From Azohydromonas caseinilytica (GTDB lineage Bacteria > Pseudomonadota > Gammaproteobacteria > Burkholderiales > Burkholderiaceae_C): a DNA stretch of 48,388 nt. The stretch lies in assembly GCF_012927045.1 (NCBI RefSeq), contig NZ_JABBFW010000035.1, positions 1 to 48,388 on the forward strand. Reading direction: 5' to 3'. The notes below the pieces were generated by a model, which searched no databases, was not told the origin of the DNA, and saw only the letters and a list, made by a program, of their open reading frames with translations. Positions 1 to 48,388 of this stretch are shown piece by piece (the stretch's first letter is position 1; every line of letters begins with the position of its first letter). A program made the translations under genes and the position numbers.

Positions 1-164
1 TGGTGGCGGGCCATCGGTTTAGCAACGTCCCGGCGCGAACGCGACATCATCAAAGTCCCGCGCAGTGTGTTCCGCCGCCTGCACGAGGCGGCTTGCTATG
101 CCGCGTGATGGCCAAAGTCGAGCTGAGGGCCGGGACGTGCGGTCCGGGCGCGCCCTGCTGTCGC

Positions 165-905
165 TCAGGCCGGCATCGCCGCGGCGCCGGCCGCCTGCTG
201 TTGACGCCGCCTGCGCCCGCGGACGGCCGCGCACAGAGCCAGGCCGCTGACCCAGAGCGCTGCGGTGGACGGCTCGGGGACCGGGGAGATGTTGGCCTGG
301 AGGCGGGTCGAGTCGTTGTAGTAGGAGCCGTTGCCGAAGCCCACCGCGAAATCGACGACGTCGCCGGCCCGGAGCGCTTGCCTGCTGCGGAACGAGGGCC
401 CGGCCCTGTAGGTGTCCACCATGCCATCGAACACCGGTTGCCCGTTCACGAGCACATGCACGTCGGTCGTGCCGGGGTAGAGGTCGATGCTCATGAAGCG
501 GCCGTTGAGGGCGAAGCTGCCCGCCATGTCGGCGGTGAAGCGCAGCACCGCGTATTCCCCGCCGGGGCCGGGATGGAGCAGCAGCTCGCCCGGCAGCACG
601 TAGACCGTGTTGGCGCTCAGCAGCGGCCGGCCCGTGCCGTTGTGGCCGACGAGCGGGAAGAACCCCGGTGGAGCGTCGTCGGAAGGCACGTCGCCCATCC
701 ACAGGTCGAGCCCCGCGGCGTCCGGCGCGTGGCGCTGGGCGGTGTTGAACGCGCCGCCCAGTGACGCCGACCAGCCGTAGGTCCAGGGCCCCGACGGGTT
801 TTGCGTGGGCGAGAACTGCGCCGCGGGGTCGTAGGCCGCCGCAGCCAGCGGCATGAGGCAGGCACCGGCGACGGCGGCACCCGGAAGGAGTCGGAATCGA
901 GGCAT
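165..905 (-). CDS. PEP-CTERM sorting domain protein
   Basis: This is an exported protein of about 246 residues that is likely handled by the exosortase/PEP-CTERM system and delivered to the cell surface or extracellular matrix. The N-terminus is a clear signal peptide (MPRFRLLPGAAVAGACLMPL, then AAA). The C-terminus has the tripartite sorting signal: a VPEPST motif, a short hydrophobic helix, and an arginine cluster RGRRRR. The middle is a beta-rich region without a family I can name. An in-frame start lies 14 codons upstream, but ATG at 905 is preceded by AGGGAG at good spacing and begins directly with the signal peptide, so I prefer it. No exosortase gene lies in the window, so the processing enzyme must be elsewhere. 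Confidence 0.8.
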   Translation of the reverse strand: MPRFRLLPGAAVAGACLMPLAAAAYDPAAQFSPTQNPSGPWTYGWSASLGGAFNTAQRHAPDAAGLDLWMGDVPSDDAPPGFFPLVGHNGTGRPLLSANTVYVLPGELLLHPGPGGEYAVLRFTADMAGSFALNGRFMSIDLYPGTTDVHVLVNGQPVFDGMVDTYRAGPSFRSRQALRAGDVVDFAVGFGNGSYYNDSTRLQANISPVPEPSTAALWVSGLALCAAVRGRRRRQQQAAGAAAMPA

Positions 906-1109
906 GCGGATCTCCCTGGCCATCGCCTTCGATGGGCGGACACCCAAGAACCGCCGCCTGCCCCCCGCGAGGCGGAACCGGCGCGCGGGGCCGCAACCAT
1001 GGTATTGACGCCTTGCGGCCGGATTCGCCGGGACCCCAACGCGCCTGCGGCCTCTTGCCCGGTCCAGCGGACGGACCCTCGATGGACGCGGGGATGCCTC
1101 GGACCCCGC

Positions 1110-1751
1110 TCAAGGTCCCCGCCCCGCCTTCACCAGCACCGGGTACGGATTCACCGCTGTCCCCTTCCACCATTGCCGCTCGGGGTCGAGGCGAAAGATG
1201 GCGAAGTGCAGGTGCGGCGCCTCCGGGTTGGCGTTGCCGGTGCTGCCCACGTAACCGATCACCTGGCCGCGCTGCAGCGTCATGCCTTCGCTCAGCCCTT
1301 CGGCATAACGGTCGAGGTGCGCGTAGTAGTAGGCGTAGCGGCTGCTGGGGTCGAACTGGTAGATCGTCAGCCCGCCGGGCACGCTGGTGAACAGTTTCAC
1401 GAGGCGCCCCTCGTCCACCGCGACCACCGGCGTGCCGCGCGGGGCGGCAATGTCCAGGGCCTCGTGCGGTCGCGCGCCGGCGTCGCGGCCCTCGTTGAAG
1501 GTGTCGCGCAGCTCGGAGGCGGCCACGCCTTGCACCGGGAGCAGCAGTCGCCGCTCGGCCAGGGCGGCCAGGTCCTGCGCCTGCGCGGCGGCTTCGGCTT
1601 CCTCCGGCGTCGCGGCCTCGGCCATGCGCGGGCCCGCCGGCGAGCCGACCGGCAGCAGCACCACCGCCAAGCCCAGCCCGGCACCCAGCAGCAACCCCAT
1701 CAGCGCGGAGCGGGCCGCCCGCGCGATGAAGGCCTTGCCGCCCGGGCGCAT
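1110..1751 (-). CDS. M23 family metallopeptidase (LytM-type)
   Basis: This 213-residue protein is a probable periplasmic peptidoglycan endopeptidase or LytM factor. A hydrophobic segment at residues 15-35 works as signal anchor. The M23 fold follows, with the zinc-site pattern HxxxD (H96, D100) and HLH (H180, H182); H145 in YAHL is the likely additional active-site histidine. It lies four bases downstream of the L,D-transpeptidase gene on the same strand, so the two are almost certainly co-transcribed. That places a peptide cross-link cutter next to a cross-link maker. Catalytic residues look complete, so it is probably an active hydrolase and not a degenerate activator. The exact bond cut cannot be read from the sequence. 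Confidence 0.85.
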   Translation of the reverse strand: MRPGGKAFIARAARSALMGLLLGAGLGLAVVLLPVGSPAGPRMAEAATPEEAEAAAQAQDLAALAERRLLLPVQGVAASELRDTFNEGRDAGARPHEALDIAAPRGTPVVAVDEGRLVKLFTSVPGGLTIYQFDPSSRYAYYYAHLDRYAEGLSEGMTLQRGQVIGYVGSTGNANPEAPHLHFAIFRLDPERQWWKGTAVNPYPVLVKAGRGP

Positions 1752-1755
1752 GGCG

Positions 1756-2793
1756 CTAGTCCTGCACGTCCACGACGGTGCCGACCTTGACCAGGGACGA
1801 CAGGCGCTGCGCGTCCCAGTTGGTCAGGTTGATGCAGCCGTTGGTGACGCGGCGGCCGAGCTGCGCGGGCTCGGCCGTGCCGTGGATGCCCCAGTGCGGC
1901 TTGGACAGTCCCAGCCAGACCACGCCCACCGGGTTGTTGGGCCCGGGCGGGATCTCGGCCTTGGTGTGGTGCGCCTTGGACTCGCGGATGCGCTGGGGGT
2001 CGTAATAGAAGACCGGGTCGGTGACCTCGTTGGCGATCTTGAACTCGCCGTTTTCCAGCGGATCGAGGCTGCCGCCCAGGCTGACCGGGAAGGCCGCCAC
2101 CACGGCGCCGTCCTCGCGCAGGGCATAGAGCACGTGGTCGGACTTGTCGATGCGCAGTGAGGCCACGGCCGGCGCCGCCGCCGCACCGGCGCCCACGTCC
2201 GCCACCACCAGGCGCTCGCCGGCGGCGAATTTCGCGTGCGGATTGAGCTGGCGCAGCAGCTTCGGGCTCATGTGGAACCTCTCGGCCAGCGCCTCCTGGG
2301 GCGACTCGTAGCCCAGCTTCTCCAGCTTGGTGCGCTCCATCATGTCCGCCGGGATGCGCATGAAGGGGCCAGCGACATCCTGCTCGCTGACCGTGTAGAG
2401 GCCCAGCACCGGCGTGGCGTCGGCGCGCAGCGCCTGCAAGGTGGCCGGACCGAGCAGGCCGTCCACCGGCTGCAGGCCCCGCGCACGCTGAAAAGCCGCC
2501 ACGGCGCGGCGCATGTTGGTGCCGTAGAGGCCGTCGATCTCGCCGACCGGGAACCAGGCGCGGTCCAGCATCACCTGGGCCCGCACCACGGCCGGGCCGC
2601 GCGCGCCGGGGTGCAGGCTGGGCGGGTCGGCGGCGGGGTCGTTGTAGTGGGCGATGAGGGCGTCGGGGGTGGCCGGCTGGACGGCCTGGGCCGGCTGGCG
2701 GGCCGGGGTCGCGGCGGTGGCGGTGAGAGGCGACGCGGCCAGGGCGGCGAGGGTAAGGAGGAAGGCAGGGAGTGCGGGGCGGCGTCGGGGCAT
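1756..2793 (-). CDS. L,D-transpeptidase with peptidoglycan-binding domain
   Basis: This 345-residue exported YkuD-family enzyme would form 3-3 cross-links or attach proteins to peptidoglycan in the periplasm. A signal peptide covers residues 1-28. A PG_binding_1 domain spans roughly 62-122, ending in the [12 protein letters not shown] pattern. A LysM-like stretch lies around 165-200. The catalytic YkuD domain occupies about 212-343, with IHGT at 303-306 and the nucleophile C320 in TNGCINL. The family motif normally reads S/T-H-G-C; here the histidine is replaced by asparagine (N318), a tolerated but less common variant. First gene of a two-gene unit with the M23 peptidase. Confidence 0.88.
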
Positions 2794-3014
2794 GGCAATT
2801 GGCGGCTTGTGGGTCTCTGCCCCGCCTCGACGGCGTGCTGCCTTCGGAGGCTTGGGGGCTGAGCGCTATGGGCAAGCGTTGGGCCATCGCGTCCCACCGA
2901 TCCTGGGCATGGGGATGGCTGCGGAGAGAACGAGGCCGGAACAAGCCTTTTGATTTGCCCCCGACGCGCGCCGGCCGACACTCCTGTCGAAACCTTCAAC
3001 CACGGAGCAGTGCC

Positions 3015-3236
3015 ATGGCGGTCGCGAGCTTCAGCGTGCCGGATTACGTGAAAGAGGCTTTTGATGCGGCCTTTGAGGGGCAGGACAAGGACGCCGTCAT
3101 GGCGGCGTTGATGCGCGAGGCGGTGCGGCGGGAGCGGCACCGTAGTGCCGTGGAGCGCATATTGGCCCGTCACCGGAATGCGCCGCAGGTCACGTGGGAG
3201 GAGTTTCAGGCGGCGCGGGAGGAAGGGCGCTCGTAG
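3015..3236 (+). CDS. Small antitoxin-like protein (ribbon-helix-helix type), orphan
   Basis: This is a 73-residue charged protein. The N-terminus ASFSVPDYVKEAF followed by a basic helical middle (MREAVRRERHR) resembles the short RHH-type antitoxins that bind DNA as dimers and neutralise a PIN-type or RelE-type toxin. The longer open frame upstream is ignored because ATG at 3015 has GGAGCAG just before it and the upstream part has no protein-like character. No toxin gene lies on either side: the next gene downstream is a LysR regulator, and upstream is the divergent L,D-transpeptidase. It is therefore either a solitary antitoxin or a small regulator. The family assignment rests on pattern only. 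Confidence 0.6.
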   Translation: MAVASFSVPDYVKEAFDAAFEGQDKDAVMAALMREAVRRERHRSAVERILARHRNAPQVTWEEFQAAREEGRS

Positions 3237-3318
3237 TCCGCGTGACTGATGCCGGCGTAACAGTGAGAGCTTCCCACTGCAGTAAAACCGAACACACTGC
3301 TTTTGCTGCATCTGGCTT

Positions 3319-4215
3319 TTGATCACCCACCTCCCCCTCCAATGCTTCTGCCGCGTGGTCGAGACCGGCAGCTTCGCCGCCGCCGCACGCGACATGGACC
3401 TGTCGCGTGCCGTGGTCACCAAGTACGTGCAGCAGTTGGAGGACTGGACCGCCAGCCGCCTGCTGGCGCGCACCACGCGGGCGATGCAGCTCACCGAGGC
3501 CGGCGAGCGCTTCTATGCCTACTGCCGCCGCGTGCTCGCCGACACCGAGGCCACGCTGGGCGGGCTGCGCGAACACCAGGACGGTCCCTCGGGGCGGCTG
3601 GTGGTGTCGGCGCCGGTGTCGATGACGCTGGGCCTGCTCGCACCCGTGCTGCACGAGTTCCAGGCCGTGCATCCGGCCGTGGAGCTGGAGATGCGCCTCA
3701 ACGACCACCCGGCCGACCTGGTGCGCGAGGGCATCGACGTGGCGTTGCGCGGGCAGGCGCAGCTCGACGACTCCTCACTGGTCGCCACGCCGCTGGCCGT
3801 CATCGAGCGCGTGGTCTGCGCCGCGCCGGCCTACTGGCAGCGCCATGGCCTGCCCGCCACGCCGCAGCAGCTGCGTCCCCGGGATTGCCTGCCCTATCTG
3901 CTTGCCACCGACGCGCTGCGCTGGCGCTTCCAGGATGCCGAGGGCGGCGTGACGGAAGTGGAGGTGGCCGGGCGCTTCCGCACCGACAACAGCCTGCTGC
4001 TCATCGACGCCCTGCTGCGCGGCGCGGGCGTGGCGCTGGTGCCGGCGCCGCTGGTGCGCGAGCCGCTGCGCGACGGCCGGCTGCAGGCGGCGCTGACGAA
4101 CTTCCGCACCACGCCGCGCACGCTCTTCGCCGTCTATCCCAGCCGCACGCACCTGCCGGCCAAGGTGCGGGCCTTCGTGGATTTCCTGCGGGAGAGGTTC
4201 AGGAACGGGGTGTGA
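3319..4215 (+). CDS. LysR family transcriptional regulator
   Basis: This 298-residue protein has the standard LysR layout. A winged helix-turn-helix covers residues 5-62 (FAAAARDMDLSRAVVTKYVQ is the helix-turn-helix core) and a periplasmic-binding-protein-like effector domain covers about 90-295. The start is TTG at 3319, the only suitable codon in front of the conserved helix. It belongs to the CrgA/YhjC-like subgroup judging by the RLLARTTR wing. It converges on the EamA transporter gene, so it does not show the usual divergent target arrangement. Its ligand and regulon cannot be told from here. Confidence 0.88.
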   Translation: MITHLPLQCFCRVVETGSFAAAARDMDLSRAVVTKYVQQLEDWTASRLLARTTRAMQLTEAGERFYAYCRRVLADTEATLGGLREHQDGPSGRLVVSAPVSMTLGLLAPVLHEFQAVHPAVELEMRLNDHPADLVREGIDVALRGQAQLDDSSLVATPLAVIERVVCAAPAYWQRHGLPATPQQLRPRDCLPYLLATDALRWRFQDAEGGVTEVEVAGRFRTDNSLLLIDALLRGAGVALVPAPLVREPLRDGRLQAALTNFRTTPRTLFAVYPSRTHLPAKVRAFVDFLRERFRNGV

Positions 4216-4251
4216 GCGAGGGTCAGCCGTTGGCGCCAGCGCAGGCGGTGC

Positions 4252-5190
4252 TCATGCCGTGGCGCCCCGCGCCGGGCGGCTCACCGCCGGCCGGGCGGGA
4301 TGGCGGTGCATCAGCCGCATCGCGGCCAGCACCAGCGCCAGCGAGGGCCAGGCCGTCCAGGGCAGGCGCTCGCCAAAGAACAGCACGCCCACGGCCACGC
4401 CCGCCACCATCATGGCCTGCCCGATGAAGCTGAACAGCACCGGGTCGGCGCGGCGCTGCAGCAGGAAATACAGCAGGTAAGCGAGCGTCATCACCGCGCT
4501 CTGCAGCGCCAGGCCGCCCAGCACCGGCGCGGTCAACGGCACCGCCAGCCCGCCGCTCACCAGACCGACCAGCAGCAGCAGCGCGCCCGAGGCCAGCAGC
4601 AGCAGGCCACCCAGCCATTCGGCCGCCACGCCCGGCGGCAGTTTTACGGAGCGATAGACATTGGCCGCGCCCACCAGCGCCGGCATCGCCAGCAGGCCCA
4701 GCAGCGCCGGCAGGGTCAGCGGCGCCAGCGCATGCCGGCCCAGCACCAGGCCCAGGGCGCCGGCCAGGCCCAGCAGGATGGCGGCCAAGCGCATCGGCTG
4801 AAAGCGCTCGCGGCGCAGCAGCAGCGTGGTCGCCAGCGTGAACACCGGCGGCAAGGTGAAAGCCATCGCGGTGATGCCGGCGCCGGCGCTGGCGGAGAGG
4901 GCGAAGGCCACCGTCATCGGCACGGCATGGCCCATCACGCCGGCGACGACGCTGTAACGCAGCGTGCGGCCCCAGTGCGCCGGCCGCGGCTGGCGCGCGG
5001 CGGCCAGCAGCACCAGCAGCGCCCCGGCCACGGTGGTCGGCCAGGCCGCAAAGGCCAGCGCCGACACGCCCAGCCCCGCCATCGCCTTGGCGCCCGGCAG
5101 CGCCAGCCCCAGCAGGCCGCCGACGGCGAAGAGCAGGCCCCAGGGCGCGGCGGCCGGACGCGCCGGCAGGGCGGCGGACGCGGCACTCAT
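4252..5190 (-). CDS. EamA/DMT family transporter
   Basis: This 312-residue inner-membrane protein has about ten hydrophobic segments in two halves, typical of the EamA (DMT superfamily) metabolite exporters. Start at 5190 (MSAASAALPARPAA) is chosen because GGAG lies eight bases upstream; the longer frame to 5274 adds a non-membrane, arginine-rich stretch with no homology-like character. The FFGERLP motif near the last helices is characteristic of the family. The substrate is unknown. Its upstream region carries a relic of another enzyme gene (5260-5351). Confidence 0.82.
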   Translation of the reverse strand: MSAASAALPARPAAAPWGLLFAVGGLLGLALPGAKAMAGLGVSALAFAAWPTTVAGALLVLLAAARQPRPAHWGRTLRYSVVAGVMGHAVPMTVAFALSASAGAGITAMAFTLPPVFTLATTLLLRRERFQPMRLAAILLGLAGALGLVLGRHALAPLTLPALLGLLAMPALVGAANVYRSVKLPPGVAAEWLGGLLLLASGALLLLVGLVSGGLAVPLTAPVLGGLALQSAVMTLAYLLYFLLQRRADPVLFSFIGQAMMVAGVAVGVLFFGERLPWTAWPSLALVLAAMRLMHRHPARPAVSRPARGATA

Positions 5191-5259
5191 GCCCACGGCT
5201 CCAGGCGCCCGGGTGCATGGCTCGCCCCGTACGGGCCCGGCGAGCCGGAACCGCCGCGG

Positions 5260-5351
5260 CTGGGCACGGTGCACGAGCGGGTCATGAGCGGCACGTCGAT
5301 GCGGCGCGGCAGCGCGCCGGCGAGCCAGGGATCGAACAGGGAGCGGGGCAT
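5260..5351 (-). pseudogene. Possible N-terminal relic of an Old Yellow Enzyme family reductase
   Basis: The minus frame from ATG 5351 reads MPRSLFDPWLAGALPRRIDV and continues PLMTRS. This matches the usual N-terminus of NADH:flavin oxidoreductases (SLFDP-x-LG-x-L-x-LPNRI-x-MAPLTRS). The alignment ends after about 28 residues, and the EamA transporter starts less than 100 bases further on, so the rest of the gene is gone. The PNR motif is already degraded (PRR). This is recognised from family memory only, and a chance resemblance is possible. Confidence 0.35.
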
Positions 5352-5497
5352 GGAGGTTTCCGGAGGCATGGGCATGGCGGCGACTCTAGGCAGCCGGCCG
5401 ATGCGGAAATAGCCGGCGCGCGTGGCATGACTGTTCACGCGGCGCGTCAATTGCCCACCCTGGCGAACCACCCGGCCGTCCGCCCGCTCCAATCCCC

Positions 5498-6004
5498 ATG
5501 CGCCGCATCGTTTTCGCCCTGCCCTGGCTGCTGGCCGCCGGCGCCACGCCGGCCCAGGAGGGCAACGCGCTGCATGCGGCCGAGTGCCGCGGCGCGCTGG
5601 CGGCGCTGCAGGCGCAGGAGTCCTCGGCGCTCGCCGGGCCGCGCCCCGACGAGGCCGCCCAGCGCGCCGCCCTGGTCCGCCTCAATGCTGCGCGTGACCG
5701 CGCCGCGCGGGCCTGCCTGCAAGGCCGTCCCGACCAGCCCGCCCTGCCCGGGCGCCTGGCGCAGCCGCCGCTGAGCGTGCCGCCCCCCGTGGCGCTGACG
5801 CCGCAGCCGGCGCCGCTGCCGCCACCACCCACGGGCATCCCGGTGCCGCCGCCGCGTCCGGCGCCGCCCTCTGCCATCACCTCCTGCGACGTGGCGGGCT
5901 GCTGGGCCAACGACGGCACACGCCTGCAGCGCATCGGCCCGAATCAGCTGCTCGGCCCGCGCGGCTTCTGCACTGCGTCGGGTGCGCTGTTGAACTGTCC
6001 TTGA
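5498..6004 (+). CDS. Exported proline-rich hypothetical protein
   Basis: This 168-residue protein has a signal peptide (residues 1-20, MRRIVFALPWLLAAGATPAQ). A helical region with two cysteines follows (about 25-75), then a proline-rich linker (about 85-125), and a compact C-terminus with four cysteines in a CDVAGCW...GFC...NCP pattern that could form disulphides. This layout is common among conserved uncharacterised periplasmic proteins of Comamonadaceae. No enzyme motif is visible. It is a single gene between the transporter and the BLUF gene, with no partner on the same strand. Confidence 0.65.
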   Translation: MRRIVFALPWLLAAGATPAQEGNALHAAECRGALAALQAQESSALAGPRPDEAAQRAALVRLNAARDRAARACLQGRPDQPALPGRLAQPPLSVPPPVALTPQPAPLPPPPTGIPVPPPRPAPPSAITSCDVAGCWANDGTRLQRIGPNQLLGPRGFCTASGALLNCP

Positions 6005-6040
6005 GCGTCCCGAACCGGCCGGCGCGCGGCAGGGCGCGGC

Positions 6041-6568
6041 TCACTGCATGTCGCTGCCCTCGACGAGCTTCTTGAAAGCGTCCAGCAGCCGTGTCGTGTC
6101 GGAGCGCTCCAGCGCCAGGAAGTCCTGCAGCGCCTCGGGCTCGGCCCAGCCGCCCGACCAGCCGTCGAACAGCGGCGGCCGGGCATCGGCGGCATGCAGG
6201 AACACCGCCACGCCGGCATGGCGCGCGTCGGCCTCGATGCGCCGCGCCAGCGCATCCACCACCTCGCCCGGACCTTCAAGCAGCTGCACGAAGTGCTCGC
6301 CATCGAACAGCAGCGCGCCCGTCAGGCCGAGCTGGCGGTTGCGCTCGCGCGCCTGCGTCAGCAGCGCGCCGACCACCGTCACGGGCTGCCGCGGCGCCAG
6401 GCGGCTGGCATAGAGGTAGCGGCAAGTGGCCTGGCCGGCGCAGCCGCGCGCGGGAGGAGCGGCGTCGAGAACGGTTTGAGAAGGGGCTTCTGAGGTGGCT
6501 TCCACGGCGGCGCAGGCTTCCTGGGCAAAAGGGACACGGAAGGGCCCGCCATGGCAGGCGCGACGCAC
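6041..6568 (-). CDS. BLUF domain blue-light sensor
   Basis: This 175-residue cytosolic photoreceptor is predicted to bind FAD. The BLUF core runs from about residue 49 to 145. The three residues that define the photocycle are visible: tyrosine in YLYAS (Y53), asparagine in ERNRQLGLTGALL (N77) and glutamine in FVQLLEG (Q95). No output domain such as EAL or cyclase is attached, so it is a short-type BLUF that must act through a partner. The GTG start at 6568 is uncertain; the first 45 residues are poorly ordered, and a later start is possible. It lies two genes from a MerR regulator with a B12-photoreceptor signature, which suggests a shared light response. Confidence 0.82.
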   Translation of the reverse strand: MRRACHGGPFRVPFAQEACAAVEATSEAPSQTVLDAAPPARGCAGQATCRYLYASRLAPRQPVTVVGALLTQARERNRQLGLTGALLFDGEHFVQLLEGPGEVVDALARRIEADARHAGVAVFLHAADARPPLFDGWSGGWAEPEALQDFLALERSDTTRLLDAFKKLVEGSDMQ

Positions 6569-6654
6569 GGGCGGCTACAGGAAAGCGCACGCGCACCGTC
6601 GCGCCCACAGCAATCGCGATGCCGGGGCGCCGGGAGGCGCCGCCGGCCGGGGCT

Positions 6655-7107
6655 TCACTGCGGCATCAGCACGCGGTCGATGACGTGGATGACGCCATTG
6701 CTGGCCGTGATGTCGGTCTTGACCACCTTGGCCTGGTCCACCGTCACGCCGCCCTGGGTGGCGACGGTCAGCGAGCCACCCTGCACGGTGGCCACCTTGC
6801 CGGCCTTGACGTCGCTGGCCATCACCTTGGCCGGCACCACGTGGTAGGTCAGCACCTGGGTCAGCTTGGCCTTGTCCTTGAGCAGCGCGTCGAGCTGCTC
6901 CTTCGGGATCTTGGCGAAGGCCTCGTCGGTGGGCGCGAACACCGTGAACGGACCCGTGCCCTTGAGCGTGGCCACCAGGTCCGCCTGCTTCACCGCCGCC
7001 ACCAGCGTGTTGAAGTTGCCCGCCGACACGGCGGTATCGACGAGGTCGGCCGCGCGGGCGCCCATAGCGGCAAGAACCAGGGCAGAGGCAAGGAAGAGCT
7101 TCTTCAT
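6655..7107 (-). CDS. Fasciclin (FAS1) domain secreted protein
   Basis: This 150-residue exported protein has a signal peptide at residues 1-19 ([19 protein letters not shown]). A single FAS1 domain follows, with the two hallmark boxes: [11 protein letters not shown] and, near the C-terminus, [17 protein letters not shown]1 domains mediate adhesion or surface interactions; in bacteria the function is usually unknown. Start at 7107 is chosen because GGAG lies six bases upstream. It is divergent from the MerR/B12 regulator at 7247 with a 139-base shared upstream region that holds two TGTC-N3-GACA palindromes, so light or B12-dependent control is plausible. Confidence 0.88.
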
Positions 7108-7162
7108 GTCGGACTCCATGGGTGAGAACGCGCCGGGGCGCGGAATTGGTTCTTAAGCCCGT

Positions 7163-7177
7163 TTTGTCCTGGACAAA
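7163..7177. promoter_or_regulatory. Operator candidate 1, TTTGTCC-T-GGACAAA palindrome
   Basis: A perfect 15-bp palindrome (arms of 7, one central base) in the divergent promoter between the fasciclin gene and the MerR/B12 regulator. It shares the core TGTC-N3-GACA with the site at 7227. The position and the paired occurrence suggest binding by the neighbouring MerR-type regulator. Confidence 0.5.
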
Positions 7178-7226
7178 CCGGGCTTGGCACAAATCATAGG
7201 CCTTACCCCCTGCCTTGTTCAAGCAG

Positions 7227-7237
7227 TGTCTAGGACA
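7227..7237. promoter_or_regulatory. Operator candidate 2, TGTCTAGGACA
   Basis: Second TGTC-N3-GACA palindrome, ending ten bases before the ATG of the MerR/B12 regulator. Binding here would block translation start or transcription of the regulator itself, so autoregulation is the natural reading. Confidence 0.45.
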
Positions 7238-7246
7238 ATTGGGGTT

Positions 7247-8167
7247 ATGAGCACTTTGTTGTCGATCGCGGACGTGGAGCGCGACACCGGCTTGGCCAAG
7301 GACACGCTGCGGGTGTGGGAGCGGCGCTACGGCTTTCCGCAGCCGCAGCGCGATGCGCTGGGCGAGCGGCTGTACGCGCCGGAGCAGGTGGAGAAGCTGC
7401 GTCTGATCCGGCGCCTGATCGACGCCGGCCACCGGCCGGGGCGGCTGGTGCCGCAGCCGGTGGAGGCGCTGCAGGCGCTGCTGGGTGGGCGGAAAGAGCC
7501 AGCGGCGGCGCGGGCCCAGGCCCTCACCGGGCCGGACGAGGTGGGCGAGCTGCTGGCGCTGCTGCGCCGCCATGACGCGGCGGCGCTGCGTCAGGCGCTC
7601 ACCCTGGCCGAGGCCCGGCATGGGTTACGCGGCTTCGTCACCGGCGTGGTGGCGCCGCTGGCGCAGCGCGTGGGCGAGGCCTGGATGCAGGGCGAGCTGC
7701 GCATCTTCGAGGAGCACCTCTACACCGAGAGCGTGCAGGCCGTGCTGCACGCGGCGCTGGCCGCGCTGCCGCCGGCGCAGGGACGCCCGCGCGTGCTGCT
7801 GGCCACGCTGCCGGGCGAGCCGCACGGGCTCGGCCTGCTGATGGCGCAGGCGCTGCTGGCGCTGGAGGGCTGCGCCTGCCTGTCGCTGGGCACGCAGGTG
7901 CCGCTGGACGACCTGGTGGCCGCTGCCGCGGCCTGGCAGGCCGACGTGGTGGCGCTGAGCGTCACCGGCTGCCAGAAGCGCAACCTGGTGCTGGCCAGCC
8001 TGGCGCAGTTGCGGGCCCAGATGCCGGCCGAGCGCGCGCTGTGGGTGGGCGGTGCCGCGCCGGCGCTGGGGCGCGGCACGCCACCGGGCATCCGGCGGGT
8101 GGCGGCGCTGGAAGACATTTCCGAGGCGCTGGCGCCATGGCGCGCGCCGGCACCACCGGCGGCTTGA
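7247..8167 (+). CDS. MerR family regulator with B12-binding photoreceptor signature (CarH/LitR type)
   Basis: This 306-residue protein has an N-terminal MerR winged helix (about 3-70, with TLRVWERRYGFPQPQRD), a B12-binding helical bundle (about 95-175) and a Rossmann-type cobalamin-binding domain (about 180-300). Key motifs are present. W146 is followed nine residues later by E156-H157, the Wx9EH pattern that places light-sensitive adenosylcobalamin in CarH. The B12-ligand motif appears as E191-x-H193-x-x-G196 (D/ExHxxG), with LSVT at 237-240 and GG at 268-269. Known members repress light-induced genes in the dark. Start at 7247 gives the expected N-terminus; the upstream extension covers the operators. 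Confidence 0.85.
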   Translation: MSTLLSIADVERDTGLAKDTLRVWERRYGFPQPQRDALGERLYAPEQVEKLRLIRRLIDAGHRPGRLVPQPVEALQALLGGRKEPAAARAQALTGPDEVGELLALLRRHDAAALRQALTLAEARHGLRGFVTGVVAPLAQRVGEAWMQGELRIFEEHLYTESVQAVLHAALAALPPAQGRPRVLLATLPGEPHGLGLLMAQALLALEGCACLSLGTQVPLDDLVAAAAAWQADVVALSVTGCQKRNLVLASLAQLRAQMPAERALWVGGAAPALGRGTPPGIRRVAALEDISEALAPWRAPAPPAA

Positions 8168-8324
8168 AAGTGTCCTGGCCTTCAGTCAGAGCAAGACGGT
8201 GCGCGCTTTTGTCCACGACATGAGCGGCCAGCTGGCGGCGCTCGCCGTGAATGAAGCCAGGACGCGCCGGGGCCGGCCGGGCTGAGGCCACCCGGCCGGC
8301 GCGACGGCCCGGCTCAAGTCCTGA

Positions 8325-9116
8325 TCAAGCCTCGACCATGTCCCGGTACGCATGCCAGCTCGCATGCGCCAGCAGCGGGAAGACGAAGATCAGGCCCAGC
8401 ATCAGCGTCAGGAAGCCCGCCAGCACCAGGGCGACGATGAGCGCGGCCCACAGCAGCATCGGCGCGGGGTTGCGCAGGCAGCACTGCAGGCTCGTGAGGG
8501 CAGCGGTGATCACGTCCACCGGGCGATCCACCAGCAGCGGCGCGCTGACCACGCTGAACGCGAACACGGCTATGGCCAGCAGCGCGCCGGCGCCCAGGAA
8601 GGTCAGCATCAGCCCGAGGTACTGGCCGGACAGCAGCACGTCCGCCATCAGCTGCGAGAGGTGGATGGCCTGGCCGTCGTAATAGAAGGCGAACAGGATG
8701 GCCGCCAGGCGCTCCCAGAAGATGTAGGCCAGCGCCAGCAGCAGGCCGAACAGCGCGATCGAGCCGGCATTGCCGCGCATGGCCTGCCAGGCGCGGCGCA
8801 GGTCCGTGGGCTCGTTGTCCTCCAGCTGGCGTGTCAACCCGTACAGCGTGATGGCCAGGAACGGGCCCACCAACAGGAAGCCGCCCAGCAGGGCCGGTGC
8901 GATGTAGGTGGCCTGCCAGGCCATGGTGCTCAGCAACAGGCCGACGGCGGCCACCAGCAGGCCCAGCCCCAGGCTCGGCCCGGGCGTGCGCATCACGTCG
9001 CGCGCGCCCAGGCGCAACCAGTGCATGGGGCGGTCCAGCCCGACCTGGCGCACGGCGGGTGTGACGCCGGGCAGCGGGTGGGCAAGGCGTTGTCGATCAT
9101 CGAGCGTGTGGTTCAT
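8325..9116 (-). CDS. DUF2189 integral membrane protein
   Basis: This 263-residue inner-membrane protein has about six hydrophobic helices and the family-typical opening (HWLRLGARDVMRTPGPSLGLG) and centre (VGPFLAITLYGLTRQLE). It fits DUF2189 over its full length. The function is unknown. It is a single gene on the minus strand; the 157 bases between it and the preceding MerR gene hold no gene I can support. Confidence 0.82.
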   Translation of the reverse strand: MNHTLDDRQRLAHPLPGVTPAVRQVGLDRPMHWLRLGARDVMRTPGPSLGLGLLVAAVGLLLSTMAWQATYIAPALLGGFLLVGPFLAITLYGLTRQLEDNEPTDLRRAWQAMRGNAGSIALFGLLLALAYIFWERLAAILFAFYYDGQAIHLSQLMADVLLSGQYLGLMLTFLGAGALLAIAVFAFSVVSAPLLVDRPVDVITAALTSLQCCLRNPAPMLLWAALIVALVLAGFLTLMLGLIFVFPLLAHASWHAYRDMVEA

Positions 9117-9312
9117 GGCGAACTCCTACGCGGTGGGAAAGACAAGCCGGCACGGCAGGCCATCGCTCAGGACGAAGGACCTGCCGGCGTGCTGCGCGGA
9201 TGCTAGCGAGGGCCTGGGACGTGGAACAGCAATTCCGGAAAACATGCGTCACCACCAGGGAAAAGCGGCGTCGCCGGTCGTACCCTGCCTGGCCTGGACA
9301 GCGGAGACTTCG

Positions 9313-10689
9313 ATGCCTGAACAACTGTGGGCCGCACGGGCCTGGCTGCCCGGCGGCTGGCGCGAGCGGGTGCTGCTGGAGATCGAACGCGACGGGCGCT
9401 GGGCCGCCATCACGCCGGACGCGGAACCGCCGCCGGGCGCCGAGATCGCGGCCGGGCCGCTGCTGCCGGCGCTGGTGGACGCGCACAGCCATGCCTTCCA
9501 GCGCGCCTTCGCCGGGCTGGCGGAAACGCGCGAGGGCGAAACGGACGACTTCTGGTCCTGGCGCGAGCACATGTACCGCGTGGCCCTGCGCATCACGCCC
9601 GAGCAGTTGCAGGCCGTGGCGGCGCAGCTGTACGTGGAGCTGCTGCGCGGCGGCTACACGCAGGTGTGCGAGTTCCACTACCTGCAGCACGATCCGGACG
9701 GCCGGCCTCATGAGGACCCGCTGAGGCTGAGCTGGACGCTGGCCGATGCGGCGGCCGAGGCCGGCATCGGGCTGACGCTGCTGCCGGTGCTGTACGAGCG
9801 CGCCGGTTTCAGCCAGCCGGCGCTGCGCGGGGAGCAACGGCGCTTCGCGCTGGATGCGCGCGGCGTGTGGGAGGCGGCGCGGCGCATCGAGGCGGCGGGC
9901 CGGCCGCTGCTCAACGCGGGGCTGGCGATCCACTCGCTGCGCGCGGCGGCGCCCGGCTCCATCGCCGGGCTGCGCGAGCTGTCCGAGGATTTCGAGGGGC
10001 CGATCCACATCCACGTGGCCGAGCAGGCGGGCGAGGTGGAGGAGTGCGTCGCCGCCACGGGCGTGCGGCCGATCGCCTGGCTGTACCGCGAGGGCCTGCT
10101 CGACCCGCGCTGGCAGCTCGTCCATGCCACGCACGCCACGCGCAAGGAGATCGCGGCCGTGGACGCCAGCGAGGCCAACGTGGTGCTGTGCCCATCCACC
10201 GAGGCGAACCTGGGCGACGGCGTGACGGACCTGGACGGCTGGCTGTCGGCCGGCGTGTGCGTGGCCCTTGGCTCGGACAGCCAGGTGTCGCGCGACGCGC
10301 TGGAGGAACTGCGCTGGCTGGAGTACGGCCAGCGGCTGCAGCTGCGCCGGCGCAACGTGGCGGCGGCGCCGGCCACGGGGCGGCCGTCCACGGCGGCGCG
10401 GCTGCTGGACGTGGCGGTGCATGCCGGCGCCCGCGCCGCCGGCGAGCCGGGCTGGGGCCTGGTGGAAGGCGCGCGCGCCGACGCGCTGGTGGCCGATGCG
10501 CAGGCCGACGGGCTGCTGGGCGTGCCGCCGCCGCGGCTGCTGGACGCGCTGGTGTTCGCCGGCCCGCCGCGCCCCTGGCGCGACGTGATGGTGGCCGGGC
10601 GCTGGGTGATCCGCGACAGCCGGCATGAGCACGCGGCGGCGATCGCGGCGCGGTTCAATGAGGCGATGGCAGCGCTGTGGCGGGATTGA
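9313..10689 (+). CDS. hutF: Formimidoylglutamate deiminase
   Basis: This is a 458-residue amidohydrolase-superfamily enzyme. HutF hydrolyses N-formimidoyl-L-glutamate to N-formyl-L-glutamate and ammonia in histidine breakdown. The metal-site HxH is in DAHSHAFQRAFAG (H58, H60). Further ligand or active-site segments are HIHVAEQ, the LVHATH strand and ALGSDSQVS. The length matches the family. Start at 9313 (MPEQLWAARAWLPGG) fits the family N-terminus; the open frame upstream is the antisense of the DUF2189 gene. No hutH, hutU or hutG is nearby, so the rest of the pathway must be elsewhere. Its 3' end overlaps the convergent glycosyltransferase gene by 35 bases. Confidence 0.9.
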   Translation: MPEQLWAARAWLPGGWRERVLLEIERDGRWAAITPDAEPPPGAEIAAGPLLPALVDAHSHAFQRAFAGLAETREGETDDFWSWREHMYRVALRITPEQLQAVAAQLYVELLRGGYTQVCEFHYLQHDPDGRPHEDPLRLSWTLADAAAEAGIGLTLLPVLYERAGFSQPALRGEQRRFALDARGVWEAARRIEAAGRPLLNAGLAIHSLRAAAPGSIAGLRELSEDFEGPIHIHVAEQAGEVEECVAATGVRPIAWLYREGLLDPRWQLVHATHATRKEIAAVDASEANVVLCPSTEANLGDGVTDLDGWLSAGVCVALGSDSQVSRDALEELRWLEYGQRLQLRRRNVAAAPATGRPSTAARLLDVAVHAGARAAGEPGWGLVEGARADALVADAQADGLLGVPPPRLLDALVFAGPPRPWRDVMVAGRWVIRDSRHEHAAAIAARFNEAMAALWRD

Positions 10690-11815
10690 GGTCATCGGCC
10701 CAGGGCGGCGCCGCCTCGGCCCACAGGCCTCGGGCCTGGTCCAGCACCTGCCCGGTCTGGACCTCGTCCACGAAGCTGTCGTTGTGCTCGCAGCGAAAGC
10801 CGATGTTGTAGCGCCCGCACGCCGGGCAATGCAGCCGCCATGACACGGCCACCGCGTGGCGTGCCGAGGTCATCGGGGCGTAGCCGAGCAGGTTGCCGAT
10901 CCAGAACACGGTGACGCTGCGCAGGCCCACCGCGCGGGCCAGGTGCGCGGTGCCGGTGTCGTTGCCCACGAGCAGGCGGGCCCGCTCCAGCAGCGCCAGC
11001 AGGCCGCCCAGCGACAGCTCCTTGTGGCCGAGGTCCAGCGCCGGCCAGCGCATCGCCTCGCGCACGCGGCGCGTGACATCGGCCTCGGCCCGGGTGCCAT
11101 TGAGCACGACTTGCGCGCCCAGGGCCGCGAAATGGTCGCCCACCGCCGCGAAGCGCTCCGGCGGCCAGGCCCGGCGCGGGTCCGTGCAACCCGGCTGCAG
11201 CACCAGCAGCGGCGCCGCGCCGGGGGGCAGCACCGCGGCGGCCTCGCGCCGATCCGCTGCCGTGCCGACCAGCCGCGGCTCGATGTCCACGGGCGGCGCG
11301 CCCACCAGCGCCACCGTCTCCAGCAGGCGCAGCGCCTCCGGATGCGGCACCCGGTAGGGCAGGTTGCGCTGCAGCGGCGGCGCGCCCTCGGCCTGCAGGC
11401 CGGCACTGACGCGGGCTCCGAAAGCCGCCACCAGCGGGTTGCTGTGCTGGCCACCGCCGTGCAACTGCAGCGCCAGGTCCAGGCGCCGGGCCCGCATCGT
11501 GGCCGCGAGCGCCGAGAGTTCGGCCGGATCATCCGCCGCGTCGAGGCCCAGGCTGGGCGGCAGCGCGACCACCTCGTCCACCGGCGAGGGCCGGCCGCGC
11601 AGGAACTCGGCATGCCACGGCCGCGCCAGCAGCGTCACGTGGGCCTCGGGATAGGCGCGGCGCAATGCGGCCAGCGCCGGCAGCGCGAGCACGAAGTCGC
11701 CCACGGCGTTGGCGCGCAGCACCGCGATGCGCCGCACCCCGGGCACCCACGCGGGCCCGGCCTGGACCGGCTCGCCGTCACCCTGCCCGTCTCCGCGCAT
11801 CGCAGCCGCGGCCAC
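10655..11815 (-). CDS. Glycosyltransferase family 9 (ADP-heptose transferase-like)
   Basis: This 386-residue GT-B fold enzyme resembles the ADP-heptose:LPS heptosyltransferases. The N-terminal Rossmann domain starts with RIAVLRANAVGDFVLALPAL, the usual GT9 opening with its glycine-aspartate loop. The nucleotide-sugar domain shows LLVLQPGCTDPRRAWP and the hallmark GNDTGTAHLARAVG. A C-terminal cysteine pair (CPACGRYNIGFRCEHND) is an addition not found in all members and could bind metal. It probably acts at the cytoplasmic face of the inner membrane on lipopolysaccharide core. The acceptor cannot be inferred. It stands alone, without other LPS genes in the window. Confidence 0.85.
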   Translation of the reverse strand: MAAAAMRGDGQGDGEPVQAGPAWVPGVRRIAVLRANAVGDFVLALPALAALRRAYPEAHVTLLARPWHAEFLRGRPSPVDEVVALPPSLGLDAADDPAELSALAATMRARRLDLALQLHGGGQHSNPLVAAFGARVSAGLQAEGAPPLQRNLPYRVPHPEALRLLETVALVGAPPVDIEPRLVGTAADRREAAAVLPPGAAPLLVLQPGCTDPRRAWPPERFAAVGDHFAALGAQVVLNGTRAEADVTRRVREAMRWPALDLGHKELSLGGLLALLERARLLVGNDTGTAHLARAVGLRSVTVFWIGNLLGYAPMTSARHAVAVSWRLHCPACGRYNIGFRCEHNDSFVDEVQTGQVLDQARGLWAEAAPPWADDLNPATALPSPH

Positions 11816-12055
11816 CTAGCGCACCAGCCCGCCATGGAGACCGGTGTTCGCGCCCGGCGCCGGCTCGGCGCTGTTGGCCGGTGACTCGTCGGAGCCGGAC
11901 GAGCGCTCATCGGCGTGGCGGCGCAGCCCGCCTTGCCATTCCCGGCGCTCCTGCGCTTCGGGATGTGCCGGGGCCTCGGCGGACGCCGGGTCCTCGGTGG
12001 CCGGGTCGGCGGCCGACGACTTCCCGGAGGAGGGATGCTGCTCAGGCTGGCTCAT
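11816..12055 (-). CDS. Small acidic hydrophilic protein, unknown function
   Basis: This 79-residue protein starts at ATG 12055 with GGAG seven bases upstream. It is rich in Ser, Pro, Glu and Ala, without hydrophobic segments, and probably disordered. The stop abuts the glycosyltransferase start (11815), so the two may be co-transcribed. It resembles in style the other short Ser/Asp/Glu-rich proteins at 13765 and 16337. No family recognised. Confidence 0.5.
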   Translation of the reverse strand: MSQPEQHPSSGKSSAADPATEDPASAEAPAHPEAQERREWQGGLRRHADERSSGSDESPANSAEPAPGANTGLHGGLVR

Positions 12056-12375
12056 GTCCGTGCTCCGCGTTCCATGGTGGTTGCTGGCCCTTCGGGCAAG
12101 CAGCCGGGATGCCGGGAACGGAATCCCGGGCCGGTCTGTCGCCCCCGATTCCGGCATGCCGGCGCCGAGCCACGCCGCCAGGGTTGCCCGGACAAGGCCG
12201 GGTGGCGGCCTCGGGCTGGTGGTCGCCGCCGTGCTGCCGGCGTGGCCATTCACAGGAACGAGGGTTGCCGCCCGAAGGCAGGGCGCGGCAAGGGTAGCCC
12301 GGGTCACGAACCCGGCGCAGCGCTTGTGACGGCCGTTGCAGGAATGACTGCAAACCAAGCTCGGAGTCGCATGCC
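12056..12375. other. 320-base intergenic region between divergent genes
   Basis: Holds the promoters of the small acidic gene (minus) and the erythromycin esterase-like gene (plus). The only structure I see is a short hairpin, CCGGGT-CACGA-ACCCGG, near 12299-12316. No gene supported. Confidence 0.4.
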
Positions 12376-13740
12376 ATGGGCAAGAACAGAGAAGCCGCCG
12401 TGCAGGCCATACGGCACGAGGCGCACCCGCTGCGGGACCTGGAAGACGTGGACCGCGTGCTGGGGCTGGTCGGCGAGTCGCGCATCGTGCTGCTGGGCGA
12501 GTCCACGCACGGCACCCGGGAGTTCTACCGGCTGCGCGCCGAGATCACGCGCCGGCTCATCGTCGAGAAGCGCTTCGACGCCGTCGCCGTGGAGGCCGAC
12601 TGGCCGGCGGCGCTGCGCGTGAGCCGCTACGTGCAGGGCCGCTCCGGCGACACGTCGGCGGAGCAGGCGCTGGGCGGCTTCGAGCGCTTCCCGCGCTGGA
12701 TGTGGCGCAACACCGAGGTGGTGGCGCTGGTGCAGTGGCTGCGCACCTACAACGACGTGCAGGACGCCCCTGGCGACAAGGTCGGCTTCTTCGGGCTGGA
12801 CCTGTACAGCCTGCGCGAGTCGATGCAGGCCGTGCTGCGCTACCTCGACGAGGTCGATCCCGAGGCGGCCCAGCGCGCCCGCGCCCGCTACGCCTGCTTC
12901 GACGATTTCGCGCACCACCCGCAGGCCTACGGCCACGCCGTCATCCACGGCCTGCGCGACGACTGCGAGCGCGAGGTGGTGCTGCAGCTCACCGAGATGC
13001 TGCACCAGGCCGGCCAGCGCCTGGCCGCCAGCCGGGGCCGGGACGGCGGCGGGAGCGACGAGCTGTTCTACGCACAGCAGAACGCGCGCGTGGTGCGCAA
13101 TGCCGAAACCTACTACCGCGCCATGTTCGCCGGCCGCACCGAGTCCTGGAACGTGCGCGACCGGCACATGGCCTCGACACTGCACCAGTTGCGATCGCAC
13201 CTGGCGGCGCAGCGCGAGCGGCCGGCGCACATCGTGGTGTGGGCGCACAACTCGCACGTGGGCGACGCGCGCGCCACCGACCGCGCCGAGCGCGGCCAGC
13301 TCAACCTGGGGCAACTGGTGCGCGAGCAGCAGCACGACCCGGGCGAGAGTTTCATCCTGGGCTTCACCACCCATGCCGGCAGCGTGGCCGCCGCCTCGGA
13401 CTGGGACGCGCCGGTGGAGCTCAAGACGGTGCGGCCCTCGCGCATCGACAGCATCGAGCGGCTGCTGCACGAGAGCGCGCTGGAGCGCTTCGTGCTGCCG
13501 CTGCAGCGCGGCGGCTCGGACGGGCTGCGCCGCGCGCTGCAGGACTACCGCCTGGCGCGGGCCATCGGCGTGATCTACCGGCCCGAGACCGAGCGCTGGA
13601 GCCACTACTTCCATGCCTCGCTGTCGCGGCAGTTCGATGCAGTGATGCACCTGGACCAGACACGGGCGCTGCAGCCGCTGGAGAGCGAGCATCCCTGGGA
13701 GAGCACCGAGGAGCCCGAAACCTATCCCAGCGGCCTGTGA
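12376..13740 (+). CDS. Erythromycin esterase family protein
   Basis: This 454-residue protein belongs to the EreA/EreC-like superfamily. The active-site block is intact: E42 and H45 in LLGESTHGTREFY, E73 in AVEADWP, and a later histidine in VVWAHNSHVGD. The family includes true macrolide esterases, but most chromosomal members next to phosphoribosyltransferases or stress genes have no shown activity on antibiotics. A resistance role should therefore not be assumed. A 37-codon gene follows after 24 bases with its own strong ribosome binding site, probably in the same transcript. Confidence 0.85.
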   Translation: MGKNREAAVQAIRHEAHPLRDLEDVDRVLGLVGESRIVLLGESTHGTREFYRLRAEITRRLIVEKRFDAVAVEADWPAALRVSRYVQGRSGDTSAEQALGGFERFPRWMWRNTEVVALVQWLRTYNDVQDAPGDKVGFFGLDLYSLRESMQAVLRYLDEVDPEAAQRARARYACFDDFAHHPQAYGHAVIHGLRDDCEREVVLQLTEMLHQAGQRLAASRGRDGGGSDELFYAQQNARVVRNAETYYRAMFAGRTESWNVRDRHMASTLHQLRSHLAAQRERPAHIVVWAHNSHVGDARATDRAERGQLNLGQLVREQQHDPGESFILGFTTHAGSVAAASDWDAPVELKTVRPSRIDSIERLLHESALERFVLPLQRGGSDGLRRALQDYRLARAIGVIYRPETERWSHYFHASLSRQFDAVMHLDQTRALQPLESEHPWESTEEPETYPSGL

Positions 13741-13764
13741 GCCTCACCCCTGAAGGAGCACGCC

Positions 13765-13878
13765 ATGACACTGCCCGCCTGGACCCCGAGCCTGCTGGAC
13801 GCCACCGTGCCGGATTCGCCGGAGGAGCAGCCCCAGCGGCTGCCCCCCACGCCGCCGCCCACGGTGCCGAAGGTGTGA
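13765..13878 (+). CDS. 37-residue proline-rich micro-protein
   Basis: An ATG at 13765 preceded by AAGGAG at ideal spacing opens a 37-codon frame: MTLPAWTPSLLDATVPDSPE, then a PPTPPP-containing tail ending PKV. The unusually good ribosome binding site and position right after the esterase-like gene support real translation. There are no hydrophobic segments and no known family. It is too short for most gene finders. Confidence 0.45.
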   Translation: MTLPAWTPSLLDATVPDSPEEQPQRLPPTPPPTVPKV

Positions 13879-13887
13879 GCGGCTGGC

Positions 13888-14649
13888 TCAGGACGAACCG
13901 CCGGGAGAGCGCGCGCGCCACCGGCTGAACTCGTCGGCGAAGCGCTGCTGCCGCCACGCGCGGTAGTCCTCGTCCAGGCCGCGCAGGTGCTCTTCGCGCC
14001 ACTGCAGGTACTCGGGGTCGAACTCCTCCTGCGGCGCACTGCCTTGCCCGGCGTGCTGGCCGCCGGCGTGGGGCGCGCGCGGCACATGGCCCCAGGCGGC
14101 GGCGTCGCTGCCCGGACCGGCGAACTGCGGAGCGCCCTGGCTGAGCTGGGACCAGTCCGGCTCGTCCTGCTGCCGATGCAGCGCATGCGGCGCCTGCGGC
14201 ACATGGCCCGGGGTGCCCAGGCCGCCATGCCGGAAGTCGCCCGGCGTCGAGCCTTGCGGGCCGGTGCCTGCCGCGAAGCCGCCCTGACCCTGCTGGAACT
14301 GCTGGCCCGGCGCGGGGCCGCGCTGGTGCTCATCGGCGTCATGGAGGCGCTCACGGTGCACCGGTCGGTAAGGGGTGTTCATGGCGTCTCCTTCCTGCTG
14401 GGCCGTCGTGCCCGGGGTTGCCGGCGCCGGGTTGCGCCCGGAATTGCCGGCATGTCCTGACCCGAACCCCGCAGAAAACCGGCCGTTGCCCCGCTCCTGG
14501 CCGTCCGGCGCGGCCAGGCGCCGCACCGTGCCGGCCAGCTCGCCCAACCAGGCACGGCCCTGCTGCCGGTTCAGGGCGCAAGCCAACAAGGCTCCCACGC
14601 CCAGGCCCAGCCACAAGTGGGAACCGCGCTCACGCTGCTTGTGTTCCAT
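13888..14649 (-). CDS. Hypothetical protein with N-terminal membrane helix and internal start
   Basis: A 253-residue frame from ATG 14649. Residues 11-26 form a hydrophobic helix (HLWLGLGVGALLACAL), followed by a flexible Gly/Gln/Pro/His-rich middle and a charged C-terminus with repeated W, E and R (EEHLRGLDEDYRAWRQQRF). A second in-frame ATG at 14382 (MNTPYRPVHRERLHDADEHQ) has a near-perfect AAGGAGA site six to seven bases ahead, better than that of the first start. A separate 164-residue soluble product is therefore likely, either alone or besides the long form. The tail resembles cytosolic stress-associated proteins that travel with BON-domain genes. No family recognised. Confidence 0.6.
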   Translation of the reverse strand: MEHKQRERGSHLWLGLGVGALLACALNRQQGRAWLGELAGTVRRLAAPDGQERGNGRFSAGFGSGHAGNSGRNPAPATPGTTAQQEGDAMNTPYRPVHRERLHDADEHQRGPAPGQQFQQGQGGFAAGTGPQGSTPGDFRHGGLGTPGHVPQAPHALHRQQDEPDWSQLSQGAPQFAGPGSDAAAWGHVPRAPHAGGQHAGQGSAPQEEFDPEYLQWREEHLRGLDEDYRAWRQQRFADEFSRWRARSPGGSS

Positions 14650-14760
14650 ACCGCCACCGCCTTTCCACAACCACGCATCACATGGGCGGGGCGGCAAGAG
14701 GCATACCGCGCTCGACGGCGCCGGCACCGGCGCTTGGCCGCTGCCGGCGCCCCCGGGCTC

Positions 14761-15882
14761 TCAGTGCAGCGCCGCGCCGCCGTGCAGCGGCAAGGCGGGC
14801 TCGACCGGGCGCCAGCCGTGGGCCTGACCGGCGGCATCAGCTTCCTGCCGAGACGATGACGCCTGCGGAGACGGGCCGGCTTCCATCACCGACCGGCCGG
14901 TGACCCGGCCCATGGCCTGGCGCAGCCCTTCATTGCGCGCCGCCCGCACGGCCAGCCCCAAGCCGGCGGCGGCGCTCAGCAGGCCGGTCAGGCCGCCCCG
15001 CGAGGCGCCGTAGAGGGTCAAGGCCGTGCCGCCGGCCAGGGCCAGCAACCGCGGGCCCGGCGCCCAGTGCGCCCGCATCAGCTCGGCCTGCGGACCGACG
15101 CGCCGCCGGCCGCCCTGCAGCGCCGGCACATGGGCGGCGGAGTCATGCGGCTCCAGCGCGTCCCGCACCTCGCGCACGCCGCGCACCGAGTGGACGCACT
15201 TGAGCAACGGCGCCAGCTCGCCGTCGAGCACCGGGCCGCCGATGGTCACGCAACCTTCGGCCGCCGTCACCCAGATCGAGTGCGGGTGCGACACGACGCG
15301 GCCCATCGCGGCGCGCACGCGCTGCACCAGCACGGCGTCGTCCGCAGAGCTGCGGCGCAGCAGGGCCGTCGTCCGCGCGCCCAGGCCCTTGGCGCGGTGG
15401 CCCAGATCGCGCAGCCCCACATCGACGAAGCAGGCACCGGCATGGCCCAGCCGCACGGCCTGGTCGCGGACCAGGGACAGGCGTCGGCGCCGCCGTTGCG
15501 GATCGAGCAGGACCATCGCCGCCGCGCCGACGGCGATGCCGCCAAGGGCCGCCAGCAGTGCGTGGCCCGACGCGACCGGCCGTTGGGCCGGCGGCTCGCG
15601 GTCGAGGCGCCGGGCCGCCATCCGTTCGCGGCCTTCGCGGACCAGGAGGCGCAGGCGATGCAGGGCCTGCCGTCCCGCCACCCTGCTTTCGTGCGCGAGC
15701 TCCTGCAGGCGGTCCGCGGCCTGCTGGCGGGCGCTTTGCGCGACGTCCGCCGTGTCGTGCGCCGTTGCGGCGGCCTGGTGGCGCAGGGCCGCGCGGCGCC
15801 GGCGGCCCTGCCCGGGATCGGAGAAGTACGCCGCGGCCACACCCGCGGCGAGCGTGCCAAGAGCTGTCAATGCGCGTCTCAT
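14761..15882 (-). CDS. BON domain protein with repeated membrane-anchor motif
   Basis: This 373-residue envelope protein contains a BON domain at about 181-245 (DDAVLVQRVRAAMGRVVSHP...GGPVLDGELAPLL), a fold linked to membrane or phospholipid binding. Two similar anchor units precede it: a small-residue helix followed by a DP-x-x-RRRR patch at about 8-36 (AAAYFSDPGQGRRRR) and again at about 112-141 (AAMVLLDPQRRRRR). This looks like an internal duplication. Another hydrophobic stretch lies at about 278-312. ATG 15882 has AAGGAG upstream; the ORF extends nine codons further but without support. It is likely expressed with the hypothetical gene downstream on the same strand. Confidence 0.75.
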   Translation of the reverse strand: MRRALTALGTLAAGVAAAYFSDPGQGRRRRAALRHQAAATAHDTADVAQSARQQAADRLQELAHESRVAGRQALHRLRLLVREGRERMAARRLDREPPAQRPVASGHALLAALGGIAVGAAAMVLLDPQRRRRRLSLVRDQAVRLGHAGACFVDVGLRDLGHRAKGLGARTTALLRRSSADDAVLVQRVRAAMGRVVSHPHSIWVTAAEGCVTIGGPVLDGELAPLLKCVHSVRGVREVRDALEPHDSAAHVPALQGGRRRVGPQAELMRAHWAPGPRLLALAGGTALTLYGASRGGLTGLLSAAAGLGLAVRAARNEGLRQAMGRVTGRSVMEAGPSPQASSSRQEADAAGQAHGWRPVEPALPLHGGAALH

Positions 15883-15970
15883 GGGGTCTCCTTCCATGGC
15901 TGCTGCCAATACAGCGCCCCGAGGCGTGCAACCCCCGTTCCCGCAAGGCCGTTGCGACGGCCCAAATGAA

Positions 15971-15997
15971 ATCGCCCTGCGTTTGAGGCAGGGCGAT
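15971..15997 (-). terminator. Rho-independent terminator of ssrA
   Basis: A 10-bp perfect stem (ATCGCCCTGC / GCAGGGCGAT) with a 7-base loop, followed on the minus strand by TTCATTT. It lies just past the tmRNA coding piece. Confidence 0.8.
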
Positions 15998-16276
15998 CAA
16001 CACCGGCGTTCTGTTCTCAGGTGCCGGACCCGGGCTGCCGTATTAGGCGGCGGCCAGGAAGCGCTCGTCGTTGGCGATTGCTTGATTTGCGCGGATTACG
16101 TCCGTCGCCTCTCGGGTCGCCTTCTCCAGTTCCTCGCGCCGTCGAAACCAGGTCGGCCCCATCAGAAACACACGCGACATCGGGTTTCGATGTGCTTCTG
16201 GTGGAGCCGGCGGGAATCGAACCCGCGTCCGACACGCATCCCCTTTGACGGGATTACGACCATGCGGAGAATTCTA
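15998..16276 (-). ncRNA. ssrA: Circularly permuted two-piece tmRNA
   Basis: Read on the minus strand, the aminoacyl-acceptor piece comes first. A T-arm (GCGGG-TTCGATT-CCCGC) is followed by CGGCTCC, A and an encoded CCA at 16201-16199. After a 38-base spacer with a short hairpin (ACATCG/CGATGT), the coding piece begins at 16160 with GGGGCCGACCTGGTTTCGAC, the normal tmRNA 5' start. GGGGCCG and CGGCTCC form a 7-bp acceptor stem with the G3-U70 wobble that alanyl-tRNA synthetase reads. The tag frame (16075-16043) encodes ANDERFLAAA then TAA. tmRNA with SmpB rescues stalled ribosomes and tags the product for proteolysis. Gene permutation, with processing into two RNAs, is known in alphaproteobacteria, cyanobacteria and some betaproteobacteria. 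The exact outer ends are estimates. Confidence 0.9.
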
Positions 16277-16336
16277 TCGCTTCCTAAGAATCCATAGCCT
16301 CGGCAAGGCCATGGCGCAGGCGGTCGGCGCCGGCCG

Positions 16337-16582
16337 CTACCGCCTGCCGAGGCGACCGCCCGAGTGCTCGCGCGCGGCTTCGCGCGCCGCTTCCAGGCCC
16401 TCGTCGCTGCCGCCGGACCCGTCACCCGGCCCTTCGGCTTCTGACGCGGTCGGGTCGGATGCGGCGTCCACGAGGGTGTCCTCGTCCGGTGGCGCGGCGG
16501 CCTGCTCATCCTGGTCGCGGGACTGCGGCGCGCCGGCGGTGGGCGGGCCGTGGGGAACGCTGTCGTCCGGTACGGGCGTCAT
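16337..16582 (-). CDS. Small acidic hypothetical protein
   Basis: This 81-residue protein is rich in Asp, Glu, Ala and Pro with a basic C-terminus (REAAREHSGGRLGRR). ATG at 16582 has AAGGAG at good spacing, so translation is likely. It is predicted disordered. It lies just upstream of ssrA on the same strand; read-through into ssrA is conceivable. No family recognised. Confidence 0.55.
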   Translation of the reverse strand: MTPVPDDSVPHGPPTAGAPQSRDQDEQAAAPPDEDTLVDAASDPTASEAEGPGDGSGGSDEGLEAAREAAREHSGGRLGRR

Positions 16583-16800
16583 GGCGGGCTCCTTCCTTGA
16601 ATCCGGGATGAACGGGTGCGGCAACCGGAATGCCGTTCATGCCTGTCGCCCACAAAGGACTCCGGGAACAGCTGGGCTGCACGACGGTACGTTGTTTGCC
16701 AAGACCCGAGGTTTGGCCGCACGCGCGCCGTCACGCCGCTCGATCCCTCCATGCGGTAACGCCGTTCGGGCAGCGACAAACCTTTCCCACGGGGCTGTAG

Positions 16801-17952
16801 ATGCACAAGGTATGGGCGGCCAATGCCGCGGCAGGACTCAACGGCAGCTTTTTCAAGGGCATGGACGCGATGCGGCTGGCCGCCGGTGCCGGGCTGGACC
16901 GGCTCGGCCTCGGCCCGCAGCCCTCGCCCAGCCGGGTGCTGCACGAGGCGCCCGGGCTGCGCCTGCGGCGCTACGACAGCGGCGGCGGGCCGGTGCTGCT
17001 GATCGTGCCCGCGCCGATCAAGGCGCACTGGATCTGGGACCTGGCACCGGATTGCAGCGTGGTGCGCGCCGCATTGGCACAGGGCTGCCAGGTCTACCTG
17101 GTGGAATGGCATGCGGCGCCGGCGGACTGGGGGCTGGACGAGCATGTGGCCGCCGTCGCCCGTGCCAGCGAGCGGGTGCGGGAAGCTACCGGACACCGGC
17201 CGCACCTGATGGGCCATTCACTGGGCGGCACCCTGTCGGCGCTGTGCGCGGCGCGCTATCCGCAGGCCGCGGCCTCGCTGGTGCTGGTGGAGGCGCCGCT
17301 GTGCTTCGGCGAGTCCACCGGCGCGCTGGCGTCGGTGGTGCATGCGCTGCCGCCCGGCTTCGCGCAGCGCTATGCCCATGTGCCGGGCAGCCTGGTGAGC
17401 CTGGGCGCCAGCCTGGCCTCGCCGGACGAGTTCATCACCGAATCGCGCCTGGACGCCGTCGCGGCGGCGCTGCACGGGCCGCAGGCCTGGCGCCGCCACC
17501 TGCTGGCCATGCGCTGGACGCTGCAGGAATTGCCGCTGCCCGGCAAGCTGGTGGCGCAGGTCAGCGATGCGCTGTACCGCGAAGACCGCTTCATGCGCGG
17601 CACGCTGGAGCTGGAGGGGCGGCGCGTCACGCCGGGCGAGGTGAACGTGCCCATCACGGCCATCGTCGATGAGCGCAGCCGCGTGGTGCCGGCCCGGTCG
17701 CTGGCGGGCTTCGTGCAGGCCACCGCCAGTGAGCGCACGCTGCTGCAGCACTACCGCGGCGACGTGGGCGTGTCGCTGCAGCACCTGGGCGCCCTGATCG
17801 GCGAGAGCGCCCACCGCCGGATCTGGCCCCGGGTGTTCGACTGGCTGCGGGAGCTGGAGCCGCCCCGCGCCGACGCGGAGCAGGCATCCGCTCCGGACTT
17901 GGCGCCGCCGGCCGGCGGCGCGTCGCCCCGCGCCCGCACCCGCTACCGTTAA
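16801..17952 (+). CDS. Alpha/beta hydrolase, PhaC-like
   Basis: This 383-residue cytosolic alpha/beta hydrolase resembles the class I/III PHA synthase fold (LLIVPAPIKAHWIWDLAPDCSVVRA, VYLVEW). The nucleophile elbow reads GHSLGGT with serine 140, whereas true polyhydroxyalkanoate synthases have cysteine in GxCxGG. It is therefore probably an esterase or depolymerase-type relative. Possible acid and histidine residues lie in the region 285-325, but I cannot assign them firmly. Start at 16801 begins with MHKVWAANAAAGL and has only a weak ribosome binding site. It ends four bases inside the convergent RMF-like gene. Confidence 0.75.
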   Translation: MHKVWAANAAAGLNGSFFKGMDAMRLAAGAGLDRLGLGPQPSPSRVLHEAPGLRLRRYDSGGGPVLLIVPAPIKAHWIWDLAPDCSVVRAALAQGCQVYLVEWHAAPADWGLDEHVAAVARASERVREATGHRPHLMGHSLGGTLSALCAARYPQAAASLVLVEAPLCFGESTGALASVVHALPPGFAQRYAHVPGSLVSLGASLASPDEFITESRLDAVAAALHGPQAWRRHLLAMRWTLQELPLPGKLVAQVSDALYREDRFMRGTLELEGRRVTPGEVNVPITAIVDERSRVVPARSLAGFVQATASERTLLQHYRGDVGVSLQHLGALIGESAHRRIWPRVFDWLRELEPPRADAEQASAPDLAPPAGGASPRARTRYR

Positions 17953-18176
17953 CGGGCCAGCGGAATCGCGTTGCGCAGCTTTTGCAGAAGCGGCTGCCAC
18001 CCCATCAGCGAGCGCGGCCGGCGCCAGCGGGCCCCCTCGCGCTTCATCGAGCCCTCCACCCAGCCATGCTCCCAGGCCGTGGCCTCGGGTGAGCCGGGGG
18101 CGTAGGGACAGCTCCCGCCAAAGAAAGCCCCGGCCTTGAAGCCTTCGTGCCGGGGGTCGTTTCGGTTCGTCGCCAT
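17949..18176 (-). CDS. RMF/CrpP-like small protein
   Basis: This 75-residue protein has the pattern RHEGFKAGAFFGGSCPY followed by W-x2-GW-x-EG. It matches the ribosome modulation factor signature (RGY-x-AG-x-G...CPY...W-x2-GW-x-E). RMF dimerises 70S ribosomes in stationary phase; related CrpP-type proteins have other proposed roles. The C-terminus here is longer and more basic than classic RMF. ATG 18176 has AAGGAG upstream. It sits among other short, probably stress-related genes and about 1.7 kb from ssrA. Confidence 0.6.
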   Translation of the reverse strand: MATNRNDPRHEGFKAGAFFGGSCPYAPGSPEATAWEHGWVEGSMKREGARWRRPRSLMGWQPLLQKLRNAIPLAR

Positions 18177-18475
18177 GGCGTCGCTCCTTTCAGCCCAGAC
18201 ATCGCAAGCGCCGCGCCGGCTGGCCTCCCGTGCTCCCCCTTTTTCGCAGGATTGCCAACTCGGCCTCGATCGTGGCTGGTACCGGGCGACTCACCGGACA
18301 TGCGGCATCGAGCCGCGACGCCCCGGTGCATCGCGCCCAGGCGGCCGGATCGCCGGCCTCGGGGTGCGCTCCGGGCGGCGCGGTACGCCCATTGCTGACC
18401 GGCTCCTGCCATACATCCCGGGTCGGACGGAAGCGCGGCCCGGGTATTTCCTCCATCCACCGACCCCGTCACGCC
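18177..18475. other. 299-base region upstream of the antiporter
   Basis: The plus-strand frame is open through here from 18230 but the translation is Arg/Ser/Gly/Cys-rich and not membrane-like, so I treat it as the divergent promoter region of the RMF-like and antiporter genes. No other structure seen. Confidence 0.4.
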
Positions 18476-19765
18476 TTGTTCGCCACCTGGTGCCTGCTGA
18501 TCGGCTCGCTGCTCGTCGCAATGGGCCTGAGCAACACGCTGCTCAAGCGTCTGCCGGTGAGCGCGGCGGCGCTGTATCTCGCCATCGGCTACATCCTGGG
18601 TCCGGAGGTCGCGGGCTTCATCAACTTGAGCCTCACCGAGGACGCCGTGCTGATCGAGCATCTCACCGAGATCGCGGTGCTGGTGTCGCTGTTCGCGGTG
18701 GGCCTGCGGCTGCGGGTGCACCTGGACGATCCGCTGTGGCGCGCGCCGGTGCTGCTGGCCAGCGTGGCCATGCTGCTGACCATCGCCTTCATCACGGCGC
18801 TGGGCTACTGGGGGCTGGGGCTGTCGCTGGGCGCCGCGGTGCTGCTGGCGGCCGTGCTGGCGCCCACCGACCCGGTGCTGGCCTCCGAGGTGCAGGTCGA
18901 GCAGGTCGGCGACCGCGACCGGCTGCGCTTCAGCCTGACCGGCGAAGGCGGGCTCAACGACGGCGCGGCCTTCCCCTTCGTCATGCTGGCGCTGGGGCTG
19001 CTGGGCCTGCATGAGCTGGGCACGGGCGGCTGGCGCTGGTGGCTGGTGGACGTGCTGTGGGCCGTGAGCATGGGACTGCTCGTGGGCTGGTTCCTGGGCA
19101 CGGGCTTCGCCCGCGCCGTGGCCTGGCTGCGCCGCGAGCGCATGCAGGCCCTGGGCATGGAGAGCTTCCTGTCGCTGGGCCTCATCGCGCTGGCCTATGG
19201 GGTGGACGTGAAGCTCAAGGCCTACGGCTTCCTGGCCGTGTTCACCGCCGGACTGGCGATGCGCCATGTGGAGCATCTGGACAATCCCGAGAAGCCCAGC
19301 GACGAGACCGTCGTCGAGCCCGAGAAGCAGCACTACATCGCGCCGGCCGCGCTGGAGTTCGCACTGGACCTGGAAAAGCTGGTCGAGCTGACCGTGATGC
19401 TGCTGGTGGGCAGCCTGCTCAGCACCTCCGCCTTCACCTGGCAGAGCGTCGGCGTGGCGGCGGCGCTGCTGCTGGTGGCCCGGCCCGTGGCGGTGTGGCT
19501 GACCACGCGGCACCTGCGCTGGACGCCGATGCAGCGCGCGCTGGCCGCCTGGTTCGGCGTGCGGGGTGTAGGCTCGATGTACTACCTGGCCTATGCCGTC
19601 TCGCACGGCGCGTTCACGCCGGACACACCGGAAGTCGCTGACGCGGTGCTGGTCACCATCGCGCTGTCGGTGCTGCTGCACGGCTCGACGGCGACGCCGA
19701 TCATGGCGGTGTACCAGCGCCGCCTGAAGCGGCGCCAGTTCACGCCGGCCTCCCCGCCGCGCTGA
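18476..19765 (+). CDS. CPA1-type Na+(cation)/proton antiporter
   Basis: This inner-membrane antiporter of about 429 residues has some twelve hydrophobic segments. The CPA1 ion-binding motif is clear (LAPTDPVLASEVQV, with the paired T-D-P), followed by GEGGLNDGAAFPFVMLAL. The conserved arginine helix reads FGVRGVGSMYYLAYA. A soluble loop with acidic residues (DNPEKPSDETVVEPEKQHY) lies between helices. The start is uncertain: the first membrane helix begins right after TTG 18476; the next ATG (18521) falls inside that helix, and a distant ATG at 18230 would add 82 unlikely residues. It exchanges Na+ or K+ for protons, contributing to pH and salt tolerance. Confidence 0.85.
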   Translation: MFATWCLLIGSLLVAMGLSNTLLKRLPVSAAALYLAIGYILGPEVAGFINLSLTEDAVLIEHLTEIAVLVSLFAVGLRLRVHLDDPLWRAPVLLASVAMLLTIAFITALGYWGLGLSLGAAVLLAAVLAPTDPVLASEVQVEQVGDRDRLRFSLTGEGGLNDGAAFPFVMLALGLLGLHELGTGGWRWWLVDVLWAVSMGLLVGWFLGTGFARAVAWLRRERMQALGMESFLSLGLIALAYGVDVKLKAYGFLAVFTAGLAMRHVEHLDNPEKPSDETVVEPEKQHYIAPAALEFALDLEKLVELTVMLLVGSLLSTSAFTWQSVGVAAALLLVARPVAVWLTTRHLRWTPMQRALAAWFGVRGVGSMYYLAYAVSHGAFTPDTPEVADAVLVTIALSVLLHGSTATPIMAVYQRRLKRRQFTPASPPR

Positions 19766-19786
19766 CCGGGGCGGCCCGGCGTCCGG

Positions 19787-20797
19787 TCAGAACTCCTCAG
19801 TGTCGATTTCCTGCTGCGTGGCGGCGTTGTAGCGCGCGCCCGCCACGGTGCGCTGGTTGATCAGCGCATCGAGCTCGGCGATGGTGTCGGCGTCGAGCCG
19901 CACGTCGAGCGCGCCCAGGTCTTCTTCCAGGTGCGCAATGCGGGTGGTGCCGGGGATGGGGATGATGTCCTCGCCCTGCGCCAGCAGCCAGGCCAGCGAG
20001 ATCTGCGCCGGCGTGCAGCCCCGGGCCTGCGCGATGCGCTGGAGGCCGTCGAACAGCTCCAGGTTGCGCGCGTAATTTTCAGGCGTGAAGCGCGGCATGG
20101 CGCGGCGGATGTCCTTGGCGTCCAGCGTGGACACGTCGCCGAGCCCGCCGGCCAGGAAGCCGCGGCCCACCGGGCTGAAGGCCACGAAAGCCACGCCCAG
20201 CTCGCGGCACGTCTGCAGCACCGCGATCTCCGGATTGCGCGTCCAGAGCGAATACTCGGTCTGCAGCGCCGCGATCGGGTGCACGGCATGCGCGCGCCGC
20301 AGCGTCGCGGCCGACACCTCGGACAGGCCCAGCGTGCGCACCTTGCCCTCGCGCACCAGCTCGGCCATGGCACCCACCGTCTCCTCGATGGGCACGGTCA
20401 TGTCCAGGCGGTGCAGGTAGTAGAGGTCGATGACCTCCACGGCCAGGCGCTGGAGGCTGTCCTCGCAGTTGCGGCGGATGGTCTCGGGGCGGCCGTCGAT
20501 GACGCGGCGCGTCACGCCGTCCTCGCCCTTGACGCCGGCCATGCCGCCCTTGCTCGCGAGCGTGAAGCGGTCGCGGTGGGGCTTGAGCGCCCGCCCGACC
20601 AGCGTCTCGTTGGCGCCGAAGCCGTACAGGGCCGCAGTGTCGAAGAGCGTGACGCCCAGGTCGAGCGCGCGCAGCAGCAGCCGCTCGCCCTCCTCCGCCG
20701 GCGGCGGCACGCCGTAGGCATGGCTCAGGTTCATGCAGCCCAGGCCGATGGCCGAGACGCTGAAGGGACCGATGCGACGCTGCTGCATGAGGCTCAT
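19787..20797 (-). CDS. Aldo/keto reductase
   Basis: This 336-residue (alpha/beta)8 NADPH-dependent oxidoreductase has the catalytic tetrad D53 (FDTAALYG), Y58, K83 (ASKGG) and H129 (DLYYLHRLD) in place. The C-terminal cofactor region includes IPIPGTTR. It belongs to the AKR13/YdjG-like group of general aldehyde or ketone reductases. It is the last gene of the minus-strand pmd cluster, separated from pmdC by a 113-base gap with a REP-like hairpin. Co-transcription is possible but not certain. A role in reducing aromatic aldehydes that feed protocatechuate is a guess from context. Confidence 0.88.
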   Translation of the reverse strand: MSLMQQRRIGPFSVSAIGLGCMNLSHAYGVPPPAEEGERLLLRALDLGVTLFDTAALYGFGANETLVGRALKPHRDRFTLASKGGMAGVKGEDGVTRRVIDGRPETIRRNCEDSLQRLAVEVIDLYYLHRLDMTVPIEETVGAMAELVREGKVRTLGLSEVSAATLRRAHAVHPIAALQTEYSLWTRNPEIAVLQTCRELGVAFVAFSPVGRGFLAGGLGDVSTLDAKDIRRAMPRFTPENYARNLELFDGLQRIAQARGCTPAQISLAWLLAQGEDIIPIPGTTRIAHLEEDLGALDVRLDADTIAELDALINQRTVAGARYNAATQQEIDTEEF

Positions 20798-20825
20798 TCC
20801 TTGTGAGTTCTTTCTGTAGAGGACA

Positions 20826-20900
20826 CCGTTCGGGCTGAGCCTGTCGAAGCCTAGCCGGAGGACCGGGCCACAGGCCCTTCGACAAGCTCAGGGCGAACGG
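20826..20900. repeat. REP-like inverted repeat, copy 1
   Basis: A 75-base element with near-complementary ends: CCGTTCGGGCTGAGCCTGTC at the left and CAAGCTCAGGGCGAACGG at the right, able to fold into a long hairpin. A second copy lies at 26789-26863. The same motif is frequent in Comamonadaceae genomes (general knowledge). It separates the aldo/keto reductase gene from pmdC. Confidence 0.75.
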
Positions 20901-20910
20901 AGTGCGTGAG

Positions 20911-21876
20911 TCACTGGCCCTCGTTGAGCTGCTGCTCCAGCTGGTGCAGCACCTCGTAGCAGGGCAGCACCTGCGCCACGCTGGAGTTGGGCTCGCGGCC
21001 TTCGCGGATGGCGGCGAAGAACTCGCGGTCCTGCAGCTCGATGCCGTTCATCGACACGTCCACCTTGGACACGTCGATCTTCTCTTCCTTGCCGCTGACC
21101 AGGTCGTCGTAGCGGGCAATGTAGGTGCCGCTGTCGCCGATGTAGCGGAAGAAGGTGCCCAGCGGGCCGTCGTTGTTGAAGGACAGGCTCAGCGTGCAGA
21201 TCGCGCCGTTGGCGGCCTTGAGCTGGATGCTCATGTCCATGGCGATGCCCAGTTGCGGGTGGATCGGGCCCTGCACGGCGTTGGCCTTCACGATGGGGCT
21301 GCCGCACTGGTAGGCGAACAGGTCCACCGTGTGCGCGGCGTGGTGCCACAGCAGGTGGTCGGTCCAGCTGCGCGGCTGGCCCAGCGCGTTCATGTTGGTG
21401 CGGCGGAAGAAGTAGGTCTGCACATCCATCTGCTGGATGTTGAACTCGCCGGCCTGGACCTTCTTGTGAATCCACTGGTGGCTGGGGTTGAAGCGGCGGG
21501 TGTGGCCGCACATCGCCACCAGGCCCGTCTCCTTCTGCAGCCGCACCACCTCCTGCGCATCCTCCAGCTTGTCGGCCAACGGAATCTCCACCTGCACATG
21601 CTTGCCGGCCTTCAGGCATTGAATCGCCTGCGAGGCGTGCATCTGCGTGGGCGTGCACAGGATCACGGCGTCCACTTCCGGCAGCGCCAGGCTGTCGGCC
21701 AGCTCGGTGGTCACGTGCTTGATGCCGTACTTCTCGGCCACCTCGCGGGTCTTTTCCAGGTCGCGGCTGATGAGCGAGACCACCTCGACGCCGTCGATGT
21801 TCTTGATGCCGTCCAGGTGCTTGATGCCAAAGGCGCCGGCGCCGGCCAGCGCGACCTTGATCGTCTTGTTGCTCAT
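20911..21876 (-). CDS. pmdC: 4-carboxy-2-hydroxymuconate-6-semialdehyde dehydrogenase
   Basis: This 321-residue Gfo/Idh/MocA-type NAD(P) dehydrogenase is equivalent to LigC. It oxidises the hemiacetal form of 4-carboxy-2-hydroxymuconate-6-semialdehyde to 2-pyrone-4,6-dicarboxylate. The Rossmann motif is VALAGAGAFGIKHLDGI at the N-terminus; the EIPLADK segment carries the conserved EKP-like position, here E-I-P. The identification rests on the position directly after pmdB (one-base gap) and a length close to LigC. The reaction links ring cleavage to PmdD, which opens the pyrone. Confidence 0.9.
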   Translation of the reverse strand: MSNKTIKVALAGAGAFGIKHLDGIKNIDGVEVVSLISRDLEKTREVAEKYGIKHVTTELADSLALPEVDAVILCTPTQMHASQAIQCLKAGKHVQVEIPLADKLEDAQEVVRLQKETGLVAMCGHTRRFNPSHQWIHKKVQAGEFNIQQMDVQTYFFRRTNMNALGQPRSWTDHLLWHHAAHTVDLFAYQCGSPIVKANAVQGPIHPQLGIAMDMSIQLKAANGAICTLSLSFNNDGPLGTFFRYIGDSGTYIARYDDLVSGKEEKIDVSKVDVSMNGIELQDREFFAAIREGREPNSSVAQVLPCYEVLHQLEQQLNEGQ

Positions 21877-21877
21877 G

Positions 21878-22732
<855 letters not shown>

Positions 22733-23170
22733 TTACTGGTCCTCAGGCTTGGATTGCGGCGCCGCGGGCTGCGGTGCCTGCGCTTGCTGCTCGTGCGCGT
22801 AGCGGTTGCCTTCCGGCGAGCGTCCGCCGCCGGCCATCATCTCGCGGTACTGCTCCTCGGTCAGGCCCGTCATGCTGCCGGCCATCTGTTGAAAACTGCG
22901 CCCGTCGGTGGCGCCGATCTTGGCCAGGAAGTAGATGTTGCCGCCCAGGGCGATGCAGCGGTTCAGGTCGCGGTCCAGCACCGCCTGCTTCTGCTCTTCC
23001 GTCATCGCCCACTGGTCAAGGTAGGCGCGCTCGTCGGCCTTGAACTTCTCGCGGTTCTCGGCCTTCATCAGCGACATGCAGAACTGGTTGAGCCAGTAGC
23101 CCTTGCGCGACTGGTCGGCGTCAAAGATGGTCGTGCCGGGCACGTCCTTGTAGGGTTTGTGCAATGCCAT
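22733..23170 (-). CDS. pmdA: Protocatechuate 4,5-dioxygenase, alpha subunit
   Basis: This 145-residue LigA-type small subunit caps the active site of PmdB and contributes to substrate binding. Family segments are visible: YKDVPGTTIFDADQSRKGYW, NQFCMSLMKAENREKF and LDRDLNRCIALGGNIYFLAK. The last 25 residues (Gln/Ala/Pro-rich, AQAPQPAAPQSK) are a low-complexity tail. AGGAGA precedes ATG 23170. It follows pmdD by ten bases. Confidence 0.95.
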   Translation of the reverse strand: MALHKPYKDVPGTTIFDADQSRKGYWLNQFCMSLMKAENREKFKADERAYLDQWAMTEEQKQAVLDRDLNRCIALGGNIYFLAKIGATDGRSFQQMAGSMTGLTEEQYREMMAGGGRSPEGNRYAHEQQAQAPQPAAPQSKPEDQ

Positions 23171-23180
23171 GGAGGTCTCC

Positions 23181-25039
<1,859 letters not shown>

Positions 25040-25052
25040 GGAATGCTCTTTC

Positions 25053-26030
25053 TCAGTCCAGCGAGACCTTCGCGCGCCGGATGACCTCGGCGTACTTCTT
25101 GGACTCGGCCGCGATGAAGGCGTTGAACTCGTCGCGCGTGGCCGGGAAGACGTCGTAGCCGAAGGTGGCGTAGCGCTGCTTGATCTCGGGGTCGGCCAGG
25201 GCTTCCTCGATGTCCTTCTGGATCTTGTCGGCCACCGGCTTGGGCAGGCCCTTGGGCGCGGCGATGGTGGTCCAGCCCGTGACCTCGTAGCCCGCCGGGC
25301 CGCCCGATTCGGCCACCGTGGGCACGTCGGGGAAGGCGGGGTGGCGCTTCGGGCCGGTCACGGCGATGAACTTGAGCTTGCCCGAGCGCTGCAGCGGGCC
25401 GGCGGTGGCCAGCGAGCCCAGCGCGAAGTCGAGCTCGCCCGTGGCCACGCCGGTGTAGAGCTGCGAGGTCTCCTTGTAGACCACGTGCTGCATCTGCGTG
25501 TTGGTCATCGACTCCAGCAGCGCCGAGCCCAGGTGCACCGGGTTGCCCACCGACCACGAGCCGTAGTTGAGCGCGCCCGGTCGCGCCTTGGCGTCGGCCA
25601 CGATCTGGCCCACGCTCTTGTACTTGCTGTTCGCGCCCACGCCCACGAAGAAGTAGGTCTTGAACAGCGGCGTGACCGGATCGAAGTCCTTGACCGGGTC
25701 GTAGGGCAGCTTCTTGAACAGGTGCGGGTAGGCCACCAGGTGCACGTTGTCCAGGTGGATCAGCTCGTGGCCGTCGTTGGCGGCGCGCTTGAACTGGTCA
25801 ATGGCGATGAAGCCGTTGGCGCCGGGCTTGTTCTCCACCACCACCGGCTTGCCCCACTTCTTCTGCAGCCGCTCGGCCACCAGCCGCACCACGGCTTCAG
25901 GACCGGCGCCGGCCGGGAACGGCGTGGTGATGCGCACCGGCTTGGTGGGGAATTCCTGCGCCTGCGCGGCGCCGGCGAGCAGGGCCAGCGCGCCGAAGGC
26001 GGCCGCGGCCAGGGTCTTGATCGGATTCAT
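25053..26030 (-). CDS. Bug/TTT family solute-binding receptor
   Basis: This 325-residue periplasmic receptor of the tripartite tricarboxylate transporter type (BugT family) has a signal peptide at residues 1-24 (ending AGAAQA). The family pattern follows: PVRITTPFPAGAGPEAVVRL, VVVENKPGANGFIA, and AAPKGLPKPVADKIQKDIEEAL near the end. There is no TctA/TctB membrane partner here, which is usual in Burkholderiales, where such receptors are numerous. Its place inside the pmd operon suggests an aromatic or carboxylated ligand such as protocatechuate or a phthalate-like acid. Confidence 0.9.
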   Translation of the reverse strand: MNPIKTLAAAAFGALALLAGAAQAQEFPTKPVRITTPFPAGAGPEAVVRLVAERLQKKWGKPVVVENKPGANGFIAIDQFKRAANDGHELIHLDNVHLVAYPHLFKKLPYDPVKDFDPVTPLFKTYFFVGVGANSKYKSVGQIVADAKARPGALNYGSWSVGNPVHLGSALLESMTNTQMQHVVYKETSQLYTGVATGELDFALGSLATAGPLQRSGKLKFIAVTGPKRHPAFPDVPTVAESGGPAGYEVTGWTTIAAPKGLPKPVADKIQKDIEEALADPEIKQRYATFGYDVFPATRDEFNAFIAAESKKYAEVIRRAKVSLD

Positions 26031-26073
26031 GGTGTCTCCTGCGTTTTGATTGATGTCGTTGCGGCGGGCAACT

Positions 26074-26757
26074 TCAGTCGATGTACTTCAGTCCCGCCTT
26101 GGCCAGCGGCTCGCGCATGTTGTACATGTCGAGGCCGAGCACGCCCGAGGCCAGCTTGGCGCGCTTTTCGCCTTCGAAGCTCTCGCGCTTGGCGGCGGCC
26201 TCGGCCACGTCCCTGACCTTGGCCGCGGGCACGCAGCAGATGCCGTCATCGTCGGCGACGATGGCGTCGCCCGGGTTGACCAGCATGCCCGCGCACACCA
26301 CGGGGATGTTGACCGAGCCCAGCGTGGCCTTGATGGTGCCCTTGGACGAGACGGCCTTGCTCCACACCGGGAAGCCCATCTCCTGCAGCACGCGCACGTC
26401 GCGCACGCCGGCGTCGATGATCAGGGCGCGCGCGCCGCGGGCCTGGAAGCTGGTGGCCAGCAGGTCGCCGAAGTAGCCGTCGGTGCACGGGGCGGTGATG
26501 GCGGCCACCACGATGTCGCCGGGCTGAATCTGCTCGGCCGCGACGTGCATCATCCAGTTGTCGCCCGGGTGCAGCAGCACCGTCACGGCCGTGCCCGAGA
26601 CCTGCGCGCCCGGGTAGATGGGCCGCATGTAGGGCTGCAGCAGGCCGACACGGCCCTGCGCCTCGTGCACGGTGGCCGAGCCCAGCGCGGCCAGGCGGTC
26701 GGTGGCCTCGCGGTCGGCGCGGGTGATGTTGCGGTAGACGACACCGAGTTCGTACAT
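26074..26757 (-). CDS. pmdF: 4-carboxy-4-hydroxy-2-oxoadipate aldolase / oxaloacetate decarboxylase
   Basis: This 227-residue class II aldolase (LigK/PmdF type) splits 4-carboxy-4-hydroxy-2-oxoadipate into pyruvate and oxaloacetate, the last step of the protocatechuate 4,5 pathway. Active-site segments are GYFGDLLA (94-101) and the R119-D120 pair in IIDAGVRDV, which matches the substrate and metal-binding pair in the family. ATG 26757 has AAGGA upstream; the frame reaching to 26823 runs into the REP-like repeat and is not coding. Confidence 0.92.
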
Positions 26758-26788
26758 GGCGGATTCCTTCCAGTCAGTCTTCAAAAGC

Positions 26789-26863
26789 CCGTCCGGGCTG
26801 AGCCTGTCGAAGCCTTGCCGCACAGCGCGGCTGCAGGCCCTTCGACGGACGCAGGGCGAACGG
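26789..26863. repeat. REP-like inverted repeat, copy 2
   Basis: A 75-base copy of the element at 20826 with ends CCGTCCGGGCTGAGCCTGTC and GACGCAGGGCGAACGG. The right arm has diverged (GACGGACGC for GACAAGCTC), so the hairpin is weaker. It lies between pmdE and pmdF within the operon. Confidence 0.7.
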
Positions 26864-26871
26864 AATGCATG

Positions 26872-27900
26872 TCACAGGCCCTTGGCCTTCAGCGCAACGT
26901 CCAGGCGCGGGAACACGCGGCGCGCGTTGCCTTCGTAGACCAGGTAGCGCTCCTCCTCGGTGAGGTTGGCGGTGGCCTCGACGTAGCGCTTGGTGTCGTC
27001 GTAGTAGTGGCCGGTCTCCGGGTCGATGCCGCGCACCGCGCCGATCATCTCGGAGGCGAACAGGATGTTCTTCACCGGGATGACCTTGGTGAGCAGGTCG
27101 ATGCCGGGCTGGTGGTAGACGCAGGTGTCGAAGAAGATGTTGTTGAGCAGGTGCTCGCTCAGCAGCGGCTTCTTCAGTTCCTGGGCCAGGCCGCGGAAAC
27201 GGCCCCAGTGGTAGGGCACCGCGCCGCCGCCGTGCGGGATCAGGAACTTCAGCGTCGGGAAGTCCTTGAACAGGTCGCTGGTGAGGCACTGCATGAAGGC
27301 GGTGGTGTCCGCGTTCAGGTAGTGCGAGCCCGTGGTGTGGAAGCAGGGGTTGCAGCTGGTGGAGACGTGGATCATCGCCGGGATGTCCAGCTCGACCATC
27401 TTCTCGTAGATGGGGTACCAGTGGCGGTCGGACAGCGGCGGGCTGGTCCAGTGGCCGCCGGAAGGGTCGGGGTTCAGGTTGATGCCGACGAAACCATATT
27501 CCTTGACGCACTTCTCCAGCTCGGGGATGCAGGTCGCGGGGTCCACGCCCGGCGACTGCGGCAGCATCGCGGCACCGATGAAGTGGTCGGGGAAGAGCTG
27601 GCTGACGCGCCAGCACAGCTCGTTGCAGATCGCCGCCCAGGTGGAGGAGGTCTCGAAGTCGCCGATGTGGTGGGCCATGAAGCTCGCGCGCGGGCTGAAC
27701 ACCGTCAGGTCCGAGCCGCGCTGCTTCATCAGCTTGAGCTGGTTGGTCTCAATGGACTCGCGCAGCTCGTCGTCGCTGATCTTCAGGCTCTTCGGATCGG
27801 GCTTCTTGCTCGGGTCCTTGAGCGAGGCGATCTGCAGGTCGCGCCAGGCGCCCAGCGCCGCGGGAGCCGTGGTGTAGTGGCCGTGAACGTCGATGATCAT
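26872..27900 (-). CDS. pmdE: 4-oxalomesaconate hydratase
   Basis: This 342-residue amidohydrolase-fold zinc enzyme is equivalent to LigJ. It hydrates 4-oxalomesaconate to 4-carboxy-4-hydroxy-2-oxoadipate. The zinc ligands match: H6 and H8 (IIDVHGHY), H178 (PAMIHVS) and E284 (FASEMIG); the length is the same as LigJ as I remember it. It is the first gene of the operon, with GGAGAC ahead of ATG 27900. About 180 bases upstream lies the proposed LysR operator. Confidence 0.95.
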   Translation of the reverse strand: MIIDVHGHYTTAPAALGAWRDLQIASLKDPSKKPDPKSLKISDDELRESIETNQLKLMKQRGSDLTVFSPRASFMAHHIGDFETSSTWAAICNELCWRVSQLFPDHFIGAAMLPQSPGVDPATCIPELEKCVKEYGFVGINLNPDPSGGHWTSPPLSDRHWYPIYEKMVELDIPAMIHVSTSCNPCFHTTGSHYLNADTTAFMQCLTSDLFKDFPTLKFLIPHGGGAVPYHWGRFRGLAQELKKPLLSEHLLNNIFFDTCVYHQPGIDLLTKVIPVKNILFASEMIGAVRGIDPETGHYYDDTKRYVEATANLTEEERYLVYEGNARRVFPRLDVALKAKGL

Positions 27901-28202
27901 CGAGGTCTCCAGGAATGGTTGGTGGGGCGGCGGACCAGGCCCGGACGGCCCTTCGAGCCGCCCGGAACACCCGGCTCAGGGGCGGGCAGTCGGCGTGCCG
28001 GGCCTGGTCCGAGGTCTGGCCGTTTGCAGCGGGATTCTGGTGATGCAGCCGGTGAAGACCAAGTCCATTCCGCCCATAGCTGCTATCGCAAAACGGCATA
28101 GCTTTGGGCGTTGACCCATCTCAAATAGGTTGGGCGCCATCTCGGGGACAAGGGGGCGCTCCCTCGGCCGGGACAGCCGTGGGGCGCCGCGATGGAGCGG
28201 CC
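27901..28202 (-). promoter_or_regulatory. pmd operon promoter region
   Basis: The 302-base gap between the LysR gene and pmdE holds no gene. It carries the GCTAT-N11-ATAGC inverted repeat (28082-28102) and must contain the operon promoter. I could not fix -35/-10 boxes with confidence. Confidence 0.6.
28082..28102. promoter_or_regulatory. LysR-type operator candidate GCTAT-N11-ATAGC
   Basis: A perfect 5-bp inverted repeat with 11-base spacing, of the T-N11-A type that LysR regulators recognise. An overlapping half-repeat (ATAGCTGCTAT) starts at 28076. The site lies 182 bases upstream of the pmdE start codon and about 100 bases past the LysR gene end, so it fits an activator site for the pmd operon. 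Confidence 0.6.
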
Positions 28203-29135
28203 TTAGTCTGTGCCGGCGGCGGGCACGCCGCCCGTGGGCAGACCCAGGCTCAGATCGATGAGCAGCTGCGAGGCCTGGCGCATCAGCGGACCCGGCCGGC
28301 GGCTGGACGAGCGCGCCAGGCACAGCACGCTGGTGAGCGCGGGATCGGTGAGCGGCCGCGCGCGCAGCTCCGCGGCGCGCGGCGAGGCCGCCACCGCGCT
28401 GGCCGTGAGCACGGCGCAGCCATGGCCGGCCGCCACCAGCTCGATGATGGCCGCCACGCTGGACACTTCCCAGGCGATCTGCAGCTTCAGCCCGGCCAGC
28501 GCCGCCTGCGTTTCCAGCTGGCGCCGGATCACATGCGCCCGCTCGGGCAGCACCAGTGGCAGCGCGGCGAGCTCGCGCAGCGGCACCAGCCCGCGGCCCG
28601 CCGCGCGGCCGGAGGGCGCGTCGCACCGCTCCACCAGGCACAGCGGCTCGTTGAGCAGCGGCATCACCTCCAGCCCCGGCTGGGCCTCGGGGTTGTAGAG
28701 CAGCCCCAGGTCCACGCGCGAACTCAAGATCCATTCGACGATGTGCGAGGACAGCCCTTCCACGATCGCCAGCTGCGCCCGCGGCAGCCGCGCCTTGAAG
28801 TTCTCCACCAGCGGCACGGTGAGCTTGCGGCCCATGGTGGGCGGCACGCCGATCACGATGCGCCCCACCGCCTCGTCGCGCGAGGCGCTCATGTCGGCGC
28901 GCGCCTGCGCCACGGCCTGCAGGATGCCGGTGCCATGCTCCAGCAACCGCCGCCCGGCCTCGGTCAGCGCCACGCCGCGGCCGTTGCGCAGCAGCAGCGT
29001 CTCGCGCAGCTCGGTCTCCAGCGCCCGCACCTGGCGGCTGAGCGCGGGCTGCGCGATGTCCAGCACCGCGGCGGCCTTGCTGAAGCTGCCGAGTTCGGCA
29101 ACCTGGACGAAGTATTCGAGCTGCTTGAGATTCAC
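28203..29135 (-). CDS. pmdR: LysR family regulator, probable activator of the pmd operon
   Basis: This 310-residue protein has an N-terminal LysR helix-turn-helix (MNLKQLEYFVQVAELGSFSK, then AALDIAQPALSRQVRALE-like helix) and an effector domain of the CbnR/CatM fold (IVIGVPPTMGRKL). It is on the same strand as the pmd operon and immediately upstream, unlike the divergent arrangement of most LysR pairs. Comparable PmdR-type regulators activate protocatechuate 4,5-cleavage genes, with 4,5-pathway intermediates as inducers; the assignment here is from position. GTC-rich upstream sequence holds its own promoter. Confidence 0.8.
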   Translation of the reverse strand: MNLKQLEYFVQVAELGSFSKAAAVLDIAQPALSRQVRALETELRETLLLRNGRGVALTEAGRRLLEHGTGILQAVAQARADMSASRDEAVGRIVIGVPPTMGRKLTVPLVENFKARLPRAQLAIVEGLSSHIVEWILSSRVDLGLLYNPEAQPGLEVMPLLNEPLCLVERCDAPSGRAAGRGLVPLRELAALPLVLPERAHVIRRQLETQAALAGLKLQIAWEVSSVAAIIELVAAGHGCAVLTASAVAASPRAAELRARPLTDPALTSVLCLARSSSRRPGPLMRQASQLLIDLSLGLPTGGVPAAGTD

Positions 29136-29373
29136 GAGGGACGACGACGCGGCGGCCGCAGGGCCGCCCTGGCAATGAGACCGCGGTGGCGGCGGGCCAG
29201 CGAGGATAGCGCGCGGCCCGAACCACCCGGACAGCGCGCCAAAGCCGCACCCGGCACCGTCATCGGCTGCGCATCGATGACGGATACGAGTCAGCGCAGT
29301 GAAAAAGTACCGTCATGGACGAAACAGCCTGTACGGAACGTCAACGCCAGCGCCGTCGCGCCATTGGACCGGG

Positions 29374-29547
29374 ATGCGAACCCTGCTTCTCACCCTGTCG
29401 GCCGTGCTGTTGTCGTCCCTGCTCGGCGGCTGTGGTGCCCTGGCCTTTCCCTGCCGCGCCACCTCGGCGATGATCAAGATCGTCCCGCTCGTCGGCCATG
29501 CCGCGGCCATTCCCACCGACGCCTGCGCGGCCGTCATCGATCCCTGA
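29374..29547 (+). CDS. Small lipoprotein
   Basis: This 57-residue protein has a signal peptide ending in the lipobox LLGGC, so the mature part would be about 38 residues, anchored by lipid at the cysteine. Two more cysteines in the mature part (PCRATS and DACAAV) may form a disulphide. ATG 29374 is favoured over the longer frame because the hydrophobic core starts right there. Function unknown. It precedes the FGGY kinase gene by 83 bases on the same strand. Confidence 0.65.
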   Translation: MRTLLLTLSAVLLSSLLGGCGALAFPCRATSAMIKIVPLVGHAAAIPTDACAAVIDP

Positions 29548-29630
29548 GCGCCGGAGCACCGCCACGGGCGGGGCTGGGCATCGCACCTTGCCTTCGCCTG
29601 CTCCGCAAACTGGACGCCGACAATGGCGCC

Positions 29631-30959
29631 ATGGTCCCGGCCCCCAGCTGCACTCCCACCGTTTCCGACCCGCGCCTGTTCCTGGGCCTGGACCTGGGCA
29701 CCTCGGGCGTGCGCGCGGTGGTGATCGATGCCGATGGCGCCGTACGGGCCACGGCCCGGGCACCGCTGCCGCCCTCGCGACGCGACGGTGCGCGCGTCAC
29801 GCAGGACCCAACCGGTTGGTGGCAAGGCGTGCGGCAGGTCCTGCAGGCCGTGCTGGCGCGCATGGAGCGCGCGCACCTGGCTGCCATCGCCGTGGACGGC
29901 ACATCCGGCACGCTGCTGCTCACCGACAGCCACGGCCAGCCGCTGACGCCGGCCCTGATGTACGACGATGCGGCCTGCCTGGACGAGGCGGCGCGCATTG
30001 CCGCCGTGGCGCCGCCGGACACCGCCGCGCGCGGCCCGGCCTGCGCGCTGGCGCGGCTGCTGCATCTGCAGGACCGGGCGCCGCAAGCTGCCCATGCGCT
30101 GCACCAGGCGGACTGGATTGCCGGCCGGCTCGCCGGCCGCTTCGGCGCCTCGGACGAGCACAACGCGCTCAAGCTGGGCCACGACCCGGTGCGGCGCTGC
30201 TGGCCCGACTGGCTGCGGGCCTTGCGCCTGCGCCGCGGGCTGCTGCCGCGGGTGCAGGCGCCGGGCGCGGCGCTGGGCCGGCTGGCGCCGGCCATGGCCC
30301 GGGAATTCGGCCTGCGGTCCGGGGTGCAGGTGCTGTCGGGCACCACCGACGGCGTGGCGGCCTTCCTGGCCACCGGAGCCAGCCGCGTGGGCGAGGCCGT
30401 CACCTCGCTGGGCAGCACGCTGGTGCTCAAGGTGCTGTCGCAACAACCGGTGTGCGCGCCCGAGTACGGCGTCTACAGCCACCGGCTGGGCGGGCTGTGG
30501 CTGGCGGGCGGCGCCTCCAACAGTGGCGGATCGGCGCTGCTGCGGCATTTCAGCGCCGAGCGCATGGCCGAGCTGACGCCAAGGCTGCGGCCAGAAGCGT
30601 GGACCGGGCTGGACTACTACCCGCTGCCCGCGCCAGGGGAGCGTTTCCCCATCAACGACCCGTCCCTGCCGCCGCGCGTGTCGCCACGGCCGGAGGACGA
30701 CGCGCGTTTCTTCCAGGGCCTGCTCGAAGGCATCGCACAAGTGGAGGCCCTGGGCTACCGGCGCATCGCCGAATTGGGCGGACCGCGCCCGCTGCGCGTG
30801 CTCAGCGTCGGTGGTGGCGCGCGCAACCCGGCGTGGCTGGAACTGCGCCGGCGCTGCCTGGGCGTGCCGGTGGACGTGGCTGCGCAGGAAGAAGCGGCTT
30901 ACGGCACGGCCCTGCTGGCGCGGCGCTCGCTCGGTGCCGCGCCGCGCCAAGACGCCTGA
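29631..30959 (+). CDS. FGGY family carbohydrate kinase
   Basis: This 442-residue sugar or polyol kinase has the ATP-binding opening FLGLDLGTSGVRAVVIDADG. It also shows IAVDGTSGTLLLTD, a substrate region with LSGTTDGVAAFLATGA, and the C-terminal VLSVGGGARNPAWLELRR typical of the FGGY fold. It is closer to the D-ribulokinase/xylulokinase-like group than to glycerol kinase, judging by the SGT and TTDG motifs, but the sugar is not known. The frame continues upstream to 28104, but that part is antisense to the LysR gene; ATG 29631 fits the family N-terminus. Its stop is one base from the rep gene stop (convergent). Confidence 0.85.
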   Translation: MVPAPSCTPTVSDPRLFLGLDLGTSGVRAVVIDADGAVRATARAPLPPSRRDGARVTQDPTGWWQGVRQVLQAVLARMERAHLAAIAVDGTSGTLLLTDSHGQPLTPALMYDDAACLDEAARIAAVAPPDTAARGPACALARLLHLQDRAPQAAHALHQADWIAGRLAGRFGASDEHNALKLGHDPVRRCWPDWLRALRLRRGLLPRVQAPGAALGRLAPAMAREFGLRSGVQVLSGTTDGVAAFLATGASRVGEAVTSLGSTLVLKVLSQQPVCAPEYGVYSHRLGGLWLAGGASNSGGSALLRHFSAERMAELTPRLRPEAWTGLDYYPLPAPGERFPINDPSLPPRVSPRPEDDARFFQGLLEGIAQVEALGYRRIAELGGPRPLRVLSVGGGARNPAWLELRRRCLGVPVDVAAQEEAAYGTALLARRSLGAAPRQDA

Positions 30960-30960
30960 C

Positions 30961-32382
30961 TCAAGCCGCGCCGGATGGCCGGTCCCAGCCCGGGCCGTGC
31001 ACGGCCTCGGCGTAGACACGCACCAGCACCGAGCCCAGCACGCCATGCAGCACGTCGCCCTGCGCGGCGCGGCGCGACACCACGGCGCTGAGCATCCCGC
31101 GCGCGGCCAGGTCCTGCAGTGCCCGATCCACCCAGCCGCGGCGCTGCACCGGGTCCAGCGCCGCGATCTCGGCCTTGATCTGGGCGATGCGGCCGTTGAG
31201 CCAGGCCTCCGCGCCCGGACCGGCATCGGCCGCGACGGCCAGCACCGAGGCAGGCGAGGCGGGCCGCGGCGGCACGGCTTGCGGCGCCACCGGGGCGGCG
31301 CCCTCCTCCACCGGCACGTTGGACGGCGCCGGCAGCGACAGCGCGGCGTCGGCCTCGCCATGGCGCAGCAGTGAGCGCAGGTAGGCGTAGGCGTGCTCGA
31401 TGCCGCGCAGCTTGCGGTTGACGGCGCGACGCTCCAGTACGTCAAGTTGCTCGCGCACCCGCGTCTCGCCAAACTCCTTGAGCAGGCCGTCGAGCTTGGC
31501 CTCGCGGATGCCCAGCGACTCCGCGCGCAGTACCAGCCCGGCATCGACCGGCCCCTCGGCCAGCGCGCGCGGGCGCGGCGTGCCGCGCTTGCGGCGCACC
31601 GCGAACTGCACCTCGCTGACGGCGCGGCCGAGCTTGTGCTCGATGAGCTCGATCTCGATGTCGGTCTCGCTGTTGATCTCCTCCACCGCCGGCTTCACGC
31701 GCTCGTTCTTGAACTTGCGCCACTCGCGCCGCTCGGCGCCGCCCGGCGCGGGGCTGAGCGCGTCGGCCCACCACTGCACCGGCTTGCGGCTGGTGACGCC
31801 GGAGGGGTTGTCGCGGTAGCGGGCGCAGATCTCGTACAGCGCCACCGCGGCGTAGGAGCCGAGCTTGGCCAGCACGTCCAGGTCGATGCGAGCCCAGCGC
31901 GCGGGCTCGCGCAGCGCCGACATGATGGTGGGCGGGTAGGACCAGGACACCCAGTTCTCGCCGTTGCGCACCTCGATGGCCACTTCGGAGAGCATCGAGA
32001 AGCCGCGCCACTTCAGGCCATCGCCCGGCGCGGTGGACTCCCAGTCCACCTCCAGTCCGCGCATCTCGCGCAGGTAGCGCTTGGCGGCGGTGCGGTCCTC
32101 GCCGCTGGAGCCGGTGGTGCGCAGCAGCGCGGGCAAGGGCGCCTCGAACATGTAGTCCGCCGGCGGCATGGCGCTCATGGCCTGCAGCCGCGACTGCGAC
32201 ACCTGCAGCAGCGCGTTGTACAGCCGCCGCCCGGTGAGCGTGACGCGGCGCGAGCGCGGCACCATCACGATCATCTCGTGCGGCTTGCGCAGCTCCGCGC
32301 CCTCCTCCTTCATGCCCGGCTTGCGCACCTCGGCGCCATCGTCCCCTTTGCCCGGCATGCGGGGCGCGTCCTTGTCGTCCAT
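30961..32382 (-). CDS. Replication initiator protein (Rep_3-like)
   Basis: This 473-residue DNA-binding initiator for a plasmid or chromid has two winged-helix regions, at about 48-160 (RRLYNALLQVSQSRLQAM) and about 165-270 (ARIDLDVLAKLGSYAAVALY, then EICARYRDNPSGVTSRKPVQWW). A charged linker and a C-terminal helical part rich in Ala/Arg follow. It is divergent from parA across an iteron-bearing region, the usual arrangement of secondary-chromosome origins in Burkholderiales. A half-iteron in inverse orientation (TGTCCACGCC at 32395) lies 13 bases upstream of its ATG, so self-repression is likely. The N-terminal 35 residues are low complexity. Confidence 0.88.
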   Translation of the reverse strand: MDDKDAPRMPGKGDDGAEVRKPGMKEEGAELRKPHEMIVMVPRSRRVTLTGRRLYNALLQVSQSRLQAMSAMPPADYMFEAPLPALLRTTGSSGEDRTAAKRYLREMRGLEVDWESTAPGDGLKWRGFSMLSEVAIEVRNGENWVSWSYPPTIMSALREPARWARIDLDVLAKLGSYAAVALYEICARYRDNPSGVTSRKPVQWWADALSPAPGGAERREWRKFKNERVKPAVEEINSETDIEIELIEHKLGRAVSEVQFAVRRKRGTPRPRALAEGPVDAGLVLRAESLGIREAKLDGLLKEFGETRVREQLDVLERRAVNRKLRGIEHAYAYLRSLLRHGEADAALSLPAPSNVPVEEGAAPVAPQAVPPRPASPASVLAVAADAGPGAEAWLNGRIAQIKAEIAALDPVQRRGWVDRALQDLAARGMLSAVVSRRAAQGDVLHGVLGSVLVRVYAEAVHGPGWDRPSGAA

Positions 32383-32394
32383 CGCCGGATGATA

Positions 32395-32404
32395 TGTCCA
32401 CGCC
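32395..32404. promoter_or_regulatory. Inverted half-iteron at the rep start
   Basis: TGTCCACGCC is the reverse of the iteron 3' half GCGTGGACA. It lies at the ribosome-binding position of rep, a typical site for Rep autorepression. Confidence 0.45.
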
Positions 32405-32502
32405 GGCTTGGACGGTTACTCATTCGACAGGCAGGAACGTCGCCAAGATTTTCCCTTTCAAGCGTCCGTGCGCATTTCGACGGTTGAAGCCGCCACATTT
32501 AC

Positions 32503-32963
32503 CGGTTAAAGCCTGGACACTTCCGGGAAATGCCTTGGCGCCCTGCCGTGGCAGGGCCGGGTAAATCACGGACGTTTGCCCTGCCGACGTTCCATGGGAT
32601 GCCGAGCAGTCCCGGTTAAAAGCCGGACAGTTGGGCAAGAACCGGTGGGCAAGGGCTGGCCGGATAGCCGGTTAGAAGCTGGACGCTTGCCTTGATCGAT
32701 GTGTTGCGGACAGCCAACCGGCATCGGTTAGGAACCGGACACTTGGTGCGACTGCATCGCTGCTGCTCAGGTCAGCGCAGCGGGTAAATGCTGGACGCTG
32801 GACGATGCAGGCGGCGGCCTGGCGTGATGAACGTCACGGTGAACCTTCCGCAAGCGCCTGTGCACAACTCTTCGGGACGTCCGGTTAAGAAGTGGACACC
32901 AGCCGGATGAAAGTTGGACACATGCGGGTAAGAGGCGGACACAAACGGTTAAAGCGTGGACAC
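32503..32963 (+). repeat. Iteron array (replication origin)
   Basis: About ten directly oriented repeats with consensus CGG(T/G)TA(A/G)(A/G)NN-x-GGAC(A/G)C. Copies begin at 32503, 32558, 32613, 32669, 32725, 32781, 32882, 32904, 32925 and 32946; a degenerate one lies at 32481. The first six are spaced 55-56 bases apart and the last four 21-22 bases (two helical turns). Such arrays bind the Rep initiator and set copy number. Confidence 0.9.
32859..32867 (-). promoter_or_regulatory. DnaA box variant
   Basis: TTGTGCACA on the minus strand, one mismatch from TTATNCACA, lying between the two iteron groups. Confidence 0.45.
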
Positions 32964-33014
32964 AAACCGCGGAAAATTACGCCTAACTCTTTGATATTTA
33001 AGCAATAAATCTAC

Positions 33015-33023
33015 TTATCCACA
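33015..33023 (+). promoter_or_regulatory. Perfect DnaA box TTATCCACA
   Basis: Exact match to the high-affinity DnaA box consensus, inside the AT-rich stretch next to the last iteron. This is the expected place for DnaA to help open the origin. Confidence 0.8.
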
Positions 33024-33145
33024 GGCGTTAATCTCTTGAATTCTTCTAGATATTTCTTAATCCCGGGGTCCGCTGAAGCAAAGGAGGAAGCATCCGTAAT
33101 GCATCGCTTGCCATACGTTTGTGCGCCGCAGCGGCATTCATGCGA

Positions 33146-33188
33146 TTTTTGCGAGGTGCCATGCATAATCGATCGCACCTCCAAAAAC
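33146..33188. promoter_or_regulatory. parA operator candidate
   Basis: Inverted repeat GAGGTGC (33153-33159)-N15-GCACCTC (33175-33181). With one inserted base the arms extend to TTTTTG-(C)GAGGTGC, so about 13 bases per arm. It ends about 20 bases before the parA ATG and is a natural site for ParA (HTH-bearing type Ia) or ParB autorepression. Confidence 0.55.
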
Positions 33189-33206
33189 GTAACAAGCTGG
33201 GATTCC

Positions 33207-34388
33207 ATGGACATCAGACAGGCGATTCGTCGGCAGAGCTTGGCCGACATCGAACACCAAGCCGCTCGGGTGGCGGCGATGATGGGGCACATTCGTGCCG
33301 CGATGCTGCCGCCGGCAGCCAAGAAGACGGCGCCCACGCTCAGTGCGGCCCAGCTGGCGCAGCTGTGCCATGTCGATAAATCCCGCATCGCCTACCGCCT
33401 GACCCGGGGCGACCTGCCCCCCGGCGAGATGCAGGGCAACCGGCGCGAATGGTCCATGGCGGATGCCCGGCAATGGGTGCGCGAGTTCCGCGCCGCGCAC
33501 ATGCGCCCCGAGGGCGCGGCCGGCACAACGCTGACCGTGGCCAACTTCAAAGGCGGCGTGGCCAAGACCACCTCCGCGGTGACGCTGGCACAGGGCCTGT
33601 CCATGCGTGGGCACAAGGTGCTGGTGGTGGATCTGGACCCGCAGGGCTCCGCCACCACGCTGTTCGGCGTGCTGCCGGACGCCGAGGTGGAGCAGGAGCA
33701 CACGGCGATGCTGCTGTTCTCGGGCGCGCATGAGGATCTGAGCTACGCCATTCGCGAAAGCTACTGGCCGGGCATTGACTTGGTCTGCGCCGCGCCGCTG
33801 CTGTTCGGCGCGGAGTTCGCGCTGCCGGCGCGCCAGACCCGCGACCCGGGTTTCGAGTTCTGGCGCGTGCTCGATCGTGGCCTGGACCAGGCGCGCTTGG
33901 ACTACGACGTGATCGTCATCGACACGCCGCCGGCACTGAGCTACGTCACCATCAATGCGCTGATGGCCGCCGACGGCGTGATCATGCCCCTGCCCCCTTC
34001 AGCGCTGGACTTCGCCAGCTCGGCGCAGTTCTGGGACCTGTTCAGCGACCTGTGCAACCAGCTCATCCGCAGCCGCGGGCAGGACAAGACCTTCGAGTTC
34101 ATCGACGTGCTGCTGTCGCGTGTGGAATCCAACGACGCGGCCAGCAGCGTGGTGCGGCAATGGGTGCTGGAGGGTTATGCCGACAAGGTGCTGCCCATCG
34201 AGATTCCCAAGACGGCCGTGACGGCCACCGCCTCGGCGGAATTCGGCACGGTGTACGACCTGCCGCGCGGCTCGATGAACACCAAGACCTTCGCCCGCGC
34301 GCGCGACGCCTACGACCGCATGTGCGAGCTGGTCGAGCAGCAGATCCAGGCGGTGTGGGCCACGCAGCTGGAACAGCTGGCGGTCTGA
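33207..34388 (+). CDS. parA: ParA partition ATPase (type Ia)
   Basis: This 393-residue protein is a ParA-family ATPase that drives segregation of the replicon over the nucleoid. An N-terminal helix-turn-helix region (about 44-95; TLSAAQLAQLCHVDKSRIAY, then RL) identifies the type Ia form that also represses its own promoter. The deviant Walker A motif is KGGVAKTT (115-122), Walker A' is VVDLDPQGSATT, and Walker B is VIVIDTPPAL. Start at 33207 (MDIRQAIRRQSLADIE) is taken because the operator-like repeat lies just upstream; the longer frame to 33036 would run through it. It is followed by parB after 13 bases. Confidence 0.92.
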   Translation: MDIRQAIRRQSLADIEHQAARVAAMMGHIRAAMLPPAAKKTAPTLSAAQLAQLCHVDKSRIAYRLTRGDLPPGEMQGNRREWSMADARQWVREFRAAHMRPEGAAGTTLTVANFKGGVAKTTSAVTLAQGLSMRGHKVLVVDLDPQGSATTLFGVLPDAEVEQEHTAMLLFSGAHEDLSYAIRESYWPGIDLVCAAPLLFGAEFALPARQTRDPGFEFWRVLDRGLDQARLDYDVIVIDTPPALSYVTINALMAADGVIMPLPPSALDFASSAQFWDLFSDLCNQLIRSRGQDKTFEFIDVLLSRVESNDAASSVVRQWVLEGYADKVLPIEIPKTAVTATASAEFGTVYDLPRGSMNTKTFARARDAYDRMCELVEQQIQAVWATQLEQLAV

Positions 34389-34401
34389 ACGGGAGGGTGC
34401 G

Positions 34402-35430
34402 ATGAGTCTCAAGAACAAGGCCGCCAAGCTCGATTTCAGCAACCTGCCCGGCCTGGGGCCGGACACCGGCACGGCAGCGCGGCCCAAGACCGCGCCGGGC
34501 GCGATGATGGCCTTCGCCAACGAGGCCCGTTCCGACCTGCTGCGTGAGAACGAGCTGCTGCAGGCGCGCGCGCAGGAGGCGCAGGCGCTGCAAGGGCGGC
34601 TGGACGAGGCGCTCAACGAGCTGCGCCAGTGGGACGGCGCCAAGGCGACGCGGCTCATCGACGCGGCGCTGATCCGCCCCAGCCGCTGGGCCAACCGCCA
34701 CGAGCTCAACTACGACTCGCCGCAGTTCGACAAGCTCAAGGCCGAGGTGGCGGACGCCGGCGGCAACGTGCAGCCGATCAAGGTCCGGCCGGTGGCCGAG
34801 CCCGAGGGCAGCTTCGAGGTGGTGTACGGGCATCGCCGGCTGGAGGCCTGTCGCCAGCTCGGCCTGCCGGTGCTGTGCCTGGTGGACAACATCGAGGACC
34901 GAGCCCTGTTCGTGGAGATGGAGCGCGAGAACCGCGGGCGCAAGGACCTCTCCGCCTGGGAGCAGGGAATGATGTACCGCCGCGCCCTCGATGCCGGGCT
35001 GTTCCCGTCGCTGCGCCAGCTGGCGGCATCCATCGGCGTGCAGCCGGGCAACGTCAGCACCGCGCTGCAGATTGCGGCGCTGCCGGACGTGGTGGTGCAA
35101 GCCTTTGCCTCGCCGCTGGACCTGCAGTTCCGCTGGGTGGCACCGCTCAAGGCCGCGCTGGAGCGCGACGAGGCCGAAGTGCTGCAGCGTGCCCACGAGA
35201 TCGCGGCGCTGTCGCCGCGTCCGGCCGCACGCGAGGTGCTGGCCCGGCTCACCGGTCCGCATGAGAAAAGCCCGCTCGGACGGCAGACCCGCTACACGCT
35301 GGGCGGCAAGGTGGTCGGTTCCTGGGACAAGGACGCGCAGGGCAATGTTGCGCTGCGCTTCAAGGCCGGCGCACTCAGTGCCGACAAGGAGAAGCGGCTG
35401 CTGGAGCTGCTGGCGAAGTTCTTCGATTGA
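34402..35430 (+). CDS. parB: ParB centromere-binding protein
   Basis: This 342-residue protein binds the proposed parS palindromes and activates ParA. The ParB/Spo0J core begins at about residue 110 with the CTP-binding region: QPIKVRPV, then YGHRRLEACRQLGLPVLCLV (the GxRR box) and ENRGRKDLSAWEQG. A helix-turn-helix (LRQLAASIGVQPGNVSTALQ) follows, which should read the palindrome. A coiled-coil-like N-terminus (50-90, with ARAQEAQALQGRLDEALNEL) and a C-terminal dimerisation part complete it. GGGAGG precedes ATG 34402. A terminator and a parS copy lie directly downstream. Confidence 0.93.
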   Translation: MSLKNKAAKLDFSNLPGLGPDTGTAARPKTAPGAMMAFANEARSDLLRENELLQARAQEAQALQGRLDEALNELRQWDGAKATRLIDAALIRPSRWANRHELNYDSPQFDKLKAEVADAGGNVQPIKVRPVAEPEGSFEVVYGHRRLEACRQLGLPVLCLVDNIEDRALFVEMERENRGRKDLSAWEQGMMYRRALDAGLFPSLRQLAASIGVQPGNVSTALQIAALPDVVVQAFASPLDLQFRWVAPLKAALERDEAEVLQRAHEIAALSPRPAAREVLARLTGPHEKSPLGRQTRYTLGGKVVGSWDKDAQGNVALRFKAGALSADKEKRLLELLAKFFD

Positions 35431-35469
35431 CATGCCGATGCAGCGGCCCTGGGGCCCGCGCCATCCACA

Positions 35470-35490
35470 GGGGCCTGCGGGCCCCTTTTT
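35470..35490 (+). terminator. Rho-independent terminator after parAB
   Basis: Stem GGGGCC / GGCCCC with a 4-base loop (TGCG), then TTTTT. It lies 40 bases past the parB stop. Confidence 0.8.
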
Positions 35491-35507
35491 GCTGCCCGCT
35501 GCGGGGA

Positions 35508-35526
35508 GTGTTCTACGGTAGAACAC
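35508..35526. other. parS-like palindrome, copy 1
   Basis: GTGTTCTACGGTAGAACAC, a 19-bp perfect palindrome with a central G, right after the parAB terminator. The first of four near-identical sites that I propose as ParB binding sites. Confidence 0.75.
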
Positions 35527-36762
35527 CCCGACGCGCCGAGCGCCCGGAGCGCGCCGGCGGCGAAGGCTCGCCTCCTCAGGGGGACGCGCCCCTGTGGCTG
35601 CACGGCTGGTGCGGCGCTGCCGCCGGAGCTGATCGCGTCTCCACCGGGTGGCCTCGCAGGTGGCCGATATCGGCGTGAATCGCGCTGTCAAGGCAGGGCA
35701 GCTCGGCGTGGGCGACATGCCTGCCTGGAACGGCGGTGATCCGGGCCAGCCGCAGCCGCAGCCGCTGCCACGGCACCGAGTTTGGATGGGCCTGGGAGCG
35801 TCCGGCGATCCAGGCCCGATTCCCTTCACTTCGAAACGAATGCGCTCCGTCGTGCGTGCTGGATGTGTCTTGCGAGGCGCTGCCGGTTCGGCCGAACCAC
35901 GAGGCTGCTGCACCTCGCCTCTCCCGAGCCGCGACGGGAAAAGAATCCGGGATGAGGATGCAGCCTGACGCATGCGCCGGCTGCAACGGCCACGCGGCGT
36001 GCGGAAGGTCGGTGCGCCGTGGTGTTTGCCTCTGGCCGGCCGACTGCTGGGTCCGCACCCGGCTGCACGGGCTTGCGTCGGGTGCAGAGCGTTTCAGCGT
36101 CGTGCCGGTCCGCGACCAAGGCCGCTTCGCGTTGGACTTAGGGTGTGCTCAGCGCGGTCCGGCGAAGTTGCCTGCCTTGCTCACGTGCCCTCGCTTGTCC
36201 TTGGGCCAGGCCTCATGAGCCGGGCGAGCAATCCGAACTGAGCGCGGTCGAATTCCGTTCCATGCCGGGACGCGTTGATGCGTCGCAGGCATTGGGGCCA
36301 GTCCGCCGCGGTTCATCCTGCTCGGCGCCTTCATGAGTTGCCCGCAGGGCATGTCGCCGGCATCCGGTGACGGCGTACGCCGGGTCTGGGCGCCGTCTCG
36401 GGCTGGAAGCAAAGCGATGCCGCAATAGGCAGTGGGGCGGGATGTAGATGCTCTTGCTGGGCCGCGTCATGCGATGCCGTGCCGATGAGGCCGGCCCGAA
36501 AGGCGGCGCTTGCCGCGTCCTGGAAGATTCGTGTCCAGCGCTTCTTGGAAGCTGATTGAATCCGGCCGCACTGCGCCCGGCGCCTTCGGATGACGCGCGG
36601 TCTTGGTTCCCGTGCCAAGACTGCTGACGTTGACGAGAACCTTTTTCCCAAGGGCGACAGGCTTGAGGCCGGGATTGGTTGATTGGGTACGGTGCGTTGT
36701 GAGCGTCGTGGCTGCCGCGCCGTCACTGGCACTGGCAGCGCGGACGCCTTGGTGATGTCCTG

Positions 36763-36781
36763 GTGTTCTACCGTAGAACAC
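36763..36781. other. parS-like palindrome, copy 2
   Basis: GTGTTCTACCGTAGAACAC, 19 bp, flanked by G and C so that the symmetry extends to 21 bp. Central base C. Confidence 0.75.
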
Positions 36782-37046
36782 CCCCTGGCCGAGGCCGCGG
36801 TGGCGCCGGAGCCACCTCTCCACCTGCAACGCACCATGCGCTTGGAACTGCCTTCCAGGCCGTTTGCCGGCGGAAGTGCCTGTCTTGAGGCCGGGAGCGG
36901 ACTTCTTGCCGCTGTGCCGGCGCCTGCCTTTACGGCCGAGCGGCCGGCTGCGGAAGCAGGCCGGGGCCGCGCTTGGCACTGAGCCGGCTGGCGTCCGGAC
37001 AGCCTGACGTGGCGTGGAAATGATTCCGGGCATGCAGGCCGGCACC

Positions 37047-37063
37047 TGTTCTACCGTAGAACA
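37047..37063. other. parS-like palindrome, copy 3
   Basis: TGTTCTACCGTAGAACA, 17 bp. The outer G of the other copies is replaced by C, so this is the shortest of the four. Confidence 0.75.
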
Positions 37064-37191
37064 CCAAACCCTCAAGATGCCGGGCCACCCGCTCAGCAGA
37101 CAGGGAGCCCTGCACCGGGTGTCACGCGGATTGCAGGAACCGCGTGCCCGTGCCGGACGCCGCTGCGGCATTCGGAAGGCCGTGGCAGCGG

Positions 37192-37210
37192 GTGTTCTAC
37201 CGTAGAACAC
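37192..37210. other. parS-like palindrome, copy 4
   Basis: GTGTTCTACCGTAGAACAC, extended by GG and CC on the flanks to 23 bp, the longest symmetry of the four. It lies 67 bases from the recombinase stop codon. Confidence 0.75.
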
Positions 37211-37276
37211 CCTCGCCACCTGCAGGCCGCAGCGGCCGATGGACCGGTCCGGCGTGCGGAACTCGGTTGCCCCGGC

Positions 37277-39385
37277 TCACTCCGGCTTGCGTCGCCGCTT
37301 CAGCTTCTCGAACTCGCGCACCATGCGCACCCGCTCGGTGCCGAGATAGATCGTGGTGGTAGACAGGCTGGCATGGCCGAGCGCCTGCTGCAGCACCTCC
37401 ACCGGGATCTGCGCCGCCGCGCCCTGGCGTGCGAACGTGTGGCGCAGCCAGTGCGTGGACGCGGCGCGCAGCCGCGCGGCATCCAGGCCATCCACCGCGT
37501 GGGCGCGCGCCGCTATGCGGGTGAAGAAGCGCTTGAGCATGCGGTACAGGCCGCTGGCGCCCAGAGCCCGGGTAATTGCTGGACGCTCCAGGCCGAGACT
37601 GCCGTCGGCCAAGGCCCGCCAGCGCGGCGGCGCCTCGGCCAGCGTGCACACCAGCGGCGTCGGCGAGGGCAGGGGAGCAACGGCCGCCGCGTCGGCATGG
37701 TGGGCGGCCAGCAGCGCGGCCAGGTCCTCCGCCAAGGGTACCTCGCGGACCTTGCCGCCTTTGCCCTGTACCGACAGCAGGGTCGCATCCTCGCCCGCCG
37801 CGTCGAGCCGCACGCTGCGCACCGACGCCAGCGTGGCACCCGCGATTTCCGACAGCCGCAAGCCGGTGGCCGCCAGCAGCTCCAGCACCAGCCGCAGGCG
37901 CCGCTGCTCGGCGCCCCGCGGTACGCCGGCGCGTGGCCGTGCGGCGGCTTCTTCCAGGCCGAGCTGGGCGCGCACGAAGGCCCATTCGGCCTCGGTGAAG
38001 GAGCGCTCGATGTCGATGTGCGACCCGACCAGCGCCGCCTTCTTGCTCACCGCGCGCAGCGGGTTGCCCACCAGGTAGTTGGCGTCGCGCAGGCCGTCGA
38101 ACAGCGCCTGCACCACCACCAGCGCCTGCCGTTGCGACGCCGGCTTCAGCGGGCCGCGAAACGGCCGCCAGGCCGGATCGTCACGAGCCACCACCGCGGC
38201 GCCACACCAGGCCGGCGGTGGCTGGCGGATGAACTCGCGGTACGCCTGGGCGTCGCGGCTGTCCACCGACGACAGCGCCTTGCCGCGCTCCAGCAGGCAC
38301 CACAGGTAGAAGCGCTCGACCTCCTTGCGGTAGGCGCGCAGCGTGGCCGGCTTCTCGCGGTACTGCGCCAGCCACGCCTCGATGGCCTGCCGGTCGTCCT
38401 CCGCGCCCAGGTGGTTGGGCATGCGGGTGGCGAACAGACCCGGGGCCTGCACCCCACCGGCCAGCCGGGGCGGCACGGCCAGCTGCTCCAGCGGCACCAA
38501 CGCAAAGCGTGGAAGCAGCTGCACCGCGCCCAGGGCCCCGGTCCGCAGCGCGATGCGACGCTGCGGCGCCTCGCGCGCATCGCTCCGCAGCGGCTCCTCC
38601 CAATCGCGTGCCAGCGGCTGCAGCCATTCCAGGAGCCGGTCGGCCCGGGCCCGGCCCAGTCCCTGCACGCGGCGCCACCAGTTGGGCCCAAAGACGTTCA
38701 CCGTCTGCACCAGGGCGGCCAGCGTGCCGATGCCGGCGGCCGTGAGGCGCTCGGCCATCGCCGGCGAGAGCCACAAGGCGACGCGGTCAGGCGGGGCAGG
38801 GCGGCGGGCCAGCAAGGCCTCGATCCGCCGCAGGCTGCGCGCTGCAAGGCCGCTCCGGTCCGACCCAGCTTCCCGGTGCGCCGGCAGCGTCTCCACGCCG
38901 TCCAGCCCATAGAACTCGCGGTACTCGCGCAGCAGCTCCGCCTCGGAATGCGTCTCGCGGTCCAGGCCCTGGCTGTCGATGAACTCGTCCAGGTCGGGCA
39001 GGGCCACCGCGCCCGGCCCGCGCGGCGGTTGCGCCAGCACCTGCAGCTCAGCGGTGATCCGCTCCGATTCCGGCAGCCCGAGGTTGAGGGCATGGCCATC
39101 GCGCAGCACCCGCCGCAACAGCGCTCCGCGCTGGCGCTCGATGCGGCGCAGGTCGGCGCTGAGCTCGCCGAATGCCAGGTAGCGCTCCCAGGCCCGGCGC
39201 AGGTCCAGGCCCTGCAGCCAGCTGCGCAGAAAGGCGAAGTGGTGCACGCCCAGCGCCTGCTCCTCGCGCAGCACCCGCGTCCGGGCCCCGCGTGGGCGGC
39301 CCGGGGGACGCTTTGGCCTCGCGACCTCGATGAGTTGGCTCGAATTCGGCTCCTCTTGCTCCACGCCATCCCCAGATTGATCCAT
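37277..39385 (-). CDS. Large tyrosine recombinase, probable replicon dimer resolvase
   Basis: This 702-residue protein ends in a canonical tyrosine recombinase domain. R510 is in ATGLRLSEI, K542/K545 in GKGGKVREVPL, H645-x-x-R648 in THWLRHTF, H671 in ALGHASLS, and the nucleophile Y680 in TTIYLG. A SAM-like core-binding domain covers about 335-460. The first ~320 residues are an uncommon extension with a helix-hairpin-helix stretch (LTAAGIGTLAALVQTVNVFG, then VQGLGRARADRLLEWL) that may add DNA binding; I recall a DUF3701-type N-terminus in similar chromid proteins. The location next to rep-parAB and a dif-like repeat upstream suggests that it resolves replicon dimers. It could instead be a mobile-element integrase. 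Confidence 0.85.
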   Translation of the reverse strand: MDQSGDGVEQEEPNSSQLIEVARPKRPPGRPRGARTRVLREEQALGVHHFAFLRSWLQGLDLRRAWERYLAFGELSADLRRIERQRGALLRRVLRDGHALNLGLPESERITAELQVLAQPPRGPGAVALPDLDEFIDSQGLDRETHSEAELLREYREFYGLDGVETLPAHREAGSDRSGLAARSLRRIEALLARRPAPPDRVALWLSPAMAERLTAAGIGTLAALVQTVNVFGPNWWRRVQGLGRARADRLLEWLQPLARDWEEPLRSDAREAPQRRIALRTGALGAVQLLPRFALVPLEQLAVPPRLAGGVQAPGLFATRMPNHLGAEDDRQAIEAWLAQYREKPATLRAYRKEVERFYLWCLLERGKALSSVDSRDAQAYREFIRQPPPAWCGAAVVARDDPAWRPFRGPLKPASQRQALVVVQALFDGLRDANYLVGNPLRAVSKKAALVGSHIDIERSFTEAEWAFVRAQLGLEEAAARPRAGVPRGAEQRRLRLVLELLAATGLRLSEIAGATLASVRSVRLDAAGEDATLLSVQGKGGKVREVPLAEDLAALLAAHHADAAAVAPLPSPTPLVCTLAEAPPRWRALADGSLGLERPAITRALGASGLYRMLKRFFTRIAARAHAVDGLDAARLRAASTHWLRHTFARQGAAAQIPVEVLQQALGHASLSTTTIYLGTERVRMVREFEKLKRRRKPE

Positions 39386-39393
39386 TTATATGG

Positions 39394-39421
39394 CGGCATG
39401 ATAATGAGAGTTATCAGGACG
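39394..39421. other. dif/res-like recombination core site candidate
   Basis: Arms CGGCATGATAA and TTATCAGGACG are separated by six bases (TGAGAG), with 9 of 11 arm positions matching in inverted order. The 11-6-11 shape and the inner ATAA/TTAT are those of XerCD dif sites. It starts nine bases upstream of the recombinase ATG, so binding there could also regulate the gene. Confidence 0.55.
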
Positions 39422-39600
39422 CAACTGACCTTGATATTGCTCCGTCGGGAAGAAGCATTGGGGTAGGGCTGTCGCCATGGCCATGGGCCAGCGAGCACTG
39501 ATGACGACCCGGTCGAGCCAGGCAGTGTCGAAGAAAGGCTTGCGCTACCGGCTGAGAGCCAAGTCGGGAGCTTCAGCAAAACAGTTGGCCACGTTGCGGC

Positions 39601-40074
39601 TCAGTCACGACAGCTGCCGCGCGTCGCAGCCAGCGGCAGCGCAAACGCGACCAGGAAGGCCAAGTTGAGCGCGACGTTCAGCCACACCCCGGCCCGCAGC
39701 GAATACAAGGTGCCGGGCACGAACCACGCCGCCACCGACAGCGCCACCGTCCACCAGGCCCGGCGCGACCCAGCTGCGAGCGGGCCGCGCACCGACTGCA
39801 GCAGCGCCACGGCCCAGCCGAACATCACGGCCCCCAGCACCGCATGCGCGAAGGAGAGGTACGCGACCGCCTCCGCTCCCATGCGGTCCAGGCGCCCGGG
39901 GTCGGCGTAGACCAGCAGCGACATGCCCCACAAGGCCAGGTCCGGCAGCAGGACCGCGCCCAACCCCATCGCCATCAGCGCGGCGACGACGGCCTGCAGC
40001 CAGGCCAGCCAGAAGGGGGATGGGCCGGAAGGCCGAGCCCGTGAGGAATCCGGGGCGCCGTTCACCCGTGGCAT
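39601..40074 (-). CDS. Four-helix integral membrane protein, unknown
   Basis: A protein of about 157 residues with four hydrophobic segments, starting in FWLAWLQAVVAALMAMGLGA and ending in WLNVALNLAFLVAFALPLAA. Charged loops are short. Start at 40074 (MPRVNGAPDSSRARPSG) lacks a clear ribosome binding site and could be too long or too short. It may be co-transcribed with the IclR gene upstream on the same strand (40 bases away). No family recognised. Confidence 0.55.
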   Translation of the reverse strand: MPRVNGAPDSSRARPSGPSPFWLAWLQAVVAALMAMGLGAVLLPDLALWGMSLLVYADPGRLDRMGAEAVAYLSFAHAVLGAVMFGWAVALLQSVRGPLAAGSRRAWWTVALSVAAWFVPGTLYSLRAGVWLNVALNLAFLVAFALPLAATRGSCRD

Positions 40075-40114
40075 TGTCGGCCGGGTGGTGCCCCGGGCCG
40101 TGTGGCTCGCCCGA

Positions 40115-40945
40115 TCAGGCCGCGCCCAGGCGGCGCGACAGCGAGGCGGCGCAGCGCCGGATGGCGCCGGCCAAGGCGCCATCCCAGGCGGTGTCGAAAG
40201 TGGCGCTGGGGCCGATGCCGGTGATGCTCAGCAGCAGCGCGCCGCTGCCGTCGAACACCGGTGCCGCCAGGGCGCTGACGCCCGGAATCGCCTGGTCCAC
40301 CACCCGCGCCATGCCCTGGCGCCGCACCTCGGCCAGCTGCGCCTCGAAGGCGGCCCCGTCCAGCGGCGCACCGTTGAAGCCGCCCAGGGCCAGCTCCTGC
40401 GCCAGTACCGCCTGCACCTCCTCACGTGCCCGGTAAGCCGCGAACAGCCAGCCCGAGGCCGTGCCGCGCAGGCTCATCACCGTGCCGTGGCGCATGGCCA
40501 CGTGCACCGGGCTGGGTGCTTCCGCCACCCGCACGATGGTCGGGCCACGGTTGCCCCACACCGCGATCGACATGGTGTGGCCGGTGCTCAGCGCCAGTTC
40601 CTCGATCAGCGGCGTGGCCAGCCGCACCGGGTCGAACTGCTGCAGGCTGATGAGGCCCAGCTGCAGCGCCAGCGGGCCCAGCCCGTAGCGGCCGCTGCCG
40701 GCCTCCTGTTCGATGAGGCCCAGCTTGCCGAAGCTCACCAGGTACGGATGCGCCTTGGCCGGCGCCATGCCGGCCTCGCGCGCCAGGTCCTTGAGCGCCA
40801 TGGGCCGGCCATGGTGGGCCAGCGCCAGCAGCAGCTGGCCGCCGACCTCGATGCTCTGGATGCCGCGCGAGCCGCGCTCTACAGGGGAAGTGACGTCGTC
40901 CACGGACTGGCTCAGGGTTTCTGCTAGGAACAATGGATTAGACAT
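40115..40945 (-). CDS. IclR family transcriptional regulator
   Basis: This 276-residue protein has an N-terminal winged helix (about 28-90: GIQSIEVGGQLLLAL, PMALKDLAREAGMAPAKAHPYL) and a C-terminal ligand-binding GAF-like IclR domain (GHTMSIAVWGNRGPTIVRVAE and later PVFDGSGALLLSITGIG). It is divergent from the MBL/hydroxylase/hmgA genes with 67 bases between them, the usual place for a local regulator of homogentisate breakdown. Inverted hexamers TTAACG (40945) and CGTTAA (40977) flank the intergenic region and might be operator parts. Effector likely an aromatic acid. Confidence 0.87.
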   Translation of the reverse strand: MSNPLFLAETLSQSVDDVTSPVERGSRGIQSIEVGGQLLLALAHHGRPMALKDLAREAGMAPAKAHPYLVSFGKLGLIEQEAGSGRYGLGPLALQLGLISLQQFDPVRLATPLIEELALSTGHTMSIAVWGNRGPTIVRVAEAPSPVHVAMRHGTVMSLRGTASGWLFAAYRAREEVQAVLAQELALGGFNGAPLDGAAFEAQLAEVRRQGMARVVDQAIPGVSALAAPVFDGSGALLLSITGIGPSATFDTAWDGALAGAIRRCAASLSRRLGAA

Positions 40946-41012
40946 TAACGAAATGCATGACTAAGATCAACCTCGCCGTTAAACATTGCTGAAGACGTTC
41001 GCCGACATACCC

Positions 41013-41966
41013 ATGAGCAAAGCCTTCGCCTCCCAAGCCGACCTCGAAGAGAAGAAGGTCAGCTTCACGCAGCTGTCCGAACATGCCTGGGCCTACACGG
41101 CCGAGGGCGACCCCAACACCGGGATCATCATCGGCGACGACGCCGTGCTGGTGGCCGACACCCAGGCCACGCCCGCCATGGCCGCCGACGTGATCCGCCG
41201 CATCCGCGAGGTGACGGACAAGCCCATCAAGTACGTGGTGCTCACGCACTACCACGCCGTGCGCGTGCTGGGCGCCTCGGCCTATGAGCCGCAGCAGATC
41301 ATCGCCAGCCAGGACACCTACGACCTCATCAGGGAGCGCGGCGAGCAGGACAAGGCCAGCGAGATCGGCCGCTTCCCGCGCCTGTTCCGCAACGTCGAGA
41401 CGGTGCCCGCCGGGCTGACCTGGCCCACCATGAGCTTCACCGGGAAGATGACGCTGTTCCTCGGCAAGCTGGAGGTGCAGCTGCTGCAGCTCGGCCGCGG
41501 CCACACCAAGGGCGACACCGTGGTGTGGCTGCCCCAGGAGCGCACGCTGCTCTCGGGCGACCTGGTCGAATTCGATGCCACGCCCTACGCCGGCGACGCC
41601 TACTTCAAGGACTGGCCGCGGACGCTGGACAACATCGCCGCGCTGAATCCGCGCGCGCTGGTGCCGGGCCGCGGCGCGGCGCTGGTCGGTGAAGAGCAGG
41701 TGCAGGCCGGGCTGGCGGGCACGCGCGCCTTCATCTCCGACCTGTACCAGGCGGTGCAGGCGGGGGCTGCCGCCGGCAAGGACCTCAAGGCCGTCTACAA
41801 GGAGGCCTACGCGCACATGGCGCCCAAGTACGGCCAGTGGGTGATCTTCGACCACTGCATGCCCTTCGACGTGACGCGCTGCTACGACGAGGTCACGCAG
41901 TACCCGGACCCGCGCGTGTGGACCGCGCAGCGCGACATCGAGATGTGGCAGGCGCTGGAGACCTGA
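41013..41966 (+). CDS. MBL-fold metallo-hydrolase
   Basis: This 317-residue metallo-beta-lactamase-fold protein carries H79 and H81 in LTHYHAVRVLGAS, H164 in GRGHTKGDTVVW and D183 in LLSGDLVEFD. The canonical HxHxDH is altered: the D-H positions are valine and arginine (HYHAVR), so one metal site is probably lost and a single-metal enzyme is expected. Start at 41013 (MSKAFASQADLEE) is preferred over TTG 40986. First gene of the plus-strand cluster that leads to hmgA; a strong hairpin follows it. It may hydrolyse an ester or lactone that arises in aromatic acid breakdown; function unproven. Confidence 0.8.
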   Translation: MSKAFASQADLEEKKVSFTQLSEHAWAYTAEGDPNTGIIIGDDAVLVADTQATPAMAADVIRRIREVTDKPIKYVVLTHYHAVRVLGASAYEPQQIIASQDTYDLIRERGEQDKASEIGRFPRLFRNVETVPAGLTWPTMSFTGKMTLFLGKLEVQLLQLGRGHTKGDTVVWLPQERTLLSGDLVEFDATPYAGDAYFKDWPRTLDNIAALNPRALVPGRGAALVGEEQVQAGLAGTRAFISDLYQAVQAGAAAGKDLKAVYKEAYAHMAPKYGQWVIFDHCMPFDVTRCYDEVTQYPDPRVWTAQRDIEMWQALET

Positions 41967-41986
41967 GCTTCCAGCCGTCTCGTCCC

Positions 41987-42016
41987 TGACGGGCCCTGGC
42001 GGGGCCCGTCACCTTC
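41987..42016 (+). terminator. Terminator-like hairpin after the MBL gene
   Basis: A 10-bp perfect stem TGACGGGCCC / GGGCCCGTCA with a 5-base loop, followed by the pyrimidine-rich CCTTCTCTTCC. It may attenuate transcription before the hydroxylase gene. Confidence 0.6.
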
Positions 42017-42083
42017 TCTTCCATTCCTCATGGCATGCGCGTGCGGCGCAGGCCCCGGCTCGTCCCTTCACGTCCTCAGCCCC

Positions 42084-43745
42084 ATGCGCGACCCGCTGTA
42101 TTCCGCCTCCGGTGCCGAGATCCAGGCCCTGAGCTTCGATTACCGCCGCAGCCCCGACCAGGATGCCGCCGCGCCGGTGCGCCATCCCGTGGTGGTCGTG
42201 GGCGCCGGCCCCGTGGGCCTGAGCCTGGCCATCGACCTGGCGCAGCGCGGCCAGCGCGTGCTGCTGCTGGACAACGACGGCAAGCTCTCCACCGGCTCGC
42301 GCGCCATCTGCTTCGCCAAGCGCACGCTGGAGATCTGGGACCGCCTGGGCGTGGGCCAGGCCATGGTGGACAAGGGCGTGCGCTGGCACGTGGGCAAGGT
42401 GTTCTTCCACGACCAGCAGGTCTACCAGTTCGACCTGCTGCCCGAAACCGGCCACGAGCGCCCGGCCTTCATCAACCTGCAGCAGTACTACGCCGAGGCC
42501 TACCTGGTGGCACGTGCCCGCGAGCTGCCGAACCTGGAGATCCGCTGGCACAACACAGTGGCGGCACTGGCCCAGGAGGGCAGCGCGGTGCGCCTGGGTA
42601 TCGACACGCCGGACGGCCGCTATGAGCTGATCGCGGACTACGTGGTGGCCTGCGACGGCTCGCGCTCGCCGATCCGCCACCTGATGGGGCTGGAGAGCAA
42701 AGGGCGCGTGTTCCGGGACCGCTTCCTCATTGCCGACGTGCGCATGAAGGCCGCCTTTCCCGCGGAGCGTTGGTTCTGGTTCGACCCGCCCTTCCACCCG
42801 GGGCAAAGCGTGCTGCTGCACATGCAGCCCGATGGTGTCTGGCGCATCGACTTTCAACTGGGTTGGGATGCGGACCCGGAAGTGGAAAAGCGGCCGGAGA
42901 AGATCATTCCCCGCGTGCAGGCCCTGCTGCGCGCAGCGGCCGCCAGCAAGGGCGACGGCGAGCCGCCCGAGCTCGACTTCGAGCTGGACTGGGCCAGCGT
43001 CTACACCTTCGCCTGCCTGCGCATGGAAAACTTCCGCCATGGCCGCGTGCTGTTTGCCGGCGACTCGGCGCATGGCGTGTCGCCCTTCGGCGCGCGCGGC
43101 GCCAACTCCGGCGTGCAGGACGCGGAGAACCTGGCCTGGAAGCTGGACCGCGTGCTGCGCGGCGCCGCGCCGGACTCCCTGCTCGACAGCTACGCCCGCG
43201 AGCGTGAGCACGCCGCCGACGAGAACATCCTCAATTCCACCCGCGCCACCGACTTCATCACGCCCAAGAGCGAGATCAGCCGGCTGTTCCGCGACGCCAC
43301 GCTGGCGCTGGCCCGCGAGCATGGTTTCGCGCGCAAGCTCGTCAACAGCGGGCGGCTGTCGGTGCCGGCCACGCTGGACGGTTCCGTGCTCAACACGCCC
43401 GATGCCCAGGGCGATGCCTTCGCCGGCGCCATGCGCCCGGGCGCGCCGGCCGCCGACGCACCGCTGCGCCTCAACGGCCGCGACAGCTGGCTGCTGCGCG
43501 AGCTGGGCCCGGATTTCACGCTGCTGTGCTGGGGTCGCGCCCCCGCCTGGGCCCGGGAGCTGCCCGTGAAGGTGCTGGCCCTGGACGCCGCCAACGACCC
43601 GCAGCAGTGGCTGGCGCGGCGCTACGACCTGCGCCCCGGCAGCGCCTACCTGCTGCGCCCGGACCAGCATGTGTGTGCCCGCTGGCGCCAGCCCACGCCC
43701 GCTGCCGTCCACGCCGCCCTGAAGCGCGCCTGCGCGCTGCACTGA
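42084..43745 (+). CDS. FAD-dependent aromatic hydroxylase (group A flavin monooxygenase)
   Basis: This 553-residue flavoprotein resembles MhpA-type and 3-hydroxyphenylacetate hydroxylases. The FAD-binding GxGxxG is HPVVVVGAGPVGLSLAIDLA (about 34-54). The NAD(P)H/FAD DG motif is YVVACDGSRSPIRHLMG, and the second FAD motif is RVLFAGDSAHGVSPFGARG. A thioredoxin-like C-terminal domain follows. Directly upstream of hmgA in the same cluster, it most likely makes homogentisate from 3- or 4-hydroxyphenylacetate or a related phenol; this is context-based. ATG 42084 is favoured; an earlier ATG at 42030 adds 18 odd residues. A DUF2783 gene follows closely. Confidence 0.85.
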   Translation: MRDPLYSASGAEIQALSFDYRRSPDQDAAAPVRHPVVVVGAGPVGLSLAIDLAQRGQRVLLLDNDGKLSTGSRAICFAKRTLEIWDRLGVGQAMVDKGVRWHVGKVFFHDQQVYQFDLLPETGHERPAFINLQQYYAEAYLVARARELPNLEIRWHNTVAALAQEGSAVRLGIDTPDGRYELIADYVVACDGSRSPIRHLMGLESKGRVFRDRFLIADVRMKAAFPAERWFWFDPPFHPGQSVLLHMQPDGVWRIDFQLGWDADPEVEKRPEKIIPRVQALLRAAAASKGDGEPPELDFELDWASVYTFACLRMENFRHGRVLFAGDSAHGVSPFGARGANSGVQDAENLAWKLDRVLRGAAPDSLLDSYAREREHAADENILNSTRATDFITPKSEISRLFRDATLALAREHGFARKLVNSGRLSVPATLDGSVLNTPDAQGDAFAGAMRPGAPAADAPLRLNGRDSWLLRELGPDFTLLCWGRAPAWARELPVKVLALDAANDPQQWLARRYDLRPGSAYLLRPDQHVCARWRQPTPAAVHAALKRACALH

Positions 43746-43768
43746 ACACCGACCGAGCGAGAGCCGCC

Positions 43769-43969
43769 ATGCCCCTGGTCACCGAACCGAATCTGGACGC
43801 GCCCGATGACTTCTACGAGGCGCTGATCGACACCCACCGCGACCTCGGCGCCGAGGCCAGCCATGCCCTCAATGCGCGCCTGGTGCTGCTGCTGGCCAAC
43901 CACATCGGGCGGCTGGATGTACTCAAGGAAGCGCTGGCGCTGGCGCGCGCCAGCGGCGACACGGCCTGA
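43769..43969 (+). CDS. DUF2783 small protein
   Basis: A 66-residue acidic protein (EPNLDAPDDFYEALIDTHRD, then LNARLVLLLANHIG) that fits DUF2783. Such proteins follow the flavin hydroxylase gene in homogentisate clusters of Burkholderiales and may serve as its small partner, comparable with the accessory subunit of 3-hydroxyphenylacetate hydroxylase. No catalytic motif is visible. ATG 43769 is 23 bases past the hydroxylase stop. Confidence 0.75.
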   Translation: MPLVTEPNLDAPDDFYEALIDTHRDLGAEASHALNARLVLLLANHIGRLDVLKEALALARASGDTA

Positions 43970-44014
43970 AGAATTTTTCCCCGCAGACCAAAACCACCAC
44001 AAGGAGACCTGCCC

Positions 44015-44983
44015 ATGACCACCCGACGCCACCTGCTCGCCGCCTTCGGCGCCGCCGCCCTGTCCGCGCTGCCCCTGGCCGCCGCGGCCCAGGAGAAACC
44101 GCTGGAGTGGGTGCTGGGCTACGCCGCCGGCGGCGGCTCCGACGTCGTCGCGCGCACCGTGGCCGAGCAGATGGGCAAGACGCTGGGCCGCACCATCGTC
44201 GTCAACAACAAGCCCGGCGCCGCCACCAACATCGCTGCGGACTATGTCGCCAAGTCGCGCGACATCGGCAACGTCATGCTCACGGCCGACTTCGCCACGC
44301 TGGCCGCCAACCCCGCGCTGTTCAGCAAGCTGCCCTATGACGCCGAGAAGGACTTCAAGCCCGTGGGCATGCTGGCGCGCTTCCCGCTGCTGCTGGTGGT
44401 CGCGCCCAACGTGCCGGTGAAGAACTGGAAGGAGTTCAGCGACTGGGCGCAGCGGCAGCCCGAGGGCGTCAACTACGCCTCGGCCGGCCTGGGCAGCCCG
44501 CACCACCTCGCCACCGAGCTGCTGCGCGAGAAGAGCGGCCTGAAGCTCACGCACGTGCCCTACCGCGGCGCGGCGCCCGCGGTGCAGGACCTGCTGGGCG
44601 GGCAGATCGCCGTGGGCATGATCGACACCGCCAGCGTCCAGCAGTACGTGCTCAGCGGCAAGCTGCGCGCGGTGGGCGTGGCCAGCCCGCAGCGGCTGAA
44701 GACGCTGCCCGAGGTGCCCACGCTGGCCGAGCAGGGCCTCAGCGGCTTCGAGGCCTACGCCTGGCAGGGTCTCGTCGTGCCCGCGGCCACCTCGGCCGAG
44801 CTCACCACCAAACTGAGCCAGGCCCTGCAGGCCGCGCTGCAGTCGGTGCCCGTGAAGGCGCGCTTCCAGACCCTGGGGCTGGAGCCGCTGCCCGGCACCC
44901 CCGAGCAGATGGCCACCTATGCGCGCAGCGAGCGCGCGCGCTGGGGCGCGCTGATCCGCGCCAACAACATCAAGCTCGATTGA
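44015..44983 (+). CDS. Bug/TTT family solute-binding receptor
   Basis: This 322-residue periplasmic receptor has a twin-arginine-like signal ([20 protein letters not shown], cleaved after AAAA-Q). The family pattern follows: [77 protein letters not shown] precedes the ATG. It lies between the hydroxylase/DUF2783 pair and hmgA, so an aromatic acid ligand such as a hydroxyphenylacetate is plausible. No membrane partner in the window. Confidence 0.9.
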
Positions 44984-45023
44984 GCTTCCACCCTTTCCTG
45001 CATGCACTGGGGAACCACCACCG

Positions 45024-46322
45024 ATGTCTGATCTGAAGTACCAAAACGGTTTCGGCAACCACTTCGCCACCGAGGCCGTGCCTGGCGCCCTGCCGCAGGG
45101 CCGCAACAGCCCGCAGCAGGTGGCGCTGGGCCTGTATGCCGAGCTGGTCTCGGGCAGCGCTTTCACCGCGCCGCGCGCCGAGAACCTGCGCAGCTGGCTC
45201 TACCGGCGCCAGCCCTCGGTGGTGACCGGCGCCTACCGGCCCTACGCGCAGCCCTGGCTCAAGACCGGCGCGGCCGAGGGCCAGCCCATGCCGCCCGACC
45301 CGTTGCGCTGGCATCCGGTGCCCATTCCCCGGGCCGAGGAGCAGGCGCTGGACTTCGTGGACGGCCTGCGCACCGTGGTCGTCAACGGCGACGTGGAAGC
45401 GCAAAGCGGCATGGCCGCGCACCTGGCGCTGGTCAACCGCTCCATGGCACGGCGCGCCTTCGTCAACGCCGACGGCGAGATGCTGCTGGTGCCGCAGGAG
45501 GGCGCGCTGCGCCTGGTCACCGAGCTGGGCGTGCTGGAGGTGAAGCCGGGCGAGATCGCGCTGCTGCCGCGCGGCATCGCCTTCAAGGTGGAGGTGCAGG
45601 GCCCGACGCGGCTGTACGTGTGCGAGAACTACGGCGCCCCGTTCCGGCTGCCCGAGCTGGGTCCCATCGGCTCCAACGGCCTGGCCAACCCGCGCGACTT
45701 CCTGGCGCCGGTGGCGGCCTTCGAGGACGGGGAGGGCCCCTACGAGATCGTCAAGAAGTACGGCGGCGCGCTGTGGCGCAACGAACAGGCCGGCACGCCC
45801 TTCAACGTCGTGGCCTGGCACGGCAACCTGGCGCCGCTGAAGTACGACACGGTCAACTTCATGACCATCGGCTCCATCAGCTTCGACCATCCGGACCCGT
45901 CGATCTTCACGGTGCTGACCTCGCCCAGCGACACGCCGGGCACGGCCAACTGCGACTTCGTCATCTTCCCGCCGCGCTGGATGGTGGCGGAGGACACCTT
46001 CCGCCCACCCTGGTACCACCGCAACCTCATGAGCGAGTTCATGGGGCTGGTGTACGGCCAGTACGACGCCAAGCCCGAGGGCTTCAAGCCCGGCGGCATG
46101 AGCCTGCACAACGGCATGGTGCCGCACGGGCCCGACGCCGAAGCCTTCGAGAAGGCCAGCACCGCGCCGCTGGCGCCGCACAAGCTCGACAACACCCTGG
46201 CCTTCATGTTCGAGAGCCGCTGGCGCTTCCGCCCCACGGCCTTCGCGCTGCAGGAGGCGCCGCGGGATGCCGCCTATGCCGAGTGCTGGGCGGGCCTGGG
46301 CGACCGCTTCCAGCAGCCCTGA
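45024..46322 (+). CDS. hmgA: Homogentisate 1,2-dioxygenase
   Basis: This 432-residue Fe(II) extradiol-type cupin enzyme opens the ring of homogentisate to give 4-maleylacetoacetate. The iron ligands align with the human enzyme at a constant offset of three: H332 and E338 in [14 protein letters not shown] and H368 in HNGMVPHG. Also typical is the N-terminal [13 protein letters not shown]. The length fits the bacterial enzymes. The next gene, fahA, follows after 21 bases, so the two are co-transcribed. No maiA is seen between or near them. Confidence 0.96.
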
Positions 46323-46343
46323 ACCTCAAACTCCCGACAAGCC

Positions 46344-47669
46344 ATGACCATCGACCACACCCACGACCCGGCGCTGCGCAGCTGGGTGGCTTCTGCCAAC
46401 GTCAACGACACCGACTTCCCGATCCAGAATCTGCCCTATGGCGCTTTCCGCCGCCGCGGTACGCAGGAGCCGCTGCGCATCGGCGTGGCCATCGGCGACC
46501 AGGTGCTGGACCTGAAGCTGGCCGCACAAGAGGGCGCCTGGTCGCCGGAGACGGCGGCGTTGCTGGCGCCGTTGGCCGCGGGCGACCTCAATGCCTTCAT
46601 GGCGCAGGGGCCGCAGGCCCGGCACGCCGTGCGCGTGGCCCTGTCCGCCGCGCTGAGCGAAGGCAGCGAGCAGCAGTCCGCGCTGCAGCCTTGCCTGGTG
46701 CCGCAGGTTGAGGCCGAGATGGCGCTGCCCTGCCGCATCGGCGACTACACCGACTTCTACGCCGGCATCCACCACGCCACGACGGTCGGCAAGCTGTTCC
46801 GTCCCGACAACCCGCTGCTGCCCAATTACAAGTGGGTGCCCATCGGCTACCACGGGCGCAGCTCCTCGATCGTGGTCAGCGGTACGGACGTGCGCCGCCC
46901 GCTGGGGCAGCAGGCGCCCGGGCCCGACGGCGTGCCCAAGTACGGCCCCAGCCAGCGCCTGGACTACGAGCTGGAACTCGGCGCGCTGGTGGGCACGGGC
47001 AACGCGCAGGGCAGCCCCATCCCGATGAGCGAGGCCGAAGGTCACCTGTTCGGCCTGGTGCTGCTCAACGACTGGTCGGCGCGCGACGTGCAGGCCTGGG
47101 AGTACCAGCCGCTGGGGCCCTTCCTGTCCAAGAGCTTCGGCTCCACCCTGTCGCCCTGGGTGGTGACCATGGAAGCGCTGGAGCCCTTCCGCGCGCCGTT
47201 CACGCGCCCCGAGGGCGACCCGCAGCCGCTGCCCTACCTGGACTCGCCGCACAACCGCGAGCGCGGCGCCATTGCGATCCGCTTCGAGGTGCTGCTGCAG
47301 ACGGCGGCCATGCGCGAGCAGGGGCTGCCGCCGCACAAGCTGACGGAGAGCAACTTCCGCGACGCCTACTGGACCGTGGCGCAGATGCTCACCCACCACG
47401 CCAGCAACGGCTGCAACCTGCAGCCGGGCGACCTGCTGGGCAGCGGCACGCAGTCCGGGCCGGAGGCCGGGCAGGGCGGCTCGCTGCTGGAGCTGAGCAG
47501 CGGCGGCAAGCAGCCGCTGGCGCTGCCCGGCGGCGAGACGCGCACCTTCCTGCAGGACGGCGACCGCGTGTTCCTGCGCGGTCGCTGCGAGGCGCCGGGG
47601 GCACGGGCCATCGGCTTCGGCGAATGCGCCGGCACCATCCTGCCGGCACCGGCGGTGCCGGCGGCCTGA
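46344..47669 (+). CDS. fahA: Fumarylacetoacetase
   Basis: This 441-residue enzyme hydrolyses fumarylacetoacetate to fumarate and acetoacetate, the last step of homogentisate breakdown. The catalytic histidine is H144 within DFYAGIHHATTVG, at the same distance from D137 as in the mammalian enzyme. The metal region includes YGPSQRLDYELELGALVG and LLNDWSARDVQAWEYQPLGP. The C-terminal LSSGGKQPLALPGGETRTFL is also typical. It forms a unit with hmgA. Isomerisation of maleylacetoacetate by MaiA must be supplied elsewhere or skipped. Confidence 0.95.
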   Translation: MTIDHTHDPALRSWVASANVNDTDFPIQNLPYGAFRRRGTQEPLRIGVAIGDQVLDLKLAAQEGAWSPETAALLAPLAAGDLNAFMAQGPQARHAVRVALSAALSEGSEQQSALQPCLVPQVEAEMALPCRIGDYTDFYAGIHHATTVGKLFRPDNPLLPNYKWVPIGYHGRSSSIVVSGTDVRRPLGQQAPGPDGVPKYGPSQRLDYELELGALVGTGNAQGSPIPMSEAEGHLFGLVLLNDWSARDVQAWEYQPLGPFLSKSFGSTLSPWVVTMEALEPFRAPFTRPEGDPQPLPYLDSPHNRERGAIAIRFEVLLQTAAMREQGLPPHKLTESNFRDAYWTVAQMLTHHASNGCNLQPGDLLGSGTQSGPEAGQGGSLLELSSGGKQPLALPGGETRTFLQDGDRVFLRGRCEAPGARAIGFGECAGTILPAPAVPAA

Positions 47670-47733
47670 GGCCGGCACGGCCCGGCGTTCGGGCGTTGCG
47701 TGGGTAACCGCGCGGCTGCCGGCCCCTGCCATG

Positions 47734-47767
47734 AAAAAAGGCGCCGACCCGCTGCCGGGCCGGCGCC
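47734..47767 (-). terminator. Rho-independent terminator of the beta-helix gene
   Basis: Seven-bp stem GGCGCCG / CGGCGCC with a run of six A on the plus strand, i.e. T on the minus strand after the hairpin. It ends transcription of the minus-strand gene that starts beyond the window. Confidence 0.75.
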
Positions 47768-47816
47768 ATGGGGGGCGCTTCTCGCGCTCCTTCGTCTCCC
47801 TCGCTGGAGAAGATGC

Positions 47817-48388
47817 TTACTGCGCGCGCAGGTTCGTCGGCGGGGACACCGTGATGGCGCCGGTGACGAACTCGAAGGGGCCGCGGTCGTAGGTGCCGTC
47901 GGCGCCACGGGTGTTGCCCAGGCCGTCCATGTTGAAGGGCGCGGCCAGGCTGGAGCCTGCGGCCGTGGAGGCCTTGAGGCGGAAGTCCAGCGCAGCGATG
48001 TTGACGAAGGGGTCACCGCTGGTGGCGCTGGTGCCGCCGGTCTCGCCGTGGCTGCCGCCGGCGTTGACGAAGTGGTTGTAGTTGTGCGCGGAGAACTTGG
48101 AGAAGTCCGGGCTGTTGCTGTTGTAGAAGATGTTGTTGTAGGCCTCGTTGCCCGAGGCGATGTTGGGCAGCGTGCTCAGGCTTTGCTGATTCACGTTGAT
48201 GAAGGCGTTGTTGTAGACCTTGGCGTTGTGGAACTGCTCGCCGCCGCCGCCGGTCCAGCCGCCGACCACGCCGTTGGCCGTGCCCCAGGAAGCGCCCGCG
48301 GGCTTGTAGAACACGTTGCCGTAGACCAGCAGCTTGGCGCTGGTGTTGGACGAGTTGTCCCACATGATGCCGCCGGTGCTCTGGATGT
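47817..48388 (-). CDS. Secreted parallel beta-helix protein, C-terminal part (runs off the window)
   Basis: The last 190 residues of a larger protein; the frame stays open to the window end, so the start is missing. The repeated pattern of short strands with asparagine turns (KVYNNAFINVNQQS, EAYNNIFYNSNSPD, LLVYGNVFYK) is typical of right-handed parallel beta-helix proteins such as pectate- or alginate-lyase-like proteins. The end (AADGTYDRGPFEF-like GADGTYDRGPFEF) is common in polysaccharide-active surface proteins. The enzyme type cannot be told from this part. Confidence 0.75.
   Translation of the reverse strand, partial: IQSTGGIMWDNSSNTSAKLLVYGNVFYKPAGASWGTANGVVGGWTGGGGEQFHNAKVYNNAFINVNQQSLSTLPNIASGNEAYNNIFYNSNSPDFSKFSAHNYNHFVNAGGSHGETGGTSATSGDPFVNIAALDFRLKASTAAGSSLAAPFNMDGLGNTRGADGTYDRGPFEFVTGAITVSPPTNLRAQ

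Follow-up and report, generated by a model that had tools for sequence, protein, structure and literature searches.

We propose that a cassette at positions 30961–39421 of the window, the whole 48,388-bp stretch of DNA analysed here, is probably the maintenance kit of a low-copy plasmid or megaplasmid, with its own origin, its own parS sites and a homomeric tyrosine recombinase (YR) that resolves dimers (Table 1). The window is one entire contig of a 98-contig draft genome of the soil bacterium Azohydromonas caseinilytica (6,654,139 bases). An initial annotation had described rep, iterons, parAB, palindromes and a recombinase with its site packed together, and nearly every detail of it held: Rep is encoded divergently from parAB across iterons, an AT-rich stretch and a perfect DnaA box, four long palindromes lie downstream of parB, and a 702-aa tyrosine recombinase has a 28-bp 11-6-11 repeat at its gene start. 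Sequence comparison provides the basis for the proposal, namely the parts themselves, their linkage across species, covariation between ParB and parS, and conservation of the 28-bp site.

Table 1 Features of the cassette, in window coordinates
Feature	Position	Strand	Description
rep	30961–32382	(−)	Rep_3-type iteron-binding initiator, 473 aa; Pfam Rep3_C (PF21205) above cut-off
Iterons	32503–32966	none	Ten copies of CGG..GGAC type, between rep and parA
AT-rich stretch	32994–33053	none	28% GC; holds DnaA box TTATCCACA
parA	33207–34388	(+)	RepA-type partition ATPase; ORF 33036–34388
parB	34402–35430	(+)	342 aa; ParB_N and SopB-type HTH (184–254)
Putative parS 1	35508–35526	none	GTGTTCTACGGTAGAACAC; palindrome downstream of parB
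Putative parS 2	36762–36782	none	GGTGTTCTACCGTAGAACACC; palindrome downstream of parB
Putative parS 3	37047–37063	none	TGTTCTACCGTAGAACA; palindrome downstream of parB
Putative parS 4	37190–37212	none	GGGTGTTCTACCGTAGAACACCC; palindrome downstream of parB
YR gene	37277–39385	(−)	702 aa; DUF3701 and Phage_integrase domains
Probable recombination core site	39394–39421	none	28 bp; arms 39394–39404 and 39411–39421; spacer 39405–39410

The match to Rep3_C places Rep among the Rep_3-type winged-helix initiators. The protein resembles RepM and RepE, but scores under the curated cut-offs, and its match to the RepE and RepB proteins of solved structures is weak (E 0.007–0.008). The iterons are spaced by 55, 55, 56, 56, 56, 101, 22, 21 and 21 bp, so that six copies stand on a 55/56-bp ladder and four on a 21/22-bp ladder; the 55/56-bp ladder was found again in three other Azohydromonas species. 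As in iteron origins, the array adjoins an AT-rich stretch and a DnaA box. The stretch is the lowest-GC 60-mer of the window and a probable DNA-unwinding element, and the TTATCCACA that it holds at 33015–33023, which we take to be an exact DnaA box by consensus, is the sole exact copy in the window with both strands searched.

The neighbouring genes and palindromes have the composition of a ParABS system: a ParA ATPase, a ParB with an HTH and, as judged by sequence and covariation, cognate parS near parAB. ParA, which probably starts at the ATG at 33207 although its ORF opens at 33036, is above the cut-off for Pfam AAA_31 and reaches 229.6 bits against TIGR03453, under the curated cut-off of 348.45. 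The four palindromes, of 17–23 bp each, are most probably replicon-specific parS of this module. Their core, GTTCTAC(C/G)GTAGAAC, has four copies in the genome, all in this module, and the reversed control has none. A general parS pattern matched 25 places, against 31 for its reversed control, so the count alone is uninformative, and it is palindromy and place that inform. A repeated palindrome was also present in seven of the ten sister modules of the same genome, each with different letters.

To relate these letters to the protein, we compared 83 ParBs (after removing duplicates and even-length cores, and leaving out modules without a repeated palindrome) and scanned 41 representatives for covariation. 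Residue 217 of ParB (N217 here) predicts parS letter 4 (Fisher p 4e-10) and residue 214 (Q214 here) predicts letter 3 (Fisher p 6e-8). Across the 41 modules, these two HTH residues largely predict two letters of parS; by this code, ParBs with aspartate at 217 would be expected to favour G at letter 4. Many ParB columns also scored on letter 6, owing to a few distant ParBs without the AC-S-GT centre, and those scores were set aside.

The A. caseinilytica genome has 11 ParA paralogues of the cassette's kind, that is, ten sister modules besides the cassette's own. Rep homologues adjoin parAB in 10 of the 11 modules (the cassette included), and seven of the 11 have no adjacent DUF3701 YR. The gene order of the cassette is common to four Azohydromonas species, with identities of 96–97% for ParA, 87–91% for ParB, 85–87% for Rep and 70–77% for the YR. 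Beyond the genus, we fetched 27 plasmid records (26 picked by ParA similarity and one by YR similarity, some being near-copies of one another), and 17 of them have a DUF3701 YR downstream of parB. No YR of this family was seen adjoining the module in the other 10, one of which is cut at the record start; such a YR is therefore common, but not obligatory, in these modules. Among 60 genomes searched, the nine that are single contigs have neither a cassette-type ParA (E ≤ 1e-40) nor DUF3701. Both surveys support the suggestion that initiation, partition and a recombinase with its site are combined in one cassette that is found repeatedly on secondary replicons.

A more specific claim of the initial annotation fared less well. 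The cassette could be the origin of a secondary chromosome, with dimers resolved by a private YR instead of XerCD, and replicons of 0.76 to 2.5 Mb do carry some close relatives of the module. The records of other close relatives measure 70 to 430 kb, and the contig itself has only 48 kb; given that it belongs to a 98-contig draft and that the records with relatives range in length from 25 kb to 2.5 Mb, the terms secondary chromosome and chromid are unsupported. Nor is a replacement of XerCD by the recombinase supported: XerD (363 bits) is encoded in the genome too, as is a further Xer protein, probably XerC, which scores 245 bits against the XerD model, and a different contig has a dif-like site that is asymmetric. 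The probable dif of the genus, CAA-TGCGTA-TTATGT(G/T)AAAT, surfaced only as a one-mismatch match to an XerD-arm pattern. In nine genomes, a canonical dif-like 24-mer had no match with up to three mismatches, and CATAA-N6-TTATG occurred at most once per genome. A. australica has extra XerD-arm sites on other contigs, one of which shares its contig with a YR module 104 kb away. The 28-bp site of the window has near-symmetric arms, not the asymmetric XerC and XerD arms of XerCD/dif. We consider the secondary-chromosome reading rather unlikely.

GC skew gave a mixed picture. An origin-type switch, predicted for about 33 kb, was not found in the window, where the skew is weak and opposite in sign to that of an origin (+0.021 left of rep, −0.024 right of parB). 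No clear switch was seen either in module contigs C67 and C78 (both sampled), C20, C16 and C37 of the same genome, in the A. australica orthologue contig C12 or in a 1.3-Mb Variovorax replicon (30% sample). In a complete 761-kb relative, the cumulative minimum falls at 247,049, within rep (245,914–247,314), and none of 1,000 block shuffles gave an equally strong one. The weak, wrong-signed skew of the window, together with the large number of modules (11) for one genome, would suit a relic lying silent inside another replicon. Against this, the genes are open, and four species have retained their orthologues, the letters of parS and the ladder of iterons, which makes a relic distinctly improbable.

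The YR joins a DUF3701 domain to a catalytic domain, as expected of a DUF3701 tyrosine recombinase. Its presumed catalytic residues (R510, K542, H645, R648, H671 and Y680) are invariant in 20 aligned YRs; among the 16 YRs of a second set, one or two differ at R510 and K542. The AlphaFold model, in which only local folds count because its pTM is 0.40, matches Cre best, followed by XerH and XerD, with 15–18% identity to Cre in the fold alignments. Eight base pairs before the YR start codon lies the 28-bp site, with 11-bp near-symmetric arms around the spacer TGAGAG. This site, kept in four Azohydromonas species within unalignable flanks, is probably the core site of the YR. Its inner motif, GATAA-N6-TTATC at 39400–39415, is present in the genome in three exact copies, this one included, against none for the reversed control.

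The motif recurs beside related recombinases. From named genomes we collected 80 YR loci and analysed 78 of them, one duplicate and one locus with too short an upstream region being dropped. Counts among them are not independent, because many loci are related: parA or parB is in the locus in 58, and the motif lies within 400 bp upstream of the YR in 29, exactly in 13. Relative to the remaining sequence of these loci, the upstream region is enriched 31-fold for the exact motif and 103-fold with one mismatch, whereas the reversed motif occurred 0 times upstream and 3 times elsewhere. Without the six Azohydromonas loci, the motif was present in 23 of 72 (11 exact), with 21 distinct 28-mers in the 23. 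In a site survey that counted 125 of 127 YRs, those with enough upstream sequence, a site was linked in 65 and no recognisable site was seen for 60. Three of 20 whole plasmid records searched hold exact GATAA-N6-TTATC, once each: in one of them it adjoins the YR, and in the other two, which lack an adjacent YR, its distance to parA is about 37 and 160 kb. The complete 761-kb replicon has a single exact copy, adjoining its YR, and several YRs of plasmid records have the motif upstream with one mismatch. Separately, some motif matches overlap with DnaA boxes that lie between rep and parA, at 33004 in the window and at C12:9794 (L085:9794) in A. australica; the latter is one of three exact copies in that genome.

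Sites also occur away from any such enzyme. In Azohydromonas aeria, 15 of 17 sites lie beside parAB, and 14 have no DUF3701 recombinase nearby in the stretches fetched, 13 of these being in parAB modules. The 14 solo sites have common symmetric arms, TTGATAA...TTATCAA, with 0–1 mismatches, and 10 distinct 6-bp spacers. The 12 largest groups of genes listed within 5 kb of them comprise par genes, frames overlapping par genes, rep and two unidentified ORF families with three loci each. The 13 motif copies in modules without a DUF3701 YR tell against the idea that the palindrome is an operator, with the YR or some other protein regulating the YR gene from it and no crossover taking place. Although the site's position upstream of the gene is constant within several clades, it ranges from about −40 to −680 when clades are compared, and arms of about 11 bp around a 6-bp spacer have the geometry of XerCD-type crossover sites, as far as the portions of the sources used describe it (PMC2533119, PMC2731167). 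An operator function is accordingly quite unlikely. The solo sites instead raise the tentative idea that a single DUF3701 recombinase acts in trans for many co-resident replicons, with the 6-bp spacer as a barcode: matching spacers on a dimer would permit resolution, and the sites of different replicons, mismatched in the spacer, would not lead to fusion.

Tyrosine recombinases frequently are integrases, many records name the protein 'phage integrase family protein', and one (L181) has an annotated excisionase-family protein upstream of rep. It is nevertheless very unlikely that the YR is an integrase and the 28-bp site the attachment site of an integrative element containing the cassette. The YR is linked to rep–parAB on plasmid records, and the exact motif occurs once on the 761-kb replicon, beside the YR. 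In several clades, moreover, orthologues whose arms are alike have different spacers, a pattern that fits self-recombination, where a fixed target would keep the spacer constant.

Under the maintenance-kit reading, we infer that this copy is active as an origin, that the proteins bind their sites, and that recombination takes place and serves to resolve dimers. Rep would bind the iterons and, together with DnaA, open the AT-rich stretch; ParB would bind the four private parS palindromes, and ParA would move the complex. The DUF3701 YR, acting as a single homomeric enzyme, would recombine two near-symmetric 28-bp sites on a replicon dimer and so resolve it, much as Cre does with loxP or XerH with difH.

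Several known systems resemble parts of this arrangement. In Cre/loxP of plasmid P1, one plasmid-encoded tyrosine recombinase is paired with a symmetric site next to its gene, and this site has an 8-bp spacer. The cassette likewise pairs a single plasmid YR with a symmetric site, and Cre is among the best solved folds for it; it differs from Cre in its low fold-alignment identity, an extra DUF3701 N-terminal part, a 6-bp spacer and different arms. Among the RepABC compatibility groups of Rhodobacteraceae, diversification of the partition palindromes allows many related plasmids to co-exist. Their systems are repABC operons of Alphaproteobacteria, whereas the rep of the cassette is divergent, of Rep_3 type and accompanied by a YR. 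XerS/difSL and XerH/difH each link one recombinase gene to its own dif-like site, but serve chromosomes (PMC2731167, from the part used), whereas the YR here adjoins a plasmid rep–parAB and belongs to the DUF3701 proteins. In XerCD systems, two host recombinases take one arm each, and the central regions of dif1 and dif2 diverge between co-resident replicons, which has been argued to prevent fusion; here the arms are near-symmetric and, we suggest, served by one recombinase (PMC2533119, likewise in part). Replicons c2, c3 and p1 of Burkholderia cenocepacia have a RepA-like initiator, an iteron cluster and parABS of non-overlapping specificity; the part of that account used names dif sites, mentions no private recombinase and concerns four replicons in total (PMC4948915). 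The YR has the same DUF3701 N-terminal domain as the TnpR subgroup described from transposon Tn4401, where it is said to contain a helix-hairpin-helix and its function is called not known, and where the portion used gives neither a core site nor parAB linkage (PMC8138268). The literature searched, for which sources were covered in part, yielded no account of DUF3701–parAB linkage, of a DUF3701 core site or of the ParB letter code.

The proposal offers the DUF3701 recombinases a candidate target site and function, and the plasmid ParB family a residue-to-base code that could help to predict plasmid compatibility from sequence. If the barcode reading is true, the spacer and the ParB–parS letters would give each replicon two independent identity tags, and the multi-chromosome rule proposed for XerCD, as set out in the part of the source used (PMC2533119), would reach plasmids as well, through spacers that diverge under a single recombinase. 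Versions of the cassette family have come to differ in parS, which may permit around eleven of them to share one genome and suggests how a bacterium could keep as many related plasmid-type replicons apart.

The cassette lies on contig C29 of Azohydromonas caseinilytica, which is covered in full (48,388 bp) within a draft genome of 98 contigs and 6,654,139 bases, and we compared it with Azohydromonas australica DSM 1124, A. lata NBRC 102462 and A. aeria CFCC 13393. Each of its parts is of a known kind. Iteron spacing follows two ladders, one of 55/56 bp and one of 21/22 bp, each about multiples of 11 bp, with a single gap of 101, and both ladders are present again in the three sister species. 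Six iterons (window 32503-32800) stand 55/56 bp apart, about five helical turns, rather than in tandem at 21-22 bp, and the four species are alike in this.

Features of the cassette, its sister modules and related sites
Feature	Position	Strand	Remark
rep	30961-32382	minus	first in cassette order
Ten iterons, then AT-rich stretch with DnaA box	between rep and parA
parA, parB	after AT-rich stretch	plus
Four palindromes	between parB and recombinase
DUF3701 recombinase	37277-39385	minus
28-bp site	39394-39421		8 bp from recombinase start codon
Exact core motif	C29
Exact core motif	C9		directly upstream of another DUF3701 gene
Exact core motif	C16		in parAB module
Perfect palindromes, 4	C29		parS letters TTCT
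Perfect palindromes, 4	C20		parS letters GTGG
Perfect palindromes, 5	C67		parS letters TTGA
Perfect palindromes, 2	C6		parS letters CTAG
Perfect palindrome, 1	C57		parS letters TTGT
A. australica CAA-N6-TTATGTNAAAT sites	C1, C2, C7, C9, C25, C30, C34, C69, C79, C91		some near contig ends

Upstream of the DUF3701 tyrosine recombinase (YR), the block GCGTCCTGATAA-CTCTCA-TTATCATGCCGC is common to the four species, with one change per arm in A. australica, between flanks that cannot be aligned. Its core motif, GATAA-N6-TTATC, has three exact copies in the genome. A protein search gave 80 YR loci, 78 of which were analysed; the 400 bp upstream of YR held the motif exactly in 13/78 and within one mismatch in 29/78. 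Exact matches reached 0.42 per kb upstream versus 0.014 per kb elsewhere in the same loci, and one-mismatch matches 0.52 versus 0.005 per kb; the reversed motif occurred 0 times upstream and 3 times elsewhere. Six of the 78 loci are from Azohydromonas, a partial source of the motif itself, and without them the motif was found in 23/72 (11 exact). Under a wider rule (700 bp upstream and, for strongly symmetric candidates, two mismatches), a site was recognised for 65 of the 125 non-redundant YRs and not for the other 60. Several YR clades keep their arms but not their spacer (one set of identical arms, for instance, encloses TTCTGC, TTCTTC or CCTTCG); other clades have a constant spacer. From these sequence patterns we infer that the 28-bp site probably serves resolution rather than integration, mainly because an integrase site is tied to one fixed partner, and a resolution site has only a copy of itself to match.

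The recombinase is a frequent but not constant companion of such modules. The genome encodes 11 ParA paralogues (E <= 1e-40); rep adjoins ParA in ten modules and lies about 15 kb off in the eleventh (C6), and an intact-looking DUF3701 recombinase adjoins parB in four (C29, C20, C67 and C78). DUF3701 domain fragments at C6:121603-121870 and C6:43022-43105, two overlapping in different frames, look like decayed recombinase genes. Among 60 genomes searched, 12 had DUF3701, 12 had cassette-type ParA and 10 had both; the nine single-contig genomes of this set had neither. We also collected 27 plasmid records of 25 kb to 2.5 Mb, 26 picked by ParA similarity and one by YR similarity, including the near-copies L172/L181 and L179/L180. 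The initial annotation's expectation that rep, parA and recombinase co-occur was borne out in part: YR lay within about 4 kb of parB in 17/27 records, and the other ten showed no YR of this family there. The L177 record, one of these ten, is truncated at its start; in L175 a 325-aa recombinase adjoins a second parAB, and L170 and L174 carry an actin-like gene downstream of parB. The actin-like proteins (ALP_N; L170:7009-8127 on Variovorax WDL1 plasmid 3, L174:6532-7653 on RA8 plasmid 3) occupy the recombinase slot of many relatives, alongside uncharacterised genes. One adjoining gene encodes a hypothetical protein of about 627 aa (L170:8771-9188, cut; L174:8273-10156), for which the L174 copy had no Pfam match.

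In the 761,384-bp Diaphorobacter plasmid NZ_CP049906.1, cumulative GC skew is lowest at 247,049, within rep. Binned at 20 kb, the skew is -0.055 at 220 kb and +0.064 at 260 kb; 0/1000 block shuffles reached the observed amplitude. Its single exact core motif adjoins its own YR. Among 20 records searched whole, two others each have a single exact motif, located far from parA.

The proposal that a private recombinase stands in place of XerCD is not supported at the level of the cell. XerD is encoded (363 bits), as is a second Xer protein (245 bits to the XerD model) that is probably XerC, so the private recombinase is an addition to XerCD in the cell. The sequence CAA-TGCGTA-TTATGT(G/T)AAAT, one copy in each of the four species, is probably the chromosomal dif. 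Further XerD-arm sites with other spacers were found in all four species. In addition to the probable dif, A. australica carries CAA-N6-TTATGTNAAAT at eleven places, most of them differing in spacer; these are possibly XerCD sites of other replicons or Xer-using elements.

Copies of the core motif also occur apart from the recombinase. A. aeria has 17 exact sites (reversed control, 0), a count possibly inflated by the 6% estimated contamination of its assembly. Fifteen lie in parAB stretches (three with weak ParA matches only), one adjoins YR only (C157) and one adjoins neither (C177). For 14 sites, including C177, no DUF3701-family YR was found within the 13-20-kb stretches examined; on contig C111, YR is about 24 kb from the site. 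In these 14 solo sites, the position after TTATC, left free by the search pattern, is A in 28/28 half-sites, or 32/32 when two similar sites picked from other species are added. The spacers of the 14 take 10 forms, of which CTGCCA and GCGCAA are each found at three sites. When these sites and two like them (for example, L138:8001 and L153:7397) are oriented by A-rich/T-rich flanks, the spacer ends in A in 15/16, and by this sequence pattern solo sites may have polarity. With two mismatches or fewer, TTGATAA-N6-TTATCAA matched 21 places in A. aeria (control, 1) and 1-13 in nine other genomes (controls, 0-4). A YR clade of 77-82% identity has one member in each of three genomes, on C19 (A. caseinilytica), C112 (A. 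aeria) and C33 (A. lata), and we propose that it acts in trans. The arms at the C33 gene are the same as those of solo sites, those at C112 differ at two positions, and no site was found within 700 bp of the C19 gene.

Judged from sequence, the four cassette palindromes are parS. GTTCTAC(C/G)GTAGAAC has four copies genome-wide, every one in the cassette (reversed control, 0). The general form TG-NNNN-AC-S-GT-NNNN-CA occurs at 25 places versus 31 for its reversed control, so the bare count is uninformative; 16 of the 25 are perfect palindromes, all inside ParA modules, and the rest comprise one imperfect palindrome at C6 and eight non-palindromic places. Modules C16, C78 and C35 have palindromes of different build, and a repeated-palindrome search found none at C37, C9 and C4. 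The highest count of any module compared was in Variovorax gossypii (L244), with 15 palindrome copies (core GAAACC-A-GGTTTC) near one parB (6730-8685).

The letters TTCT (NNNN of the general form) are conserved across the four species, and letters vary with ParB. We reduced 83 ParBs with a repeated palindrome to 41 representatives with 30 codes. Residue 217 tracked letter 4 (N-T, 14/15; D-G, 7/7; L or W-A, 7/8) and residue 214 tracked letter 3 (D-G, 22/22; Q-C, 3/3); other residues at these positions followed no clear rule. Fisher P values were 4e-10 for N217-T and 6e-8 for D214-G, uncorrected for phylogeny and 1,644 tests. Both residues lie within the ParB HTH domain (184-254; numbering checked). 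The window ParB, with Q214 and N217, is expected to pair with C and T, the letters observed. A study of ParB/Noc specificity names four positions of Caulobacter ParB (PMC7383237).

Spacer divergence as a barrier to fusion has already been argued for XerCD (PMC2533119). In the literature searched there was no precedent for a core-site motif of DUF3701 recombinases, for linkage of these enzymes to rep-parABS, for the letter code of ParB or for sites that share arms but differ in spacer.
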